From Flavobacteriales bacterium (GTDB lineage Bacteria; Bacteroidota; Bacteroidia; Flavobacteriales_D; Crocinitomicaceae): a stretch of 64,000 nucleotides of DNA. Positions 1-64,000 of the stretch are shown here, one piece after another. Below the pieces are notes generated by a model. It was not told the DNA's origin and did no database searches. It worked only from the letters and a program-made list of their open reading frames with translations. Numbering within the stretch: position 1 is the stretch's first letter; each line of letters opens with the position of its first letter. The position numbers were made by a program, and so were the translations under genes. The stretch covers positions 1 to 64,000 of the forward strand of contig CANITF010000003.1 in the NCBI GenBank assembly GCA_947470515.1. The letters run 5' to 3'.

Positions 1-49
1 ATCTGTGTAAATGAACCTAACAATTCAGTTAGCAAAAAAAATAAATCAT

Positions 50-57
50 TACATTTG
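50..57 (+). promoter_or_regulatory. Probable purL promoter, -7 box
   Basis: TACATTTG matches the Bacteroidota -7 consensus TAnnTTTG exactly and ends 18 bases before the purL ATG, giving a 5' leader of about a dozen bases. No clear TTG -33 element is seen at the expected spacing, so the call rests on the -7 box alone. Confidence 0.5.
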
Positions 58-75
58 TAACACATTAATTATTGT

Positions 76-2313
76 ATGGAAAGTACTTTGCAACAAGAAG
101 CAACATTGAATCAAGCAATCGATCTTGGTTTGCGTCAAGATGAGTTTGAAATGATTAAAAGGATTTTAGGTAGAACACCTAATTTTACTGAAACTGCGGT
201 TTATTCGGTGATGTGGTCGGAACACTGCTCATATAAAAATTCAATCGTTTGGTTAAAGACTTTGCCTAAAGATGGTCCACATATGCTTGTAAAAGCTGGA
301 GAAGAAAATGCTGGTATGGTTGATATCGGTGGTGGATTAGGATGTGTATTTAAAATCGAATCACATAATCACCCAAGTGCATTAGAACCTTATCAAGGAG
401 CTGCTACTGGTGTTGGCGGAATCAATAGAGATATTTTTACCATGGGTGCTAGACCAATTGCTCAGCTAAATTCTTTAAGATTTGGGAATATTGAAAATGA
501 TAGAACAAAATGGCTCGTTAAAGGTGTGACTAAAGGTATTGGAGATTACGGAAATGCTTTCGGAATTCCAATTGTTGGAGGGGAAGTTTTCTTTGACGAT
601 TCATATAATACGAATCCTCTAGTAAATGCCTTTTCAGCTGGAATTATAGATTCGAAAAAAGTTATTTCTGCAAAGGCTTCAGGACCAGGTAACCCAGTTT
701 TCATTGTTGGTTCTGCAACCGGTAAAGATGGAATTGCAGGTGCCGCTTTTGCATCAAAAGATATTACGGAAGATTCAGCAAATGATTTACCATCTGTTCA
801 AGTTGGTGATCCATTCATGGAGAAATTGTTATTGGAAGCAACGATGGAATTGGCTCAAACGGATGCTATTCGTGGAATGCAAGATATGGGTGCTGCTGGA
901 ATTACTTGTTCAACTTGTGAAATGAGTGCGGGTGGAAATGTTGGAATGGATATTCAGTTGGATTTAGTACCTACCAGACAAGAAAACATGCTTCCGTATG
1001 AGATTTTACTTTCTGAATCTCAGGAAAGAATGCTGGTTGTAGTAGCTAAAGGACAAGAAGATGTTGTAAAACGAATTTTTGATAAATGGGATTTACATGC
1101 TGAAGAAATTGGTGTAGTTACCGATTCTAATCGTGTTCGTTATTTCATGCACGGCGAAATGGTTGGAGATGTTCCTGCTGAATCGCTCGTTCTTGGAGGT
1201 GGAGCACCACAATATAAAAGAGAATACAAAGAACCTGCATATTATGAAGAGTTCAAGAAATTCAATATGGATGATGTGAAGCAACCTGAGGATTTGAAGG
1301 AAGTGGCATTTAAAATATTGCAATTACCAAATATCGCTTCGAAACGTTGGGTTTATGAGCAATATGATTCGATGGTTGGAACAAAAACAATGACTACCAA
1401 TCGTCCTTCAGATGCAGGAGTTGTAAATATAAAAGGAACGAATAAAGCGTTGGCAATGACGGTGGATTGTAATTCGCGGTATGTAAATGCTGATCCTGAG
1501 GTAGGAACAATGATTGCCGTTTCTGAAGCAGCAAGAAATATTGTTTGTTCTGGAGGTATTCCAAGTGCAATTACAAACTGCTTGAATTTCGGAAACCCAT
1601 ACAATCCAGAATCTTTCTGGCAATTCGTTGGCGCAATAAAAGGAATGTCAGCGGCTTGTTTAAAATTCGAAACACCCGTTACTGGAGGAAACGTTTCTTT
1701 TTACAATCAAACCGTAAAAGACGGTGTTGAAATTCCCGTTTTTCCAACTCCTACAATTGGTATGATTGGTATCTTAGAGGATAAAGATCGTATCATGACA
1801 CTTGATTTTAAATTAAAAGGAGATTTAATCTTTATTATTGGGGATTGTGTAAACGATATAGCATCGTCGGAATATTTGGCTACATATCATGGAATAAAAG
1901 CATCACCAGCGCCTCATTTTGATCTTGAAAAAGAATACGCAATGCAAAATATGGTGAAAGGGTTGATTCAAAATGAATTAATTAATGCGGCTCATGATGT
2001 TGCAGATGGTGGATTATATGTTACCTTAGTTGAAATGTCTTTCCCTCGAGAACTAGGTTTTGATATCGTAACTGATTCTGAAATTCGTGAAGATGCATTT
2101 CTATTTGGTGAAAGTCAAGGTAGAGTAGTTGTAACCGTAAATGAAGATCATGAAGAAGATTTTATCGAATTTATGATTGATTCTGGGGTAAGCTTTACTT
2201 TACTTGGTCATGTTACAAAAGGTAAAATGATGGTGGATGATGAACATTTCGGATTTGTGACAGAAGCGAAAGAATTATATAATAACGCTCTAGGGAAACT
2301 CCTTGAGAACTAA
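76..2313 (+). CDS. purL: Phosphoribosylformylglycinamidine synthase subunit PurL (short form)
   Basis: This enzyme makes formylglycinamidine ribonucleotide from FGAR, ATP and glutamine-derived ammonia, the fourth step of de novo purine synthesis, in the cytosol. The 745-residue product shows the family hallmarks WSEHCSYKNS near residue 50, KIESHNHPSA near 95, GGxGxGGxxRD-type glycine-rich ATP-binding segments, and the repeated AIRS-like halves (second half from about 435). No C-terminal glutamine amidotransferase domain is present, so this is the short form. By family knowledge it needs separate PurQ and PurS subunits, and neither is encoded in this window. It is the first gene of a closely spaced + strand run with DUF4290, murA and a thioredoxin. 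Confidence 0.96.
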   Translation: MESTLQQEATLNQAIDLGLRQDEFEMIKRILGRTPNFTETAVYSVMWSEHCSYKNSIVWLKTLPKDGPHMLVKAGEENAGMVDIGGGLGCVFKIESHNHPSALEPYQGAATGVGGINRDIFTMGARPIAQLNSLRFGNIENDRTKWLVKGVTKGIGDYGNAFGIPIVGGEVFFDDSYNTNPLVNAFSAGIIDSKKVISAKASGPGNPVFIVGSATGKDGIAGAAFASKDITEDSANDLPSVQVGDPFMEKLLLEATMELAQTDAIRGMQDMGAAGITCSTCEMSAGGNVGMDIQLDLVPTRQENMLPYEILLSESQERMLVVVAKGQEDVVKRIFDKWDLHAEEIGVVTDSNRVRYFMHGEMVGDVPAESLVLGGGAPQYKREYKEPAYYEEFKKFNMDDVKQPEDLKEVAFKILQLPNIASKRWVYEQYDSMVGTKTMTTNRPSDAGVVNIKGTNKALAMTVDCNSRYVNADPEVGTMIAVSEAARNIVCSGGIPSAITNCLNFGNPYNPESFWQFVGAIKGMSAACLKFETPVTGGNVSFYNQTVKDGVEIPVFPTPTIGMIGILEDKDRIMTLDFKLKGDLIFIIGDCVNDIASSEYLATYHGIKASPAPHFDLEKEYAMQNMVKGLIQNELINAAHDVADGGLYVTLVEMSFPRELGFDIVTDSEIREDAFLFGESQGRVVVTVNEDHEEDFIEFMIDSGVSFTLLGHVTKGKMMVDDEHFGFVTEAKELYNNALGKLLEN

Positions 2314-2347
2314 TAATTCGGAATTCGGAATTCAGAATTCGGAATCA
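2314..2347. repeat. Low-complexity AATTCGGAATTC spacer
   Basis: Immediately after the purL stop the spacer repeats the 6-base word GAATTC/AATTCG four times, giving a self-complementary tract. Similar word-built spacers lie at 9061-9104, 16512-16570, 21893-21933 and 53205-53256, so this looks like one member of a dispersed intergenic family and not a unique regulatory site. Confidence 0.6.
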
Positions 2348-2363
2348 AATTTTTAATTTGAAA

Positions 2364-3014
2364 ATGGAATACAATACAACAAGAGGTAAATTAATCCTTC
2401 CTGAATATGGACGCAACGTGCAAAACATGATTGCACATGCTATGGAGATTGAAGATAAAGACGAAAGAAATCGTGCTGCTCAGGCTATTATTGAGGTAAT
2501 GGGTCAATTGAATCCGCATTTGCGGGATGTTGATGATTTTCGTCACAAATTGTGGACACACTTATTTGTAATGTCTGATTTCATGCTGGACGTTGATTCG
2601 CCTTATGAAATTCCAAAACCTGAAGCATTAAAGGAGCGTCCTGAAATAATGGATTATCCTAAAAGTAATATTCGTTTTGGACATTATGGGAGTTATACAC
2701 AGCGCATTTTAGAAGGCGCAAAAGATGTAACTGATGAAAAAGAACGTGAGTATTTGAAAACGACCATGGCTAATTTCATGAAAAAACAGTTTTTGGAGCA
2801 CAATAACGACGCGGTTGAAAACAATGTAATTGCTCAACAACTAAAGGAACTTTCAAAAGGAGAATTGATTCTTGAAAATCCAGATGAGTTGATGAATACA
2901 AATACGATTTTGCGAAACATGAATATTGGTCCGAATCAGAACCAAAATAATAAAAATCGAGGTAAATCGAATTTCAAGCAAAAAAATCAGAAAAAACCCT
3001 TTAAAAAACAATAA
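2364..3014 (+). CDS. DUF4290 domain protein
   Basis: The product has 216 residues and matches the DUF4290 family, a protein found across Bacteroidota whose function is not established. The N-terminal 180 residues are acidic and largely helical (YNTTRGKLILPEYGRN start, RDVDDFRHKLWTHLF near 60). The last 30 residues are a basic, Asn/Lys/Gln-rich tail (NQNQNNKNRGKSNFKQ), which suggests binding to nucleic acid or another acidic partner; that is inference. I take the ATG at 2364 and not an in-frame TTG two codons upstream because family members begin MEYNT or similar. Its stop lies two bases before murA, so the two are almost certainly co-transcribed. Confidence 0.85.
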   Translation: MEYNTTRGKLILPEYGRNVQNMIAHAMEIEDKDERNRAAQAIIEVMGQLNPHLRDVDDFRHKLWTHLFVMSDFMLDVDSPYEIPKPEALKERPEIMDYPKSNIRFGHYGSYTQRILEGAKDVTDEKEREYLKTTMANFMKKQFLEHNNDAVENNVIAQQLKELSKGELILENPDELMNTNTILRNMNIGPNQNQNNKNRGKSNFKQKNQKKPFKKQ

Positions 3015-3016
3015 AC

Positions 3017-4324
3017 ATGGCTTCTTTTGAAATTTACGGTGGTAAACCGCTAAAAGGCGAATTGATTCCTCAAGGTGCAAAAAATGAAGCATTACAAGTT
3101 TTGTGTGCACCGTTACTTACTGCTGAAAAAGTTACGATTTCAAATGTCCCAGATATAATTGATGTAAACAAATTAATCAGTTTGCTTCAAACAATGGGCG
3201 TTAAAATAGAAAAAGTTGAAAAAGGAACATTTATTTTTCAAGCGAAAGAAATAGATCTTGCTTATCTAGAAACGGAAGATTTCAAACAAAGAGCGGGTTC
3301 TTTGCGAGGTTCAATCATGATTGTTGGACCATTGTTAGCACGTTTCGGAAAAGGATTTATCCCAAAACCAGGGGGAGATAAAATTGGTAGAAGAAGATTA
3401 GATACGCATTTTGAAGGTTTCACTATGCTAGGTGCAAAATTCAACTACGATGCTGGGGAACATTTCTATTCTATTGAAGCTAAAAAATTAAAGGGAGCTT
3501 ATATTCACCTTGATGAAGCTTCTGTAACAGGAACGGCAAATGTTCTAATGGCAGCTGTGATGGCTGAAGGACATACAACAATTTATAATGCAGCATGTGA
3601 ACCGTATCTTCAGCAATTGTGTAAAATGTTGAATTCAATGGGCGCTAATATTAGTGGAATTGGTTCTAATATGTTACAAATTGAAGGTGTTAAAAATTTG
3701 GGTGGTTGCTTTCATCGAATTTTACCTGATATGATTGAAATTGGTAGTTTTATTGGTTTGGCAGCGATGACGAAATCAGAAATAACTATTAAAGACGTTA
3801 GCTGGGATAATTTAGGAGTGATTCCAAATGTATTTAGAAAATTAGGAATTAAACTGGAACGTCGTGGAGATGATATATTTGTTCCTGCTCAAGATAGTTA
3901 TGAAATTGACACCTTTATTGATGGGTCAATCTTAACAATTGCTGATGCACCTTGGCCAGGATTTACGCCTGATTTATTATCAATTATTTTAGTGGTTGCA
4001 ACGCAAGCAAAAGGATCTGTTTTGATTCATCAAAAAATGTTTGAATCACGTCTGTTTTTCGTTGATAAATTAATAGATATGGGAGCGCAAATCATTTTAT
4101 GTGATCCACACAGAGCAACAGTTATCGGATTAAATAATGAACACACTTTGAAGGGTATCCAAATGACTTCTCCTGATATTAGAGCAGGTGTATCTTTATT
4201 GATTGCTGCTTTATCGGCAAAAGGTAAAAGTGTTATTCATAACATAGAGCAAATTGATCGTGGGTACCAGGATATTGAGATTAGATTAAACAATATTGGT
4301 GCGGATATCAGAAGAATTGGTTAG
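3017..4324 (+). CDS. murA: UDP-N-acetylglucosamine 1-carboxyvinyltransferase MurA, Asp-type active site
   Basis: MurA transfers enolpyruvate from PEP to UDP-GlcNAc, the first committed step of peptidoglycan synthesis. The 435-residue length is normal and the EPSP-synthase-like fold motifs are intact (GAKNEALQ near 20, RGSIMIVGPLLARFG near 97, SVTGTANVLMA near 175, DIRAGVSLLIAAL near 395). The mobile active-site loop reads PGGDKIGRRR, so the residue aligned with the usual catalytic Cys (Cys115 in E. coli) is Asp121. That substitution is known from mycobacterial and chlamydial MurA, where it removes covalent attack by fosfomycin. Intrinsic fosfomycin tolerance of this enzyme is therefore inferred. 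The gene sits two bases after DUF4290. Confidence 0.96.
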   Translation: MASFEIYGGKPLKGELIPQGAKNEALQVLCAPLLTAEKVTISNVPDIIDVNKLISLLQTMGVKIEKVEKGTFIFQAKEIDLAYLETEDFKQRAGSLRGSIMIVGPLLARFGKGFIPKPGGDKIGRRRLDTHFEGFTMLGAKFNYDAGEHFYSIEAKKLKGAYIHLDEASVTGTANVLMAAVMAEGHTTIYNAACEPYLQQLCKMLNSMGANISGIGSNMLQIEGVKNLGGCFHRILPDMIEIGSFIGLAAMTKSEITIKDVSWDNLGVIPNVFRKLGIKLERRGDDIFVPAQDSYEIDTFIDGSILTIADAPWPGFTPDLLSIILVVATQAKGSVLIHQKMFESRLFFVDKLIDMGAQIILCDPHRATVIGLNNEHTLKGIQMTSPDIRAGVSLLIAALSAKGKSVIHNIEQIDRGYQDIEIRLNNIGADIRRIG

Positions 4325-4343
4325 AACATTAAAAATTGATTAG

Positions 4344-4862
4344 ATGAAAAAGATAGTTTTTGCTTGTTTATTGATCCTTGGATTAGGAACTGCTTTTATT
4401 CCAAGAAAAGAAATTTCACAAGGTATAGAAGTGAACTCAAAAGCACCAAATATTGTTCTTGTAAGTCCTCAAGGTAAAACAATCAAACTATCGAAGTTGA
4501 AAGGCAAAGTTGTATTAATCGACTTTTGGGCATCTTGGTGTGGACCTTGTCGTAAAGAAAATCCAAGCGTTGTTGAGGCATATAACAAATATAAATCATC
4601 TAAGTTCAAAAATGCGAATGGCTTTGAAGTTTACAGCGTTTCTCTTGATAAAAATGAAGACGCATGGAAGAAGGCTATTGCAGATGATAAGTTAATTTGG
4701 AAATACCACGGTTGGGATAAAGATGGTGCTGTTTCTCAATTATATCAAGTTTATTCAATTCCTTCTGGTTTCTTAGTAGACGGAGAAGGAAACATCGTTG
4801 CTAAAGGTCAAGAATTAAGAGGTATTGGTTTACACCTTGCTTTGGATAAATTGTTGAAATAA
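4344..4862 (+). CDS. TlpA-like thioredoxin-fold protein, exported
   Basis: This is a 172-residue TlpA/ResA-like thiol-disulfide protein. An N-terminal signal segment (KKIVFACLLILGLGTAF) is followed by a thioredoxin fold with the redox motif WASWCGPCRKE at about residues 67-77 and a cis-Pro segment, YSIPSGFLVD, near 143. It probably works in the periplasm, reducing or isomerising disulfides or supporting cytochrome maturation; the client is unknown. The ATG lies 19 bases after the murA stop, so it may be the last gene of the purL-DUF4290-murA transcript. No good terminator hairpin is visible between it and the convergent T9SS gene. Confidence 0.88.
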   Translation: MKKIVFACLLILGLGTAFIPRKEISQGIEVNSKAPNIVLVSPQGKTIKLSKLKGKVVLIDFWASWCGPCRKENPSVVEAYNKYKSSKFKNANGFEVYSVSLDKNEDAWKKAIADDKLIWKYHGWDKDGAVSQLYQVYSIPSGFLVDGEGNIVAKGQELRGIGLHLALDKLLK

Positions 4863-4891
4863 AAAAATTTAGACATTCCAACAAACAAATC

Positions 4892-7738
4892 CTACCTAGT
4901 AATAATAACCTTTTCCATTGACATAAATAAAGGTGTTTGAACCCGTAAAACATACATCCCGGAACTCAATTCCTTTATACGGATTATTTTCTCCTTACCC
5001 GACAGGACTACTTTTCCAAATTGATCAATCAACTCGTAGTGCACATCACCCTCTATGTTCAGTGTAAGGAACTCGTCTGCCGGATTTGGGTAAAAGCCCC
5101 ATGCGATATCAGACGATTCAAGAAGGGATAGGGTATGAATATAAACGGAATCCTGATGAACACAGCCATTCGAGTCTGCAACAGTGGCGGTGTACCATCC
5201 GTTACTCAGGTAAACAGCTAAAGGACCGTTTTGACTATTTGGATCGTTCCAAACAATTGTATATGGAACAGTTCCTCCGTTCACTTCAATTTCTGCCATT
5301 CCATCCAAAGAACCTAGACCACTTTCGATAGTTGGAGTAATCAAGGAAGTTAATACGCTAGGTTCCGTGACCGTATATATCGTGCTTGAACTAGTGCAAG
5401 CGTTTTGATCACTAACACTAATTGTGTAAATTCCGGGACTTAATCCTTCATAAAGGAATGCGCTACTATCGATTCCGTTAAGTGTGTAAATAAAATCAGG
5501 TGTTCCTCCAATTGCGCTAATTTCAATAGAACCATCATTGTCCCCTGGACAAGTAACATTGCTTGATGTGAAAAGAGCAAGTAATGAATCCGGCTGGGTA
5601 ACGGTAAATGTTAGTTGTTGTGAGCAAGGACGATTGTCGCTAATAGTTACATCGTATTCCCCTGCTGCAAGACCATTAATTTCATTCGTGCTTTCACCTG
5701 TTGACCAAACATAACTTGCCGTGAACAGTGGATTTGGTGTGATAGAAATCATTCCACTGGCATTTCCATTACAGGAAAGGTGGGTAACAACTGTATCTGT
5801 AAATAGTGCAGGAGACTCAGGAATATTAACCGAATCAACTATCACACAACCATCTAAACGCGTTATCGTAACATAATTATAACCACTCGCTGCTTGTGTG
5901 TTCTGTGCAATTGTAACTCCATTATCCCATGAAAAAGTACAGCCACTGAACATACATACACAACCCGTTGAATTCACTGTGACCATTCCGTTATTTCCTC
6001 CGGGACAGGTTGGAGCCTGAATGCCACCAAAACTAATAATATACGGATCTTGCAAAATGATATTACGCTCTTCGTAACATCCCAGAGAATTTGTAACCCG
6101 AACACTATACGCTCCTGCCGGTATATTGCTAATTGTTTGACCTACTTCACCAGTTGACCAGAGGAACGTATGCGGATCGTTTGCACCATTTACAAAAATA
6201 GTAAGAGAACCATCCGACAAACCGTTACAGAATGGGGAATCTAAGTTTACTCCTGTTACAACACTTCCCATTCCACAGTTGACCGGAGAATAATTGTAGA
6301 TTCCATCGTAATCCGTTCCGATATAACTTCCCCAAGCAATTCCTGCGTTTGGAATGACGGACGCAGTTTCAAAGCGGTGTAAATAGAATCCTTGCCATCC
6401 CATCGGGTTAGTGCTGTCCTTTTTTACTGCGTAAACAATATCCAGTAATCCATTGTTATCTATGTCCGTAATTAAAGGGGTAGAACCAATATTTGTTCCG
6501 GCCATATTCGTGGATATTTGAGATAAAGTGTTGTTTTGAAAATCCAGGGACTGTAGTTTGTGATGAAAATGCCCGCTCTCAAAATAATTCAGGGAAATAA
6601 TTGCTTCGTCTCTTCCATCATTGTTTAGATCCACCGCATTAGCAGATGCAAAGTGAAGCGCTCCTAAACTATCCATGAACTGAATACTTCCATCCGTTCC
6701 ATCCAACATTATCTGGTAATAATCCGTGTAACTTGTAAGAGTTCCTTTAAACATTACCAAAAATACATCCGGAGTGAGATCGCCGCTAAAGTTACCAATT
6801 ACGGCTTCTGCACTGGATTCGGCACCGATAATTGTTCTTGACCAAGTTGTTGTCAGTGTGCTTCCCTTAACCTTGTAAATAGTGCCACCAAAACCTTGAA
6901 TTATCACATCGTAACTATTACCGGTTGGAGCTTTATGAACAGCAGCTGGCGCTATAAAACCTCTAGTCGCATGCGTTGCCAGTTGAACGGAATTAACTAA
7001 GGTATTATTCAAGAGTTCACTCAGGGGAACCGCGTAAAAAGAACCACCCATGGATTCGCCACCAGTTCCGTATAATATCCAAAGGGTTCCGTCTCCTTGC
7101 AGGTCAATAACCAGTGGAGAACAATATGTTTCCGCACTATCGGGCACAACAGCCATGGAAATCAAATCCCCGGTAAGTGAACTAACAACCATTAGATGTC
7201 CGGGCGGCCTATTTGTATCCCAAAGTGGTAAACTGTGGTCGCCACCATTTGCAACTAAGAGATCAGGAAGTAAGTCGCCATCCGAATCAGGGATGAACTG
7301 AGCACTATAAAAATTATAAAGACCGATATCATTCGGATTTCCAGGATCAGTATAATATTCCCAAATTAGTGAACCGTTTGCACCATTGATTGCATAAAAT
7401 TGCGCATCTCGCCCACCTATAAAAATATCGGGAATTCCATCCATGTTAATATCCTGAAAAATTGCACTGGTAAAAATCTCATTTGGTGCAGACCGTTGCC
7501 AAAGAAGTGAACCGTCGAGGCCATTAAATGCCATGATACCATTATCTGCAAATTCACCATCCGTTCCTCCGCCAATCACTATATCCAGAACACCATCGTT
7601 ATTCAGGTCAGCACATCGCGGAGAAGAAAGGGTAGGAACGGAGTCGGTATAATTTTGCCAAACCTGCGCTTGAGCCAGAATTCCCGAAGGTAGTGCAAGT
7701 GTAAAATTGAAAAATACAAGGTAAAAATACTTCATCAT
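4892..7738 (-). CDS. T9SS-exported surface protein with FG-GAP/VCBS and SprB-type repeats
   Basis: The 948-residue product has a signal peptide (residues 1-22). About 400 residues of FG-GAP/VCBS-type repeats follow, with recurring DxNxDGxxD calcium-binding loops (DLNNDGVLD, DINMDGIPD, DLNNDGRDE, DIDNNGLLD). From about 485 to 865 there are SprB-like repeats of the form CxGxxDGSIxIxxxGGxxxxxYxW. The last 75 residues form a type A T9SS sorting domain (FYPNPADEFLTLNIEG to the end). It should cross the outer membrane through T9SS and be anchored or released. SprB-like repeats in known proteins are linked to gliding adhesins, but the role here is not shown. Its base composition is richer than its neighbours: 31 of 60 bases at 5041-5100 are G or C, against 21 of 60 at 121-180 in purL. 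Confidence 0.9.
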   Translation of the reverse strand: MMKYFYLVFFNFTLALPSGILAQAQVWQNYTDSVPTLSSPRCADLNNDGVLDIVIGGGTDGEFADNGIMAFNGLDGSLLWQRSAPNEIFTSAIFQDINMDGIPDIFIGGRDAQFYAINGANGSLIWEYYTDPGNPNDIGLYNFYSAQFIPDSDGDLLPDLLVANGGDHSLPLWDTNRPPGHLMVVSSLTGDLISMAVVPDSAETYCSPLVIDLQGDGTLWILYGTGGESMGGSFYAVPLSELLNNTLVNSVQLATHATRGFIAPAAVHKAPTGNSYDVIIQGFGGTIYKVKGSTLTTTWSRTIIGAESSAEAVIGNFSGDLTPDVFLVMFKGTLTSYTDYYQIMLDGTDGSIQFMDSLGALHFASANAVDLNNDGRDEAIISLNYFESGHFHHKLQSLDFQNNTLSQISTNMAGTNIGSTPLITDIDNNGLLDIVYAVKKDSTNPMGWQGFYLHRFETASVIPNAGIAWGSYIGTDYDGIYNYSPVNCGMGSVVTGVNLDSPFCNGLSDGSLTIFVNGANDPHTFLWSTGEVGQTISNIPAGAYSVRVTNSLGCYEERNIILQDPYIISFGGIQAPTCPGGNNGMVTVNSTGCVCMFSGCTFSWDNGVTIAQNTQAASGYNYVTITRLDGCVIVDSVNIPESPALFTDTVVTHLSCNGNASGMISITPNPLFTASYVWSTGESTNEINGLAAGEYDVTISDNRPCSQQLTFTVTQPDSLLALFTSSNVTCPGDNDGSIEISAIGGTPDFIYTLNGIDSSAFLYEGLSPGIYTISVSDQNACTSSSTIYTVTEPSVLTSLITPTIESGLGSLDGMAEIEVNGGTVPYTIVWNDPNSQNGPLAVYLSNGWYTATVADSNGCVHQDSVYIHTLSLLESSDIAWGFYPNPADEFLTLNIEGDVHYELIDQFGKVVLSGKEKIIRIKELSSGMYVLRVQTPLFMSMEKVIITR

Positions 7739-7861
7739 ATCGTGGGTAAAATTAAGATGTTGCGCAATTTACAAATAAATATTTTAATAAAAATAGGTGA
7801 TAAAAAGTGGATGGTAAGTTAGGGAAGAGTTTGCGGATTCGGGAATTTACACTTCAATTAT

Positions 7862-7945
7862 TTATTTCATAAAAACTTGAATAGATTCTGCAGCTAGAAT
7901 ACCGATAATTATCGAACCCCAATTTACACCTCCATCTAATCCCAT
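7862..7945 (-). CDS. Possible 27-residue hydrophobic small protein
   Basis: An ATG-started frame of 27 codons encodes MGLDGGVNWG then SIIIGILAAESIQVFMK, which would form one short membrane-spanning helix. The frame is preceded directly by a stop codon and has no strong ribosome binding site. It could be a real small membrane protein of the kind usually missed by gene finders, a decayed end of a membrane protein gene, or chance. I recognise no family. Confidence 0.22.
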   Translation of the reverse strand: MGLDGGVNWGSIIIGILAAESIQVFMK

Positions 7946-8055
7946 TCATGTATTTCTCTAATTAATGTCTTTTATTCTAGTAATTTCCGATTCTATCTCT
8001 TTTGGCGATGCAATTTCACCATTAACAATTTATACTTTATAATTCATAATTCCCG

Positions 8056-8063
8056 TACATTTG
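8056..8063 (+). promoter_or_regulatory. Candidate dusB -7 box, very close to start
   Basis: TACATTTG matches the TAnnTTTG consensus and ends only four bases before the dusB ATG. If it is used, transcription would begin at or next to the start codon, giving a leaderless message. No TTG is seen at -33 spacing. Confidence 0.35.
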
Positions 8064-8067
8064 CACC

Positions 8068-9060
8068 ATGGTAAAAATTCGTAACATAGAATTAGGTGAA
8101 TTTCCACTTTTACTTGCACCAATGGAAGATGTAAGTGACCCGCCATTTCGTGCGCTTTGTAAAAAGTATGGAGCCGATTTAATGTATACGGAATTTATTT
8201 CTTCTGAAGGATTGATTCGTGATGCCGCAAAAAGCGTTCAAAAGCTTGATATTTATGAATATGAGCGGCCTGTTGGAATTCAAATCTTTGGGTATGACAT
8301 TGAAAGTATGCGCGAAGCAACCCGAATAATTGAAAGAACAAATCCAGATATTATTGATATAAATTTTGGTTGTCCAGTAAAAAAGGTGACGTGTAAAGGA
8401 GCTGGAGCAGGGATGTTGCAAAATATTCCGAAGTTGATTCAGATGACAGACGCAATCGTGAAGGAGACGAATTTGCCAGTTACGATTAAAACACGCTTGG
8501 GTTGGGATGAGCAATCAAAATTTGTGGTGAGTACTTCTGAACAATTGCAAGATGTTGGTGTTGAAGCAATTTCGATTCACGGCCGTACAAGAGTTCAATT
8601 ATACAAAGGCGATGCTGATTGGACGCTAATAGGTGAAGTGAAAAATAATCCACGAATGAAAATTCCGATTTTCGGCAATGGAGATATTGATACACCCGAA
8701 AAGGCATTGGAATATAGAAACCGATACGGAATCGATGGAATAATGATTGGCCGTGCGAGTATTGGTTATCCATGGATTTTCAATGAAGTAAAACATTTCA
8801 TGAATACAGGGACACATTTGGCTCCTCCAGGAATTAAAGAGCGAGTAGAAGCAGCAAGAGAACATCTTCAAATGAGTGTGAATTGGAAAGGTGAAGGATT
8901 AGGAATCGCTGAGATGAAAAGACATTACACCAATTATTTTAAAGGAATTGCACATTTCAAAGACTATCGGTTGAAATTAGTTACCTCCTTCCAATTGAAT
9001 GAAATTATGGATATTTTGAATTATATCGCTGAGCACGAAAATGAATTCGAATTTGCTTGA
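8068..9060 (+). CDS. dusB: tRNA-dihydrouridine synthase, DusB type
   Basis: This flavoenzyme reduces specific uridines in the tRNA D-loop to dihydrouridine using NAD(P)H. The 330-residue length is typical. The FMN barrel opens with PLLLAPMEDVSDPPFR (residues 14-29). The catalytic cysteine lies in DINFGCPVKKVTCKGAG near 100, with later FMN-phosphate contacts in IFGNGDI and MIGRASIGYPWIF. The C-terminal helical domain is complete. Later Met codons would remove the first barrel strand, so the start at 8068 is kept even though a -7 box sits almost on it. It stands alone between a divergent T9SS gene and paaZ, separated from paaZ by a low-complexity spacer. Confidence 0.94.
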   Translation: MVKIRNIELGEFPLLLAPMEDVSDPPFRALCKKYGADLMYTEFISSEGLIRDAAKSVQKLDIYEYERPVGIQIFGYDIESMREATRIIERTNPDIIDINFGCPVKKVTCKGAGAGMLQNIPKLIQMTDAIVKETNLPVTIKTRLGWDEQSKFVVSTSEQLQDVGVEAISIHGRTRVQLYKGDADWTLIGEVKNNPRMKIPIFGNGDIDTPEKALEYRNRYGIDGIMIGRASIGYPWIFNEVKHFMNTGTHLAPPGIKERVEAAREHLQMSVNWKGEGLGIAEMKRHYTNYFKGIAHFKDYRLKLVTSFQLNEIMDILNYIAEHENEFEFA

Positions 9061-9104
9061 TATACAATTCATCATTTGTAATTCATAATTTATAATTTAG
9101 ACAT
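9061..9104. repeat. Low-complexity AATTCAT/TAATTTATAATTT spacer
   Basis: The dusB-paaZ gap is made of repeated AATTCAT and TAATTTATAATTT words, like the spacer just before dusB (8021-8055). It appears to belong to the dispersed word-built spacer family of this genome. Confidence 0.45.
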
Positions 9105-9117
9105 CAAAATAAATTTT

Positions 9118-11166
9118 ATGCAACGGTATCAAAGTTACGCACTAGGGAAATGGTTTGATGGTGAAGGAACAGAAACAAATCTGTACAACGCTATCACTGG
9201 AGAAAAGATTGGTGAAACATCAAGCCTTGGTTTAGATTATGCAGCAATGTTGGAATATGGTCGCAAGACTGGAGGACAAGTGTTGCGTAAAATGACTTTC
9301 CAAGAACGAGGACGAATGTTGAAAGCTTTGGCTTTGCATTTAATGACAAAAAAAGAAAAATATTACCAAGTAAGTGCTTGGACTGGCGCAACAAAAGTTG
9401 ATTCATGGATTGATATTGAAGGTGGAATCGGGAACGTTTTTGCCAATGCATCTTTGAGGAAACAATTTCCAGATTTGTCTTATTATGTTGATGGAACAGC
9501 AGCTCCTTTATCTAAAAACGGAACGTTTATCGGTCATCATATCATGGTACCAAAAGAAGGAGTTGCAGTGCATATTAATGCGTTCAATTTTCCTATTTGG
9601 GGAATGTTGGAAAAAATAGCAGTGAACTTAATGGCTGGTGTTCCAGCGATCGTGAAACCGTCAGAATATACGTGTTATTTAACAGAAGTCATGGTGCGCG
9701 ATATTATCGATTCTAAAATTCTTCCTGAAGGTTCTTTGCAACTTGTTTGTGGTTTGGGACGTGGAATTATTGACCATGTTTCGTCTGAAGATACTGTAAC
9801 ATTTACAGGAAGCGCACATACCGGAAAATTATTAAAAGCATTGCCACATATTGTTCAAGAAAGTGTTTCCTTCAATTTAGAAGCAGATTCTTTGAATGCT
9901 ACAATCCTTGGTGAACATGCTGTTCTTGGAACGGAAGAATTTGATTTGTTTATCAAAGAAACGGTAAAAGAAATCACTGTAAAAGCTGGGCAAAAATGTA
10001 CGGCTGTTCGACGAATCATCGTTCCTGAAAACATGATTGATGAAGTTGAAAAAGCAATTGCAGCACGTTTAGCAACAACAAAAATTGGTGATCCAAGTTT
10101 TGAAGGCGTGAGAATGGGCTCGTTGGCTTCTCAAATTCAAGTTGGTCGAGTAAGAGAAAGTGTTGAGTTATTGTCTCAATCGCAAGACATTGTTTACGGA
10201 AGTTTGGATGATTTTGAAGTATTTGGAGCAGATAAAAATGTTGGCGCATTCTTTTCGCCTATTCTTTTCAGAAACAACGATCCTTTCAATAAAACAGATG
10301 TTCACAACATCGAAGCATTTGGACCAGTTTCGACAGTTATGCCATACAGAACGATGGACGAAGCAATTGAATTAGCGCGAATGGGGAAAGGTTCTTTGGT
10401 TTCATCAATAGTGACTCCAAATGACAAAGAAGCAATGGAATATGTTGTTGGAGCAGCAAGCATGCACGGACGTATTCTAGTCTTGAACAAAGATTGTGCG
10501 AAAGAAAGTACTGGTCACGGTTCTCCGATGCCATTATTAACGCATGGCGGACCTGGACGAGCAGGAGGTGGTGAAGAAATGGGCGGTAAACGTGGCGTTT
10601 TGCATTACTTACAACGTACCGCAATCCAAGGTCATCCAACGACGATTACCAAAATCACTCAACAGTTCCAAGTTGGTGCAGAAATGCCAGAAGCAAATCC
10701 ACATTTGTTCAGACAACATTTTGAAGAATTAGTGATTGGAGAAACAGTATTTACACACAAGCATACAGTTACAGAAGCGGACATTGTGAATTTTGCAAAC
10801 GTCTCAGGAGATAATTTCTATGCACACATGGACGCAACGTCTTTGGATGGAACTATCTTCGAAAAAAGAGTGGCGCACGGATATTTTGTATTATCCAAAG
10901 CAGCAGGTTTATTCGTGGATCCAAAGAAAGGTCCTGTATTATTGAATTATGGAGTAGAGGAAGCACGTTTCACGAAACCTGTTTATCCTGGAGCAACATT
11001 AGGCGTGCGATTTACAGTGAAAGAAAAAATAGATCAAGAAAAACGCACCGATGACGATATCGCCAAAGGAATTGTAAAATTCTTAGTGGATGTGTATGAT
11101 GAAGAAGGCGAAACTGTTGCGCTTGCTACAATCTTGACGATGGTTCGGAAATTAGATCAGAATTGA
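9118..11166 (+). CDS. paaZ: Bifunctional PaaZ: oxepin-CoA hydrolase / semialdehyde dehydrogenase
   Basis: PaaZ opens the oxepin-CoA ring of the phenylacetate pathway and oxidises the resulting semialdehyde with NADP. The 682 residues match the known fusion length. An N-terminal aldehyde dehydrogenase domain (about 1-520) has the general base Glu255 in FNLEADSLNA and the nucleophile Cys294 in KAGQKCTAVRR. A C-terminal MaoC-like hydratase domain (about 535-680) carries the NVSGDNFYAHMD active-site segment. No other paa gene is present in the window, so the pathway's other genes must lie elsewhere, or the enzyme may handle another CoA substrate. It ends at a REP-like palindrome shared with the convergent MBOAT gene. 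Confidence 0.9.
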   Translation: MQRYQSYALGKWFDGEGTETNLYNAITGEKIGETSSLGLDYAAMLEYGRKTGGQVLRKMTFQERGRMLKALALHLMTKKEKYYQVSAWTGATKVDSWIDIEGGIGNVFANASLRKQFPDLSYYVDGTAAPLSKNGTFIGHHIMVPKEGVAVHINAFNFPIWGMLEKIAVNLMAGVPAIVKPSEYTCYLTEVMVRDIIDSKILPEGSLQLVCGLGRGIIDHVSSEDTVTFTGSAHTGKLLKALPHIVQESVSFNLEADSLNATILGEHAVLGTEEFDLFIKETVKEITVKAGQKCTAVRRIIVPENMIDEVEKAIAARLATTKIGDPSFEGVRMGSLASQIQVGRVRESVELLSQSQDIVYGSLDDFEVFGADKNVGAFFSPILFRNNDPFNKTDVHNIEAFGPVSTVMPYRTMDEAIELARMGKGSLVSSIVTPNDKEAMEYVVGAASMHGRILVLNKDCAKESTGHGSPMPLLTHGGPGRAGGGEEMGGKRGVLHYLQRTAIQGHPTTITKITQQFQVGAEMPEANPHLFRQHFEELVIGETVFTHKHTVTEADIVNFANVSGDNFYAHMDATSLDGTIFEKRVAHGYFVLSKAAGLFVDPKKGPVLLNYGVEEARFTKPVYPGATLGVRFTVKEKIDQEKRTDDDIAKGIVKFLVDVYDEEGETVALATILTMVRKLDQN

Positions 11167-11217
11167 TTTTTTATCTGTAGGAGCAGGTCGCGACCTGCCA
11201 CTGCTACAGATAAAAAA
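11167..11217. terminator. REP-like palindrome and bidirectional terminator
   Basis: A long hairpin sits between the convergent paaZ and MBOAT genes. The outer stem TTTTTTATCTGTAG pairs with CTACAGATAAAAAA, and the core GCAGGTCGCGACCTGC (11183-11198) is a perfect 16-base palindrome. Flanking T and A runs would terminate transcription from both sides. The GC-rich core in an AT-rich genome looks like an inserted REP-type element. Confidence 0.75.
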
Positions 11218-11218
11218 A

Positions 11219-12883
11219 TTAATATTCAAAATACGCAAACGGTTTAAACGTATCCGACACTGCTTGATACATCAATATCACGATAATTGCCACAGCTAAT
11301 GCTTGCAAAGGCATTGGAAATCGTTTAAATAAATTTTCCCAAAGCGCTTTTACTTTTTGTGGTAACCAATGAACGATATATCCAACAAGAATTACCCAAA
11401 AAACGCTTTGGTACGTAGATAATACTTTTACGAAAGTTGCCCATTTAAAATCGAAGTGATTCCAAATGTGATTCAACATGGCTAAAGGTGCACCTTCATC
11501 TTCTAGTCGGAACCAGATTCGTGTAAACGTGATAAAGTTGAAGGTGATGAAAATCTTCCAGAAATGTACAATCAACCAACTTTTGTTCTCGTAAGGTGAA
11601 ATCTTTTTCCAGTGATTGTATAGAATTAAAGCCAATCCATTCATCGTTCCCCACATCACAAAATTCTCACTTGCTCCATGCCACAATCCACCAACAACCA
11701 TTGTAATGAGCAAGTTTAAATCACGGTGAACATATTGCTTGAAATTTGGGATTACCAACACTCCGATAATGTAAACTACTGTTAAACCAGCATAAATGAA
11801 AATCAATTCATACCATTGGGTTATGAAAATGAGGAAGATGAAAATAATGGTTGTAGCAACATACGTCCCAATTCCTCCCGTTTTATTCCCACCGAGTGGA
11901 ATGTACAAATAATCCCGCAACCAAGAACCCAAGGATTTGTGCCACCTTCTCCAGAAATCTGCTACACTTACTGCTTTGTAGGGCGAATTAAAGTTTTCCA
12001 AAAGCTTGATTCCCATTAAACGAGAAAGTCCGATTGCAATGTCCGTGTAACCAGAGAAATCGCCATAAATTTGCAGAGAGTAACCCCACATTGCAAGAAT
12101 ACTTACAAAACCTGGATAGGCTTCTGGTGCATCAACTACTTTATCAATAAAGTGAACGGCAATGTAATCTGCTAGGACAATCTTCTTGATTAAACCTTTT
12201 GTTATTTGGATTATCGCGCCACTAAAATCATCTTTGTTTAACGCATAAGGCTGACGAATCTGTGGAAGGAAATCTTTGGCTCGAACGATTGGACCCAATA
12301 ATAAATGTGGGAAAAATGTCACGAAAAATGTATAATCGAAGAAATTCTTTACAGGTTCAACTTCCTTTCTGTAAATGTCAATGAAATAGGAAATACTCTG
12401 AAACGTAAAGAAAGAAAGGCCAATAGGTAATATGATTTGGTCCACAGCAAAGTAATTTCCATCAAAAAAACTATTTCCCCAATAAGAAAGATGATTGAAT
12501 ACTTGAAAATTAGTATGGAACATTTCATTGAATGAATCCGTGAAGAAGTATGCGTATTTGAAATAAGCCAGAACCGTAATGTTTAAAAATGCAGCTATTC
12601 CTATGATCCATTTTTTCGATTTGTTAGTTTGAGCAGAATGCACCCATTTTCCGAAGAAGTAATTCCCTATTAAACTCGCACCAAGGAGAAGAATAAAGAG
12701 CCCAGATGCTTTGAAGTAAAAGAAAATACTAATTGCCGTTAAGAATACACTTCGAACCAAATAATGTTTGTAAATCATAGAGAATACAACCATAACAAGG
12801 ATAAAGAACAACCAGAAATCCAATTGTGAGAAAATCAGTGGTTCTTTTGCGTCGAAAGAAAATATTTGCCAAATGCGCTCCAT
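11219..12883 (-). CDS. MBOAT-family membrane O-acyltransferase (AlgI/DltB-like)
   Basis: The 554-residue polytopic protein moves acyl groups, usually acetyl, across the inner membrane for attachment to an exported polymer. It has many hydrophobic segments, the MBOAT signature stretch DFWRRWHKSLGSWLRDYL (309-326) and the invariant histidine in GGLWHGAS (His402). Its ATG directly follows the stop of the upstream SGNH hydrolase with no gap. That pairing resembles alginate AlgI with AlgJ/AlgX, in which the SGNH partner completes acetyl transfer to the polysaccharide. The polymer here is unknown; an exopolysaccharide or outer-membrane glycan is inferred. Terminates at the palindrome 11167-11217. 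Confidence 0.9.
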   Translation of the reverse strand: MERIWQIFSFDAKEPLIFSQLDFWLFFILVMVVFSMIYKHYLVRSVFLTAISIFFYFKASGLFILLLGASLIGNYFFGKWVHSAQTNKSKKWIIGIAAFLNITVLAYFKYAYFFTDSFNEMFHTNFQVFNHLSYWGNSFFDGNYFAVDQIILPIGLSFFTFQSISYFIDIYRKEVEPVKNFFDYTFFVTFFPHLLLGPIVRAKDFLPQIRQPYALNKDDFSGAIIQITKGLIKKIVLADYIAVHFIDKVVDAPEAYPGFVSILAMWGYSLQIYGDFSGYTDIAIGLSRLMGIKLLENFNSPYKAVSVADFWRRWHKSLGSWLRDYLYIPLGGNKTGGIGTYVATTIIFIFLIFITQWYELIFIYAGLTVVYIIGVLVIPNFKQYVHRDLNLLITMVVGGLWHGASENFVMWGTMNGLALILYNHWKKISPYENKSWLIVHFWKIFITFNFITFTRIWFRLEDEGAPLAMLNHIWNHFDFKWATFVKVLSTYQSVFWVILVGYIVHWLPQKVKALWENLFKRFPMPLQALAVAIIVILMYQAVSDTFKPFAYFEY

Positions 12884-14209
12884 TTAGTGTGTTTTTTTAT
12901 AATCGTTAATATTTTTCATCTGATCTAAATACTTCAAGAAAGCATCAATCAATAAATCTCCATTTAAATGATATCCCATGGCAGAAAAATGAACCAAATC
13001 ACTTTGCATTAATCCATTTTTTAACCATGTTTTTGAAGAACCTAGTTCGCCCATAATTCCATAAAGGTCCCAAACTGGAAATTTATATTGCTCCGCCAAT
13101 TCAGTGATTACCTCTCGTTGACGGTTTGTGTTTCGATTCAAGTATTTACGATTGTAATAAACATCATTCGGAACAGTAAGTAAAATCGCACATGTTGGTT
13201 TTGCTCTCAAGACTTTTTGAATCATTTTGTCCAAGTTCTTTTTGTAAACCTTGGGGTCAAAACTTTCATATGGAACAAAACCATCGTTCGTACCTACTGA
13301 AAAAGCAAAGAAATCAGGAGGATATAATGTTAGTTGTTCTTCAAAATCGGCATTTTCTAAATAGGTGTATAATCCAGCACCATTTATACCAATTGTTGTA
13401 TATGAAATACCAGGATCGTCATTCATGAATTGAAAACTATAAATTTCTAATTCTAAGATCTCTCGAGTGATTCTAGAAAATTGAAGGTCCATATGATCTA
13501 AAGGATCAGAAAAGTGAACATCTGTATATCCTTTTTCTAAATTATTTTCGATGCGCGTGATCAAAATTTCATCCGCCCCGAAATTTAATTCAAAGGGCAA
13601 TTCACCTTTATTGTGATAAATTCTAACACCAGTAAATGGTGGTTTAACAGTTGTTTTGTCATGCTTGAAATAGATATTAATCATTGAATCACTGCAAATT
13701 AAAGCTGCACCCATAACGCCATAATCAATGGTTGCGGGACGGTGATTTACAGAACGATAACCAGTCCAACTATTTGGGGATGAAAATTCGTAATTCGCTG
13801 GATTATTCGTTTTTGCTAAATCAAACGGAAAAACGATTCCCCTTTCACCACTAACTCCTGGCCAATTGGATTGTAAAAAAGTTCTGAAATCATGGGTATA
13901 AATATCAGCCTGTAGATGCGACGCACCCAAATGGTAAAAGTTTAATTTTCTACCCTTTTTTTGAATCATCGCATCGAACTCGGCATATAAATGCTCCCAA
14001 TTTGGACTTTTAACTGAGAAGAATTGAAAGTTGTTTTTATCAAAAGAAATAAATGGATATTGTTTGGTAACGTTAGAATCTAATCTCGAAAACTCTGGAA
14101 AACAATACAAATTTAAGGAGTCACTTGTGCACGTGTTTATTGTTCCTTGTGCTTTAATTGAAAACACGAGTAACATGACGAGCAAGAAACCACTTATTTT
14201 TTGAATCAC
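12884..14209 (-). CDS. Secreted SGNH/GDSL-type hydrolase or acetyltransferase (first of pair)
   Basis: The 441-residue protein has a signal peptide (GFLLVMLLVFSIKAQG) and an SGNH fold. Block I reads YHLGASHLQADI, with Gly-Ala-Ser in place of Gly-Asp-Ser; block III is SVGTNDG near 305; block V is SDLVHFSAMGYHLNG near 412, giving the Asp-x-x-His pair. It probably acts in the periplasm with the adjoining MBOAT protein to acetylate or deacetylate a glycan. The start codon is GTG, chosen because it supplies the positively charged start of the signal peptide. It is 13 bases after a second SGNH gene, so three genes form one minus-strand operon. Confidence 0.82.
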   Translation of the reverse strand: MIQKISGFLLVMLLVFSIKAQGTINTCTSDSLNLYCFPEFSRLDSNVTKQYPFISFDKNNFQFFSVKSPNWEHLYAEFDAMIQKKGRKLNFYHLGASHLQADIYTHDFRTFLQSNWPGVSGERGIVFPFDLAKTNNPANYEFSSPNSWTGYRSVNHRPATIDYGVMGAALICSDSMINIYFKHDKTTVKPPFTGVRIYHNKGELPFELNFGADEILITRIENNLEKGYTDVHFSDPLDHMDLQFSRITREILELEIYSFQFMNDDPGISYTTIGINGAGLYTYLENADFEEQLTLYPPDFFAFSVGTNDGFVPYESFDPKVYKKNLDKMIQKVLRAKPTCAILLTVPNDVYYNRKYLNRNTNRQREVITELAEQYKFPVWDLYGIMGELGSSKTWLKNGLMQSDLVHFSAMGYHLNGDLLIDAFLKYLDQMKNINDYKKTH

Positions 14210-14222
14210 TTTTTACGTTCGT

Positions 14223-15728
14223 TTATTGAGTAATTCCTTGTTGCCATTTTGCATATTCAGCAGCAAATGCTTCAAAAAAGAGTTGAGACACGATACTTGC
14301 TCCTTTTGGACCAAAATGTATGTAATCTTTCCCTGCTAATCCTTGTTCGACCCATGAGGGCATTGAGTTGAATCCTCCCATTGCACCAAACATATCCCAA
14401 TATCCTGCCCCTGCTTCCAATGTCACTTTTTTCATTTGTGCAACACAATAAGGAAGTAGAGGATAGGTCACAAATATTCCATTTTCTAGTTTAGACATGT
14501 CACTCGGACCTAAAACAACAATAGCAGCTGAAGGACGCAGTTTTTTAATCGTATTCAATTGACCTTTGAAATAACTCGCATAATTTCTGACGGATGTACT
14601 GTCTTTAAAAAATGGAACAGAATTTCCACCAAATTGCATTATAAACAATTCAGCATTCAAATCACTATACATTCTACCTAATAAATTTTGATCCATTGAA
14701 CCGAAAATTGTTCCAGAGGAACCACGCATTCCGATATTACTTACCTGAACACCATAATCTCCTTCTAGAGAAAAACTACTGATTGTTGGGCTAACAGTAG
14801 CTGAAAAAACATATTTCAACTTTCCAGGTGTTGAAGGGAAAGTCAATTCAACCGAATGCGCTTTTCCATCCATTTCAAGGCTATCTTCATGAATTAAAGC
14901 ACCATTTTGGTATACTTTCAATCCACAAGGCTTCACACAACTGTTGTAAAACATTTTCACATTATTGTATTCACGCGCTCTAGAATAGGCACCTTTTCCT
15001 GGTTCAATTTCAATCCAAGCTTCTTTAACGGATGTTTCATTTGCTAATCCTGCACTGTCCATTTCAGGAGTGAATCTTGCTGCAGAACCCATTGCGCCAT
15101 ATCTTCTGTTTTTCAGTTTAGCTCCACCATAGCAGGTATAACGCGCGAAATTTGGAGAATAAGTTTGCTTAAACGTCATTGTACTGTAAACATTTGTCGC
15201 TGGAATTAAACCTGGACCATTTCCCCCAAATTGATTTTGAATTCGTTGACGAATATAGGCTGTCATTCGATCTCCTTCAATTTGAGAATCACCGTAATGC
15301 AAAATGTGAATTTTCTTTTTTGAACCTGCGACATCTCGTAATTTTTCAAAAAAAAGATGAAGATTTGCTCTACCGTTTTCATTTAACGCAATTGATGTGG
15401 CACTTTCTGCGGATAATGCTCCCCCTGATGCCGCTCCAAGGTCTCCATTTGAACCATTTTTATGTTTCATTAATGGGTCGTCCATCTCAATACTACTCGT
15501 GTCAACTTTTGCAACAACACCTGTAATGTCCTTTTTATCCTGTTTAACTGGATTAAAAAATTCGTTTTGCGTTAAAAAGTGAACTTTTCCAATGCCAAGA
15601 TTCCACCCGTCTTTCGGAATGAATAGCACTATTGGTGACACAATTAAAAATATGCCTAGAACAAATAGTAATACGTGAAAAGGTTTTAATTCTTTCAAAT
15701 TGTAAATTTTAAACGCAAATTTAGTCAT
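14223..15728 (-). CDS. Membrane-anchored SGNH/GDSL-type hydrolase (second of pair)
   Basis: This protein of about 501 residues has one N-terminal transmembrane anchor (FHVLLFVLGIFLIVSPIVLF) and a Ser/Asp-rich linker. Its SGNH domain has block I ILHYGDSQIEGDR near 145, a block III region IMQFGGNSVP, and block V KDYIHFGPKG near 475 with Asp and His. It keeps the canonical Gly-Asp-Ser that its downstream neighbour has altered. It is the promoter-proximal gene of the SGNH-SGNH-MBOAT operon. The two SGNH proteins share layout but are clearly diverged. Substrate unknown; surface-glycan O-acetylation is inferred from the MBOAT gene. I use the ATG at 15728; a GTG lies one codon upstream. Confidence 0.82.
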   Translation of the reverse strand: MTKFAFKIYNLKELKPFHVLLFVLGIFLIVSPIVLFIPKDGWNLGIGKVHFLTQNEFFNPVKQDKKDITGVVAKVDTSSIEMDDPLMKHKNGSNGDLGAASGGALSAESATSIALNENGRANLHLFFEKLRDVAGSKKKIHILHYGDSQIEGDRMTAYIRQRIQNQFGGNGPGLIPATNVYSTMTFKQTYSPNFARYTCYGGAKLKNRRYGAMGSAARFTPEMDSAGLANETSVKEAWIEIEPGKGAYSRAREYNNVKMFYNSCVKPCGLKVYQNGALIHEDSLEMDGKAHSVELTFPSTPGKLKYVFSATVSPTISSFSLEGDYGVQVSNIGMRGSSGTIFGSMDQNLLGRMYSDLNAELFIMQFGGNSVPFFKDSTSVRNYASYFKGQLNTIKKLRPSAAIVVLGPSDMSKLENGIFVTYPLLPYCVAQMKKVTLEAGAGYWDMFGAMGGFNSMPSWVEQGLAGKDYIHFGPKGASIVSQLFFEAFAAEYAKWQQGITQ

Positions 15729-15885
15729 CACATCTGTGAATATCTGAGTTGATTGAAATTTTTCTTAACAATAAGAGATGCGTTTTACAACAATTTATAT
15801 TTGGCTATAAGCATTGTTTTGACATGAAAAGTTGAATAATGATAAAACGTAAAGTGCCATCTTTTCATTTAAACATGTACTTTTT

Positions 15886-15898
15886 CTGTCAGGATGTC
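15886..15898 (+). promoter_or_regulatory. CTGTCA-N4-GNC motif upstream of grpE
   Basis: CTGTCAGGATGTC lies 57 bases before the grpE ATG. The same CTGTCA-N4-GNC arrangement occurs upstream of dnaK (45884-45896). A shared heat-shock control site is possible. No CIRCE element was found at either gene. Confidence 0.3.
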
Positions 15899-15954
15899 CG
15901 AATTATGAAAATGGCAACATCTTTGACTAGTGAGTTCGACTAAAAAAGTGAACA

Positions 15955-16506
15955 ATGGCAGAGGAAAATGATGTAAACAATCAAGAAAGCGAAAAAGCTA
16001 ATAAGGAAAACGAAACAGTTGTGGATGAGAATGCACAAGAAACAATTGTTGAGGAGAAAAAAGAAGAAACTCCTGAAGAGAAATATGCAGAATTGAATGA
16101 TAGATTTCTTCGATTGTATGCTGAGTTTGATAATTTCAGAAAAAGAACAAATAAGGAGAAAATTGATTTGATCAGCAATGCAAATGCAGGTGTTTTGACT
16201 GATCTGATTCCGGTTTTAGATGATTTTGAAAGAGCAATAAAAAACAATGAGAATGATGTCGACATTGAAATAGTAAAAGAAGGTTTCCAACTTATTTTTA
16301 ATAAATTCAAGGGTATTTTAGAGTCAAAAGGATTAAAACCAATGCATGCCAAAGGTTTACCGTTCGACAGTGAATTACACGAAGCAATAGCGAACGTTCC
16401 TGCATCTTCAAACAAAGAAAAAGGAAAAGTAATTGAAGATGTTGAAAAAGGATATTACTTGAATGAAAAAGTAATCCGTTTTGCCAAAGTTGTTGTAGGT
16501 CAATAA
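15955..16506 (+). CDS. grpE: Nucleotide exchange factor GrpE
   Basis: GrpE releases ADP from DnaK and so resets the Hsp70 folding cycle. The 183 residues are typical: a disordered, strongly acidic N-terminus rich in Glu/Asn (about 1-45), a long coiled-coil dimer helix with LYAEFDNFRKRTNKEK near 65, and a compact beta domain ending NEKVIRFAKVVVGQ, the usual family C-terminus. It is followed by dnaJ after a 75-base low-complexity spacer, so grpE-dnaJ form one unit, while dnaK is about 30 kb away. A candidate heat-shock motif is at 15886-15898. Confidence 0.96.
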   Translation: MAEENDVNNQESEKANKENETVVDENAQETIVEEKKEETPEEKYAELNDRFLRLYAEFDNFRKRTNKEKIDLISNANAGVLTDLIPVLDDFERAIKNNENDVDIEIVKEGFQLIFNKFKGILESKGLKPMHAKGLPFDSELHEAIANVPASSNKEKGKVIEDVEKGYYLNEKVIRFAKVVVGQ

Positions 16507-16511
16507 ATATT

Positions 16512-16570
16512 AATTTGGGATTTATAATTTTTAATTCGGAATTAAATCCCGAATCCCGAATCCCCAATCC
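16512..16570. repeat. Low-complexity GGAATT/AAATCCCGAATCCC spacer
   Basis: The grpE-dnaJ gap consists of overlapping words TTAATTCGGAATTAAA, ATCCCGAATCCCGAATCCCC. The same AAATCCCGAATT word occurs at 21916-21929 and 53247-53258. This is a member of the dispersed spacer family. Confidence 0.6.
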
Positions 16571-16581
16571 TTGTTTAAGGT

Positions 16582-17703
16582 ATGAGTAAAAAAAGAGATT
16601 ATTACGAAATATTAGGTGTTTCCAAAAATGCGGAAGAAGCTGAAATTAAAAAAGCCTACCGCAAATTAGCATTGAAGTACCATCCAGATAAAAATCCAGA
16701 TGATGCAAGTGCTGAGGATAAATTTAAGGAAGCAGCTGAAGCTTATGAAATATTAAGTAATTCTGAAAAACGTTCGCAGTATGATCGCTTTGGTCACGCT
16801 GGAATGGGACAAGGTGGTCGTGGTCATGGAGGAATGAACATGGATGACATTTTCTCTCAATTTGGTGATGTTTTCGGTGGAGCTTTTGGCGGCGGTGGAA
16901 GTTTTGGTGGAAATCGTGGGGGCGGCGGATCGCGGTTAGTTCGTGGTACAAATCTTCGTGTGAAAATGAAACTGACTTTAGAGGAAATAGCCGAAGGAGT
17001 TAAGAAAAAAATCAAAGTAACAAAGTTGGTGAATGCCGACGGTGTAACGTATAAAAATTGCCAAACGTGTAATGGTTCTGGACGTATCATGCGAGTTGCA
17101 CAAACTTTTTTAGGTGCGATGCAAACGCAATCAACGTGTCACATTTGTCAAGGTGCCGGTAAAATGATCGACAAAAGACCTTCTGATGCAGATGCGCAAG
17201 GTTTAAAACGTCAAGAAGAAGTTATTGAAATTGAGATCCCAGCTGGAGTAGAAGAAGGAATGCAATTGAGCGTTACTGGAAAAGGAAATGCTGGTCCATT
17301 TAATGGCGTTCCGGGAGATTTGATCGTTGTTGTAGAAGAAGTTGAACATGACGAACTGAAAAGAGATGGCGACAATCTACACTATGAAGCGTATGTAAAT
17401 TTTGTAGATGCTGTTCTTGGTGAATCAATTGAAATCCCAACGATAAGCGGAAAAGCAAAAATAAAAGTCGAACCTGGAACACAAAGTGGAAAAGTTCTAC
17501 GATTGAAAGGGAAGGGTTTACCACAATTGCAACGATATGGACATGGTGATCTTTTTGTTCACATCAATATTTGGACTCCCAAAAAAGTATCAAAAGAAGA
17601 AAAAGAAATATTAGAGAAATTCCGTGAAAGCGAAAATTTCAAACCTAGTCCTGATAAAAACGATAAAAGTTTTTTCAGCAGGATGAAAGATATGTTTCAT
17701 TAA
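16582..17703 (+). CDS. dnaJ: Co-chaperone DnaJ with a single zinc centre
   Basis: DnaJ delivers unfolded clients to DnaK and stimulates its ATPase. The 373 residues contain a J-domain with HPD at 34-36, a Gly-rich linker (70-118) with [14 protein letters not shown], and C-terminal beta-sandwich domains. The central domain has only two of the usual four CxxCxGxG motifs: C160-C163 (CQTCNGSG) and C186-C189 (CHICQGAG). The missing ones are the first and fourth, which pair to form zinc centre I in E. coli DnaJ, so one whole zinc centre is absent and centre II is kept. From memory, other Flavobacteriia DnaJ proteins look the same. Followed by a strong terminator. Confidence 0.95.
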
Positions 17704-17705
17704 TT

Positions 17706-17741
17706 AAAAAAGGCTTCCGTTAACTGTCGGAAGCCTTTTTT
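17706..17741 (+). terminator. dnaJ terminator
   Basis: AAAAAAGGCTTCCG and CGGAAGCCTTTTTT form a perfect 14-base stem with an 8-base loop and a T run, two bases after the dnaJ stop. It is a textbook intrinsic terminator. Confidence 0.92.
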
Positions 17742-17767
17742 GGTATCATTGTAATCAAATCAATATT

Positions 17768-18685
17768 ATGTCATTTCTCAATAACGCCAGCAAAGGAACG
17801 AATCTACTTTCAACGTATATTCTAACACTATGTTTAGTCATTTTGGCGTATGCAATAGTTGGTCAAATTCCACTATTGGTAGATTTGAAAATGCATGGTG
17901 GATTAGCAGATCTTGAAAACGAAGGAAGTTTGAATTTTGGACAATTATTGGGTCAAAATAAATTGTTAACGTATTTGATAATCCCTTTCATGGTTGTGCT
18001 AATTACACTAATTCTATCCATAAAGTATTTACATAAGCGCCCAATTATTTCCGTATTTACAAGTAGAGAAAGTTTTGATTGGAAGCGCTTTTTTACTGCT
18101 GCAATAATTTGGGGATTTATAATGGTCGTTTTCCTAGCAATTTCAATTTATTCAGGAGAAAACATAACTTGGAATTTTAACGCCTCAACATTTTTTCCTT
18201 TACTCTTAATCTCCTTGTTTCTAATTCCAATTCAAACAACGTGCGAAGAAGTATTGTTTCGAGGATACCTTTTTCAAGGATTCGGGCATTTCTATAAAAA
18301 AGGAATTATTGCGGTTGTCATCACAGGTTTGCTTTTTGGTTTATTACATGGTGCAAATCCAGAGGTAGAAAAGTTGGGATATATTGTTCTTGTTTATTAT
18401 ATCGGCACAGGTTTTTTTCTTGGCATAATGGCTTTGATGGATGATGGTTTGGAATTGTCTATGGGTTACCATGCAATCAACAATATTTTTGCTGCATTGA
18501 TTTTAACAAACGAATGGCAAGCCTTTCAGACAGATGCACTTTTTATGGATCATGCAAAACCAACTTTCGGATGGGATGCTTTATTGACGATTATTTTAAT
18601 CCAACCACTTTTACTTTTTATTTTTGCTAAAGTGTATAAATGGAAAAATTGGAAAGGCAAGTTTATTGGAAATTCCAAATCTTAA
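17768..18685 (+). CDS. CPBP-family intramembrane metalloprotease
   Basis: This is a 305-residue membrane protein of the CPBP (Abi/CAAX) family of intramembrane glutamic-type or metallo-proteases. It has about eight hydrophobic segments and the family motifs TCEEVLFRGYLFQG near 160-173 and LLFGLLHGANPE near 193-204, with a third His in MGYHAINNIF near 237. Family roles range from prenyl-protein processing to bacteriocin self-immunity, and nothing here picks between them. It follows the dnaJ terminator and precedes an ABC exporter by about 60 bases, so a link to export or immunity is possible but unproven. Confidence 0.85.
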   Translation: MSFLNNASKGTNLLSTYILTLCLVILAYAIVGQIPLLVDLKMHGGLADLENEGSLNFGQLLGQNKLLTYLIIPFMVVLITLILSIKYLHKRPIISVFTSRESFDWKRFFTAAIIWGFIMVVFLAISIYSGENITWNFNASTFFPLLLISLFLIPIQTTCEEVLFRGYLFQGFGHFYKKGIIAVVITGLLFGLLHGANPEVEKLGYIVLVYYIGTGFFLGIMALMDDGLELSMGYHAINNIFAALILTNEWQAFQTDALFMDHAKPTFGWDALLTIILIQPLLLFIFAKVYKWKNWKGKFIGNSKS

Positions 18686-18747
18686 ATTCCAAATCCATGC
18701 AGTTTCCAACATTTTTATTAGCTTTATCCATCAGCTAAAAATCACCA

Positions 18748-19677
18748 ATGCTCGAAATTCAACATATCTCAAAATCATTCTATCGGAAGGTTGCCCTCGA
18801 CGATGTTTCAATTCATGTTCAAAAAGGAGAAATACTTGGATTACTTGGTCCTAATGGAGCAGGTAAAACAACCTTAATCCGAATCATAAATCGAATTATT
18901 GAACCTGATAAAGGTCATATAAGAATGAACGGTGATTTGATGACGCAGCAACATCTTTCTCAAATTGGTTATTTACCAGAAGAAAGAGGATTGTATCGAA
19001 CAATGACTGTTGAAGATCACGCTTTGTTTTTAGGACAATTACGTGGATTGTCAAAAAGAGATGTCAAAACACAACTAGAATATTGGTTAGAGAAATTTGA
19101 AATTACCGATTGGCGAAAAAAACGAATTGAGGAATTATCTAAAGGAATGGCGCAAAAAGCACAATTTATTTGTACTGTTTTACATGAACCTAAATTGTTG
19201 ATTTTAGATGAACCTTTAAGTGGTTTTGATCCAGTAAATGTTGAATTAATCAAACAGGAATTAATAGAAATGAGAGCTAAAGGCAAAACGATTATTTTGT
19301 CAACGCATAATATGAAAAGTGTTGAAGAAATTTGCGATAGAGCAGTTCTAATTCACCAATCAAAAAAAATCATGGAAGGTCGCATTTCTGAAATCCAAGA
19401 AGAACGTAAAACTGGTGAATATGCGATAAAATTCAGAGGAAGTATGATTGCTTTTGTGAACGCATTATGGACAAGTTTTGAGTTGATTGATAAAGAAATA
19501 TTAGGCGACGATAAGTTTATTGCACGAGTAAAAATGCGAGGGGACAATACATTCGAAGATTTATTGAGAACTCTATTAGGTCAAATTAAAATTGAAGCGG
19601 CATGGGAAGTGCTGCCTTCTATGCAAGATGTATTTATTGATTTAGTTCAAGTGAAGAAGGAGGTAAGCAATGCGTAA
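18748..19677 (+). CDS. ABC transporter ATP-binding protein, NatA-like
   Basis: The 309-residue ATPase has Walker A GPNGAGKTT near 36, a Q-loop region, the signature LSKGMAQKAQF near 131 (a variant of LSGGQ) and Walker B LLILDEPLSGFD near 150-161, then a C-terminal extension typical of ABC-2 exporters of the NatA type. It overlaps the following permease by eight bases and will form the exporter with it. Substrate unknown; NatAB in Bacillus exports sodium, but this assignment is only by similarity. It is not obviously GldA, the ATPase for GldFG. Confidence 0.88.
   Translation: MLEIQHISKSFYRKVALDDVSIHVQKGEILGLLGPNGAGKTTLIRIINRIIEPDKGHIRMNGDLMTQQHLSQIGYLPEERGLYRTMTVEDHALFLGQLRGLSKRDVKTQLEYWLEKFEITDWRKKRIEELSKGMAQKAQFICTVLHEPKLLILDEPLSGFDPVNVELIKQELIEMRAKGKTIILSTHNMKSVEEICDRAVLIHQSKKIMEGRISEIQEERKTGEYAIKFRGSMIAFVNALWTSFELIDKEILGDDKFIARVKMRGDNTFEDLLRTLLGQIKIEAAWEVLPSMQDVFIDLVQVKKEVSNA
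19657..19664 (+). promoter_or_regulatory. Strong Shine-Dalgarno site inside the upstream gene
   Basis: AAGGAGGT, a full complement to the usual 16S anti-Shine-Dalgarno, ends five bases before the permease ATG while still inside the ATPase gene. Such sites are rare in Bacteroidota, where most genes lack them. It probably secures translation of the overlapping downstream gene, although the codons for Lys-Glu-Val also force much of the match. Confidence 0.45.
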
Positions 19678-21001
19678 TAGTTGGTTAATCGCCATGCGCG
19701 AATTAAAAGAACGTATCGGAGCAAGGTCTTTTATAGTAATGTCCATTCTTGGTCCACTTATTATCTTAGGTGTAATTTACATGCTTTTCGCGCTTGGAGG
19801 AGAAGGAAAACAACATTGGAATGTATTGATTACCGATCCAGCAAATATCATGGATAATAAAATCCTTGTGACGCAAGATAAATCTGTCAATTATTCTTTT
19901 GCAAACGATTACATCGAAATGGAAGATTTCCGCGATAGTAAGCAATTTCAGCAATTTGACGCAATGATCGAAATCAATGAAAAAGTGTTAGCCAATAAAA
20001 CAGCTTTTGTCTTTTTCAGAGAAAAACCTTCTGTTCGTATGCAAACGAACCTGCAATTTCATATTGAAAGGAGATTAGAAGAAGTAATGGTTGGAAGGTT
20101 TACAAATCTATCTGTTAGGGAATTCCGAAAAATCAAACAACCGTTAAATGTCGCTTTTAGAAATGCGTACGATCCTTTTGATAAATCAGCTGATTTGCGC
20201 GCTTGGGTTGGATTCTTTTATGGTGCACTAATTTTTGTCTTTATCTTCTTGTTCGGCATGACAATTTTAAGAAGTGTCACACGCGAAAAAAGCAACAGAA
20301 TAGTTGAAGTAATGTTGGCTTCTGTTCATCCAAACCAATTGATGCTTGGTAAAATTATGGGAATTGGAATTGCTGCATTTATACAATTCACCATTTGGGC
20401 GTTAATTGTTGGCGCAGGTTTGTTCTTTATGCGGGAAACCTTATTTCCTGATATGTTAGACGCTTCAAACCTTGTTCAAATGACACAAGAGATGAAAGAT
20501 CAAACAGCAATGGATCAATTTCTTGGTGGAATAGAATACAATCAGTTTGTGGATTTAGTCTATGAGCGAATTCAATTTGGCACGATGACAACCTATTTCC
20601 TTTTGTTTTTTATTGTAGGTTATTTGTTTTACGGCGCATTTTTTGCCGCTATTGGTGCAACTTCTGGTTCGGAAAGTGATGGACAACAATTTGTATTACC
20701 CATCATCTTTTTATTGTGTTTTGCCCTGTATGCAGGATATTATTCCTTGCAAAACCCAGAAAGTACAATGGCTACTGTTTTCCATTATTTGCCTTTTACT
20801 TCTCCAGTCGTTGTAATGGTTAAACTTGCGCAAGGATACGAACCTGGACAAGTGTATCAATTGTATTTGTCATTAATAGTATTGATTTTAAGTGCCATTT
20901 TTATTCTTTTAATTGCTGGTCGCTTGTATAAAAATGGTATCTTACAATTCGGACATCGAATCAAAATTGGATTATTGTTGAGGTGGCTTAAAAAATCATA
21001 A
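19670..21001 (+). CDS. ABC-2 type permease, NatB-like
   Basis: The 443-residue permease has one N-terminal transmembrane segment (SFIVMSILGPLIILGVIYML). A periplasmic domain of about 130 residues follows, then five or six C-terminal segments beginning FFYGALIFVFIFLFGMTIL. The conserved cytoplasmic segment VTREKSNRIVEVMLASVHPNQLMLGKI is typical of NatB/YhaP-like ABC-2 permeases. It pairs with the ATPase gene it overlaps. Its stop TAA is followed directly by the ATG of the phosphatase gene, so the three genes are probably translated from one message. Confidence 0.88.
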   Translation: MRNSWLIAMRELKERIGARSFIVMSILGPLIILGVIYMLFALGGEGKQHWNVLITDPANIMDNKILVTQDKSVNYSFANDYIEMEDFRDSKQFQQFDAMIEINEKVLANKTAFVFFREKPSVRMQTNLQFHIERRLEEVMVGRFTNLSVREFRKIKQPLNVAFRNAYDPFDKSADLRAWVGFFYGALIFVFIFLFGMTILRSVTREKSNRIVEVMLASVHPNQLMLGKIMGIGIAAFIQFTIWALIVGAGLFFMRETLFPDMLDASNLVQMTQEMKDQTAMDQFLGGIEYNQFVDLVYERIQFGTMTTYFLLFFIVGYLFYGAFFAAIGATSGSESDGQQFVLPIIFLLCFALYAGYYSLQNPESTMATVFHYLPFTSPVVVMVKLAQGYEPGQVYQLYLSLIVLILSAIFILLIAGRLYKNGILQFGHRIKIGLLLRWLKKS

Positions 21002-21886
21002 ATGAGGAAAGCCGTTATTGATCTAGGGACAAATACTTTCAATCTATTAATTGCAGATGTTCTTGAAGAACGTTTTGAAATTGTGCATTCTGAAAAGGAA
21101 GGAGTTGCACTTGGAATGGGAGGTATTAATCAGAATCTCATTGCACCAGAGGCTTATTTGCGTGGAGTCAATACCTTGATTCGTTTTAAAGAAAAATGTG
21201 ATCATTTTAATGTCGAGGAAATAAAAGGTATAGGAACTTCTGCCTTAAGAGATGCTTCGAATGCGCAAGATTTTATTGATGAGGTGTTAAAAGTTTGTGG
21301 AATCAAAATAGAAATCGTTACTGGATTAAGAGAAGCGAAACTTATTTATGAAGGCGTAAAATGGTCGTACCGATTTATTGAACCTGCCGTAATAATGGAC
21401 ATCGGAGGAGGTAGTACCGAATTTATTTTTGCCGATAGAAATGGAATCTATGACATGATTAGCCTGAATATTGGCGTTTCAAGAATTCAACAATATTTTC
21501 TGAGTTCAGATCCATTAACAGCAACAAATATTAAAGATATTGAAGAGTGGTTAGAAGAAAAATCGGACGGTTTTTTTGATGGAAAAGAAGAACATATTTT
21601 AATTGGAGCATCAGGAAGCTTTGAAACGTTTTATGAATTGATTCACAACGAACCTTTTCCAGAAAAAATCAAGTCAGTTGAAATCTCAGTTGATTATCTT
21701 TTTGAGTGTTTGAATGAAATTATTGCTTCGACGCAAAGTGAAAGAGATTTGAATGAATGGATTATCCCTATCCGAAAAAAAATGGCACCAATCGCCGCTG
21801 TGAAAACAAGATGGGTTTTGAATAAACTAAAGATAAAGCGAGTTTACATTTCACCGTGTTCTTTAAAGGAGGGTGCACTGGCATAA
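21002..21886 (+). CDS. Ppx/GppA-family exopolyphosphatase, short form
   Basis: The 294-residue protein belongs to the ASKHA-fold Ppx/GppA phosphatases, which release phosphate from polyphosphate or from pppGpp. It shows the phosphate-1 loop VIDLGTNTFNLLIADV at the N-terminus, GIGTSALRDASN near 78 and the phosphate-2 loop MDIGGGSTEFIF near 130. The C-terminal HD-like domain of long Ppx proteins is missing, as is common for Bacteroidota and actinobacterial members. Which substrate it prefers cannot be told. Starts at the base after the permease stop. Confidence 0.88.
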   Translation: MRKAVIDLGTNTFNLLIADVLEERFEIVHSEKEGVALGMGGINQNLIAPEAYLRGVNTLIRFKEKCDHFNVEEIKGIGTSALRDASNAQDFIDEVLKVCGIKIEIVTGLREAKLIYEGVKWSYRFIEPAVIMDIGGGSTEFIFADRNGIYDMISLNIGVSRIQQYFLSSDPLTATNIKDIEEWLEEKSDGFFDGKEEHILIGASGSFETFYELIHNEPFPEKIKSVEISVDYLFECLNEIIASTQSERDLNEWIIPIRKKMAPIAAVKTRWVLNKLKIKRVYISPCSLKEGALA

Positions 21887-21892
21887 GCGTTA

Positions 21893-21933
21893 TAAACTAC
21901 AAATTACGAATTACAAATCCCGAATTAATTTGG
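21893..21933. repeat. Low-complexity ACAAATTACGAATTACAAATCCCGAATT spacer
   Basis: This tract after the phosphatase gene uses the same words (AAATTACGAATT, AAATCCCGAATT) as the spacers at 16512-16570 and 53205-53256 and is assigned to the same dispersed family. Confidence 0.55.
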
Positions 21934-21934
21934 T

Positions 21935-21954
21935 CACTGAGCTTGTCGAAGTGC
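21935..21954. repeat. Dispersed-type element CACTGAGCTTGTCGAAGTG
   Basis: The reverse complement, CACTTCGACAAGCTCAGTG, is a word I recall as a recurrent intergenic repeat in many unrelated bacterial genomes. It is GC-richer than its surroundings. Only one copy is in this window. It supplies the TTG that serves as the -33 element of the promoter of the following regulator. Confidence 0.4.
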
Positions 21955-21974
21955 CAAATTCCTTCGTATCTTTA
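21943..21974 (+). promoter_or_regulatory. Probable promoter of the response regulator
   Basis: TTG (21943-21945), 21 bases, then TATCTTTA (21967-21974), one mismatch from TAnnTTTG. The spacing is close to the Bacteroidota optimum and gives a leader of about 12 bases before the ATG at 21992. The -33 TTG lies inside a REP-like word. Confidence 0.45.
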
Positions 21975-21991
21975 ACCCAAACAAATAAATC

Positions 21992-23167
21992 ATGGGAAAA
22001 ATATTAATCATTGACGATGAAAGAGCAATCCGCAGAGCAATGCGAGAAATCCTTGAATTTGAAGACTTCGAAGTGGAAGAAGCAGAGAACGGAAAAGATG
22101 GATTGGATAAAGCAATTTCAAAATCGTATGATATTATTTTTTGTGATATAAAAATGCCATTAATGGATGGTATGGAAGTTTTGGATGAGTTGATAAAAGC
22201 CAAAATTGAAACTCCAGTAATCATGATTAGTGGACATGGAAACATTGATACTGCCGTTCAAGCAATAAAAAAAGGTGCTTTTGATTTTATCGAAAAACCA
22301 TTGGATTTGAACCGTATATTGGTAACAATTCGCAATGCCAGAGAAAAGGTTGGACTAGTCGAAGAAACGAAGCAACTTAAAACTACTGTAAAAAGATTTA
22401 AAGGGAGTTCGATTATTGGTGAAATGGATTCCATTATCAAGATCAAAGAAATGATTGAAAAAGTTGCTCCTTCTGATGCTCGTGTGCTGATTACTGGTGA
22501 AAATGGAACCGGAAAGGAATTGGTTGCTCGTTCATTACACGATAATTCGAACCGTCGTAAAATGCAATTTATTGAAGTAAATTGTGCTGCTATTCCATCT
22601 GAATTAATCGAAAGCGAATTATTTGGACACGAAAAAGGCGCATTTACTTCAGCTGTAAAAGATAAGAAAGGAAAATTCGAATTGGCTTCTGGTGGAACAT
22701 TGTTCTTAGATGAAATTGGTGATATGTCTGCCAGTGCTCAAGCGAAAGTATTGCGAGCATTGCAAGAAAATGTTATTCAACGAGTAGGAGGTGAACGCGA
22801 TATCAAAGTTGATTGCCGTGTTGTTGCTGCGACAAATAAAGATTTGCGAAAAGAAATTGAAGAAGGACGATTTAGAGAAGATTTATACCACCGTTTAGCC
22901 GTTATTTTAATTCATGTTCCTTCATTGAATGAAAGACGAGGCGATATTCCTTTGTTGGCTGAACACTTTATGACGATGGTTTGCGCTGAGCATGGTATTC
23001 CAAGAAAATCGTACACAGAAGACGCATTACTAGCACTTCAACAAACGGATTGGTCTGGAAATATCCGTGAACTAAGAAACATCGTTGAACGTTTAATCAT
23101 TCTTTGTGATAATTCAATAACTGCTGATGACGTTAGAATGTTTGCTAATCCAAGAGCAAAAGCTTAA
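21992..23167 (+). CDS. Sigma-54-type response regulator lacking a DNA-binding domain
   Basis: The 391-residue protein has a receiver domain (1-120) with phospho-acceptor Asp52 in FCDIKMPLMDG and the Lys in FIEKPLDL. An AAA+ domain follows, with Walker A GENGTGKE (169-176) and Walker B GGTLFLDEIGD (234-244). The sigma-54 contact loop reads GAFTSA (216-221) instead of GAFTGA. The chain stops about 20 residues after NIRELRNIVERL, so the Fis-type DNA-binding domain usual in NtrC proteins is absent. Helicobacter FlgR is a known activator without this domain. It probably activates sigma-54 promoters from solution or has a lineage-specific role. No partner kinase is in the window. Confidence 0.92.
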   Translation: MGKILIIDDERAIRRAMREILEFEDFEVEEAENGKDGLDKAISKSYDIIFCDIKMPLMDGMEVLDELIKAKIETPVIMISGHGNIDTAVQAIKKGAFDFIEKPLDLNRILVTIRNAREKVGLVEETKQLKTTVKRFKGSSIIGEMDSIIKIKEMIEKVAPSDARVLITGENGTGKELVARSLHDNSNRRKMQFIEVNCAAIPSELIESELFGHEKGAFTSAVKDKKGKFELASGGTLFLDEIGDMSASAQAKVLRALQENVIQRVGGERDIKVDCRVVAATNKDLRKEIEEGRFREDLYHRLAVILIHVPSLNERRGDIPLLAEHFMTMVCAEHGIPRKSYTEDALLALQQTDWSGNIRELRNIVERLIILCDNSITADDVRMFANPRAKA

Positions 23168-23246
23168 TAATAGTGTTTTATAAAAGAGCAGTATTCCGTT
23201 CATGTATAGTTGGATAAAGTTTTGTAAATAAACTAAATAGAAAGAA

Positions 23247-24218
23247 TTATTCGACAATGTCACTCATTAATTTTGCGCCTCCCCATTCAAGAACTACAAA
23301 ACCTGAACGATCCATTTTTGGTAATATTTGTTCACTTATTGAATTTTTCGAAATTTCGTTTGAGTCACAAAATAGAATGTAAATTCTATAAATGTTCTTT
23401 GGCTTAGGTGAAATAGTTAAATCAGCAAATAAATTAGCATCCTCATTCAGAACAAAGTGAATAAAATTACTTGAATTCTTATTTAGTTGTGGACCCCAAA
23501 ACGTGATAAAATCGGCTTGTTCTTTTGAGTTCATTCCAAATTCAGTAAGTTTCTTTTCTAAAAATGAAATAGTTGAATCCTTGGAAACTATAGACCCTTT
23601 TGAAATTTCGAAATCATTGAAAGTCAATTTCTGCTGAGATTCCCAGAATAAATAATTGTAACTATTATCACCAATCTTTAATTCTCCATTTGGACTTGCA
23701 GTTACTTCCCATCCATTTTCATATGTTGGATATGTAAACGTGAATTCTCCTTTTGGTTTAACACTGACCTTAACGATTGTGGGAATCTCAGGATACAAAT
23801 AAATCACAGGTTTATCAACCATAATCATTTGCTCTTCTGCTTTTTGAAAAAAGATAGAAACATAAGTTTTATGTTGTGACTTACCAACTATTGAATCTGT
23901 ATATATTTCATAATAGTCGGAAGAATAATAGAAAACGAAGGCGTAAGAACCCGATTTAACGTTTAAATCGAAATGATTTTGCGCATCTAATTTTGTATGT
24001 TGGTTCACACCATTAAAAGAATATAAAAGTTCAGTTTTTGGATTAACCTGTGTTTCGGTCAAATTGTAAAACGTAAAAGAAAAGGCAGATTCATTTGATT
24101 TTAAACTTTTGTCAAATTGTGCACTGTCAATTCTATATTGCATGTAAAGTCCTTTATCTTGAGATGCAAAAGCCATGTAAAAAGTAAAAAGGAAGCAAAT
24201 GAATGCGATATTTTTCAT
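23247..24218 (-). CDS. Secreted protein of unknown function, KPVIYLYP family (copy 1)
   Basis: I do not recognise a characterised family. The 323-residue product has a signal peptide (IAFICFLFTFYMAFA), an N-terminal beta-rich region of about 120 residues, then a conserved core with KPVIYLYPEIPTIVKV near 137, YENGWEVTASPNGEL, YNYLFWES, FLEKKLTEFGMN, ADFITFWGPQL and YRIYILF. The KPVIYLYP and YNYLFWE words recur, from memory, in hypothetical secreted proteins of many phyla. It is a tandem paralogue of the gene six bases upstream and shares all these blocks in the same order. Export to periplasm or surface is inferred. The two genes form a minus-strand operon. Confidence 0.75.
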   Translation of the reverse strand: MKNIAFICFLFTFYMAFASQDKGLYMQYRIDSAQFDKSLKSNESAFSFTFYNLTETQVNPKTELLYSFNGVNQHTKLDAQNHFDLNVKSGSYAFVFYYSSDYYEIYTDSIVGKSQHKTYVSIFFQKAEEQMIMVDKPVIYLYPEIPTIVKVSVKPKGEFTFTYPTYENGWEVTASPNGELKIGDNSYNYLFWESQQKLTFNDFEISKGSIVSKDSTISFLEKKLTEFGMNSKEQADFITFWGPQLNKNSSNFIHFVLNEDANLFADLTISPKPKNIYRIYILFCDSNEISKNSISEQILPKMDRSGFVVLEWGGAKLMSDIVE

Positions 24219-24224
24219 GTTTTT

Positions 24225-25208
24225 TTAGTTTTCGGTATAACAAGCAACAGTTTTTGTTGGCTTCGAAATGGTACTTCCTCCCCATTCAACAACAGTAAAT
24301 CCAGAACGATTAATTTTTGCTAATTGCTGTTCTTTGATCAACATGATTTCATTTGTAGCCAAAGGAGCTGTAAGAATGTAAATTCGATAAAGATGATCTG
24401 GTTTTGGTGAAATTGCCAAATCAGCAAACCTGCTGCAATCTTCATTCACGACAAATTGTATAAAATTCTTTGGGTTTTTAACTAATTGTGGACCCCAAAA
24501 GGTAATGAAATCTGTTTTTTCTGAATCATTTAATCCGAATTCATTTAGTTTTTCTTCTAAAAAAGCGATGGTATTTTCTTTTTCAACAATGAATCCCGTA
24601 CCCCAATCTATCATGAAATCTTCAATTTGTTGCGATGATTCCCAAAAAAGATAGTTGTATTTATTTACGCCAATTTCAAGCTCACCAGAAGGATTTGCAC
24701 TTACTTTCCACCCATCGTTATATGCGGGATACATAAACGTTAATTCACCTTTCGGCAAAACCTTGACTTCAACGATTGTTGGTGTTTCAGGATATAAATA
24801 AATAACTGGTTTTTCAACTTCAACCATTCTTCCAGCTCGCTGCCAATAAACGGAAACATACATTCTTTCTTCAGATTTTATTTTCATTGAATCTGTGTGA
24901 ATCTCGTAATATACATTCGAGTAATAAAAATCGAACTTATAACTAGTGGAAGGAAGATTTAAAGTGAATTGATTGAAAGTATTTAAAGTCGCAATTTTTT
25001 CAATACCGTTATACGCATATAGAACATCGCGGTTGTTTTTATCGAAAGAGAAATTGTGAAATGAAAATGTAAAAGCAGATTCATTACTTTTTAAAGTTGG
25101 ATCCTTTACGACGCTATCAATGGAATAAGGGGGAATATATTTTTCTAAATCATGAGCAAATGAGAAGAGTGAAATAAACAGGAATGCGAATGCGAAAATC
25201 AATTTCAT
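24225..25208 (-). CDS. Secreted protein of unknown function, KPVIYLYP family (copy 2)
   Basis: The 327-residue product begins with a signal peptide (LIFAFAFLFISLFSFA) and carries the same block order as its downstream paralogue: SNESAFTFSFHNF near 40, KPVIYLYPETPTIVEV near 138, YNDGWKVSANPSGELEIG, YNYLFWES, DFITFWGPQL, FADLAISPKP and YRIYIL. It differs in having a longer C-terminal tail with one Cys (KPTKTVACYTEN). The pair clearly arose by tandem duplication followed by divergence. No enzymatic motif is visible. A 428-base intergenic region lies upstream and must contain its promoter. Confidence 0.75.
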   Translation of the reverse strand: MKLIFAFAFLFISLFSFAHDLEKYIPPYSIDSVVKDPTLKSNESAFTFSFHNFSFDKNNRDVLYAYNGIEKIATLNTFNQFTLNLPSTSYKFDFYYSNVYYEIHTDSMKIKSEERMYVSVYWQRAGRMVEVEKPVIYLYPETPTIVEVKVLPKGELTFMYPAYNDGWKVSANPSGELEIGVNKYNYLFWESSQQIEDFMIDWGTGFIVEKENTIAFLEEKLNEFGLNDSEKTDFITFWGPQLVKNPKNFIQFVVNEDCSRFADLAISPKPDHLYRIYILTAPLATNEIMLIKEQQLAKINRSGFTVVEWGGSTISKPTKTVACYTEN

Positions 25209-25636
25209 AAGTTAGTTTTTGATTGATTACAACAGTTTTTGAAATAAGTTCAAATCACTTAAGAATTAAGCAAGAATCATTCCAGTGAATTTTTTGATTG
25301 ATATTTTCAATTAATCGATGAATAATAGGAAAACCAATGGAGATCATAAATTAGGAATATAGATGCTTCAAATTAGCTAAGAATATTTTGGAAGAGTTTC
25401 TGCACCAATTAGCGAGTTCAGCGGGAGAATAAAAATAAAAATAGTTCCCGCAGAAATAGCGGATAAAAGCACTAAAGGGTTTATAGTTGTTAATTCTTTG
25501 AATTCAATTTGTTGTAAACATGTGACGAGTCAAATTGATAATAACGCAGTTTTTGAAAGTCAATTGCTTAAAAAAAATCTATAAAAATGCGTGTTTTGCA
25601 ACTGGCTTTTATTAATTTCACACATATTTTTAGACT
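25209..25636. other. Intergenic region between KPVIYLYP pair and yfhO
   Basis: This AT-rich 428-base region separates divergent genes. It contains a hairpin with arms GCGGGA (25421-25426) and TCCCGC (25446-25451), followed by CAGAAATAGCGGATAAAAGC, which resembles CCGCAGAT-type intergenic words I recall from flavobacterial genomes. A 25-codon frame without ATG ends at about 25431. No RNA gene or convincing promoter is recognised. Confidence 0.45.
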
Positions 25637-28627
25637 ATGAACGTAAAAGCATTTTTTATTAAAAATTGGATTCATTTTGCAGTTGTTGCATTTATCTTGA
25701 TTCTAGCCGCAATCTATTTTAAACCACAAGTTGATGGTTACGGATTAAAGCAGCATGATGTTGAACAATGGCTTGGCGCATCCCATGAAACAGATCGTTT
25801 TCGGAATAATACTGGTGAGGAAGCACTTTGGACAAACTCAATGTTTGGAGGTATGCCTGCGACACAAATTTCAGTTGTGTATACTGGAAATTATGTCAAA
25901 ATGATGTCTTATGAATATTTTAGAATGTTTCCTGGTCCGATGGGATTACTAATTCTTCATCTAATAGGTTTTTATATACTCGCACTTTTTTTACGCATTA
26001 ACCCAATCATCGGAATTGTCGGTGCTGTGGCATTTAGTTTTGCCAGTTATGAAATTGTCATCATTCAAGCTGGACATTTAACTAAATCAATGGCCACAGC
26101 TTTTATGGCACCTATGCTGGGAGCCTTTATATACGCCTATCGAACCAATAGAATGTGGGGAATTGCATGGTCTGCGCTTTTCATGACGTTAGAACTAGCT
26201 ATGAATCACGTTCAAGTAACGTACTATTTTATCTTCGTACTGATATTTGTAGGCATATATTTTTTCTTTGATTCAATTAAGGAGAAATATTTTAAACCTT
26301 TTTTAATTACAACCGGTGGACTTATTGTAGCATATTTAATTGCATTTGCAGCGAATATTGGAAATATTGCTTTGACTGCAGATTATGCAAAAAATACCAT
26401 TAGAGGTGGAAATGATATTAACATAAACCCAGATGGCACTGTTGCGAAAAATCAATCCATAGGTTTGGATAAGGATTATATCACTCAATGGTCATATGGA
26501 AAAGGTGAAACGTTTACCTTGATTTCACCAAACATTAAAGGTGGAGGATCTTTTGCAATTGGTGGAAGTTCATTTCAAGATATTGTTGAGAATTCTGATT
26601 TGAGCGCTGGAGATCAAAATGAGGTTTTGAAATCACCTGCCTATTGGGGTGAACAACCTTTTACTTCAGGACCAACTTATGTTGGGGCAATTGTACTTTT
26701 CTTTGCTTTCTTAGGTTTAGTATTTCTGAAAACAAGATTAAAATGGTCGCTGTTTGCGGTCACAATATTGGCTGTTTTATTATCATGGGGCAAAAATTTC
26801 ATGGGATTAACCGACTTTTTTATAGACTATATTCCTGGATATAATAAATTCAGAACTGTTACAATTATTTTAGTTTTGGTTGAATTGTGTATACCTGTTT
26901 TGGGTATTTTGTTTTTGGACATGTTAATTAAGGAACGGGAGAGTTTTAAAGAGAAAAAGAAACAATTCGTAATTGCAATTGGTGTTTTTATAGTTGTTTT
27001 GGTTGTTGTGAAATTTGCAGGATTAGGGGATAATTATTCTTCTAAAGCGGAACGCGAAATTTACGAAAATACTTTAGAAATTGAGCAAGGTATAAGAAAT
27101 CAAATTTTATCAGCTGATCCTCAAATGATGAAGTCAAATTATAATGTGGATGTTTCTGTGCCTGCTCAAGTAGATGCTATGGTAGCACAAGAAGCAGAAA
27201 AAGTATATCAAGGATTTGACAATTTAAAATTAATCCGTCAAGATATCTTTAATTCAAGTATGAATAGAACTATCTTATTTGTGTTCTTTGCTGGATTATT
27301 GATTTTATTGTTTTTGTACACTTCAATTCCAAGTATAGCTTTAGCATTTGGAATATTGGTCTTAACAATGATGGATATTATTCCTGTTGCTTACCAATAT
27401 TTAGGAGCTCAGGAAGAAGGAAATAAATTAAAATATTGGGAGGAAGTAGGATTAACTACTTATCCGATTTCTTCTAATACGGCGGATGACCAAATTATGT
27501 CAAACGAGTTAAATTTGAACTCATCGTTAAAAGCGAAAGTCGAAAAAGCAGGTCGTGAAGGTGCGCAAAAAGCAACTGACTTAGGTTATACGGGTTTAGC
27601 AAAAAAGAATGTGGTTGATTCATACCGCTATTCAGCATTGAATTTCGCTACAAATTACCGTGTTTTTGATATGAATGGCGGTTTCCAAAGCAATAGAGCA
27701 TCTTATTTTCATAAGTCTTTAGGTGGATATCATGGTGCTAAATTGAGAAACATTAATAATCTGTTTGATTTCCATCTTTCTCGCATGAATAATAAAGTGT
27801 ATGATATGTTGAATGTTAAATATTTTATGCAACAAGATGAAACTGGTGTGGCGATGGTTCGTCCAAATCCGAGTATTTTAGGAAATGCATGGTTTATTCA
27901 ACGTGTTGAGAAATATGCTACACCAAATGATGAAATTCGTGCATTGGGAAGTCAGTTTAAAATCGCTAATAAAGGTCAAGGTCAATTCTTAGTGAATTAT
28001 ATCCAGCAAAAGGAAGCAACAATTTATGGTGCTGAGAAGATTCAATATTTGATTCCAGGAAGAGATACAATCGATATACCGTTAAGTAATGGAATGACAG
28101 AAGGTACAGAAGCCATGTTTGTAATGGATGCAAGAGGACAAACTAATTTGGTGCCAATTATGACCATGACTATGGACACTGCAAAATCGTTTTTATCTCT
28201 AGTGTCAATTAAAGTTATTAATGAGTTTAAGCCTGCTGAAGAAGCAATAATGTTGACTTCTGAATCTTCTAAATTAACTACATCAAAGTTCTCAGGAGAA
28301 GGCTCAATTAAACTGTTGAGCTACGCTCCAAATAAATTGACTTATTCAGCGGATGCAAAAGGCAATCAACTAGCTGTTTTTTCTGAGGTCTATTACCCAG
28401 AAGGATGGAAAGCCTTTGTTGATGGGAAGGAAGTCGAAATAAGAAAAGTAAATTACCTGTTAAGAGGATTAGAATTAACTAGTGGCAAACATAAAATTGA
28501 ATTTATTTACGATAATTCAAAATATCTTAAAGTAAATAACGTAGCTAGAATTGGTTCGGTATTATTATTTATTCTTTTCGGAATTACGATTTTTTATAAT
28601 TGGAAAAGGAAAAAAATCAAAGCTTAA
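25637..28627 (+). CDS. YfhO-family membrane protein (GT-C-like)
   Basis: The 996-residue protein has about a dozen transmembrane helices in its N-terminal two-thirds, starting WIHFAVVAFILILAAIYF. A large extracytoplasmic region occupies about 590-960, with the family's closing motif FSEVYYPEGWKAFVDGKEV near 917, then a final helix (IGSVLLFILFGITIFY) and a basic end. Early residues include GYGLKQHDVEQWLGASHE, with the Asp expected of GT-C enzymes. Characterised relatives in Bacillus and Listeria help glycosylate lipoteichoic acid. In a Gram-negative cell the role is unknown; lipid-linked sugar transfer to a surface glycan is inferred. It is convergent with the pseudaminic acid locus. Confidence 0.85.
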   Translation: MNVKAFFIKNWIHFAVVAFILILAAIYFKPQVDGYGLKQHDVEQWLGASHETDRFRNNTGEEALWTNSMFGGMPATQISVVYTGNYVKMMSYEYFRMFPGPMGLLILHLIGFYILALFLRINPIIGIVGAVAFSFASYEIVIIQAGHLTKSMATAFMAPMLGAFIYAYRTNRMWGIAWSALFMTLELAMNHVQVTYYFIFVLIFVGIYFFFDSIKEKYFKPFLITTGGLIVAYLIAFAANIGNIALTADYAKNTIRGGNDININPDGTVAKNQSIGLDKDYITQWSYGKGETFTLISPNIKGGGSFAIGGSSFQDIVENSDLSAGDQNEVLKSPAYWGEQPFTSGPTYVGAIVLFFAFLGLVFLKTRLKWSLFAVTILAVLLSWGKNFMGLTDFFIDYIPGYNKFRTVTIILVLVELCIPVLGILFLDMLIKERESFKEKKKQFVIAIGVFIVVLVVVKFAGLGDNYSSKAEREIYENTLEIEQGIRNQILSADPQMMKSNYNVDVSVPAQVDAMVAQEAEKVYQGFDNLKLIRQDIFNSSMNRTILFVFFAGLLILLFLYTSIPSIALAFGILVLTMMDIIPVAYQYLGAQEEGNKLKYWEEVGLTTYPISSNTADDQIMSNELNLNSSLKAKVEKAGREGAQKATDLGYTGLAKKNVVDSYRYSALNFATNYRVFDMNGGFQSNRASYFHKSLGGYHGAKLRNINNLFDFHLSRMNNKVYDMLNVKYFMQQDETGVAMVRPNPSILGNAWFIQRVEKYATPNDEIRALGSQFKIANKGQGQFLVNYIQQKEATIYGAEKIQYLIPGRDTIDIPLSNGMTEGTEAMFVMDARGQTNLVPIMTMTMDTAKSFLSLVSIKVINEFKPAEEAIMLTSESSKLTTSKFSGEGSIKLLSYAPNKLTYSADAKGNQLAVFSEVYYPEGWKAFVDGKEVEIRKVNYLLRGLELTSGKHKIEFIYDNSKYLKVNNVARIGSVLLFILFGITIFYNWKRKKIKA

Positions 28628-28630
28628 AAC

Positions 28631-28662
28631 AAAAAAGAGGATTATTCAAAATCCTCTTTTTT
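28631..28662. terminator. Bidirectional terminator overlapping the end of pseI
   Basis: AAAAAAGAGGATT and AATCCTCTTTTTT form a 13-base stem with a 6-base loop. It terminates yfhO on + and works on - as well. The pseI stop codon and its last codons (Lys-Glu-Asp-Phe-Glu) lie inside the loop and one arm, so the hairpin is partly coding. Confidence 0.85.
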
Positions 28663-29682
28663 TATGCGGTCACCTATTGTAAATTGTTTGAGGGATTTTT
28701 TCCCAATTAGTTCTTTCAGATACTTTGGATGAAGACTATATCCTGGGCGTACAGAACGAATATGCTCATTTAAAACCGTTTCTCCAATGTTCAAATCTTT
28801 TGCGATGTATAATGACTTAGCAAAGACTTTTCCAGCAACTTGCTTCTCCGTTAATTCGAATGAGACTTTTCCTATTGCCAATTCAGCTTGGCGAACAGCG
28901 TTTACCATTTCCTTAAATTCACTTTCATTCATTGAAAAGGAAGCATCTGGGCCACCGATTGACCGATCTAAAATAAAATGTTTTTCGATGATTTTAGCTC
29001 CAAAACAAACAGAAACAATTGGAACTATCGAACCAATTGTATGATCTGAAAGGCCAGTTAATAAATTAAACTCATCTGCTAATTTTTTCACCATGATCAT
29101 ATTTGCTTCCTCAATTGGGGCCGGATAGCTAGATGTACATTTTAACAATACAATTTGATGATTTCCAACTTCCAAACATGTTTCTATTGCTAATTTAATA
29201 TCATCGTATTCAGCGATTCCAGTTGAGATAATAATTGGTTTTCCTTTTGAAGCGGTATAGCAAATCAAGGGGATATCCGTTATTTCAAAAGATGCAATTT
29301 TATATGCAGGAACACCAAGTTTCTCTAAAAAATCAACGGATGTATTATCAAATGGTGAGGAAAAGCAAATTAATCCTTCTTCTTCAGCTGTTTTAAAAAG
29401 TTCAGCATGCCATTCCCAAGGGGTATAAGCTTCCTTATACAAATCATGTAAATATTTACCGTCCCAAATTGTCCCATGAATTTTAAAATCCTCTTTTTTG
29501 CAATTTAGCGTAATTGTATCAGCGGTATACGTTTGAAATTTAATAGCATTAGCTCCAGCTCTTTTTGCTGCTCGAATCGTTTCTTTGGCTATATCAATAC
29601 TTCCGTTATGATTAGCAGATAATTCTGCGATGATAAAAGCAGGACTGTTCTTATCAAGTGAGTAATTCCCGATTTTAATCAT
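28642..29682 (-). CDS. pseI: Pseudaminic acid synthase PseI
   Basis: PseI condenses 2,4-diacetamido-2,4,6-trideoxy-L-altrose with PEP to form pseudaminic acid. The 346-residue product has the NeuB barrel (FIIAELSANHNGSIDIAKET near 13, AIKFQTYTADT near 45, STGIAEYDDI, GLSDHTIG near 200, EKHFILDRSIGGPD near 225) and the C-terminal antifreeze-like SAF domain (ARSLY-equivalent FAKSLYIAKDL, RPGYSLHPKYL). I start at the ATG at 29682; an upstream in-frame Met would add 35 residues that lie in the previous gene. It overlaps pseG-pseH by eight bases. Pse and not sialic or legionaminic acid is chosen from the neighbouring PseB, PseC and PseG. Confidence 0.92.
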   Translation of the reverse strand: MIKIGNYSLDKNSPAFIIAELSANHNGSIDIAKETIRAAKRAGANAIKFQTYTADTITLNCKKEDFKIHGTIWDGKYLHDLYKEAYTPWEWHAELFKTAEEEGLICFSSPFDNTSVDFLEKLGVPAYKIASFEITDIPLICYTASKGKPIIISTGIAEYDDIKLAIETCLEVGNHQIVLLKCTSSYPAPIEEANMIMVKKLADEFNLLTGLSDHTIGSIVPIVSVCFGAKIIEKHFILDRSIGGPDASFSMNESEFKEMVNAVRQAELAIGKVSFELTEKQVAGKVFAKSLYIAKDLNIGETVLNEHIRSVRPGYSLHPKYLKELIGKKSLKQFTIGDRIKKEDFE

Positions 29683-31105
29683 TTTTCGTGAATTGTTTAG
29701 TAAATAAAAATGTGTCTTGATTAATTTGTTGTTTAAAATTATATCGTTCAAATGTTTTAACAGATGGAATATTGTCCTTAAAAACAAAGCCTTGAATAGA
29801 ATCTAATTCATTCATTGTAAACCTTTTTTCTAAGGCAATTAATCCTTTTCTAAACAAGATGTTGCCAATTCCTTGCCCATGATAATCTGGAGCAACAAGA
29901 TAACTTATTGTGGCAATTTTATCCAGTATATCAAATCGAATACTACCGACAAGATTCGACTTTATTTCAAGTACGAGGTAATAACAAAAAGGGGATTGAA
30001 TTTTTTTACTGAACCATTTTAAGTGCTCTTCCCAATCAATTTTTTCTTTATTAAACGAAAATTGTCGAGTAGTAGAATGGTTTGCCCATGAAAAAGTCAA
30101 CTTACAATCAGTTATATCCGCTTCTCTAATTGAGTATTCGTCCTCTGATGATATCTGTTTAATTATTTTATGAATTCTTTCAATTGAATGTCCATCAATT
30201 AATGCCGATGGGGGATTAGTTTCATTTAATACCAACAGCGCACTTGATATATCTGAAGATGAAAAATTCTTTGCATCTACAAATGTTTTCAATTTTAAAT
30301 GTTGCTGATAAACGAACGTTTGATTTTCAATATAATACCCACTAATGATTTTCATTTTAGCAGTAATTCCTTCAAGTAAAATTCCACTGCATGGCAGGAT
30401 CCCAAATTCACATGTTTCCATTAAAAGGGCCATTTCTGCCTCTTGTAAATTTTTATGAAAATGGATGTTTTCTGATTCGAATTCAATTAATGATTCAAAA
30501 AAAAGATAGCCTGGACCCAGAACACAATGAATTTCATGAAACTTATCACTTCTGATAACTTCCTTAAGTGCTCTTAATGTGATGTTTAATGGATCTGAAC
30601 CACCAAAGCAAATCATTATGCTATTTGAAGATTTAGTAACTGATCCTTTTTTAGCTAATTCAAGAAAAGTCTTGCGCAGCAATGCATAATCCAAACCAAT
30701 GTAAAATTGAGTGTAAATTGGACAAATATAGTTTTGACTGGACAATGCTGGAGTAGGATTTAAAATAACATCAGCTAATAATTTTCGATTAGCAAGGTCA
30801 TCAATGCTTATAATTTTTGCTCCTAGGGAATGTATTGCTTCATGATAACTTAAATCAAAGTTATAACCATCGATAATTACAATGTCATGTAATTTGATAA
30901 TGGATAGGAAATCATTACTTTCATTTAATTGAATAAAATGATATTTTTCATTTTTTAAAACCTTGAAATATGTTTCAAGATTGTCTGTACTAAAGAAAGT
31001 AATTTCAAAATTGTCGATTGAATCAGCTATTGAAAGGCATCTTGTAAGATGTCCATAGCCAATTTCTTGATTGGCGTCAACTCGAAATAACAATCGCTTT
31101 GTCAT
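29675..31105 (-). CDS. pseG: PseG-PseH fusion: UDP-sugar hydrolase plus N-acetyltransferase
   Basis: The 476-residue product joins two consecutive activities of pseudaminic acid synthesis. Residues 1 to about 320 are PseG, which removes UDP: RVDANQEIGYGHLTRCLSIAD at the N-terminus contains the GxGHxxR motif, and ICFGGSDPLNITL near 165 is the GT-B-like nucleotide site. Residues 325-476 are a GNAT acetyltransferase corresponding to PseH, with the acetyl-CoA loop APDYHGQGIGNILF near 410. PseH acts just before PseG, so the fusion covers adjacent steps. In Campylobacter and Helicobacter these are separate genes. ATGA overlap with pseF upstream and pseI downstream indicates tight coupling. Confidence 0.9.
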   Translation of the reverse strand: MTKRLLFRVDANQEIGYGHLTRCLSIADSIDNFEITFFSTDNLETYFKVLKNEKYHFIQLNESNDFLSIIKLHDIVIIDGYNFDLSYHEAIHSLGAKIISIDDLANRKLLADVILNPTPALSSQNYICPIYTQFYIGLDYALLRKTFLELAKKGSVTKSSNSIMICFGGSDPLNITLRALKEVIRSDKFHEIHCVLGPGYLFFESLIEFESENIHFHKNLQEAEMALLMETCEFGILPCSGILLEGITAKMKIISGYYIENQTFVYQQHLKLKTFVDAKNFSSSDISSALLVLNETNPPSALIDGHSIERIHKIIKQISSEDEYSIREADITDCKLTFSWANHSTTRQFSFNKEKIDWEEHLKWFSKKIQSPFCYYLVLEIKSNLVGSIRFDILDKIATISYLVAPDYHGQGIGNILFRKGLIALEKRFTMNELDSIQGFVFKDNIPSVKTFERYNFKQQINQDTFLFTKQFTKND

Positions 31106-31776
31106 TTATGTAGTTGCGAATATTTTATTTCTGCCTGCAACCAATCCTCCAAGGTATCAATATCTTGAACTTTTAGTTCTGGTAATTGATACGAACCAAC
31201 TTTTCCTTTCCAAAGAGTCTTGTTTTTCTGAAACTCAGGCACATTGAAAAAGTAAAATGAACCAGCATCGTGGTAAGTTAATTCTAAATCCTGAGATCTA
31301 GTTTCAATTAATTCTGGATGTAATAGTTCTATTTCTTTTTCTATCGTTAATCTAAAGGCTCTTTGAATTGGAAATGAATAAACTACGCTTGCTATAACAG
31401 TATCAAATTTCCCAGTTTTATAAAGGGCATTGGCATTAATTAAATCTTCAAAATTAATAAGTGGTGAAGTTGGATAAATACAACAAATCGATTCTAAATT
31501 TCCTGAATAGTGATCTATGACTTCCAATAATACATCTGAAGTGGTAGCGAAATCATTAGAATTGTTTTGAGATCTATAAAATGGAACTTTAGCGCCATAT
31601 TTTATTGCAATTTCAGCAATTTCTTCATCATCAGTTGATACAATTACTTCATCAAATAAATTAGATAAAATTGCAGTTTCTATAGCATATGCAATAATCG
31701 GTTTTCCATGAAATGACTTGATGTTCTTTCTATGAATCCGTTTACTTCCACCTCTTGCTGGGATAATTGCAATCAA
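31102..31776 (-). CDS. pseF: CMP-pseudaminic acid cytidylyltransferase PseF
   Basis: PseF activates pseudaminic acid with CTP, the final cytosolic step. The 224-residue length fits. The nucleotide-binding start IAIIPARGGSKRIHRKNIK is diagnostic for the NeuA/PseF family, followed by STDDEEIAEIA near 47, YPTSPLI near 100 and the metal site in QDIDTLEDWLQAE. The only usable start is a TTG at 31776, because no ATG or GTG lies between the upstream stop and the motif. Flanked by the Pse methylase (24 bases upstream) and pseG-pseH (4-base overlap). Confidence 0.9.
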   Translation of the reverse strand: MIAIIPARGGSKRIHRKNIKSFHGKPIIAYAIETAILSNLFDEVIVSTDDEEIAEIAIKYGAKVPFYRSQNNSNDFATTSDVLLEVIDHYSGNLESICCIYPTSPLINFEDLINANALYKTGKFDTVIASVVYSFPIQRAFRLTIEKEIELLHPELIETRSQDLELTYHDAGSFYFFNVPEFQKNKTLWKGKVGSYQLPELKVQDIDTLEDWLQAEIKYSQLHK

Positions 31777-31800
31777 ATTTTCAAAGTTTTGTATTTATTA

Positions 31801-32433
31801 TTATTTCGTTTTTTCCAATAGAAACCAAGTAATGTCATCTTGAGGAAAAACGGGATCGTTTTTATATAAAAAACCGTAATCTATTAATTTTAGATCTGAA
31901 TAAAGTTGAAGCATTTCTCCCGCAAAATCTCTTTTAAAAAGTCGGTCACTATGTCCTCGGTAAGGAATTGCAACTGGTGATGGGTTATAATATTCTGCAA
32001 TTAATATATAATTACTAGAAGCATCATACAATTTTTGATAAACAGTTGATAGGTATTCTGGATTTATATGGATTAATACTCCTTTAATCAACGCTAATTC
32101 AACCTTTTCAATAGGTTCAAAATCAAAAATAGAACAATTATAAACTGAGTTTTCACCAATTATTTTCTTGAGTTCTTCAGCAGCTGTTGAATTAATTTCT
32201 ATGCCATTTAATTTTAAATCTGGGTATAATAATTTCAGCGCCTTTAAATTCATACCGATATTAGCCCCAAACTCAATACATGATTTAATTTTTCCAGCTT
32301 GTTTTAAAGATTTGCTAAAAAAAGACAGGTTAGAAGCTAATAAGTATTCACCTTTGTTTCGATCGATATATTCTGTTCCGAATTCTCCAGCCCAAAAGAC
32401 TTCTTGCTCAGTTTTGAAACTGTTTCCTGACAT
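31801..32433 (-). CDS. Pseudaminic acid biosynthesis-associated methylase
   Basis: The 210-residue protein fits the class I SAM-dependent methyltransferase family that recurs inside Pse loci (TIGR03587, by recall). It has the SAM loop SCIEFGANIGMNLKAL near 51-66, a DxE-type acidic residue in LNGIEINSTAAEEL, and the conserved AEYYNPSPVAIPYRGH near 147. It is placed between pseC and pseF. The family's exact target is not settled; methylation of the sugar or of an intermediate would add variety to the final nonulosonic acid. Confidence in the family is high, in the reaction low. Confidence 0.85.
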   Translation of the reverse strand: MSGNSFKTEQEVFWAGEFGTEYIDRNKGEYLLASNLSFFSKSLKQAGKIKSCIEFGANIGMNLKALKLLYPDLKLNGIEINSTAAEELKKIIGENSVYNCSIFDFEPIEKVELALIKGVLIHINPEYLSTVYQKLYDASSNYILIAEYYNPSPVAIPYRGHSDRLFKRDFAGEMLQLYSDLKLIDYGFLYKNDPVFPQDDITWFLLEKTK

Positions 32434-32493
32434 AAATATGGTTTTGAAACAAATTTAATGAAAATATATGTATCGTAATTGATAACGGAATCT

Positions 32494-33690
32494 TTATTTA
32501 TAATAGGATTTAATCCTTTCAATTACAAATTTGATGTGTACATTTTCAATACTTGGATACATTGGAATACTGATGCATCTGGAGTAATATCTTTCGGCAT
32601 GAGGAAAATCTCCTTCTTTCCATCCCTGATTTTTATAATATGGCATTAAATGCACAGGAATATAATGCACTTGAGCAAATACATTATTCTCTCTTAGATA
32701 GTCGTATAAACCTCTTCTATTAGTAACTTCTAAAACAAAAAGGTGGTAGGCATGTCCCTCAACAAATCCAGAGTAATTTATTACTGGATTGAAATCTTTG
32801 AACGCCTCAGTATAGATTTTTGCAATTTCTTTACGGCGATTTAGATTTTTGTCTGCCCTTAATAATTGCGAGCTTCCCAAAGCGGCTTGAAAATCTGTTA
32901 GTCTATAATTATATCCCAATGATTGCATTTCCATATACCAAAGCGGGAAATCTATTTGTTTCTCTGTGCTGTTGCCATTTGCGAAATCTATAGAATTTTC
33001 GAATAACTCAGTATTTCTTGTAATACCATGAGTTCTCAATTCTAAAAGCTTCTTATAAAGATTTTCATTATTTGTTGTAATCATTCCTCCTTCACCAGTA
33101 GCAATATGCTTTACCGGGTGAAATGAAAAAATAGACAAATCAGCAAATTGTCCATTACCTGCTTTTTGTTGCTTATTTTCTGAGTCAATAAAAAATCCAC
33201 CAGGAGAATGGCATGAATCTTCAAGAATCCATAAACCGTGTTTATTTGCGAGTTTTTTGAATTCATCCAATTGTGTAACTCTTCCCGCAAAATCAACAGG
33301 TATAATTCCAACTATTTTTTTGTCTGTATTACTTTCTAAAACTGATTTTACAGATTCAATATCCATTAAATAAGTAGTTGGATCAATATCCGCAAAAAGA
33401 ACATTTCCACCACAATATTTTACACAATTTACCGATGCTGCAAAAGTTATTGGCGTACAAATAACATATTCATCGCTTTTTATTCCTAATGCAAGAACAC
33501 ATAAATGCAGTGCAGCTGTTCCATTACTAACAGCTACAGCATATTTTGAATCTACGTATTGGGCAAATTCGTTTTCAAATTGTTGAATTTTAGGACCTTG
33601 TGTTAAAAAGTCAGATTGTAATGTTTCGATAACGGCATCAATATCACCTTGAGTAATTTCTTGTCTGCCATATGGTATCGGTTTTCTCAT
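32494..33690 (-). CDS. pseC: PLP-dependent aminotransferase PseC
   Basis: PseC aminates C4 of UDP-4-keto-6-deoxy-L-AltNAc using glutamate. The 398 residues match the DegT/DnrJ/EryC1 fold: YGRQEITQGDIDAVIETLQS at the start, phosphate contacts in AVSNGTAALHLC near 53, Asp in LWILEDSCHSPGG near 180, and the PLP-binding lysine in FSFHPVKHIATGEGG near 205. It overlaps pseB by four bases (ATGA), and the substrate order PseB then PseC matches gene order. The assignment as PseC and not a legionaminic (LegC-type) enzyme follows the adjacent inverting dehydratase. Confidence 0.92.
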   Translation of the reverse strand: MRKPIPYGRQEITQGDIDAVIETLQSDFLTQGPKIQQFENEFAQYVDSKYAVAVSNGTAALHLCVLALGIKSDEYVICTPITFAASVNCVKYCGGNVLFADIDPTTYLMDIESVKSVLESNTDKKIVGIIPVDFAGRVTQLDEFKKLANKHGLWILEDSCHSPGGFFIDSENKQQKAGNGQFADLSIFSFHPVKHIATGEGGMITTNNENLYKKLLELRTHGITRNTELFENSIDFANGNSTEKQIDFPLWYMEMQSLGYNYRLTDFQAALGSSQLLRADKNLNRRKEIAKIYTEAFKDFNPVINYSGFVEGHAYHLFVLEVTNRRGLYDYLRENNVFAQVHYIPVHLMPYYKNQGWKEGDFPHAERYYSRCISIPMYPSIENVHIKFVIERIKSYYK

Positions 33691-34697
33691 ATGGAAAATG
33701 AAGGATCAACAAATTCTTTGATTAATTTTCTTAAACCATCAACTGTTTCCCATTCTGCGTTATTATTAGAGTTATAAGAAAATCCCTCTTCAACTTTTTT
33801 CGCATTGAAATGAGAAATAAAATCGGCTGTTTTCCAATTGGGAGTTTGGGGAAGTATAACGTAATATTTTCCTAGGTCATACGTGAAAAAAGAATCCGAA
33901 GAAGTAATCATTTCTTCGTGAATTTTCTCACCTGGTCGAATTCCAATAACAGGTTTTTGGCATTCCGGACCAATAGCTTCCGCTACATCAACTATTCTAT
34001 AGGAAGGAATTTTAGGCACAAATACTTCTCCTCCCCAAGCTGAGTCTAATGCATGCATAACCATGTCAACACCACCTTGAAGCGATATATTAAAACGTGT
34101 CATTGATGAAACTGTAATTGGAAGAATTCCGTCAGTTTTTTTCTTTTTAATAAAAAAGGGAATTACAGAACCATTTGATCCCATAACATTCCCATACCGA
34201 ACTACAGAAAATTGAATATTTCTTTTTCCCTTGATGTTGTTTGCCGCAATAAATAACTTATCAGATGTTAATTTTGTTGCACCATATAAATTTATTGGCG
34301 CACATGCTTTGTCGGTTGACAATGCAACAACACGTTCAACATTTGTTTTTAACGCTGCGTTGATAACATTTTGCGCGCCACCAACATTTGTTTTCACACA
34401 TTCGTCTGGATTGTATTCAGCAATATGCACATGTTTCATTGCAGCCGCATGAATAACATAATCAATATTTGTAAATGCCCTTTCAAGTCTTTCTTGATCT
34501 CTAACATCACCAATAAAATAGCGAATTTGCGGATAAACTTTTTGAGGGAAATCTTGTTCCATTTCAAACTGTTTTTGTTCATCTCTAGAAAAAATAACGA
34601 GACGTTTAACCTCAGGATATTTGGTGAGAATATGTTTGGTCAACGCTTTCCCTAAAGAGCCAGTTCCTCCAGTAATTAAAATTGATTTTTCTTTCAC
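33687..34697 (-). CDS. pseB: UDP-GlcNAc 4,6-dehydratase (inverting) PseB
   Basis: PseB converts UDP-GlcNAc to the 4-keto-6-deoxy-L-altro sugar, the entry step to pseudaminic acid. The 336 residues show an extended-SDR Rossmann start (ILITGGTGSLGKALTKHIL), DEQKQFEME near 41, IHAAAMKHVHIAEYNP near 85 and the active-site block LSTDKACAPINLYGATK near 125-141 with Thr/Asp/Lys, Tyr and Lys. The PseB-specific SRDE and RYGNVMGSNGSVIPFF segments are present. The start is GTG. First gene of the Pse biosynthetic run; a 69-base gap separates it from the glycosyltransferase-like gene upstream. Confidence 0.93.
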   Translation of the reverse strand: MKEKSILITGGTGSLGKALTKHILTKYPEVKRLVIFSRDEQKQFEMEQDFPQKVYPQIRYFIGDVRDQERLERAFTNIDYVIHAAAMKHVHIAEYNPDECVKTNVGGAQNVINAALKTNVERVVALSTDKACAPINLYGATKLTSDKLFIAANNIKGKRNIQFSVVRYGNVMGSNGSVIPFFIKKKKTDGILPITVSSMTRFNISLQGGVDMVMHALDSAWGGEVFVPKIPSYRIVDVAEAIGPECQKPVIGIRPGEKIHEEMITSSDSFFTYDLGKYYVILPQTPNWKTADFISHFNAKKVEEGFSYNSNNNAEWETVDGLRKLIKEFVDPSFSI

Positions 34698-34766
34698 GTG
34701 ATGTTATTTTTTGAAATCATACAAATATATCAAAACATAGAAAATTAGAACGTATAAATTATTGCT

Positions 34767-36164
34767 TTAAAGTTGTTCCCAAATTTCGCCAGTTCGGATT
34801 TTATCATTTAAATTAGTTTTAATGTAAAATGCATCTAAATGAGGATATAAATTCTTACGGCCTTCTTTTATTTTTTCTAATTTATAGTTTTCAAAAACCC
34901 AAACAGTCTTTTTGAATTTTGGCATCTTTTTAAATAACCATGGAATGTAAAACAATTTCCCAATATGTAATAAGATGTATATTCTCAAAAATTTGAAATT
35001 CAGCTTTATCTTGTTATCATTCTTTTGTATAGAATTAAGATACGGTTTAAAACTTTTCACGATTCTCATATGATTCAAACCATCACTAAACCCGATTGAA
35101 TTCTCAATAATCGCTTTTCTTCTTTTCAATATTGATTCTTGCTCAAAGTATGCTAAATTATTTTCTTCGAATAATTGCGAAAAAGCATATAACATTTCAG
35201 TTGGATTCTTAACTGATGCAGATCCTTTATAAATATCTACACGTTTGAAATCTGAATCTGAATTTATTATTAAAGTAGGTTTTCCAAGCAGCCATGCTTC
35301 CATTATTGATGTACTTTCAAAGGCCACCCATAAATCAGAAATTTGAATTAAATCTTGAATCTCTTCTTCATCTTTTAAATATAAGACATTCTCATGTTTA
35401 ATCAATTGATTCATTTCATTGCGAGAATCTCTATAATCAGATTCAAAATTTTCTCGAGGATGTTTCTTTAAGATAAATAATACATCTGGATATTTTTCAA
35501 TAGCTTGTCTTAAACAATCTTCAACAATATCACGCTGACTTTCTAACCATCTTTTCCCTTCTTCTCCAGGTTTTAATAGAATATTTAAGACATCATTTAT
35601 TTCTTCATTATACAGTTTTCCAAAAGCCCATCCAGCATATCCAACAACCTTGGAATACTGTGACAAATTGTATTTTTTGAGAATCGCAGCTTTTTCTATT
35701 TGAGGAAGAATTTTGTATTTGTCAAAGCCAGGAGCCCCAGACACGATCACTTTGTTTTCAGGAAAATTATATTTTTCAATTAAAAAATCTTTTACGCGCT
35801 GGTTCCAAGTGAACTGAATTGGGCAATAAAACATTCCTTTCTTATTGTACCCTAAAAAATCATAGGTCATTTCAGTTTTAAAATTCCCTTCTGAGTCATG
35901 ATAAAAGACTAATATATTATTTTCAAATGAATATTCTGAGATTTCTTTATACAGTAAATGTCCTCTTGTATTGGGCAATATAACTAAGTCTGGTTTTTTT
36001 TGATAAATTTTATGTGCGTTCCATACAAATTCAAATTGCACTTCAAAATTTTCAAATTTTTCCAAATAATAAATAAACGGAAGAAGCAAATGGAAATCTC
36101 TTCCTTCATTACTTACTAAAAAGCAGTAAGCTACTTTTTTAGAATTTTCTATCGGCTTTTTCAT
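34767..36164 (-). CDS. GT-B-like surface carbohydrate protein
   Basis: This is a 465-residue protein I place among surface carbohydrate biosynthesis proteins related to capsule and polysialyl-type transferases. It shows a two-Rossmann GT-B layout: VAYCFLVSNEGRDFHLLLP at the N-terminus, VIVSGAPGFDKYKIL near 138, LFILKKHPRENFES near 225 and LWVAFESTSIMEAWLLGKP near 280, where a Ser/Thr-Ser-Glu-like segment contacts the nucleotide sugar in such enzymes. No signal peptide is seen. It overlaps the GT4 gene by four bases and precedes pseB, so it is a good candidate for the pseudaminic acid transferase, but that is inference from context. Confidence 0.65.
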   Translation of the reverse strand: MKKPIENSKKVAYCFLVSNEGRDFHLLLPFIYYLEKFENFEVQFEFVWNAHKIYQKKPDLVILPNTRGHLLYKEISEYSFENNILVFYHDSEGNFKTEMTYDFLGYNKKGMFYCPIQFTWNQRVKDFLIEKYNFPENKVIVSGAPGFDKYKILPQIEKAAILKKYNLSQYSKVVGYAGWAFGKLYNEEINDVLNILLKPGEEGKRWLESQRDIVEDCLRQAIEKYPDVLFILKKHPRENFESDYRDSRNEMNQLIKHENVLYLKDEEEIQDLIQISDLWVAFESTSIMEAWLLGKPTLIINSDSDFKRVDIYKGSASVKNPTEMLYAFSQLFEENNLAYFEQESILKRRKAIIENSIGFSDGLNHMRIVKSFKPYLNSIQKNDNKIKLNFKFLRIYILLHIGKLFYIPWLFKKMPKFKKTVWVFENYKLEKIKEGRKNLYPHLDAFYIKTNLNDKIRTGEIWEQL

Positions 36165-37456
36165 GAAGTTATTTCATTTAAATATCCTGCAATCTTTTCT
36201 GTTATTGCTTTATTCGAAAACTCTGATACTAACTGAGTTTGATTGAAATTTCCCGTTTCATTTTCAAGAAGTGCTTTTTTCAAATAATCGTACAATCTAT
36301 CTTCATCTGTATACTCGAATGATTGGCCCTTTTGTTTTTCTTCAACAATCTTCTTTACATCCCCGTCATTCGGTCCAAAAACAAGTAATGGTTTTCCACT
36401 GCGCATCATTTCGAATAATTTACCTGGAATTCTTCCTTTAGCATTCAACGCTTTGTTGATAGGCAAGAGCAGGAAGGAAGCAGTTTCATATTCATCCATA
36501 ACTTTTTGTCGTGGAATCATTCCCATGAATTCGGTAATTTCAAGAAGTTGAGTTGCTTTTAAGGCTTGTTTCACTGCATAATCCACTTCACCAGCAAATT
36601 TGATTTTCACTTTCGATGCGATTTCAGGAAACTCATTCATTAATTTGCGAATGACCTTGAAAAATGATTCAGGGTTTCGATCTTCTCCTAGCAGTCCGCC
36701 ATGAAAGAAAATGAATTCAGATGACTCTTTAGCTGAATAGGCAGAAAAATCAGGTTCATCGTAACCGTAATAAATCACATCAACGTTTTTTGCACCAATT
36801 CCCTCCAAATCTTCTTTCCAAGTTGGACTCGCAATAGTGATTTTTTTAGCGGTTTTAAAAACTTCTTGTTCTAATTGATGGTGTTTTTTATCAGCTCGTT
36901 TTCCAATGTATAATTTAGAATAATAATCAACTTGCGTCCATGGATCTTGAAAGTCCGCCAACCAAGGAATATTGAATTTCTGCGAAATACGCATTCCAAT
37001 AACGGTGTTCGTATGAGGCGGTCCATCCGTAATAATGGCGTCGATATGATTTGTTTTTAAATAATTCTCTAAATAACGAACAGAAGGCTTGATCCATTTA
37101 TAGCGTGCATCTGGAATGAAGAAATTTCCTCTGACCCACATTCCAAGCTTATCAACGATGTTTCTTTTATTGGCAGAATTGGAGGTAATGTTTTGTAATG
37201 CCTGATTTCTTTTTCTTCCGGATAATTTCTTGAAAAGATTAATCGGTTCGTAAATAGGAACTTTATGAATTTCTAATCCTTCAGGAATGTCTTTTTCATT
37301 CGTGTAATCCAAAAACTGATAAGACGGATTTTCAGCTGTGAAAACAACTGGTTCCCAACCAAAATCACGTAAATATTTTACAAATTTTAAGCACCGTAAT
37401 ACTGTGATTCCTCCAGAAGGAGGCCAATGATATGTGATTACAAGTACCTTTTTCAC
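36161..37456 (-). CDS. Glycosyltransferase family 4-like protein
   Basis: The 431-residue GT-B enzyme begins KVLVITYHWPPSGGITVLRCLKF, the usual N-terminal loop of GT4 transferases. It carries the C-terminal nucleotide-sugar site FFHGGLLGEDRNPES near 250 and the E-x7-E region in RIPGKLFEMMRSGKPLLVFG near 345-364. It is cytosolic or membrane-peripheral and adds a sugar to a lipid-linked or protein glycan; donor and acceptor are unknown. The start is GTG. It heads an overlapping pair with the surface carbohydrate gene and lies upstream of the pseudaminic acid genes, so it likely builds the glycan that receives Pse. Confidence 0.85.
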   Translation of the reverse strand: MKKVLVITYHWPPSGGITVLRCLKFVKYLRDFGWEPVVFTAENPSYQFLDYTNEKDIPEGLEIHKVPIYEPINLFKKLSGRKRNQALQNITSNSANKRNIVDKLGMWVRGNFFIPDARYKWIKPSVRYLENYLKTNHIDAIITDGPPHTNTVIGMRISQKFNIPWLADFQDPWTQVDYYSKLYIGKRADKKHHQLEQEVFKTAKKITIASPTWKEDLEGIGAKNVDVIYYGYDEPDFSAYSAKESSEFIFFHGGLLGEDRNPESFFKVIRKLMNEFPEIASKVKIKFAGEVDYAVKQALKATQLLEITEFMGMIPRQKVMDEYETASFLLLPINKALNAKGRIPGKLFEMMRSGKPLLVFGPNDGDVKKIVEEKQKGQSFEYTDEDRLYDYLKKALLENETGNFNQTQLVSEFSNKAITEKIAGYLNEITS

Positions 37457-37540
37457 GTTTTTAATTCTTACGTAAAATTAAGCAAAAAAATAACGGTGAA
37501 AATTGTTCACCGTTATTTCCGAAAATATTTAATAAGAGTC

Positions 37541-38449
37541 TTATATTTTACTAATTCTCAAAGATTCTTTGTTGTTCTCAGAAGCGATAACCACTATATA
37601 CATTCCAGTTATAAGATTGGTCATATCAATTTGATAACGAAAAGTTCCACGATCAAGTTTTCCAGAATAAATCGATTCAATAAGTTTCCCATTCATATCG
37701 AATAACGTTATTTCAAACCGTTCTTTGGTTGGAATACCAACTTCTAATGTGGTAATTGTGCTAACTGGATTTGGGAAAACCTTGGATGCAAATTCAGTTG
37801 GTAAAGCAATGCCATTTTCATCTTTTTCTGCTTCTAAAAATGGATCTGTAACAACCGTTTGATCTAAATAATCCATGTATACATTCGAATACCCAATTCC
37901 ACCGGCATAACCATAGTGCAATTGATCACTGTTTTCTATAATATTGATATCTTCTTGAATTGATTGTTCATAGGATATTTTTCCTAGAATCTCTGGAAGT
38001 TCAGCCTCGATCATTTCTGGAATTGCAAATTCAATACTTTCACTATTTTCTTTAACAGTTTGGTCTAAACTCGTATTATCAGAAAAAATACGCATTGCAG
38101 AATGTTGAATTTGTTGAATTGTTTCTTTCTCCTTTTCATCAGAACAACTGAATAATGTCAAGCCAAAAACGACTATAAGTGAAAATAACATCGCACTTTG
38201 AACGGTGTGTTTAGAGCCAATTTGCCACGCTTCAAATTCAGCATTAAGAGCAGCTTCTTGCGTGTTTGTGATTCTACCACAAACTGGTTGACCAATTAAA
38301 CTTTTTAAGGTTTGTTTGATTTCGTAGTTTGATTTATTGGTAAAATCATGCACTTCAGTTGCACATTTTAGACAAAAAGCACCTTTTTGAGTTGGATTCA
38401 TTTTATTCCAATTCTCTGAACACGGATCATTAATTCCAATATTTTTCAT
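37541..38449 (-). CDS. Cys-motif / single-membrane-segment / T9SS hybrid protein
   Basis: The 302-residue protein has an unusual layout. Residues 1-70 form a Cys-containing N-domain (PCSENWNKMNPTQKGAFC, LKCATEVHDF, GQPVCGR) that looks like a small zinc-binding module. One hydrophobic segment (SAMLFSLIVVFGLTLFSC, about 85-102) ends in a lipobox-like Cys. An acidic linker and a type A T9SS sorting domain (FPNPVSTITTLEV, ending MYIVVIASENNKESLRISKI) follow. From memory, the N-domain recurs in Bacteroidota proteins of unknown role. The internal position of the hydrophobic segment makes normal signal peptide cleavage doubtful. Function not known. It is 85 bases upstream of the GT4 gene. Confidence 0.75.
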   Translation of the reverse strand: MKNIGINDPCSENWNKMNPTQKGAFCLKCATEVHDFTNKSNYEIKQTLKSLIGQPVCGRITNTQEAALNAEFEAWQIGSKHTVQSAMLFSLIVVFGLTLFSCSDEKEKETIQQIQHSAMRIFSDNTSLDQTVKENSESIEFAIPEMIEAELPEILGKISYEQSIQEDINIIENSDQLHYGYAGGIGYSNVYMDYLDQTVVTDPFLEAEKDENGIALPTEFASKVFPNPVSTITTLEVGIPTKERFEITLFDMNGKLIESIYSGKLDRGTFRYQIDMTNLITGMYIVVIASENNKESLRISKI

Positions 38450-38773
38450 AGCTCTTGTAGATTTTGTTTAACAATTAATACGAACTTCAACTATTATTTA
38501 GTCCAACATTCGTTGTATTACACATAGATTCTGGATTCGTTCAATTTCCATAAATGAATTTTATTTTATTTATTAATCGAAGATGCCTTTTGTAAAGATT
38601 TTTTCTCATTTAAAAAAATGAATTCTATGGAAAAATCCTTCTGAAATGTTAGTATTTATAGGGATTCTACGTAATATAGCTATTTTGCTAATTTACAATA
38701 TTGATTATGGTAAAAATATGTTATAATCCCATTTTAATATTAAGGCAAAAGAGAAGTTATTTTTAAATTAGTT

Positions 38774-38820
38774 GTTCGACATATTGCGACCGCGCAGCAG
38801 AGCCGAAGGCAATTCGCGAA
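38774..38820 (+). repeat. 47-bp dispersed repeat, copy 1
   Basis: This tract (starting GTTCGACATATTGCGACCGC, ending GGCAATTCGCGAA) matches the reverse complement of 58194-58240 at 46 of 47 positions. It is strongly GC-rich within an AT-rich spacer and its ends carry a 5-base inverted repeat, GTTCG (38774-38778) and CGAAC (38817-38821). It contains no open frame of note. Nature unknown: a REP/MITE-like element, a protein-binding site or an insertion scar are all possible. Confidence 0.85.
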
Positions 38821-38884
38821 CTGTAAAAAGATCACCGAAATTTGTTGTTTCATTATCAATTCAACGTAATATTCAGAGATAGCT

Positions 38885-38892
38885 TATATTTG
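38885..38892 (+). promoter_or_regulatory. Flippase -7 box, decides the start codon
   Basis: TATATTTG matches TAnnTTTG and ends 12 bases before the ATG at 38905. It lies downstream of the alternative TTG start at 38842, which supports the ATG. Confidence 0.5.
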
Positions 38893-38904
38893 TTCCAACA
38901 GATT

Positions 38905-40404
38905 ATGGGTATAGTTCAAAAAGATGCATTTCGTACAATGATTATTTCTTATTTAGGAATAGTCTTAGGCTATTTGAATAAAGGTCTATTGTTTCTTCTC
39001 ATCCTCACTACCGAACAAATTGGATTAGTGAATTTGATTTATTCTGTAGGAATTTTATTTGCCCAATTTGCAAATCTTGGAACGATTTATACAACATGGA
39101 AATTCTTACCTTTCTTTAAAAATGAGGAAAAGAAGCACCATGGATTTTTGCCCTTAATGTTACTGATTGTCCTTCTAGGAATTACAATTTGTACAATTGC
39201 AGCTTTATTGTTTAGGTCGAAGATTGAAGGAATGTATTCGGTACGTTCTGCACTTTTTGTTACGTATTATTTGTGGATTTTACCTATTGGAATTTCTTAT
39301 GTTCTATTTATGATATTAGAAGTGTATTTAAGAAGTTTTTACAAAAATATTATTTCTGTTGTCGCTCTAGAAATAGTATTACGCCTTTCATTAACACTAT
39401 TACTTATGTTGATTTGGTTCAATGCCATTTCATTTAATGTTTTTATTATACTACATAGTCTTATTTACATTTTACCTGCGTTGGTTTTGATAATTTATTT
39501 ATATCGCATCAATGAATTGAATTTGAGTTTGTCTAGCATAAAGATTTCTAAGCGATTTAAAAAAATATTGATTCAATTTTCGTTGTTTAATTACGTCAAT
39601 ACGTTGGGGAATGTTTTAGTGAATGCTTTGGATGTAATGATGATCGCTCAGTTTATAGGTCTTCAAGCCACAGGAGTATATACCACAGTAGTATTTCTCA
39701 CAAGCGCAATTCAAGTTCCTTTTAAGTCGATTTTGAGAGTGAGTTCTTCCTTGGTCGCAGATTATTGGAAGCATCGAGAGTTTGACAAAATGAAAGAATT
39801 GTATCAAAAAGTGAGTTCCGTTTCTTTGGTTATTGGTCTGGGTTCTTTTGTGTTCGTTTGGAATAATATTGATTTTTTGTTTTCGTTTTTGAAACCTGAA
39901 TTTCATGAAGGGAAATGGGTGTTTTTCTTCTTAATGATGGGAAGATTAATTGACATGTTTTTTGGATTGAATGGCTCAATTTTTTCTACTTCCAAAAAGT
40001 TCAAATACGACATAATATTCACCTTAGTTTTAATTGGTGCAGTTTTCTTTTTGAATCTACTTTTCATCCCGAAATGGGGTATAGCCGGGGCTGCGATTTC
40101 AACATCAATTGCATTAATAATTTACAATGTTGGTAGATTGATTTTCGTTTGGGCAATTTATAAAATACATCCTTTTCAGCGCAATCAATTTATTGTTATC
40201 GGCTTAGGACTATTAACGATTTATCTTGGGAGTTTAACGGAGGATTTGATTCAAAACAAATGGATTCAATGTTGTATTGAATCCATTTTAGTATTTGGTG
40301 TTTTCTTTCTTCCAATTTACTTGTTTTCACTTGAGAAAGAAACGGTCAATTATGTGAAAAAAGGCATTCTGTTTATCAAAGAGAAAACTGGAATTTCAAA
40401 ATAA
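38905..40404 (+). CDS. Polysaccharide flippase, Wzx/PST-like
   Basis: The 499-residue membrane protein has about 12-14 transmembrane helices and belongs to the MOP-superfamily polysaccharide transporters that flip lipid-linked glycan units across the inner membrane. It begins MGIVQKDAFRTMIISYLGIVLG, the usual amphipathic start followed by helix 1. A second-half repeat begins QFSLFNYVNTLGNVLVNALDVMMIAQF near 235. It lies near, but divergent from, the glycan locus at 28.6-37.5 kb, so it may export that glycan; this is inference. It converges on alaS with only eight bases between the stops. Confidence 0.85.
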   Translation: MGIVQKDAFRTMIISYLGIVLGYLNKGLLFLLILTTEQIGLVNLIYSVGILFAQFANLGTIYTTWKFLPFFKNEEKKHHGFLPLMLLIVLLGITICTIAALLFRSKIEGMYSVRSALFVTYYLWILPIGISYVLFMILEVYLRSFYKNIISVVALEIVLRLSLTLLLMLIWFNAISFNVFIILHSLIYILPALVLIIYLYRINELNLSLSSIKISKRFKKILIQFSLFNYVNTLGNVLVNALDVMMIAQFIGLQATGVYTTVVFLTSAIQVPFKSILRVSSSLVADYWKHREFDKMKELYQKVSSVSLVIGLGSFVFVWNNIDFLFSFLKPEFHEGKWVFFFLMMGRLIDMFFGLNGSIFSTSKKFKYDIIFTLVLIGAVFFLNLLFIPKWGIAGAAISTSIALIIYNVGRLIFVWAIYKIHPFQRNQFIVIGLGLLTIYLGSLTEDLIQNKWIQCCIESILVFGVFFLPIYLFSLEKETVNYVKKGILFIKEKTGISK

Positions 40405-40412
40405 AAACTATT

Positions 40413-43025
40413 TTAAATTTTTGCTTTAGCATCACTAATAGCATTCGCTAAACCACTTGGTTTTTTTCCTCCAGCAGTTGCAAAGAAAGCTTGTCCACCG
40501 CCACCACCATCGATCTGTTTTGCAACTTCACGAATGATATTTCCAGCGTTAATTCCTTTATTTTCTATTACTGAATCTGAAGCGATGATACTAATTGAAC
40601 ATTTATCGCCTTCGTTTCCACCTATAACACCATAGAAATTATCAACTTCGCCTTTTAATTGAAATAAAATATCTTTAATCGAACCAGCATCCAAAGAAAC
40701 AATTGTTCCAAGGAAATTGATTCCGTTAATTACTTCAATCTTGTTTTTCAAATCACCTTTTACAGCAAGCGCTTTTTCTTTTTGAAGCAATTCGATTTCC
40801 TTATTCATTTGATTGTTCTTCATCAATAAATCGTCCACAGCTTTTATCAAGTCTTTCGGATTTTTCAATGTCAATGCGATTGAATCGAGTGTTTTTGCTT
40901 TTTGTTTGAAGTAATTTTCTGCTGTTGTTGATGTAATTGCTTCTATTCTGCGTATTCCTGCCGCAACAGCTGTTTCAGTTGTAATTTTAAATAAACCAAT
41001 TTTTCCAGTTGATGGAACGTGGATTCCGCCACAAAGCTCCACTGATTCACCAAATTTTATAACGCGAACAGCATCGCCATATTTCTCACCAAATAAAGCC
41101 ATGGCTCCCATTTCCTTTGCTTCTTCAATCGGTGTATTGCGGCGTTCGTCCAGTGAGATGTTTTGCTTGATTGCTTCACTGACTAATGTTTCAATTTTTT
41201 CTAATTCTTCATCTGTCACTTTTGAAAAATGAGAGAAGTCAAAACGCAAATAATCTGGATTTACCAATGATCCTTTTTGCTCCACGTGCGTTCCTAAAAC
41301 GGTTCTTAATGCATGGTGCAATAAATGTGTCGCTGAGTGATTACTAGCAGAATCTACTCTTTTTGATTCGTTCACAACAGCTGTGTAAACTGCTTCAAGA
41401 TTACTTGGTAATTTCTCCGTTAAATGGATGATTAAATTATTCTCTTTTTTCGTATCAAAGATGAATACTTTCTCGTCATTTAATTCAATAAATCCTTTGT
41501 CACCAACTTGTCCACCGCCTTCTGGATAGAACGGTGTTTTGTCAAATACTAATTGATAAAAAGCTTTTTGTTTTTGACTCACTTTTCTGTATTTCAGAAT
41601 TTTCACCAGAGATGTTAAAGTGTCATAACCAATAAATTCTGAAATCGCATCTGGGTGAACTTGCACCCAATCTTCTGTTTCAATAGCTGTCGCAGCTCTA
41701 GAACGGTCTTTTTGTTTTTGAAGTTCTTTGTCAAAAGCCTCCTCGTCAATTGAAAGATCATTCTCTCTTGCAATCAAAGAAGTTAAATCAACTGGAAAAC
41801 CATACGTATCAAACAATTCGAAAACTTCCTTCCCATCAATGATATCATTATCTGCTTTTTTAGTTGTTTGAATAATGGTCTCAATTCGCTTAATTCCTAA
41901 TTCCAATGTTCTAAAAAAGCTGATTTCTTCTTCACGGATTACCTTTTGAACCAATTCTTTTTGCTGAATCAACTCTTCAAAAGGATCTCCCATGATTTCA
42001 CTCAATACAACAGACAAATCACATAAAAATGGTTCTTTTAATCCTAATGTTTGGTAACCATATCTAACTGCTCTTCTTAATATTCTTCGGATGACATAAC
42101 CAGCACCTGTATTGGATGGCAATTGTCCGTCTGCAATAGAAAAAGCAATTGCGCGTATATGATCTGCAATTACTCTTAAAGCAATATCTGTTTCTTCTTT
42201 GACACCATATTTTACACCTGAAACTTTTTCCATGTGTTGAATAAGTGTTTGAAAAAGATCTGTGTCATAATTAGAAGTTTTGCCCTGTAAGGCCATTGCT
42301 AATCGCTCTAATCCCATTCCTGTATCAACATGTGTTGCAGGAAGTGGAACTAAACTTCCGTCCGATAAACGATTAAATTGCATGAACACATTGTTCCAGA
42401 TTTCAATCATTTGCGGATGGTCATAATTCACTAATGATTTACCATCAATAATATCACGTTCTTTTTTAGGTCTGACATCAACATGGATTTCTGTACAAGG
42501 ACCGCAAGGACCTGTATCGCCCATTTCCCAAAAATTATCCTTTTTAGAAGCTAAGATGATTCTGTCTTCAGGAATTAATTTTTTCCAAATATCAAAACTT
42601 TCAGTGTCCATCGGAACATTGTCAGTAGCATCACCTTCGAAAACAGTAACATATAAACGATCTTTAGGAATCTTATAAACTTCCGTTAAAAGTTCCCATG
42701 CCCAATTAATTGCATCTTCCTTGAAATAATCTCCAAATGACCAATTACCGAGCATTTCAAACATGGTATGGTGGTAGGTATCAACTCCAACTTCTTCCAA
42801 ATCATTGTGTTTTCCAGAAACGCGTAAACATTTTTGAGAATTGGCGACACATCTATTTTTTGGAATGGCATTACCCAAGAAGAAATCCTTGAATTGGTTC
42901 ATTCCAGCATTTGTAAACATAAGTGTAGGGTCGTTTTTAACAACCATTGGTGCTGATGGCACTATTTCGTGACCTTTTGATTCAAAAAAGGTGAAAAATT
43001 GTTCGCGTATTTCAGAAACTTTCAT
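40413..43025 (-). CDS. alaS: Alanyl-tRNA synthetase
   Basis: AlaRS charges tRNA-Ala and edits Ser and Gly mischarging. The 870 residues include the aminoacylation domain ([22 protein letters not shown] at the N-terminus, [13 protein letters not shown] near 40), the editing domain with zinc ligands [11 protein letters not shown] near 570 and CGGIHV near 670, a coiled linker and the C-Ala domain ending [15 protein letters not shown], so it is complete. A -7 box (TAAATTTG on -) is at 43062-43069, divergent from the M23 peptidase gene. Confidence 0.97.
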
Positions 43026-43061
43026 CTATCTATATGACGTTTTCGATTATTCAATAAGTTG

Positions 43062-43069
43062 CAAATTTA
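43062..43069 (-). promoter_or_regulatory. Probable alaS -7 box
   Basis: On the minus strand the bases read TAAATTTG, an exact TAnnTTTG match, about 36 bases before the alaS ATG. No TTG at -33 was found. Confidence 0.4.
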
Positions 43070-43172
43070 ACTGAATTCATGAAAAGGAAAAGCCGAACTC
43101 AGGTTAATATTTGAACAAGGTGAAAACGAAGGTCTTAAACGTTTTTTAACAAGCTCAACAAAAGAAAATAAT

Positions 43173-43180
43173 TACATTTG
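43173..43180 (+). promoter_or_regulatory. Probable -7 box of the M23 peptidase gene
   Basis: TACATTTG matches the consensus and ends six bases before the ATG at 43187. A TTG start inside this box (43178) is therefore rejected. The message would have an almost absent leader. Confidence 0.45.
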
Positions 43181-43186
43181 TTTCAG

Positions 43187-44158
43187 ATGTCTAAAAAGAA
43201 GTACAGATATAATCCTAGAAACCTTTCGTATGAGGAAGTTTCGGTGAGTTTTGGTTCTCGGATCTTTCGTGTTTTTCTATGGATGGCACCAAGTATTGCA
43301 ATGGGATTAATTCTCGCTTTTTTATTTTCACGAAAATTAGATTCTCCCAAAGAAAAACAGTTGAAAAGTGAAATTGAAATTTATAAAGAGGAATATAATC
43401 GATTAAATGCTGATTTAGATTTGGTTAATAAAGTGCTTGATGAAATGCAAAAGCGCGATGAAGATCTTTATAGAGTTGCTTTATATGCTGATAAATTCCC
43501 AGACGAATTGAGAATCATGGGGACGGGTGGAAGTGAGAAATACAACTATTTAGAAGGGTACACGAATTCAAAATTATTAAAAAGTACCTCTGATAAAATG
43601 GATTATGTTGAACGACGACTTAACGGTCAAAGTTTATCTTTTAAAGAATTGTTGGAATTAGCCAAAAACAAGGAGAAAATGTTATCAAGTATTCCTGCGA
43701 TTCAACCAGTAAGTAATAAAAACTTGAAACACATGGCCTCAGGTTATGGTTATCGAATTGATCCAATTTATAAAACGAGGCGCATGCATACAGGAATGGA
43801 TTTCACAGCGAATATTGGGACAAATGTTTATTCCACAGGAGATGGCGTGGTTGAGTCAACAGAAGTAAGTGGGTGGGGTTATGGCCGATGTATTGTTATC
43901 AATCACGGCTACGGTTATAAAACACGATACGCCCATTTGAGTGCTTTTAAAATCACCCCAGGTCAAAAAGTTAAAAGAGGTGAATTAATTGGGTTAGTTG
44001 GAAGCACTGGCAAGTCTACTGGTCCTCATTTGCATTATGAAGTTGAAAAAGGTGGGCAAAAAGTAAATCCAGTTCATTATTACCATTCTGATTTATCTCC
44101 TGCACAATATGAAAAGTTGATTCAAATGAGTCAGAATTCTTTTAACGCATTTGACTAA
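43187..44158 (+). CDS. M23-family peptidoglycan endopeptidase, membrane-anchored
   Basis: The 323-residue protein has a short basic cytoplasmic start (SKKKYRYNPRN), one transmembrane helix (FRVFLWMAPSIAMGLILAFLF), a coiled-coil stretch (about 50-90) and a C-terminal LytM/M23 zinc peptidase domain. Zinc ligands are visible in MHTGMDFTANIG near 201 (HxxxD) and GPHLHYEVEKGG near 288 (HxH). It should trim peptidoglycan crosslinks in the periplasm during growth or division, or act in regulation. It precedes capA-like by 15 bases, suggesting co-transcription. Confidence 0.9.
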   Translation: MSKKKYRYNPRNLSYEEVSVSFGSRIFRVFLWMAPSIAMGLILAFLFSRKLDSPKEKQLKSEIEIYKEEYNRLNADLDLVNKVLDEMQKRDEDLYRVALYADKFPDELRIMGTGGSEKYNYLEGYTNSKLLKSTSDKMDYVERRLNGQSLSFKELLELAKNKEKMLSSIPAIQPVSNKNLKHMASGYGYRIDPIYKTRRMHTGMDFTANIGTNVYSTGDGVVESTEVSGWGYGRCIVINHGYGYKTRYAHLSAFKITPGQKVKRGELIGLVGSTGKSTGPHLHYEVEKGGQKVNPVHYYHSDLSPAQYEKLIQMSQNSFNAFD

Positions 44159-44173
44159 AAATTGAGTAAAAAA

Positions 44174-45271
44174 ATGAAAATATCTTTAATTTTTCTTGGA
44201 ATAAGTCTGAGTATAGCACTATTTTTCATCTTTCCAAAGGAAGCTATTGCTGATGAAAATAATGCTACTAGAAATACAAGTGATACAACAATCGTAAATG
44301 ATTCTATTATCACACTTGTTGCGGTTGGAGACATCATGATGGGGACTAATTTCCCAAGTGATTCTTATCTGCCACCGAGAGATTTATTATTGCTTGAGCC
44401 ACTTTACACTTTTCTTCAGAACGCTGACATTACATTTGGTAATTTGGAAGGAACGGTTTTAAATGCTGGAGGAACAGTCAAAAAATGTCAAGATTCAACA
44501 AAATGTTATGCATTCAGACAACCAGAATATTTTGTTGAACAATTGAAAATCGCTGGATTTGATTTTTTATCTGTTGCCAATAACCACATGGGCGATTTTG
44601 GTCAAGTAGGCAGAGATAATTCTTCTAAAGTTTTGAAAGAAAAAGGCTTTCGTTTTGCAGGTTTAGAATCGTGCCCATGGGATACATTGACAGTTAAAGG
44701 ATTAAAAATTGGAATGACAGGTTTTGCACCAAATACGGCGTGTCTTCAAATAACAGATTATGAAACAGTGCGAAAGGTTGTTTCGAAATTAAATGAAATG
44801 TGTGATGTTGTTATTGTATCGTTTCACGGCGGAGCTGAAGGTTCTAGTAGGTCTCATGTCACTAAGAAAACGGAAATTTTTTATGAAGAAGATCGAGGGA
44901 ATGTTTATGAATTTGCGCGAGTTGCTATTGATGCTGGTGCTGATGTAGTTTTGGGTCATGGTCCGCATGTCACAAGGGCGATTGATCTTTATAAAGGAAA
45001 ATTCATTACGTATTCAATGGGGAATTTCTGCACGTATGGCAGATTCAATTTGAACGGGATTAGTGGTGTTGCTCCGCTTTTTCAGTTACGATTGAAAAGA
45101 GATGGGACCTTTATTGATGGAAATATTGTTTCAACAAAACAATTGGGTGAGGGTGGACCTGTTTTAGATCCATTAAATGGAGCTCTGCAGCAAATCAAGT
45201 TATTGACTGCTGCAGATATACCAGGTTTAAAATTGGAATTTGGAGAGAATGGATTTTTTAAATTCAATTAA
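44174..45271 (+). CDS. CapA-family (PGA_cap) metallophosphatase-like protein
   Basis: The 365-residue protein has a signal peptide (ISLIFLGISLSIALFFIF) and the CapA/PgsA metallophosphatase fold: VAVGDIMMGTNF near 51, FGNLEGTVL near 92, SVANNHMGDFG near 134, VSFHGGAEGSS near 216 and VLGHGPHVTRAI near 260. Relatives act in poly-gamma-glutamate capsule formation, but many Bacteroidota members have no capsule link. The catalytic residues look intact. The ATG at 44174 is preferred to a TTG four codons upstream because it gives a compact signal peptide. Confidence 0.85.
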   Translation: MKISLIFLGISLSIALFFIFPKEAIADENNATRNTSDTTIVNDSIITLVAVGDIMMGTNFPSDSYLPPRDLLLLEPLYTFLQNADITFGNLEGTVLNAGGTVKKCQDSTKCYAFRQPEYFVEQLKIAGFDFLSVANNHMGDFGQVGRDNSSKVLKEKGFRFAGLESCPWDTLTVKGLKIGMTGFAPNTACLQITDYETVRKVVSKLNEMCDVVIVSFHGGAEGSSRSHVTKKTEIFYEEDRGNVYEFARVAIDAGADVVLGHGPHVTRAIDLYKGKFITYSMGNFCTYGRFNLNGISGVAPLFQLRLKRDGTFIDGNIVSTKQLGEGGPVLDPLNGALQQIKLLTAADIPGLKLEFGENGFFKFN

Positions 45272-45275
45272 AAAA

Positions 45276-45797
45276 TTAGATGTTATCAATCTTCTTTTGT
45301 AATTTATTATCCTCAATAATTATATTGTTCTTTTTTGCAAATGCCGCTTGTGCTCCTTGGAAAGCACTATCAAATGAAATTTCTTTTTTCGCTAATTCAT
45401 CATTTAAACTTGTCATTCTTGCCATATCTTCTGCAGTGATTTTGTCGCCTAATTGAAGAATCACTATCATTTCTTTATATTCATTTTGATAGGCTTTTTT
45501 GTAGAAATTAAACAAATCTAAAGCAGTGTTTTTCATTGATGCATCACCATCAAATGGTTCCATTTTAGAAACACGTTGAATTGATGAGTCACATTGAATA
45601 ATTGTTTTTAAACGAACAGCTTCACAGCCGTCTAAATCTGTTTCGATTTTTGCAACTAAATCAAACATTAATTCAATGATTTTTGCTTGTTCCTTTATAA
45701 TGGTGTCATTGTATTCTATGGGTGTCATTGATGGTTTGCTGTTGCACGATTGTAAAAGCAAAAAGGCAACTGTCAAAAGGGAAATAAATACTTTCAT
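45276..45797 (-). CDS. Putative lipoprotein of unknown function
   Basis: The 173-residue product has a lipoprotein signal (VFISLLTVAFLLLQSC, lipobox LLQSC at about 14-18), so it should be lipidated at Cys18. The mature part is mostly helical with Glu/Lys and Asp, including YNDTIIKEQAKIIELMFDLVAKIE near 30 and NFYKKAYQNEYKEMIVIL near 107. It resembles small helical surface lipoproteins of Bacteroidota but I cannot name a family. It converges on the CapA-like gene with a four-base gap. Confidence 0.7.
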   Translation of the reverse strand: MKVFISLLTVAFLLLQSCNSKPSMTPIEYNDTIIKEQAKIIELMFDLVAKIETDLDGCEAVRLKTIIQCDSSIQRVSKMEPFDGDASMKNTALDLFNFYKKAYQNEYKEMIVILQLGDKITAEDMARMTSLNDELAKKEISFDSAFQGAQAAFAKKNNIIIEDNKLQKKIDNI

Positions 45798-45872
45798 AGG
45801 GTTAGATTTTTTAATAAAAATACTATTTCAAATGAGATTGGCTCAATATTTTAGACATATTTTATCAAAACT

Positions 45873-45930
45873 TGTCAGTCAATCTGTCATTTCGACATAA
45901 AAATATGCTATGAAAGGTGTGTGAATGACA
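45873..45930 (+). promoter_or_regulatory. TGTCA motif cluster upstream of dnaK
   Basis: TGTCA occurs at 45873-45877 and in TGTCATTTCGACA (45885-45897), where TGTC and GACA form an inverted repeat; a reversed TGACA lies at 45926-45930. A matching CTGTCA-N4-GNC is found before grpE. No CIRCE or classical sigma-32 box is present. This may be the heat-shock control region of the chaperone genes. Confidence 0.35.
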
Positions 45931-46018
45931 AATTAGTACGTTTTTGAAACTTTTTTTCTGGTGGCATAATGATTGACTAATCGAAATCAAGTTTTAAAAG
46001 TGAAAAAATAATTACAAA

Positions 46019-47929
46019 ATGGGAAAAATAATTGGAATTGACTTAGGAACTACCAACTCGTGTGTTTCTGTGATGGAGGGAAGTGAGCCGGTAGTAATTG
46101 CTAACTCAGAAGGGAAAAGAACAACACCTTCAGTTGTAGCATTCGTTGAAGGTGGTGAGCGTAAAGTTGGAGATCCAGCGAAACGTCAAGCAATCACTAA
46201 CCCGACAAAAACAATTTCGTCTATCAAAAGATTCATGGGTACAACTTATGAGGAAATGAAAGCGGAAGCAGGACGTGTACCTTACACGGTAGTTAAAGGA
46301 GACAACAATACTCCACGTGTGAAAATCGACGATCGTTTGTATTCTCCACAAGAAATTTCTGCAATGATTCTTCAAAAAATGAAGAAAACAGCTGAAGATT
46401 ATTTAGGTCATGAAGTTACTGAAGCAGTTGTTACTGTTCCTGCATATTTCAATGACGCTCAACGTCAAGCAACAAAAGAAGCTGGTGAAATCGCTGGTTT
46501 AACAATCAAAAGAATTATCAATGAGCCTACAGCAGCAGCTTTAGCTTATGGATTAGATAAAAAAGGAGTTGATCAAAAAATCGTTGTTTTCGATTTTGGT
46601 GGAGGAACACATGACGTTTCTGTACTTGAATTAGGAGATGGTGTATTTGAAGTATTGGCAACAGACGGAGATACTCACTTAGGTGGAGATGACGTTGATG
46701 AGGCAATCATTGCTTGGTTAGCAGAAGAATTTAAAAATGACGAAGGATTGAACTTACGTGAAGATCCAATGGCATTACAACGTTTGAAAGAAGCTGCTGA
46801 AAAAGCGAAAATTGAACTTTCTTCAACTACTTCAACTGAAATCAATTTGCCTTACATCATGCCAGTTGATGGTATACCTAAACACCTTGTAAGAACATTA
46901 CAACGTGCGAAGTTTGAGCAATTAATTTCTGACATCGTTGAAAGAACAATCGCTCCTTGTCGTTCAGCAATGAAAAACGCTGGATTATCAACAAGTGATA
47001 TCGATGAAGTAATTTTAGTAGGTGGTTCAACACGTATTCCGATTATTCAAGATGCAGTAGAGCGTTTCTTTGGAAAAGCACCATCAAAAGGAGTTAATCC
47101 TGACGAAGTGGTTGCAGTTGGTGCAGCAATTCAAGGTGGAGTTTTAACAGGAGAAGTAAAAGATGTATTGTTATTAGACGTTATTCCTTTATCAGTAGGA
47201 ATCGAAACAATGGGTGGAGTTTTCACGAAATTGATCGAAGCGAATACGACAATTCCATCTAAAAAATCAGAAGTGTTCTCAACGGCTTCAGATAGTCAAC
47301 CATCAGTTGATATTCACGTATTACAAGGTGAAAGAACGATGGCGACTGACAACAAATCATTGGGTCGTTTCCAATTAACGGATATTCCACCAGCACAAAG
47401 AGGAGTGCCACAAATTGAGGTAACGTTCGATATTGATGCAAATGGTATCATGAATATTTCTGCAAAAGACAAAGGAACAGGAAAAGAGCAATCAATTAAG
47501 ATTGAAGCTTCTTCAGGTTTGTCAGATGCTGAAATCCAAAGAATGAAAGCTGAAGCGATTGCAAATGCTGATTCAGATAATAAGTTACGTGAAGAAGTTG
47601 AGTTGATCAACAAAGCAGATTCTACGATTTTCCAAACTGAGCGTCAGTTGAAGGAATACGGAGATAAAATCTCTGCTGATAAAAAACAACCAATCGAAGA
47701 AGCATTAGCTGAATTGAAAACTGAATTCGAAGCGAGACACGTTGGAAATCTTGAAGCTGCAATGGAAAAATTAAATACTGTTTTCCAAGCTGCATCTCAA
47801 GACATGTACAATGCTGCAAATGCTGATGGAGGAAACACTGGAGGAAACGAAAGTGCTGAAAATCCAGCGGATGAAGTAACAGATGTTGACTTCGAAGAAG
47901 TTGATGACAAAGCAGATAAGAAGAAATAA
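46019..47929 (+). CDS. dnaK: Chaperone protein DnaK (Hsp70)
   Basis: DnaK binds exposed hydrophobic segments and folds or protects proteins, working with DnaJ and GrpE. The 636 residues include the ATPase domain ([18 protein letters not shown] at the start, phosphate loop [16 protein letters not shown] near 192, [11 protein letters not shown] near 339), the linker and peptide-binding domain ([16 protein letters not shown] near 387), and a lid ending in the acidic [11 protein letters not shown] tail. His198 stands in the usual GGGTFD position; I recall the same His in other Flavobacteriia. It is not linked to grpE-dnaJ. A hairpin terminator follows at 47946-47981. Confidence 0.98.
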
Positions 47930-47945
47930 TTCTTACATATTTTAA

Positions 47946-47981
47946 GAAAAATGGGAACTCGAAAGGTTCCCATTTTTTTTT
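47946..47981 (+). terminator. dnaK terminator
   Basis: ATGGGAAC and GTTCCCAT form a stem with loop TCGAAAG, followed by a run of nine T. It starts about 20 bases after the dnaK stop. A near-copy is found 240 bases further on. Confidence 0.88.
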
Positions 47982-48013
47982 GTTTTAACTTTTAAAGGTG
48001 TCTTCTTATACGA

Positions 48014-48169
48014 GAGGAAATTACAGGTCTTTTTGGTCGAGAAGTATATTCAAAAGATTTTCAAGGGACAGCTTCAATTGAAATCAATTTAGAAGAGCAA
48101 GCAGGAATGTACTTGGTTTCAATCATTTCTGAAGGAAAGAAAAGTACTTCATATGTTGTGATAGAGTGA
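48014..48169 (+). pseudogene. Remnant of a T9SS type A sorting domain
   Basis: A frame with no start codon, opened by a stop at 47993-47995, reads EEITGLFGREVYSKDFQG, TASIEINLEEQAGMYLVSI, then ISEGKKSTSYVVIE and a TGA stop. This is the C-terminal half of a T9SS sorting domain: the xxLFGREVY turn, the acidic strand pair, AGMYLVSI and a final Lys/Ser-rich strand. The parent secreted protein is gone, and nothing upstream of 48014 extends it. It is the 3' tail of a deleted or recombined gene. It sits between two near-identical hairpins. Confidence 0.75.
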
Positions 48170-48185
48170 TTATTTAATCTTTAAT

Positions 48186-48217
48186 GAAAAATGGGAAATT
48201 GAAAGGTTCCCATTTTA
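48186..48217. terminator. Terminator of T9SS remnant and of kup
   Basis: ATGGGAA-ATTGAAAGG-TTCCCAT differs from the dnaK hairpin at two of 26 positions. It follows the T9SS remnant on + and, read on -, ends the kup pair with a TTTTTC run. Confidence 0.7.
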
Positions 48218-48252
48218 TATTTAAATATTTATTTCAGAAGTTTTAATTTATA

Positions 48253-50262
48253 TCACTCTGTTTTAGGCTCATTTTCCTCACCTCTCGTCAAAGCAATTTT
48301 ATTTGATTTAGCTGAATAATCCTCCCAATCTTCAATCAGCTCTTGGTCGTATTGTTTTGTTACCGAAATTGGAATATATTCTACTACAACATTCGTTTTG
48401 TCTAGCCCAAAATCTTCTGCAGGTTTTAGTCCAGTCATTTTAACAAAACGATATGCCTTAATACAAATGCTTTCGAAAGCAGTTAATTTGTTATCAGTTG
48501 CTACTCTTGAATTTAGAACAATAAATTTAAAATCTGGTTCGTCGAATTCACCTTTCACACTTGGGAAAACACTTTCTCCAGTTAATTCGCCTTTTTCAAC
48601 CATTTTGCGTTGTATTTTACGCATCATGTATTCAATTCGATGTTCCTCTTTAAAGCCAAGTTGTAAACTTACATAATAGCAGGATTTATCAATTATTTCA
48701 TTTACCGTATAGTGCACACCCCAGGGGTCACTAATTATTTCAACATGCAAAAACCATGTTACTCCAGCTTTGCGCGGATGTTTCTTGAATAATGAAAAGA
48801 ATACAGTTGCGTCTATTTTGTTTGGTGTGTTACTCCTAGTTGGATATACTAAATTGGATGTTTCAAAATTAATGGTTTCGTCCATTTGAACCTTGTTCAA
48901 TAAAGGGATTACTTTTTTCATTGAAATATATTCTGTGATACTTTTCCTTAAAATTTTAGCTTTATAATAGAAATATAGTAAAGTGAAGAAGGATGAAGCA
49001 AGTAATAAAGTAAACCAGCCTCCATGAACGATTTTACCTAAATTGGAAAGTAAAAATATTCCTTCTAAAGCTATGAAAAAGGCAAAAATTCCTAGATAAA
49101 TAAGTTTCATTTTTGGGTACTTATGCAACAATAGGTAACACAAAAGAGTGGAAGTCATTACCATGTTAATAGTAATAGCCAAACCATACGCAGATTCCAT
49201 AGTTGTTGATTTTTTAAATACTGCTATAACCAATAAACAGCCAGCCATCATAAACCAGTTTATAAATGGAATATATATTTGGCCTCTATGATCGCTTGGG
49301 TATTTAACGCGAAGATTAGTCCACAAATTAAGTTTAATTGCTTCGTTCATTAACGAAAATACTCCAGTAATTAATGCCTGTGAAGCAATGATCGTTGCAA
49401 GTGTTGCTATTCCGATTGCAAATGGTAACATTCCATCTGGTACCATGGCATAGAATATTGTTTCTTTAGGTTTTAATACGAATCCGTCTGACAAACACAA
49501 AGCTGACTGACCAAGATAATTTATAACAAGTAACACACTCATTACAGACCAACTAATTCGTATGTTTTTCTTTCCACAATGTCCAAGATCAGAATACAAT
49601 GCTTCAGCTCCAGTAGTACAAAGGAAAACAGCGCCAAGAACCCAAAAACCACCTTTCACATTAACAATCAAATTGTATGCATAATATGGATTGAAAGCAT
49701 TTAATACATCTGGATTTTTTGCAATATTAATAAGACCTAAATAGCCAATAAATGCAAACCATAGGATCATAACTGGACCAAATGCTTTTCCAATTGCCGC
49801 TGTTCCAAATTGTTGAATTGAAAACAAAAAAACAATGATACCAACTACTACAGGTATTACTGGAAAATCAGGAAAAATATTATTTATACCTTCCACAGCA
49901 GATGATATCGAAATAGCAGGTGTTATAAATCCATCTGCTAAAAGCGTTGCGCAACCAATTAATGCCGGAATTATTATCCATTTTACCTTCTTCGATTTCA
50001 ATAATGCAAATAATGCAAAAATTCCTCCTTCTCCTTTATTATCAGCATTGAGCGCTAAATAAATATATTTGATAGTTGCAAGTAGAATTAACGTCCAAAT
50101 AACTGCAGATAATCCACCCATGATTAAATCATAAGAGAAATCTTTTCCATTTCCAGTAATTGCTTGGAAAACATATAAAGGAGAGGTCCCAATATCACCA
50201 AAGACGATTCCAACTGTTATTAGCAATCCCGCTGCTGTTACCTTACTTGTTTTAATAGACAT
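48253..50262 (-). CDS. kup: Low-affinity potassium transporter Kup (copy 1)
   Basis: The 669-residue protein is a Kup/HAK/KT-type K+ uptake system, probably H+-coupled, of the inner membrane. It has about 12 transmembrane helices with GIVFGDIGTSPLYVFQAI near 18 and DNKGEGGIFALFALLKSKK near 75, and a C-terminal cytoplasmic domain of about 190 residues. It is 35 bases downstream of a second kup gene in the same direction, and the two proteins are alike over almost their whole length, so this is a tandem duplication. Divergence is spread across the genes, including the C-terminal domain (HPRKAGVTW versus RPRKAGVVW), so the copies are not recent. Confidence 0.95.
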   Translation of the reverse strand: MSIKTSKVTAAGLLITVGIVFGDIGTSPLYVFQAITGNGKDFSYDLIMGGLSAVIWTLILLATIKYIYLALNADNKGEGGIFALFALLKSKKVKWIIIPALIGCATLLADGFITPAISISSAVEGINNIFPDFPVIPVVVGIIVFLFSIQQFGTAAIGKAFGPVMILWFAFIGYLGLINIAKNPDVLNAFNPYYAYNLIVNVKGGFWVLGAVFLCTTGAEALYSDLGHCGKKNIRISWSVMSVLLVINYLGQSALCLSDGFVLKPKETIFYAMVPDGMLPFAIGIATLATIIASQALITGVFSLMNEAIKLNLWTNLRVKYPSDHRGQIYIPFINWFMMAGCLLVIAVFKKSTTMESAYGLAITINMVMTSTLLCYLLLHKYPKMKLIYLGIFAFFIALEGIFLLSNLGKIVHGGWFTLLLASSFFTLLYFYYKAKILRKSITEYISMKKVIPLLNKVQMDETINFETSNLVYPTRSNTPNKIDATVFFSLFKKHPRKAGVTWFLHVEIISDPWGVHYTVNEIIDKSCYYVSLQLGFKEEHRIEYMMRKIQRKMVEKGELTGESVFPSVKGEFDEPDFKFIVLNSRVATDNKLTAFESICIKAYRFVKMTGLKPAEDFGLDKTNVVVEYIPISVTKQYDQELIEDWEDYSAKSNKIALTRGEENEPKTE

Positions 50263-50297
50263 TAACCTTGTTTTTATATAAATAATTCAGAATAATT

Positions 50298-52292
50298 CTA
50301 ATTATCTTCACCTCGTGTCAAGGAAATTTTAGAATGTTTTCCAGAATAATCTTCCCAATCTTCAACTAATTCTTGATCATATTGTTTTGTGACACTAATT
50401 GGAATGTATTCTACCATGACGTTCGTTTTGTCTAGCCCAAAATCTTCTGCTGGTTTCAATCCTGTTGATTTCACAAAACGATAAGCTTTAACACAGATAA
50501 TTTGGAATGCAGTTAATTTATTGTCTGTAGCAACCCGAGAATTCAAAACGATGAATTTAAAATCAGGTTCATCAATTTTCCCTTTAACTGAATCAAAAAC
50601 ACTTTCTCCTGTTAATTCCCCTTTTTCAACCATTTTTCGTTGAATTTTTCTCATCATGTATTCTGTTCTATGTTCTTCTTTGAAACCCAATTGGAGATTA
50701 ATATAGTAACAGGACTTGTCTATAATTTCGTTAACAGTATAATGCACTCCCCAAGGTTCGTTTAAAATATCTAAGTGCAAAAACCAAACAACTCCCGCTT
50801 TACGTGGTCGTTTTTTAAAGAGGGAAAAGAATACTGTAGCATCCAACCTGTTTGGGGTGTTACTCCTTGTTGGATAAACCAAATTTGATGCTTCGTATTG
50901 AAGATTTGGGTCGGCTTTAGTTGCATTTAACAGTGGGATAACTTTTTTCATTGAAACATATTCTGTAATACTTTTTCTCAGTAAACGTGCTTTGTAAAAT
51001 AAAAACAACAAAGTAAAGAATCCAGTTGCTAATATTAACGTAAACCAACCACCATGAACAATTTTTCCTAAATTAGACATTAAGAATACACCTTCTATTG
51101 TCAAGAAAACACTAAAAATAACAAGATAAGCGACCTTCATTTTTGGATATTTCAGCATGAGTAAATAACATAACAAAATGGAAGTCATTACCATGTCGAT
51201 AGTTATTGCTAAACCATAAGTTGCTTCCATAGCCGTCGACTTTCTAAAAATTGCGATTACAAGTAAGCATCCTGCCATTAAAAACCAATTAATAAATGGG
51301 ATGTAAATTTGCCCTTTATGATCAGTTGGATATTTTACTCTTAGATTCGTCCATAAATTCAATTTGATAGCCTCATTCATTAATGTGAAAACTCCAGTAA
51401 TCAGCGCTTGAGAAGCAATGATTGTTGCTGCTGTTGCAATTGCAATTGCGAAAGGTAACATTCCATCGGGAACCATCGCGTAAAAAATTGTTTCTTTTGA
51501 TTTCAAAGAAAAACCATCCGATAGACATAAAGCTGATTGCCCTAAATAATTGGTTACCAAAAGAATGCTCATCATTGACCAACTTATACGAATGTTTTTC
51601 TTTCCACAATGGCCTAAATCTGAATACAATGCTTCAGCTCCAGTAGTACAAAGAAAAACCGCACCAAGAACCCAAAAACCACCTTTCACATTGACAATCA
51701 AATTATAAGCGTAATAAGGATTGAAAGCGTTTAATACATCAGGATTTTTCATAATATTGATGACTCCTAAATAACCTAAAAATCCAAACCATATTATCAT
51801 TACCGGTCCAAATGCTTTACCAATCGCTGAAGTGCCAAATTGTTGAATTGAGAATAGCATCACGATTATACCCACAACAACTGGTATTACAGGGAAATCT
51901 GGAAAAATATTGTTGATACCTTCAACTGCCGAGGAAATGGAAATTGCTGGAGTAATGAATCCATCGGCAAGTAATGTTGCACAACCTATTAATGCAGGAA
52001 TAATTACCCATTTGATACGTTTGGATTTTAGTAAAGCGAAGAGGGCAAAAATTCCTCCTTCTCCTTTATTGTCTGCATTTAGTGCGAAGTAAATATATTT
52101 TATTGTTGCAAGTAAAATTAATGTCCAAATAACGGATGATAACCCTCCCATTATTAAATCGTAAGAGAAATTAGTTCCATTTCCTGTTATAGCCTGAAAT
52201 ACATATAATGGAGATGTTCCAATGTCTCCGAACACAATTCCAATGGTTATTAAAACTCCTGCTGCAGAAGCCTTTGTAGTACTTATAGACAT
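50298..52292 (-). CDS. kup: Low-affinity potassium transporter Kup (copy 2)
   Basis: The 664-residue paralogue has the same topology and motifs: GIVFGDIGTSPLYVFQAITG near 18, ALNADNKGEGGIFALFALL near 70, VKGGFWVLGAVFLCTTGAEALYS near 205. The start is taken as the ATG at 52292 because it aligns with the start of copy 1 and because a minus-strand -7 box reading TACATTTA lies at 52310-52317, within a longer reading frame. Together the two genes likely form one transcript. Keeping two copies may allow use of different K+ or pH ranges, which is inference. Confidence 0.95.
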   Translation of the reverse strand: MSISTTKASAAGVLITIGIVFGDIGTSPLYVFQAITGNGTNFSYDLIMGGLSSVIWTLILLATIKYIYFALNADNKGEGGIFALFALLKSKRIKWVIIPALIGCATLLADGFITPAISISSAVEGINNIFPDFPVIPVVVGIIVMLFSIQQFGTSAIGKAFGPVMIIWFGFLGYLGVINIMKNPDVLNAFNPYYAYNLIVNVKGGFWVLGAVFLCTTGAEALYSDLGHCGKKNIRISWSMMSILLVTNYLGQSALCLSDGFSLKSKETIFYAMVPDGMLPFAIAIATAATIIASQALITGVFTLMNEAIKLNLWTNLRVKYPTDHKGQIYIPFINWFLMAGCLLVIAIFRKSTAMEATYGLAITIDMVMTSILLCYLLMLKYPKMKVAYLVIFSVFLTIEGVFLMSNLGKIVHGGWFTLILATGFFTLLFLFYKARLLRKSITEYVSMKKVIPLLNATKADPNLQYEASNLVYPTRSNTPNRLDATVFFSLFKKRPRKAGVVWFLHLDILNEPWGVHYTVNEIIDKSCYYINLQLGFKEEHRTEYMMRKIQRKMVEKGELTGESVFDSVKGKIDEPDFKFIVLNSRVATDNKLTAFQIICVKAYRFVKSTGLKPAEDFGLDKTNVMVEYIPISVTKQYDQELVEDWEDYSGKHSKISLTRGEDN

Positions 52293-52453
52293 AGAAAAAA
52301 AAATTTCCGTAAATGTAACTGAATTCAATCTATTAATAGAGATTCAAATGAAATAAAAAAGACAATTTATTTAAATATTTTTCGGTAAAATATGAAGTGT
52401 ATTTTATTTTAAACCTATAATTATTTAATTATTACGACGAAAAAATTGTGGGC

Positions 52454-52486
52454 AAAAAAAAATCCCGACGATAAGTCGGGATTCTT
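52454..52486 (-). terminator. rplT operon terminator
   Basis: AATCCCGAC and GTCGGGATT form a 9-base stem with a GATAA loop; on the minus strand it is followed by a run of T. It lies 24 bases after the rplT stop and ends the thrS-infC-rpmI-rplT operon. Confidence 0.9.
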
Positions 52487-52509
52487 GCTATATAAAGTTT
52501 AATTACTTC

Positions 52510-52857
52510 TTATTTCTTCACTGCGTCACAAACCGCCTTGAAAGCTTCAGGGTGATTCATGGCTAAATCTGCAAGAACCTTACGGTTCAATTCAACTCCA
52601 CCTTTGTGTACAGCTCCAATAAATTGAGAATAACTCATTCCATGTTGACGTGCACCTGCGTTGATACGCGTAATCCACAACGAACGGAAGTTTCTTTTCT
52701 TTTGCTTACGTCCTTCGTAAGCATAATTTAATCCTTTTTCAACTGCATTTTTTGCAACTGTCCAAACATTTTTTCTGCGGCCATAGTATCCTTTGGCTAG
52801 CTTCATCAAGTTTTTTCTACGAGCTCTTGATGCTACGTGATTTACTGATCTTGGCAT
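52510..52857 (-). CDS. rplT: 50S ribosomal protein L20
   Basis: L20 binds 23S rRNA early in large-subunit assembly. The 115-residue, highly basic protein has the classic start [29 protein letters not shown] and the conserved core [20 protein letters not shown]. It closes the thrS-infC-rpmI-rplT operon. A 109-base gap from rpmI is long for such an operon and includes a stem-loop at 52949-52968. In several phyla L20 represses its own operon through a leader RNA; nothing proves this here. Confidence 0.97.
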
Positions 52858-52949
52858 AATTTCTAGTTTTTTAATAAAGAGTGCACCTTTGTTTCAGATG
52901 ACTTAGCTACTCGTTACCGGGTTAAACAATAATAAACCTTTGTGTTTAC

Positions 52950-52967
52950 ATTCGTCAAAAGACGAAT
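52950..52967 (-). promoter_or_regulatory. Stem-loop between rpmI and rplT
   Basis: ATTCGTC (52950-52956) and GACGAAT (52961-52967) form a perfect 7-base stem with an AAAA loop directly at the rpmI stop codon. No T run follows on the minus strand, so it is not a simple terminator. It may stabilise or process the mRNA, or take part in autoregulation. Confidence 0.4.
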
Positions 52968-53161
52968 TACATACACAATTGTACTTTGATATTTGATACA
53001 TCTGCTTGGTGAACCAAACCAGCTGCTGTCAAATTTCTCTTACGCTTCTTAGACTTCTTAGTTAAGATGTGGCTTTTAAAAGCGTGTTTTCTTTTGATTT
53101 TACCGCTTCCAGTGATTGTGAATCTCTTCTTAGCACTAGATTTAGTTTTCATTTTTGGCAT
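52967..53161 (-). CDS. rpmI: 50S ribosomal protein L35
   Basis: This is the 64-residue basic L35 protein of the large subunit. The start [30 protein letters not shown] is diagnostic, and the C-terminal SKKRKRNL block is present. The length is normal for the family. It lies between infC and rplT, the standard order. The gap to infC is filled by a low-complexity spacer (53205-53256). Confidence 0.97.
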
Positions 53162-53204
53162 CTCTCTTCGTTTTTTAAAGTTACCTTTATATAGCTTCTT
53201 TACA

Positions 53205-53256
53205 GGATTTGTGATTTAGGATTCGTAATTCCGAATTCCAAATTTAAAATCCCGAA
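53205..53256. repeat. Low-complexity GGATTCGTAATTCCGAATTCC spacer
   Basis: The infC-rpmI gap is a chain of words GGATTTGTGATTTAGGATTCG, TAATTCCGAATTCC, AAATTTAAAATCCCGAATT. The last word also occurs at 21916-21929, and the GGAATT/AATTCC words occur at 2314-2347. It lies inside an essential ribosomal operon, where mobile DNA would normally be unwelcome. Confidence 0.6.
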
Positions 53257-53805
53257 TTATTTCTTTTTAGGGTTGATCATGATAATCATCCGTTTTCCTT
53301 CTAGTTTTGGTAATTGTTCTACTGCACCAATTTCCGCTAATTCTTGCGCAAACTTCAACAATAAAATTTCACCTCTATCCTTGAACACAATTGTACGACC
53401 TCTAAAAAATACATATGCTTTCACTTTACTTCCTTCTTCCAAAAACTTACGTGCGTGAGCTAATTTGAAAAGAAAATCATGTTCATCTGTATTCGGTCCA
53501 AAACGAATCTCCTTCAATACAATTTTACTTTGTTTTGCTTTTAATTCTTTTTGCTTTCTTTTTTGATTGTACAAGAATTTACGGTAATCCATAATCTTAC
53601 ACACTGGAGGAACTGCGTTTGGAGAGATTTCAACCAAATCCATATCTTGCTCTTCCGCTAATTGAATAGCTTCAGCAGTAGAAATAACTTGTGGTTCTCC
53701 TCCTTCAGTTACCAAACGAATCTCACGAGATAAAATTTTCTCATTGATTCTGTGTTGGTCTACTTCCTCTCTTTTAATAAAAGGTTTTCTTGTGTTTTTT
53801 CTCAT
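53257..53805 (-). CDS. infC: Translation initiation factor IF-3
   Basis: IF-3 keeps ribosomal subunits apart and checks start-codon and initiator tRNA choice. The 182 residues have the N-domain ([19 protein letters not shown] near 18, [19 protein letters not shown] near 56), a linker ([15 protein letters not shown]) and the C-domain ([24 protein letters not shown]). It starts with ATG, whereas E. coli infC uses the rare AUU that allows self-repression. It follows thrS by eight bases. Confidence 0.97.
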
Positions 53806-53813
53806 TTAATTAA

Positions 53814-55754
53814 TTAAACTTTAGATGATAACTCATCTTCAATCGTTTTTTGTACTAATTCGGCAAACTTTTCAACGCTCATCGAACCTTTATCTGCTTC
53901 ACCACGTTGACGAACAGAAACTTCATTGTTTTCAGCTTCTTTCTCACCAACAATCAGCATGAAAGGTGTTTTATTCAATTCTGCGTCCCGTATTTTTTTA
54001 CCTATCTTTTCGTTTCGGTCGTCCACGAATCCGCGAATATCGTAATTATTTAGCAATTCTGAAAGTTTTTCTGCATACTCATTGTATTTATCAGAAATTG
54101 GTAAGATTGCATATTGCTCTGTTGCTAACCATAATGGGAAATCTCCAGCGCAATGTTCTAATAAAACTGCGATGAAACGCTCCATAGATCCAAAAGGAGC
54201 ACGGTGAATCATAACTGGTCTGTGCTTTTGATTGTCTGCACCTGTAAATTCTAATTCAAATCTTTCTGGTAAGTTGTAATCTACTTGAATTGTACCTAAC
54301 TGCCATGAACGACCTAAGGCGTCTTCAACCATAAAATCAAGCTTTGGGCCATAGAACGCTGCTTCACCATATTCGATAAATGTGCTTAATCCTTTTTCTG
54401 CTGCAGCTTCAATGATTGCATTTTCTGCTTTCTCCCAATTTTCATCACTACCGATATATTTTTCAGGAGAGTTTTTGTCTCTTAATGAAATTTGAGCTTT
54501 GAAATTCTCAAACGATAATGTTTTGAAAATATAAAGAACTAAATCAATTACTTTCTTGAATTCATCTTTTACCTGCTCTTGCATGCAGAAAATGTGTGCA
54601 TCGTCTTGTGTAAAACCACGAACTCTGGTCAATCCATGTAATTCACCTGATTGCTCATAACGATAAACAGTGCCAAATTCAGCAAAACGAACAGGAAGAT
54701 CTTTATACGAACGAGGTTTTGATTTAAATATCTCACAGTGATGCGGGCAATTCATTGGTTTCAACAAAAACTCCTCATTTTCATCTGGAGTTTTAATTGG
54801 TTGAAATGAGTCTGCACCATATTTCGCAAAATGTCCAGACGTTACATACAATTCCTTACTTCCAATATGAGGAGTAATTACTTGGTCATAACCAGCTTTA
54901 CGTTGTGCTTTTTTAAGAAAGTTTTCTAAACGTTCACGCAATGCAGCTCCTTTAGGCAGCCACAATGGTAAACCTTGCCCAACTTTTTGAGAGAAAGTAA
55001 ATAACTCTAATTCTTTTCCTAATTTTCTATGATCGCGGCGTTTTGCTTCTTCAACTTTTTCTAAATATTCTGTAAGTTCAGCTTGTTTAGGGAAAGTAAT
55101 TCCATAAATACGTGTTAATTGTTTGTTCTTTTCGTCACCTCTCCAATAAGCACCAGCGATAGATGTTAATTTAACAGCTTTAAAACCACCAGTATCTGGA
55201 ATATGTGGTCCACGACATAAATCTGTGAAATTTCCTTGAGTATAAAAAGTCAACGTTCCATCTTCTAAACCGTCAATTAATTCAAGTTTATACGGATCTT
55301 GTTTTTCGGTGAAATAAGAAATCGCATCAGCTTTAGAAATCTCTTTGCGAACAAAGACATTTTTCTCTTTCGCAATTTCCTTCATTTTATTTTCAATCTT
55401 CTCTAAGTCCTTTTCAGAAATGGAGTATTCCATGAAATCTATATCGTAATAGAATCCATTTGTGATTGGAGGTCCAATGGCTAATTTAACGCCAGGATAG
55501 AAAAACTCAACCGCTTCTGCTAAAATGTGAGCAGAAGAATGCCACATAGTCGATTTACCTTCAGCATCATTCCAGGTCAATAATTGTAAGGTGCAATCCC
55601 CATTAAGCGGGCGGTTAGCGTCAATAACTTGGCCATCAACTTTGGCAGCAAGTACATTTCTAGCAAGACCTTCTGAAATACTTTTGGCAACATCAAGTGC
55701 GCTAATACCGTTTTCAAATTGCTTTACTGATCCATCTGGAAGAGTTACATTCAT
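53814..55754 (-). CDS. thrS: Threonyl-tRNA synthetase
   Basis: ThrRS charges tRNA-Thr and edits Ser. The 646 residues include the TGS domain ([20 protein letters not shown]), the editing domain with [16 protein letters not shown] near 75 and the [11 protein letters not shown] segment near 180, the class II core with zinc ligands in [12 protein letters not shown] near 335, motif 2 [19 protein letters not shown] near 360, motif 3 [19 protein letters not shown], and the anticodon domain. The start is the ATG at 55754; an upstream TTG (55781) lies inside the -7 box and is rejected. Confidence 0.97.
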
Positions 55755-55778
55755 GATTCTATTGTAAAAATTTGCAAA

Positions 55779-55786
55779 CAAAGATA
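55779..55786 (-). promoter_or_regulatory. thrS operon -7 box
   Basis: On the minus strand the bases read TATCTTTG, an exact TAnnTTTG match, 24 bases before the thrS ATG. It covers the alternative TTG start codon, which fixes the true start downstream. Confidence 0.5.
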
Positions 55787-55901
55787 GTTATTCGATTGAA
55801 TTTATTGCTTCGTTTTGTTGATAAACAAGGCTATTTGAAATGTATTTTTTTCTATCAAAAAAAAGCGTTCATTTGTAACGCCTAAAAATCAAATATCTAC
55901 A

Positions 55902-57869
55902 ATGTCGTTTCAATTTTTCAAACAGCCATTTTTGTTGCTAACAATTTGCCTATGTTCCGGTATTTTACTTGGTTTTGAATTGGTTGAATGGCAAGAACTA
56001 TTTTCAATCGGAACTGTATTTATTCTTTTCACGTCACTAGTATGTTATTGGATGAAATGGTTGAATAATGGAATCGTATTGAGTTTGTCTAGTTTATTAT
56101 TTGTGTTAATTGGAGCACTTTTGATTCAGAGTAGAGGAGGAGCTTGGGAAAAGAAACACATGGATTCATTCTATCAGAAAGGGGATTTGTTGTTGGTGAA
56201 AATGAGAGAAGTTGGACATTCTGATAGGGAGTGGAAAAAAATGACAGGTGATATTCAGTCTGTTTATGGGGACAATTCAAATTATGATGTAAAAGTGCCG
56301 GTTGTATTGTTTGTGAAATCAGGAAATTATGGATGTGAGACAGGAGATATAATTCTCATTTCCTCAGAACTTAATAAAATAAAAAACAATGGTAATCCAG
56401 GTGAATTTGATGCTGAAAATTATTGGAGTAAGAAAGGATTTAATCACATGGTATTCGTTGGGGAAGACGAATATAAAATCATTCAACATGAAGAATTGCC
56501 ATGGTATAGTCAACAAACAACTAATTTAAGGAATTATCTAAAAGCTTCTTTAGAGGAAAACTTGAAAGGCAAAGAATTGGCAATTGCGCTCGCTTTAATA
56601 TTGGGGGATAAATCTCTTTTAGATTCAGAGATAACAACAAGTTTTACGAATACTGGAGCAATGCATGTTCTCGCAGTCTCAGGATTGCATATTGGGATAA
56701 TTATGCAAATTCTAATGGTTGTTTTTAGTCAGTTTTCAAAAGTATTGAGTAGGAAAAAAGCAGTTATTATTGTTGTCATTATCATGTGGATTTATGCTGT
56801 TGTCACTGGATTGTCGCCTTCAGTTTTAAGGGCAGTTTTTATGTTTTCAGTTTTAGCACTTTCACAATTAACAGGAAAAAATCATAATTCGATAAATTCT
56901 TTGTTTTTTACTGCATTTGTATTAATGTTATTTGATCCTTATACACTTTATGATATTGGCTTCCAATTATCATTTTTAGCAATGCTTGGAATCTTTTTAT
57001 TGTATAAACCGATTGAACAATTGATTTATTTGAAGAATAAGTGGTTGATGAAAATTTGGCAGGGAACAGCCATTGGTTTTGCAGCGCAATTGATGACGAC
57101 TCCATTATCGTTGTATTATTTCCATCAGTTTCCAAATTACTTTGTATTAACCAATATTGGATTAATGGCTTCATCAGGTCTTATTTTGGGATTTGGTATC
57201 GTTTTGTTTACAATAAGTTGGTGGACTTCCATTGCTCGCTTTGCCGGGATGATTTTGACCTTTATCATTTTTGTTTCTTTAGCTTTTATTGAATGGGTGG
57301 AAGATTTACCTGGAGCAGTAGCATATGGATTTGAAGTTTCACTTATTGTCGTATTTGCTTTAGGGATGTTGATTTTATTTCTATTCTTATGGGCTCAAAA
57401 AAGAAGCCATGTAATTCTTGCTTTTACGAGTGGATTATTTCTTCTAATTTCAATAGTCGTTCAACGCTATCAAAATATGAATGTGAATGAAGTTTGTGTG
57501 TTTAATACACGACAAGTTATAATTACTGTTCGTAAGGACAATCAATTATTTTGCTTTTACAAAGCCAAACCTGACGAGGAAGAAAAAGTGAAATTTGCTG
57601 TTCAAGGGTATTTGAAATTGCATCCTTCCGAAATTCATTATTATTCATTGAACAAGAAAAATTGGAAATTAACTTCATCCAAAACCTCAATTTCAGTTCG
57701 AAAAGAAAAAGGCAGTATTGAAATGGATATAAATGGGAGAAAATATTCTGTTTTACTTTCAGATTATTCAGATGTGATAAATCTGAACTCAATTAAAATT
57801 GGAATGCCATGGATGGAAGCAGCTGTTGATCATTCCTTGAAAAATGGTGCTTATATTCAATCGATTTAG
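55902..57869 (+). CDS. comEC: ComEC/Rec2-type DNA uptake channel, no metallo-beta-lactamase domain
   Basis: The 655-residue inner-membrane protein fits ComEC, the channel for single-stranded DNA in natural transformation. An N-terminal OB/DUF4131 region (about 60-190, with NGNPGEFDAENYW near 165) is followed by the competence domain with about ten helices (AIALALILGDKSLLDSEITT near 225, HVLAVSGLHIGIIMQIL near 258, TGLSPSVLRAVFMFS near 303). The C-terminal 170 residues show no HxHxDH motif, so the metallo-beta-lactamase nuclease domain of Bacillus-type ComEC is missing. Whether the cell is competent cannot be told from this gene alone. Confidence 0.9.
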   Translation: MSFQFFKQPFLLLTICLCSGILLGFELVEWQELFSIGTVFILFTSLVCYWMKWLNNGIVLSLSSLLFVLIGALLIQSRGGAWEKKHMDSFYQKGDLLLVKMREVGHSDREWKKMTGDIQSVYGDNSNYDVKVPVVLFVKSGNYGCETGDIILISSELNKIKNNGNPGEFDAENYWSKKGFNHMVFVGEDEYKIIQHEELPWYSQQTTNLRNYLKASLEENLKGKELAIALALILGDKSLLDSEITTSFTNTGAMHVLAVSGLHIGIIMQILMVVFSQFSKVLSRKKAVIIVVIIMWIYAVVTGLSPSVLRAVFMFSVLALSQLTGKNHNSINSLFFTAFVLMLFDPYTLYDIGFQLSFLAMLGIFLLYKPIEQLIYLKNKWLMKIWQGTAIGFAAQLMTTPLSLYYFHQFPNYFVLTNIGLMASSGLILGFGIVLFTISWWTSIARFAGMILTFIIFVSLAFIEWVEDLPGAVAYGFEVSLIVVFALGMLILFLFLWAQKRSHVILAFTSGLFLLISIVVQRYQNMNVNEVCVFNTRQVIITVRKDNQLFCFYKAKPDEEEKVKFAVQGYLKLHPSEIHYYSLNKKNWKLTSSKTSISVRKEKGSIEMDINGRKYSVLLSDYSDVINLNSIKIGMPWMEAAVDHSLKNGAYIQSI

Positions 57870-58193
57870 CCCGGTTTCACTAACCATCTTAAATATCCTT
57901 ATAATTTCTCAGTTTTTTATAAAGGTGCGATAATATCGAGTACATAAATAGTGCAAAATTGCAACTTCGCTATATTACGTAGAAAGTCCATTTTTATTAA
58001 GATACAGAGGGACAAGTGAAAAAATTATTCATAATAAGCGCAAATAGATCTATTTATTTCAGGCAAATATATTGAAACAAGTTTTTTGTAAAAACGAACA
58101 GTTATTTTGCACTATATACTTCATTAAAATGAAATATTATTTTAATCTGAATGAAATATACCCTATAACAAAAAATGAAGTTTAGTTTTCGAA

Positions 58194-58240
58194 TTCGCGA
58201 ATTGCCTTCGGCTCTGCTGCGCGGTCGCAATATATCGAAC
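58194..58240 (-). repeat. 47-bp dispersed repeat, copy 2 (inverted)
   Basis: The reverse complement (starting GTTCGATATATTGCGACCGC) equals copy 1 at 38774-38820 except for one base, C to T, in the seventh position. It is GC-rich in an AT-rich spacer and abuts a pair of 11-base inverted arms at its right edge. See copy 1 for possible natures. Confidence 0.85.
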
Positions 58241-58400
58241 ATGAATTTAATTAAGTTCGTTAATTCATGTTCATATTATTGAATATTTAAACATCTAAAT
58301 ATTGTGTAGAGGTATTGATTTTATTACTATTTGGTCGTATATTCCAAAAAAAAGCACCAAAGTGATTCCTTGATATTTCAAATTCAAAAATTTAGCTCAA

Positions 58401-58436
58401 AAAAAAATCCATTCATCTGTGATAAATGGATTTTTT
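58401..58436. terminator. dnaN/comEC bidirectional terminator
   Basis: AAATCCATT (58405-58413) and AATGGATTT (58425-58433) form a 9-base stem flanked by A and T runs on both sides. It lies 18 bases beyond the dnaN stop. Confidence 0.85.
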
Positions 58437-58453
58437 AAAAATAAATATTTTTT

Positions 58454-59572
58454 TTATCTGTTCAACATAACTGGCATAACCAACATCAGAACATCTTCAT
58501 CTTTATTATCATTGACAGCCGGCATTAATAAACCAGCTCTTGAAGGTTCGCTCATTTCTAGGCGAACTTCTGTTGTATCTAGGTTGTTCAACATTTCCAT
58601 CAAGAAACGAGAATTGAAACCAATTTCCATGTCATCACCATCGTAATTACATGTCAATCGCTCATTTGCTTCGTTATTGAAATCTAAATCTTCAGCCGAA
58701 AGTGATAATTCAGATCCTGCTAATTTCAATTTAATTTGGTGTGTTGTTTTATTTGCAAAAATTGAAACACGTTTGATAGAACTCAAGAATTGAGCACGGT
58801 CAATTGTTAAAACATTCGGATTCTCTTTTGGAATAACCGCCTCATAATTTGGATATTTCCCATCAATCAAACGACATACTAAAACGATATCCTTAAAAGA
58901 GAAAATCGCATTAGACTCATTATATTCCAATTCAACATCTTCATCACCATGCAAATTTGATTTCAATAAATTCAATGGTTTTTTTGGAAGAATAAAAGAT
59001 GAACTTCCTGTTGCTTTAGAATCAGTTCTTCTATAACGAACCAATTTATGTGCATCAGTTGCAACGAAAGTTATGTCTTGTGGACTAAACTGACAAAAAA
59101 CACCACTCATTACCGGACGTAAATCATCATTTCCAGTAGCAAATAATGTTTTGTTGATTGCCTTTGAAATTAATTCACCTGCAACATTTATTTTACTGCT
59201 TTTTTCAATTGTTGGAACTCTAGGGAAATCATCCCCATTATAACCAACCATCTTAGATTTACCGTTGTCGTATGCAATCTCAACTGAATAGTTTGTTTTG
59301 TCTACCAAAAAAGTACACGGTTGATCCGGTAAATTTTTTAAAACATCCAAAAGCAATTTTGCTGGAATAGCAATTTTTCCTTCCTCATTTGCTTCAACAG
59401 GAAAAGAAGTTCTCATTGTTGTTTCTAAGTCAGATGCTGACACAGTTAGTTGATTACCAATAATTTCAAATAGAAAATTATCTAAAATTGGTAAAGAGTT
59501 ACTTGTACTTAAAACACCAGAAATGTTCTGTAAATGCTTCAGTAAAGTGGTACTTGAAATAATAAAATTCAT
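58454..59572 (-). CDS. dnaN: DNA polymerase III beta sliding clamp
   Basis: The beta clamp tethers polymerase III to DNA. The 372 residues give the three repeated clamp domains, starting MNFIISSTTLLKHLQNISGVLST. They include the inter-domain motifs RYRRTDSKA near 180 and MEIGFNSRFLMEMLNNL near 320, and end MLVMPVMLNR, corresponding to the usual MPMRL close of the family. No dnaA, recF or gyrB is adjacent, so this is not recognisably the replication-origin region. Confidence 0.97.
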   Translation of the reverse strand: MNFIISSTTLLKHLQNISGVLSTSNSLPILDNFLFEIIGNQLTVSASDLETTMRTSFPVEANEEGKIAIPAKLLLDVLKNLPDQPCTFLVDKTNYSVEIAYDNGKSKMVGYNGDDFPRVPTIEKSSKINVAGELISKAINKTLFATGNDDLRPVMSGVFCQFSPQDITFVATDAHKLVRYRRTDSKATGSSSFILPKKPLNLLKSNLHGDEDVELEYNESNAIFSFKDIVLVCRLIDGKYPNYEAVIPKENPNVLTIDRAQFLSSIKRVSIFANKTTHQIKLKLAGSELSLSAEDLDFNNEANERLTCNYDGDDMEIGFNSRFLMEMLNNLDTTEVRLEMSEPSRAGLLMPAVNDNKDEDVLMLVMPVMLNR

Positions 59573-59589
59573 TGCAAAATAATTTGTAT

Positions 59590-59597
59590 CAAAGCTA
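59590..59597 (-). promoter_or_regulatory. Probable dnaN -7 box
   Basis: The minus strand reads TAGCTTTG, an exact TAnnTTTG match, 17 bases before the dnaN ATG. Confidence 0.45.
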
Positions 59598-59707
59598 TTA
59601 AAGCCTTCTTATAAATTTACACGTTAAACAGTCTTTTTTTTATTTTTTTATTAACAATTCAAAGGATTAATAGCAATATTATAATTAACCCAAAATGATT
59701 AGATAAC

Positions 59708-60742
59708 TTACTTCTTCTTACCCATACTGCCAAGATCCATAGGGAAATAAATATGACCTAAAAGCAAAGGGTTGAAAACAAAAAATTGACATTTCACAAC
59801 TTGACCGCTTTGTAACTCACACCAAAATTTGTTTTGATCAATGTCCACTAAATCACCAAATTCAGTGGTCTCCTCAAAATTAGATTTAATTGGAAACAAG
59901 CGTAATTTCGTTACTTTCCCTGAAGTCTCTTTTAAGGAAATTGTTGAAAAAGGAGTTGTTCTTTTCAAACTATCAATTTGTTTTTCAGATAGTTCGTAGT
60001 TTGCGATGTCAAAATGAATTTTCTTGTAATTCTGCAGGTACAGGTAGATTTTTTTAGGATCAACATTGTTTAATTTTCTATCTTGTTGAAAAACGGCCAT
60101 TGTATTTCCCTTTTTCGTAACGGTAAAACTGCGAATTGGCTCCTGAAAATATTTCACCTCCACTTTAGAGATTCTTTCTAATGGAACAGTAAAAATATTG
60201 GTACACATCCATTTTCTTTTATCTGCAAAAAACCGTGGCTCAATGATTCCCGATTCTCCTTTTACTTTCATCATAACAGGGATATCACTTTTACCTCCTT
60301 CTTTGGAATCCAGCAGCATTATTTGACCATAATGGTCTTGAGCTGAAGGTCCGATATACCACGTTTTTAGCCATTCACCATTTTGAAAAATCTCCACTTT
60401 TGTATGTTGTGATGACATTAATTTGGTGAATTGTGCATGAGAATTATCTGACAAATAACCTTTGAATTCAATGTTTTTAAAAGTTTCAAGTATGAAATTT
60501 ACGTTTGTTTGGGCAATACAACCACCTTCTATGTCTGTCCATGTTTTGCCATCACGAATAATTTCAATAGAGTTTGAAAAAGCATCTGTAATGATGATTT
60601 TATCTACTGTTAGCGTATCTTCAATGCTAAATTCAATTAATTCTTTATCAGATTTGCCTTCATTCTTCATGAGTCCAAATGTATACCAAGCAAGAAATCC
60701 GATTAGTCCTAAAGCTAAAATAAGAATGATTATTTTTTTCAT
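59708..60742 (-). CDS. DUF4340 protein of the gldFG operon
   Basis: The 344-residue product has one N-terminal transmembrane anchor (IIILILALGLIGFLAWYTFGL) and DUF4340-like beta-rich repeats outside the cytosol, with DKIIITDAFSNSIEIIRDGK near 47 and FADKRKWMCTNIFTVPLERISKVEV near 172. The role is not established. DUF4340 proteins commonly accompany GldG-like ABC components, and this one lies five bases after gldG, so it probably belongs to the same envelope complex. Confidence 0.82.
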   Translation of the reverse strand: MKKIIILILALGLIGFLAWYTFGLMKNEGKSDKELIEFSIEDTLTVDKIIITDAFSNSIEIIRDGKTWTDIEGGCIAQTNVNFILETFKNIEFKGYLSDNSHAQFTKLMSSQHTKVEIFQNGEWLKTWYIGPSAQDHYGQIMLLDSKEGGKSDIPVMMKVKGESGIIEPRFFADKRKWMCTNIFTVPLERISKVEVKYFQEPIRSFTVTKKGNTMAVFQQDRKLNNVDPKKIYLYLQNYKKIHFDIANYELSEKQIDSLKRTTPFSTISLKETSGKVTKLRLFPIKSNFEETTEFGDLVDIDQNKFWCELQSGQVVKCQFFVFNPLLLGHIYFPMDLGSMGKKK

Positions 60743-60747
60743 GATTT

Positions 60748-62532
60748 TTATTTTTTAGCGTATTTGCGTTTTCTAATATAACCCATGATAAGTGCAAAAA
60801 GAAGTACAATTGCAACTGGCAGAAGCAAGTTCATTATTTTATAGAAACGAGCATCAGCTTTAATTTTTTCTTTATCAATTGCATGAATGTCAATTTGTCT
60901 ACTACGAATATCTAACACAGAATTATCACCTAACATATAATCAACCGTATTTTGAAAAAACTCTTGGTTTCCGAAATAAATTGGAACGCCAATTTGAGCT
61001 AATTCTGGATCCATGCGCAAATCATTTGCTTCGGTCGGAATAATCTTCCACTTTATACCATCTTTAGATTGCACTGAATCATATGAATTCGCAATGAATC
61101 GACCATTGCCTATTAACAAAACTTTTCCTTCTTTACTACTTTTTTCCAAGTAATGTATTGAAGGATTGTTAATGAACTCTTCAACTATTCTGTTCTTATA
61201 ATGCGATTCAAATCTTCCTTCTGTTAATCCCGCTAAACAACGCTTGTTTAAATCTGAAGATGGATTTGCTATTAACTCTGGATTTTTCCCATAATTCAAA
61301 GGCATTGCTAAACTAACAAGTGGCGCTAATCCGGTAACATTTGAATTTGTAGAAGAAGTTAAAATCGGTGTCATTTTGTTGTTACTGTTTCCAACAAATT
61401 GCACTTCGTTGGCATATTTCAATGAAACTGGTTCTAAATTTCTGGAAATTGGATGTTTTGTTGGTGTTGCTAAAACATGGAAGAACCAAGGAATCAATGA
61501 TTGTTTCGCAAAAGGAACTACTTTAGGGGCACATCGGGCATCCACGACATAGTTTGCTGTTAAACTCAAACCATAATCGAATAACATGCCTTCAAGCCCA
61601 GTTTCATTGCGAGTAGTATGGGTTGAACCATTTGCATTCAAAGTATCTTCGTTCAATGCTAATGCATCCAGAAAACACATTAACCTTCCTCCCCGCATTA
61701 CAAATTGATCTATAATGTATAATTCTTTGTCATTGAACTTTTGTGTTGGATGAGCAATCACCAATCCATCGATATTGTCTAAAGCAGCGAGTGAATCATT
61801 TATCAATACATCTGCAATAGCGAAATAAGGAGCGATTAATGAGCGTGCTCGCTGAGTTTGTGCAAAAGTCAATTCTCCATGTCCTTGTAGAAAGCCAATT
61901 CGAGGTTTGTTTTCTTGTGTTGCACGACGCAATGAACTTATCAATATATACTCTAAATTATTGATAGAGTTTTGAATCATATCTGTTAAACCATCTAAAC
62001 TATATGGTTTACCTGGAGGCGTGCCTGGTAGAAATTGAATTGTTTGAACAGTTGATCCGCCATAGTCAATTACTGCTCCTGGCCAAACTAACATTTGACT
62101 TTGAGAGCCATCTTTCATGTAAACAATATCCATCGGGATAATGCCTTTTCCTTTGCCATAAATTGATTCAAATAATAATTGTTGATCTCCTTCTGAACCG
62201 ACATTTGGATTGATAAAAGTATATTCTATTCTATCTCCAGCATATTGTTTGAATTCTTTTAGTTTATCCTCAATAGCATTTTTAAAATGCTTTAATTCAG
62301 CAGGTAAAACACCGTCTAAATAGATTTTTAAACTCAAACGGTTTTTGAAATTGTCTTTGTTTTCTAAAAATGCAATCGTTCCTTCTGAAAGTGAAAACCG
62401 TTTGTCTTCAGTCATGTCGACGCGTTTATATAAAAACGAACTGATGATGTTAATTAAAATTATTCCTACCGCAACAATTGCAAGGAAGGACCAATTGAAA
62501 ATGCCTTTCGTGAATTTTTTCTTTGTTGCCAT
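60748..62532 (-). CDS. gldG: Gliding motility ABC transporter component GldG
   Basis: GldG is an accessory subunit of the GldAFG ABC system needed for gliding in Flavobacterium. The 594 residues have an N-terminal helix (IFNWSFLAIVAVGIILINIIS), a large periplasmic part (FKNRLSLKIYLDGVLPAELK near 60, KPRIGFLQGHGELTFAQ near 205, MRGGRLMCFLDALA near 280) and a C-terminal helix (LLPVAIVLLFALIMGYIRKRK). It lies three bases after gldF. The ATPase GldA is not in the window, as also in Flavobacterium johnsoniae, where gldA is separate. Confidence 0.9.
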   Translation of the reverse strand: MATKKKFTKGIFNWSFLAIVAVGIILINIISSFLYKRVDMTEDKRFSLSEGTIAFLENKDNFKNRLSLKIYLDGVLPAELKHFKNAIEDKLKEFKQYAGDRIEYTFINPNVGSEGDQQLLFESIYGKGKGIIPMDIVYMKDGSQSQMLVWPGAVIDYGGSTVQTIQFLPGTPPGKPYSLDGLTDMIQNSINNLEYILISSLRRATQENKPRIGFLQGHGELTFAQTQRARSLIAPYFAIADVLINDSLAALDNIDGLVIAHPTQKFNDKELYIIDQFVMRGGRLMCFLDALALNEDTLNANGSTHTTRNETGLEGMLFDYGLSLTANYVVDARCAPKVVPFAKQSLIPWFFHVLATPTKHPISRNLEPVSLKYANEVQFVGNSNNKMTPILTSSTNSNVTGLAPLVSLAMPLNYGKNPELIANPSSDLNKRCLAGLTEGRFESHYKNRIVEEFINNPSIHYLEKSSKEGKVLLIGNGRFIANSYDSVQSKDGIKWKIIPTEANDLRMDPELAQIGVPIYFGNQEFFQNTVDYMLGDNSVLDIRSRQIDIHAIDKEKIKADARFYKIMNLLLPVAIVLLFALIMGYIRKRKYAKK

Positions 62533-62535
62533 GAC

Positions 62536-63267
62536 TTATTTTTTTAATGTTTTAATCACTGTTAAAGCAGCAAAAATGAATAAACCGATGATTGAAAAGA
62601 AATAGACTAAATCGCTTGTATCAATGACACCTCTTTTAATAGCATCATAATGAAAAGAAAGACTTGTGTATTGAATAACATAATCGAATTTCCCCATTAA
62701 ATTAAATGAACCTAACAGTTTGAATCCATCGAAAAAGATCCAGCATAAAAACATGGAAAGGATGAACGCAACTATTTGACTGCTTGTCAAGGAAGAAGCA
62801 AAAATTCCAATTGCTACAAAAGTTGAACCGAGTAAAATCAAACCAATATAGGAAGTAAATGTTGCACCTCCGTCAATTACACCAACTGGACTTCCAAGAT
62901 AATACATGGAAATATAATAGATAAGCGTTGGAATAAGTGCTATAATTAAGAGCGTAACACCTGCGAAATATTTAGCAAGTAGAATTTTTAAATCTGAAAT
63001 AGGTCGTGTAAACAATAATTCAATTGTTCCAGTTCTTCGTTCTTCTGCGATTGAGCGCATCGTGATTGCTGGAATTAGAATTAAAAAGATAACTGGAGAT
63101 AAGTTGAAAAAAGGAATCAAATCTGCTTCTGTTCCCTCTAAAAGGTTGGTGTTGTAAGAAATAACCCAGTGAAATAATCCCGAAGCAATCAAGTAAATGA
63201 GTATAAAAATATACCCAATGATTGATCCTAGGAAACTTTTTATTTCTTTGAAATAAAGTGCTCTCAT
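62536..63267 (-). CDS. gldF: Gliding motility ABC transporter permease GldF
   Basis: This is a 243-residue ABC-2 permease with six transmembrane segments. The start MRALYFKEIKSFLGSIIGYIFI and the coupling segment RSIAEERRTGTIELLFTRPISDLKILLAKY are typical for GldF. With GldA and GldG it forms an exporter-like complex required for gliding, whose substrate is not known. It is the first gene of the gldF-gldG-DUF4340 operon and has the best promoter match seen in the window at 63291-63320. Confidence 0.92.
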   Translation of the reverse strand: MRALYFKEIKSFLGSIIGYIFILIYLIASGLFHWVISYNTNLLEGTEADLIPFFNLSPVIFLILIPAITMRSIAEERRTGTIELLFTRPISDLKILLAKYFAGVTLLIIALIPTLIYYISMYYLGSPVGVIDGGATFTSYIGLILLGSTFVAIGIFASSLTSSQIVAFILSMFLCWIFFDGFKLLGSFNLMGKFDYVIQYTSLSFHYDAIKRGVIDTSDLVYFFSIIGLFIFAALTVIKTLKK

Positions 63268-63290
63268 TAAAAAATAGTTTGTTAACGAGT

Positions 63291-63320
63291 CAAATTTAAG
63301 ATTTCCTTTTGAATCACCAA
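63291..63320 (-). promoter_or_regulatory. gldF promoter, full Bacteroidota consensus
   Basis: On the minus strand TTG (63320-63318), exactly 19 bases, then TAAATTTG (63298-63291). Both elements and the spacing agree with the TTG-N19-TAnnTTTG consensus. The ATG is at 63267, giving a leader of about 18 bases. Confidence 0.7.
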
Positions 63321-63363
63321 TACGGATTTAGTGCTGATGGTATATTATTGATTAAAAGGTTTT

Positions 63364-63407
63364 GTTGGGACGTATGGGCGAATTGCAATTAGCTCATACG
63401 CCCCAAC
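63364..63407. repeat. REP-like palindrome with GGGCGAATTGCAATT core
   Basis: GTTGGGACGTATGGGCGAATT pairs with AATTAGCTCATACGCCCCAAC at 18 of 21 positions around a GC-free centre, flanked by T and A runs. Related words (GGGCGAATTGCAATTCGCCC) recur, to my recall, in many bacterial genomes. It lies between gldF and cspA and could be an inserted REP element. Confidence 0.65.
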
Positions 63408-63409
63408 AA

Positions 63410-63441
63410 AAAAGTCTCGTTGAATATTCAACGAGACTTTT
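63410..63441 (-). terminator. cspA terminator
   Basis: A perfect 32-base palindrome, AAAAGTCTCGTTGAAT plus its reverse complement, followed on the minus strand by TTTTTT. It lies 26 bases past the cold-shock gene stop. Confidence 0.9.
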
Positions 63442-63467
63442 AAGAATTAATTGATGAAATATATTAG

Positions 63468-63659
63468 TTAAGCTAATTTCACATTCATGGCATTCAATCC
63501 TTTTTTACCTTCTTCAAGGTCAAATTCTACTTCGTCATTTTCTTTAATCTTATCGACTAAGCCTGAAACATGCACAAAATACTCTTTGTTTGATTCTGAA
63601 TCTGTAATAAAACCAAATCCCTTGGTGTCATTAAAGAACTTTACAACTCCTTTACTCAT
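63468..63659 (-). CDS. Cold-shock domain protein
   Basis: The 63-residue single cold-shock domain binds single-stranded RNA or DNA and melts mRNA structure. It has the RNP1 motif KGFGFITD near 13 and the RNP2-like motif EYFVHVSGL near 26, in which Val replaces the commoner Phe-Val-His of YFVHFS-type forms. The length is slightly below the usual 66-70. It is a single gene with its own terminator, and probably responds to cold or growth phase. A TTG-N18-TAACTTTA promoter candidate lies at 63686-63714. Confidence 0.93.
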   Translation of the reverse strand: MSKGVVKFFNDTKGFGFITDSESNKEYFVHVSGLVDKIKENDEVEFDLEEGKKGLNAMNVKLA

Positions 63660-63685
63660 TACTCTTTGATTAGTTAGTTTTCAAG

Positions 63686-63714
63686 TAAAGTTATATTATA
63701 ATTTGAAACGGCAA
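63686..63714 (-). promoter_or_regulatory. Candidate promoter of the cold-shock gene
   Basis: On the minus strand TTG (63714-63712), 18 bases, then TAACTTTA (63693-63686), one mismatch to the consensus. The leader would be about 25 bases, shorter than the long regulatory leaders of E. coli cspA. Confidence 0.4.
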
Positions 63715-63750
63715 AATTATTTTAGAAAAAAAATGCAGATTTTTTATTTT

Positions 63751-64000
63751 TTAATCCTTGATTTCAAAGCCATTAAAGTGTTCAGTAACACTCCATGCTT
63801 GTGGTTTTTCTGCAAACCAAGGCTTTATTTTCGGCCATATTTGACCAAATGTTTCAGATTTACGGTAGTTTTCTAATGCTGCTTCATTCTCCCAATGACT
63901 ATATGTCATCACACTTGTTGGCGTATCAAGATCTCTTAATAATTTCATTCCTAAACATCCTGGAAAGCTATTTACTTTGTCTTTAATGGTATCGAAAAAA
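63751..64000 (-). CDS. Antibiotic biosynthesis monooxygenase-like (ABM) protein, 5' end outside window
   Basis: The frame is open to the window edge, so the true start is beyond 64000. The visible 83 residues read FFDTIKDKVNSFPGCLGMKL, then the ABM ferredoxin-like fold with MTYSHWENEAALENYRKSE, ending FWGPI-like FGQIWPKIKPWF and VTEHFNGFEIKD. Such small proteins are heme- or quinol-binding monooxygenases or simply dimeric alpha-beta barrels; the substrate is unknown. An internal Met (63948) could be read as a start but would cut the fold. Confidence 0.75.
   Translation of the reverse strand, partial: FFDTIKDKVNSFPGCLGMKLLRDLDTPTSVMTYSHWENEAALENYRKSETFGQIWPKIKPWFAEKPQAWSVTEHFNGFEIKD

Follow-up and report, generated by a model that had tools for sequence, protein, structure and literature searches.

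Several described systems resemble the proteins studied here. The CarboxypepD_reg-like or transthyretin-like domains (PF13715 and PF13620) have the fold of their N-terminal third; however, the window proteins match no Pfam model, and the likeness does not concern their C-terminal core. The type V pilins of the Bacteroidota (FimA/Mfa1) have a lipoprotein signal and two transthyretin-like pilin domains. The lipoprotein signal sets the pilins apart, as a simple pattern search found a lipobox in none of the 44 array proteins, and with regard to the two-domain feature the N-terminal domain of the window proteins fits the fold, whereas the core gave no solved match among the candidates listed by Foldseek. 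The OmpA-type combination of a barrel and a periplasmic module offers another analogy, since some core proteins appear by eye to have a barrel-like or lipid-anchored N-terminal part and a compact C-terminal module; however, no OmpA-family match was obtained among the core proteins scanned. The C-terminal core itself is held in common with WP_013483720 of Ruminococcus albus, a BspA-family PARCEL LRR surface protein, although the N-terminal part of that protein is of the LRR/PARCEL type and, unlike in the window proteins, no transthyretin-like domain was matched in it. Lastly, A0A3G4ZNZ8, an uncharacterised protein of the giant virus Terrestrivirus, is similar in fold, very probably with the core included, in this case in a viral context and as a predicted structure only. 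Set beside these systems, the core is an unclassified domain in exported modular proteins of a familiar kind, and a conserved core without a significant match in the Pfam, NCBIfam and PDB copies searched points to a gap in what is known of the bacterial envelope.

The two genes lie in a stretch of 64,000 nucleotides of a Flavobacteriales genome, and this whole stretch is called the window throughout. Their features and flanking genes are as follows.

24225..25208, minus strand: gene 1, 327 aa, with signal peptide, predicted transthyretin-like domain and C-terminal core
23247..24218, minus strand: gene 2, 323 aa, a paralog with the layout of gene 1, starting 6 bp downstream of it
25155..25208, minus strand: gene 1 signal peptide, residues 1-18, cleavage site approximate (hydrophobic N-terminus; helix 2-20 in the model)
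24831..25127, minus strand: predicted transthyretin/CarboxypepD_reg-like domain of gene 1, residues ~28-126 (structure match 5aq0_B)
24267..24827, minus strand: C-terminal core of gene 1, residues 128-314 (core-profile match and AlphaFold core model)
23832..24134, minus strand: predicted transthyretin-like domain of gene 2, residues ~29-129 (by alignment to gene 1)
23268..23828, minus strand: C-terminal core of gene 2, residues 131-317 (core-profile match)
23661..23672, minus strand: recombination boundary in gene 2, about residues 183-186; resembles sister gene 2 upstream and sister gene 3 downstream (locus L002)
21992..23167, plus strand: flanking gene for an NtrC-like protein with receiver and sigma-54 ATPase (Pfam/NCBIfam)
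25637..28627, plus strand: flanking gene for a YfhO-family membrane protein (Pfam)

An earlier note, made from the DNA letters alone, had described the pair as tandem paralogs for exported proteins, and both descriptions hold. The genes are 6 bp apart on one strand, their products are identical at 173 of 321 positions (54%, E 1e-114, near full length), and the blocks SNESAF, KPVIYLYPE, NGW/DGW, YNYLFWES, FITFWGPQL and YRIYIL follow in the same order in both. A whole-protein search and a broad core profile identified them as the sole copies in their own 2.99 Mb genome. A signal-like hydrophobic N-terminal stretch is present in 42 of the 44 proteins of our alignment (A1), gene 1 and gene 2 among these, and the two proteins that lack it are ORFs starting within the N-terminal domain. 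This alignment leaves out both L001 copies, copy 1 of L002 and the duplicate window loci L016 and L017. Neither gene 1 nor gene 2 had a family match in Pfam or NCBIfam at E<=1, PHROGs gave just two weak matches, both to gene 2 (E 0.057 and 0.14), and a search of PDB sequences with gene 1 returned nothing of weight (E 1.3). Pfam and NCBIfam hold models of T9SS sorting domains, and CHU_C was matched in another protein; neither window protein matched a T9SS sorting family of either database. As judged from the signal stretches and the structural model described below, gene 1 and gene 2 encode probable envelope proteins that are exported, have two domains and lack a lipobox. The window yielded nothing when scanned for Rfam families and tRNAs, promoter- and terminator-like sites near the pair did not rise above shuffled expectation, and a Bacteroidota-type promoter pattern had no strict match upstream of the pair.

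An AlphaFold2 model of gene 1, built on 44 relatives, reached a mean pLDDT of 91.6 and a pTM of 0.72, with block pLDDT values of 79-98 for residues ~40-126. Using VIA as a second structure aligner, residues 44-126 were superposed on 5aq0_B, a transthyretin-like domain from human carboxypeptidase D (Z 8.5, rmsd 2.5, 78 residues aligned), and several of the rows that follow are carboxypeptidases or teneurins. The Z score is modest, and the transthyretin-like fold is supported by matches to PF13715 (CarbopepD_reg_2) in 15 of the 44 relatives; PF13620 was matched in seven of the 44, in both cases at E<=0.1, and the window proteins are without either. The Pfam cut-off for CarboxypepD_reg was passed by L038 (55.5 bits) and L039 (52.6 bits), which have another core type. 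The top Foldseek match of the whole gene 1 model was 4iyk, titled putative carbohydrate-binding protein (E 9.7e-4); as it aligned to the N-terminal domain (residues 41-126, Z 6.0), it is uninformative on the core. Residues ~40-126 of gene 1 are therefore predicted to form a transthyretin/CarboxypepD_reg-like beta sandwich, and the window proteins would have kept this fold while the Pfam sequence signature of the domain is absent from them.

The VIA list for the whole model was filled by the N-terminal domain, so the core, "KPVIYLYP...EWGG", was modelled separately. The AlphaFold model of the core alone (pLDDT 95.1, pTM 0.90) is mainly beta and also has two successive helices and one further, short helix. 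Foldseek found no match to it in the PDB below E 0.29, and VIA, which re-examines Foldseek candidates only, nothing above Z 3.7. AP mu-homology domains made up most of the top VIA rows and were rejected as too weak (Z 3.0-3.7, rmsd 3.8-5.5). An hmmsearch of PDB sequences with a 21-member core profile gave chance-level matches only, and two of these, a yeast glucose-repressible alcohol dehydrogenase transcriptional effector (E 0.15) and a beta-glucanase (E 0.35), were judged to be due to chance. The absence of a PDB relative is no proof of a new fold, as a low-ranked Foldseek relative could be missed. One of the 21 cores, that of L030, matches DUF7878 (PF25297) with an E value of 2.5e-4; since its score of 21 bits lies below the curated cut-off of 25 bits and the model is silent in the three core-bearing genomes G000, G116 and G182, with zero matches, membership of this family was dropped. 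Among 5.39 million open papers, none was found that names DUF7878 or PF25297 or contains the core words (KPVIYLYP and variants, VVEWGG, PYLFWE), though the blank for the core words is weak evidence of absence because papers seldom print such peptide strings. The core is not mentioned in the accessible part of the PARCEL paper (PMC2996958). The earlier statements that the core belongs to no recognised enzyme family and has no assigned function agree with these results: Pfam, NCBIfam, PHROGs and the PDB hold no significant match to it, nothing was found in print under its words, and the structure prediction and profile search of the core region proposed in the same note yielded a confident model and no characterised family.

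Ten residues, P134, Y137, P161, W167, E230, W238, R275, R301, W309 and G310, are identical in 90 of 90 cores, those of both window genes among them, and seven of the ten are aromatic or charged; the list was taken from the same 90 cores and is therefore descriptive rather than an independent test. K133 is present in 89 of the 90, and positions 233 (D or E) and 308 (E or D) are acidic in all. The invariant glutamate and arginines together with the near-invariant lysine and acidic positions would suit an active site and a buried salt-bridge network equally well. The first possibility would make the core a periplasmic or cell-surface enzyme of a class not yet described, with E230, R275, R301, K133, D/E233 and E/D308 forming the active site. 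Its appeal lies in the strict retention of just these residues, in a dN/dS of 0.07-0.10 for the core among gene 1 orthologs and in the 42% identity between one Bacteroidota core and one R. albus core, which is high for a mere spacer. However, the core carries no catalytic signature and showed no significant similarity to any enzyme in the databases searched, and not one catalytic domain occurs among the Pfam matches of ten example architectures. We regard an enzymatic role as rather unlikely, though a serious rival to the binding role proposed below.

The proteins that carry the core differ widely in their N-terminal parts. Architectures were compared using 36 sources hand-chosen from 90 (the window and L001-L089), which provide 90 cores, and some of the sources omitted are not duplicates. 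Of the 90 cores, 89 end at most 13 residues before the C-terminus. The exception has another core after it; it lies in L087 (positions 1528-3102), where a 524-aa protein has one transthyretin-sized N-terminal part and then two cores in tandem. The N-terminal part is transthyretin-like in the arrays and contains BspA-type LRR/PARCEL repeats above cut-off in the R. albus protein, where SH3_3 (26.5 bits against a cut-off of 27) and fn3 stay below theirs. By eye, it consists of a TonB-plug-like stretch with a CarboxypepD_reg-like segment in L044-L046, resembles FG-GAP/VCBS repeats in L049-L053, L055 and L056, is barrel-like without a Pfam match in L032, L033 and L035 and is a membrane anchor in L040; also by eye, L028-L031, L034 and L036 are lipoproteins of ~500 aa, and L057 and L060 are bare lipoproteins. 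As far as sequence and models show it, the core is thus a discrete C-terminal module kept across several architectures, and these make a surface or envelope role of the window pair plausible. In the neighbourhood of the single-copy core lipoproteins of L028-L031, a CotH-kinase gene was noted (by Pfam in L028, alike by eye in the others), as was a cysteine-dioxygenase-like gene (by Pfam in L030, similar by eye in L028, L029 and L031). In L034, the gene immediately upstream of the core lipoprotein (310-2592) encodes a protein that has SprB repeats and carries a type IX signal of the CHU_C family.

The best explanation, which we put forward tentatively and at somewhat less than an even chance, is that the core is an extracytoplasmic ligand-binding module in exported two-domain envelope proteins. 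Its ligand would most likely be a glycan of the envelope or the environment and less likely a peptide, and it would be presented by whichever N-terminal part carries it. A binding role is preferred because the core ends anchoring or adhesin-like parts and because aromatic and charged residues account for seven of the ten invariant positions; searches with Foldseek, VIA and the profile against PDB sequences found no solved binding module that resembles it. The alternatives discussed in this text jointly outweigh the binding role.

The window pair is a short example of tandem arrays, in which the paralogs of each A1 locus share one strand. The gaps between successive array genes range from -8 to 16 bp in 26 of 29 cases, the others being 74, 122 and 166 bp. 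A Fluviicola record (L003) has seven tandem genes, and the longest array, L085 of genome G402 from a different family of the same order, has eight. The motif filter behind A1 missed extra copies in L004, L006, L010 and L013, and these were recovered by profile search. When members of one array are compared, the core has the higher identity and the N-terminal domain the lower in 66 of 70 pairs (means 49% and 35%), with four pairs opposing the trend; no pairs came from L004-L006, and pairs with 30 or fewer shared N-domain columns were dropped. Three sets of related arrays were compared in three segments, and for every segment the best match was the positional ortholog and never a paralog; positional orthology was also seen in the core tree for L003/L042 and L004/L006. 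The identity between orthologs does vary by segment, as with the 75% and 92% for copy 1 of L009 and L014.

Such position-by-position orthology between related species could be expected if the core were an assembly or anchoring module that docks into a multi-subunit envelope structure, with the paralogs as subunits of one complex or fibre. The tandem cores of the L087 protein and the occurrence of transthyretin-like folds in pilins and adhesins among the VIA rows point the same way. However, copy number ranges from one to eight, many genomes have single-copy forms with unrelated N-terminal parts, and there is neither a pilin profile match nor a lipobox. We rate this explanation about as likely as an enzymatic role. 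If the core is instead a binding module, as we prefer, the array genes, whose spacing suggests that they probably form one operon, would supply several differing versions of a single tool, in which the faster-diverging transthyretin-like domain may alter context or partner specificity.

The pair also seems to record a change in array size. In a sister genome (L002) three genes stand where the window has two. Gene 2 is 88-99% identical to gene 2 of L002 in 40-codon windows starting at residues 1-140, whereas for those starting at residue 180 or later the best match is gene 3 of L002 (67-96%). The 417 informative sites split 275:5 before and 21:116 after the boundary, where the maximum chi-square was 307 as compared with 27, the largest value in 2000 permutations; L001 has the same chimeric pattern. 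On the strength of these alignments, gene 2 is a chimera, fused from what in L002 are two separate genes. One deletion, in frame between copies 2 and 3, would explain the two-gene state, a direction of change that we infer. The window pair would then most simply be a three-gene array cut to two by in-frame fusion of copies 2 and 3, and arrays could shrink by recombination between copies. The last 60 residues of gene 2 match sister gene 3 less well (67-71%), which indicates a further history. The idea that array copies recombine as a rule was considered and rejected: the chimera is a single event, and no such exchange was seen in the three other array sets at three-segment resolution. With regard to selection, dN/dS among three gene 1 orthologs is 0.04-0.20 in the N-terminal domain, next to the low core values given above. 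For gene 2, comparison with L001 gave a core value of 0.38 and an N-domain value of 0.13, and comparison with L002 gave 0.47 in the N-terminal domain on few changes; as the core value is based on few synonymous changes (8.5), constraint is well shown for gene 1 only.

The distribution of the core is patchy. Of 26 genus genomes searched with the core profile, 12 contain it, a count that takes in partial genes at contig ends (G510 and G522); the corresponding numbers are 25 of 150 for the order and 15 of 295 for the class. The whole-protein profile matched 45 of 100 family genomes; the match in G084 covers the N-terminal domain only (42-132 of a 951-aa frame), so the core is present in 44 of the 100. 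A single-protein search of the phylum gave 17 of 296 genomes, and a gene 1 pattern scan of genome contigs, a method limited to close relatives, turned up 15 loci whose titles all name Bacteroidota. In the tree of cores, those of the family genomes pair closely with Fluviicola cores, so that the family is probably Crocinitomicaceae. This natural presence in 12 of 26 genus genomes, together with the confident model and the invariant residues, makes core function directly testable. Accessory presence of this kind (12/26 in the genus, 45/100 in the family), along with tandem paralogs whose N-terminal domains diverge faster, would also fit exported immunity or self-recognition proteins directed against the envelope-targeting toxins of rivals. 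Yet PADLOC models of known anti-phage defence proteins matched none of six proteins, gene 1 orthologs are under purifying selection and the single-copy multi-domain forms are unlike immunity proteins, and we consider such a role very improbable.

Similar proteins are probably common in other phyla, a point that was checked here in part. The R. albus (Bacillota) protein, encoded on pRUMAL02, contains the core with an E value of 2e-31 and 42% identity over query residues 131-314. The predicted Terrestrivirus structure (BFVD) was matched by Foldseek with an E value of 7.2e-13 (215 columns aligned, 21% of them identical; rmsd 3.7, TMq 0.46); as the alignment exceeds the length of the N-terminal domain, the core is very probably included. 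The claim of the earlier note that the core words appear across distant phyla stands for the samples taken, that is, widely in the Bacteroidota, in R. albus and in one predicted giant-virus structure. Its interpretation as a whole was right on the paralogs, the signal peptides, the lack of an enzyme family and the spread beyond the phylum, and it missed the fold of the N-terminal domain, the modular nature of the core, the eight-copy arrays and the chimera. In a wider reading, the core would represent a new extracytoplasmic superfamily of unsolved fold in at least Bacteroidota, Bacillota and a giant virus, acting as a generic C-terminal envelope-facing module for activity or recognition, with the arrays of the order (probably of Crocinitomicaceae and neighbours) keeping one chemistry and varying the front domain; we hold this to be possible but on balance not probable. 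Only one of 72,556 plasmid records and one of 50,697 phage records carry the core. The latter (L019, MT835506.1, labelled Bacteriophage sp.) is probably a bacterial contig, as PYC_OADA/HMGL-type and carboxyl-transferase genes lie near the core, and the idea of a mobile element was abandoned with one plasmid and one seemingly mislabelled phage contig as its only instances. Scans of viral contigs confirmed none, a weak test because exact short peptides were required. The MAG titles of L002, L010 and L013 (Chitinophaga pinensis, Chryseobacterium gleum) look wrong; the cores of L010 and L013 group in the tree with those of L009, which is titled Flavobacteriia.

With respect to genomic site, the core genes lie beside an NtrC-like gene on the same contig in seven of the 12 genus carriers (G000, G074, G082, G098, G510, G513 and G525). 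The other border is a YfhO-family gene in the window genome (G000), in G074 and, judged from contig ends, in G510, whereas different genes occupy it in G082, G098 and G513. In G037 (L069), the core gene is ~8 kb from NtrC and adjoins a YfhO-like ORF (by eye), and in the core-less G511 (L076) a YfhO-like ORF (by eye) directly adjoins the NtrC-like gene. The core unit is accordingly an accessory one that is usually next to the NtrC-like gene, with sites that vary on the other border. A Usp-type gene lies between the core genes and the NtrC-like gene in G074 (Pfam) and G082 (by eye). The earlier suggestion of a stress-related system finds hardly any support, its one point of contact being a Usp-family gene beside the array in sisters (L043 by Pfam, L077 by eye), and none of the observations speaks for a part in motility.

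The NtrC-like protein encoded at 21992-23167 on the plus strand is 391 aa long and comprises a receiver, a sigma-54 ATPase and a lid, and its 15 Pfam matches include no HTH model; complete genus matches lie in open frames of 389-421 aa, so this short form looks conserved. An antisense ORF over the NtrC-like gene (21934-22245, minus strand) recurs in several relatives and is probably the shadow of a conserved coding frame.
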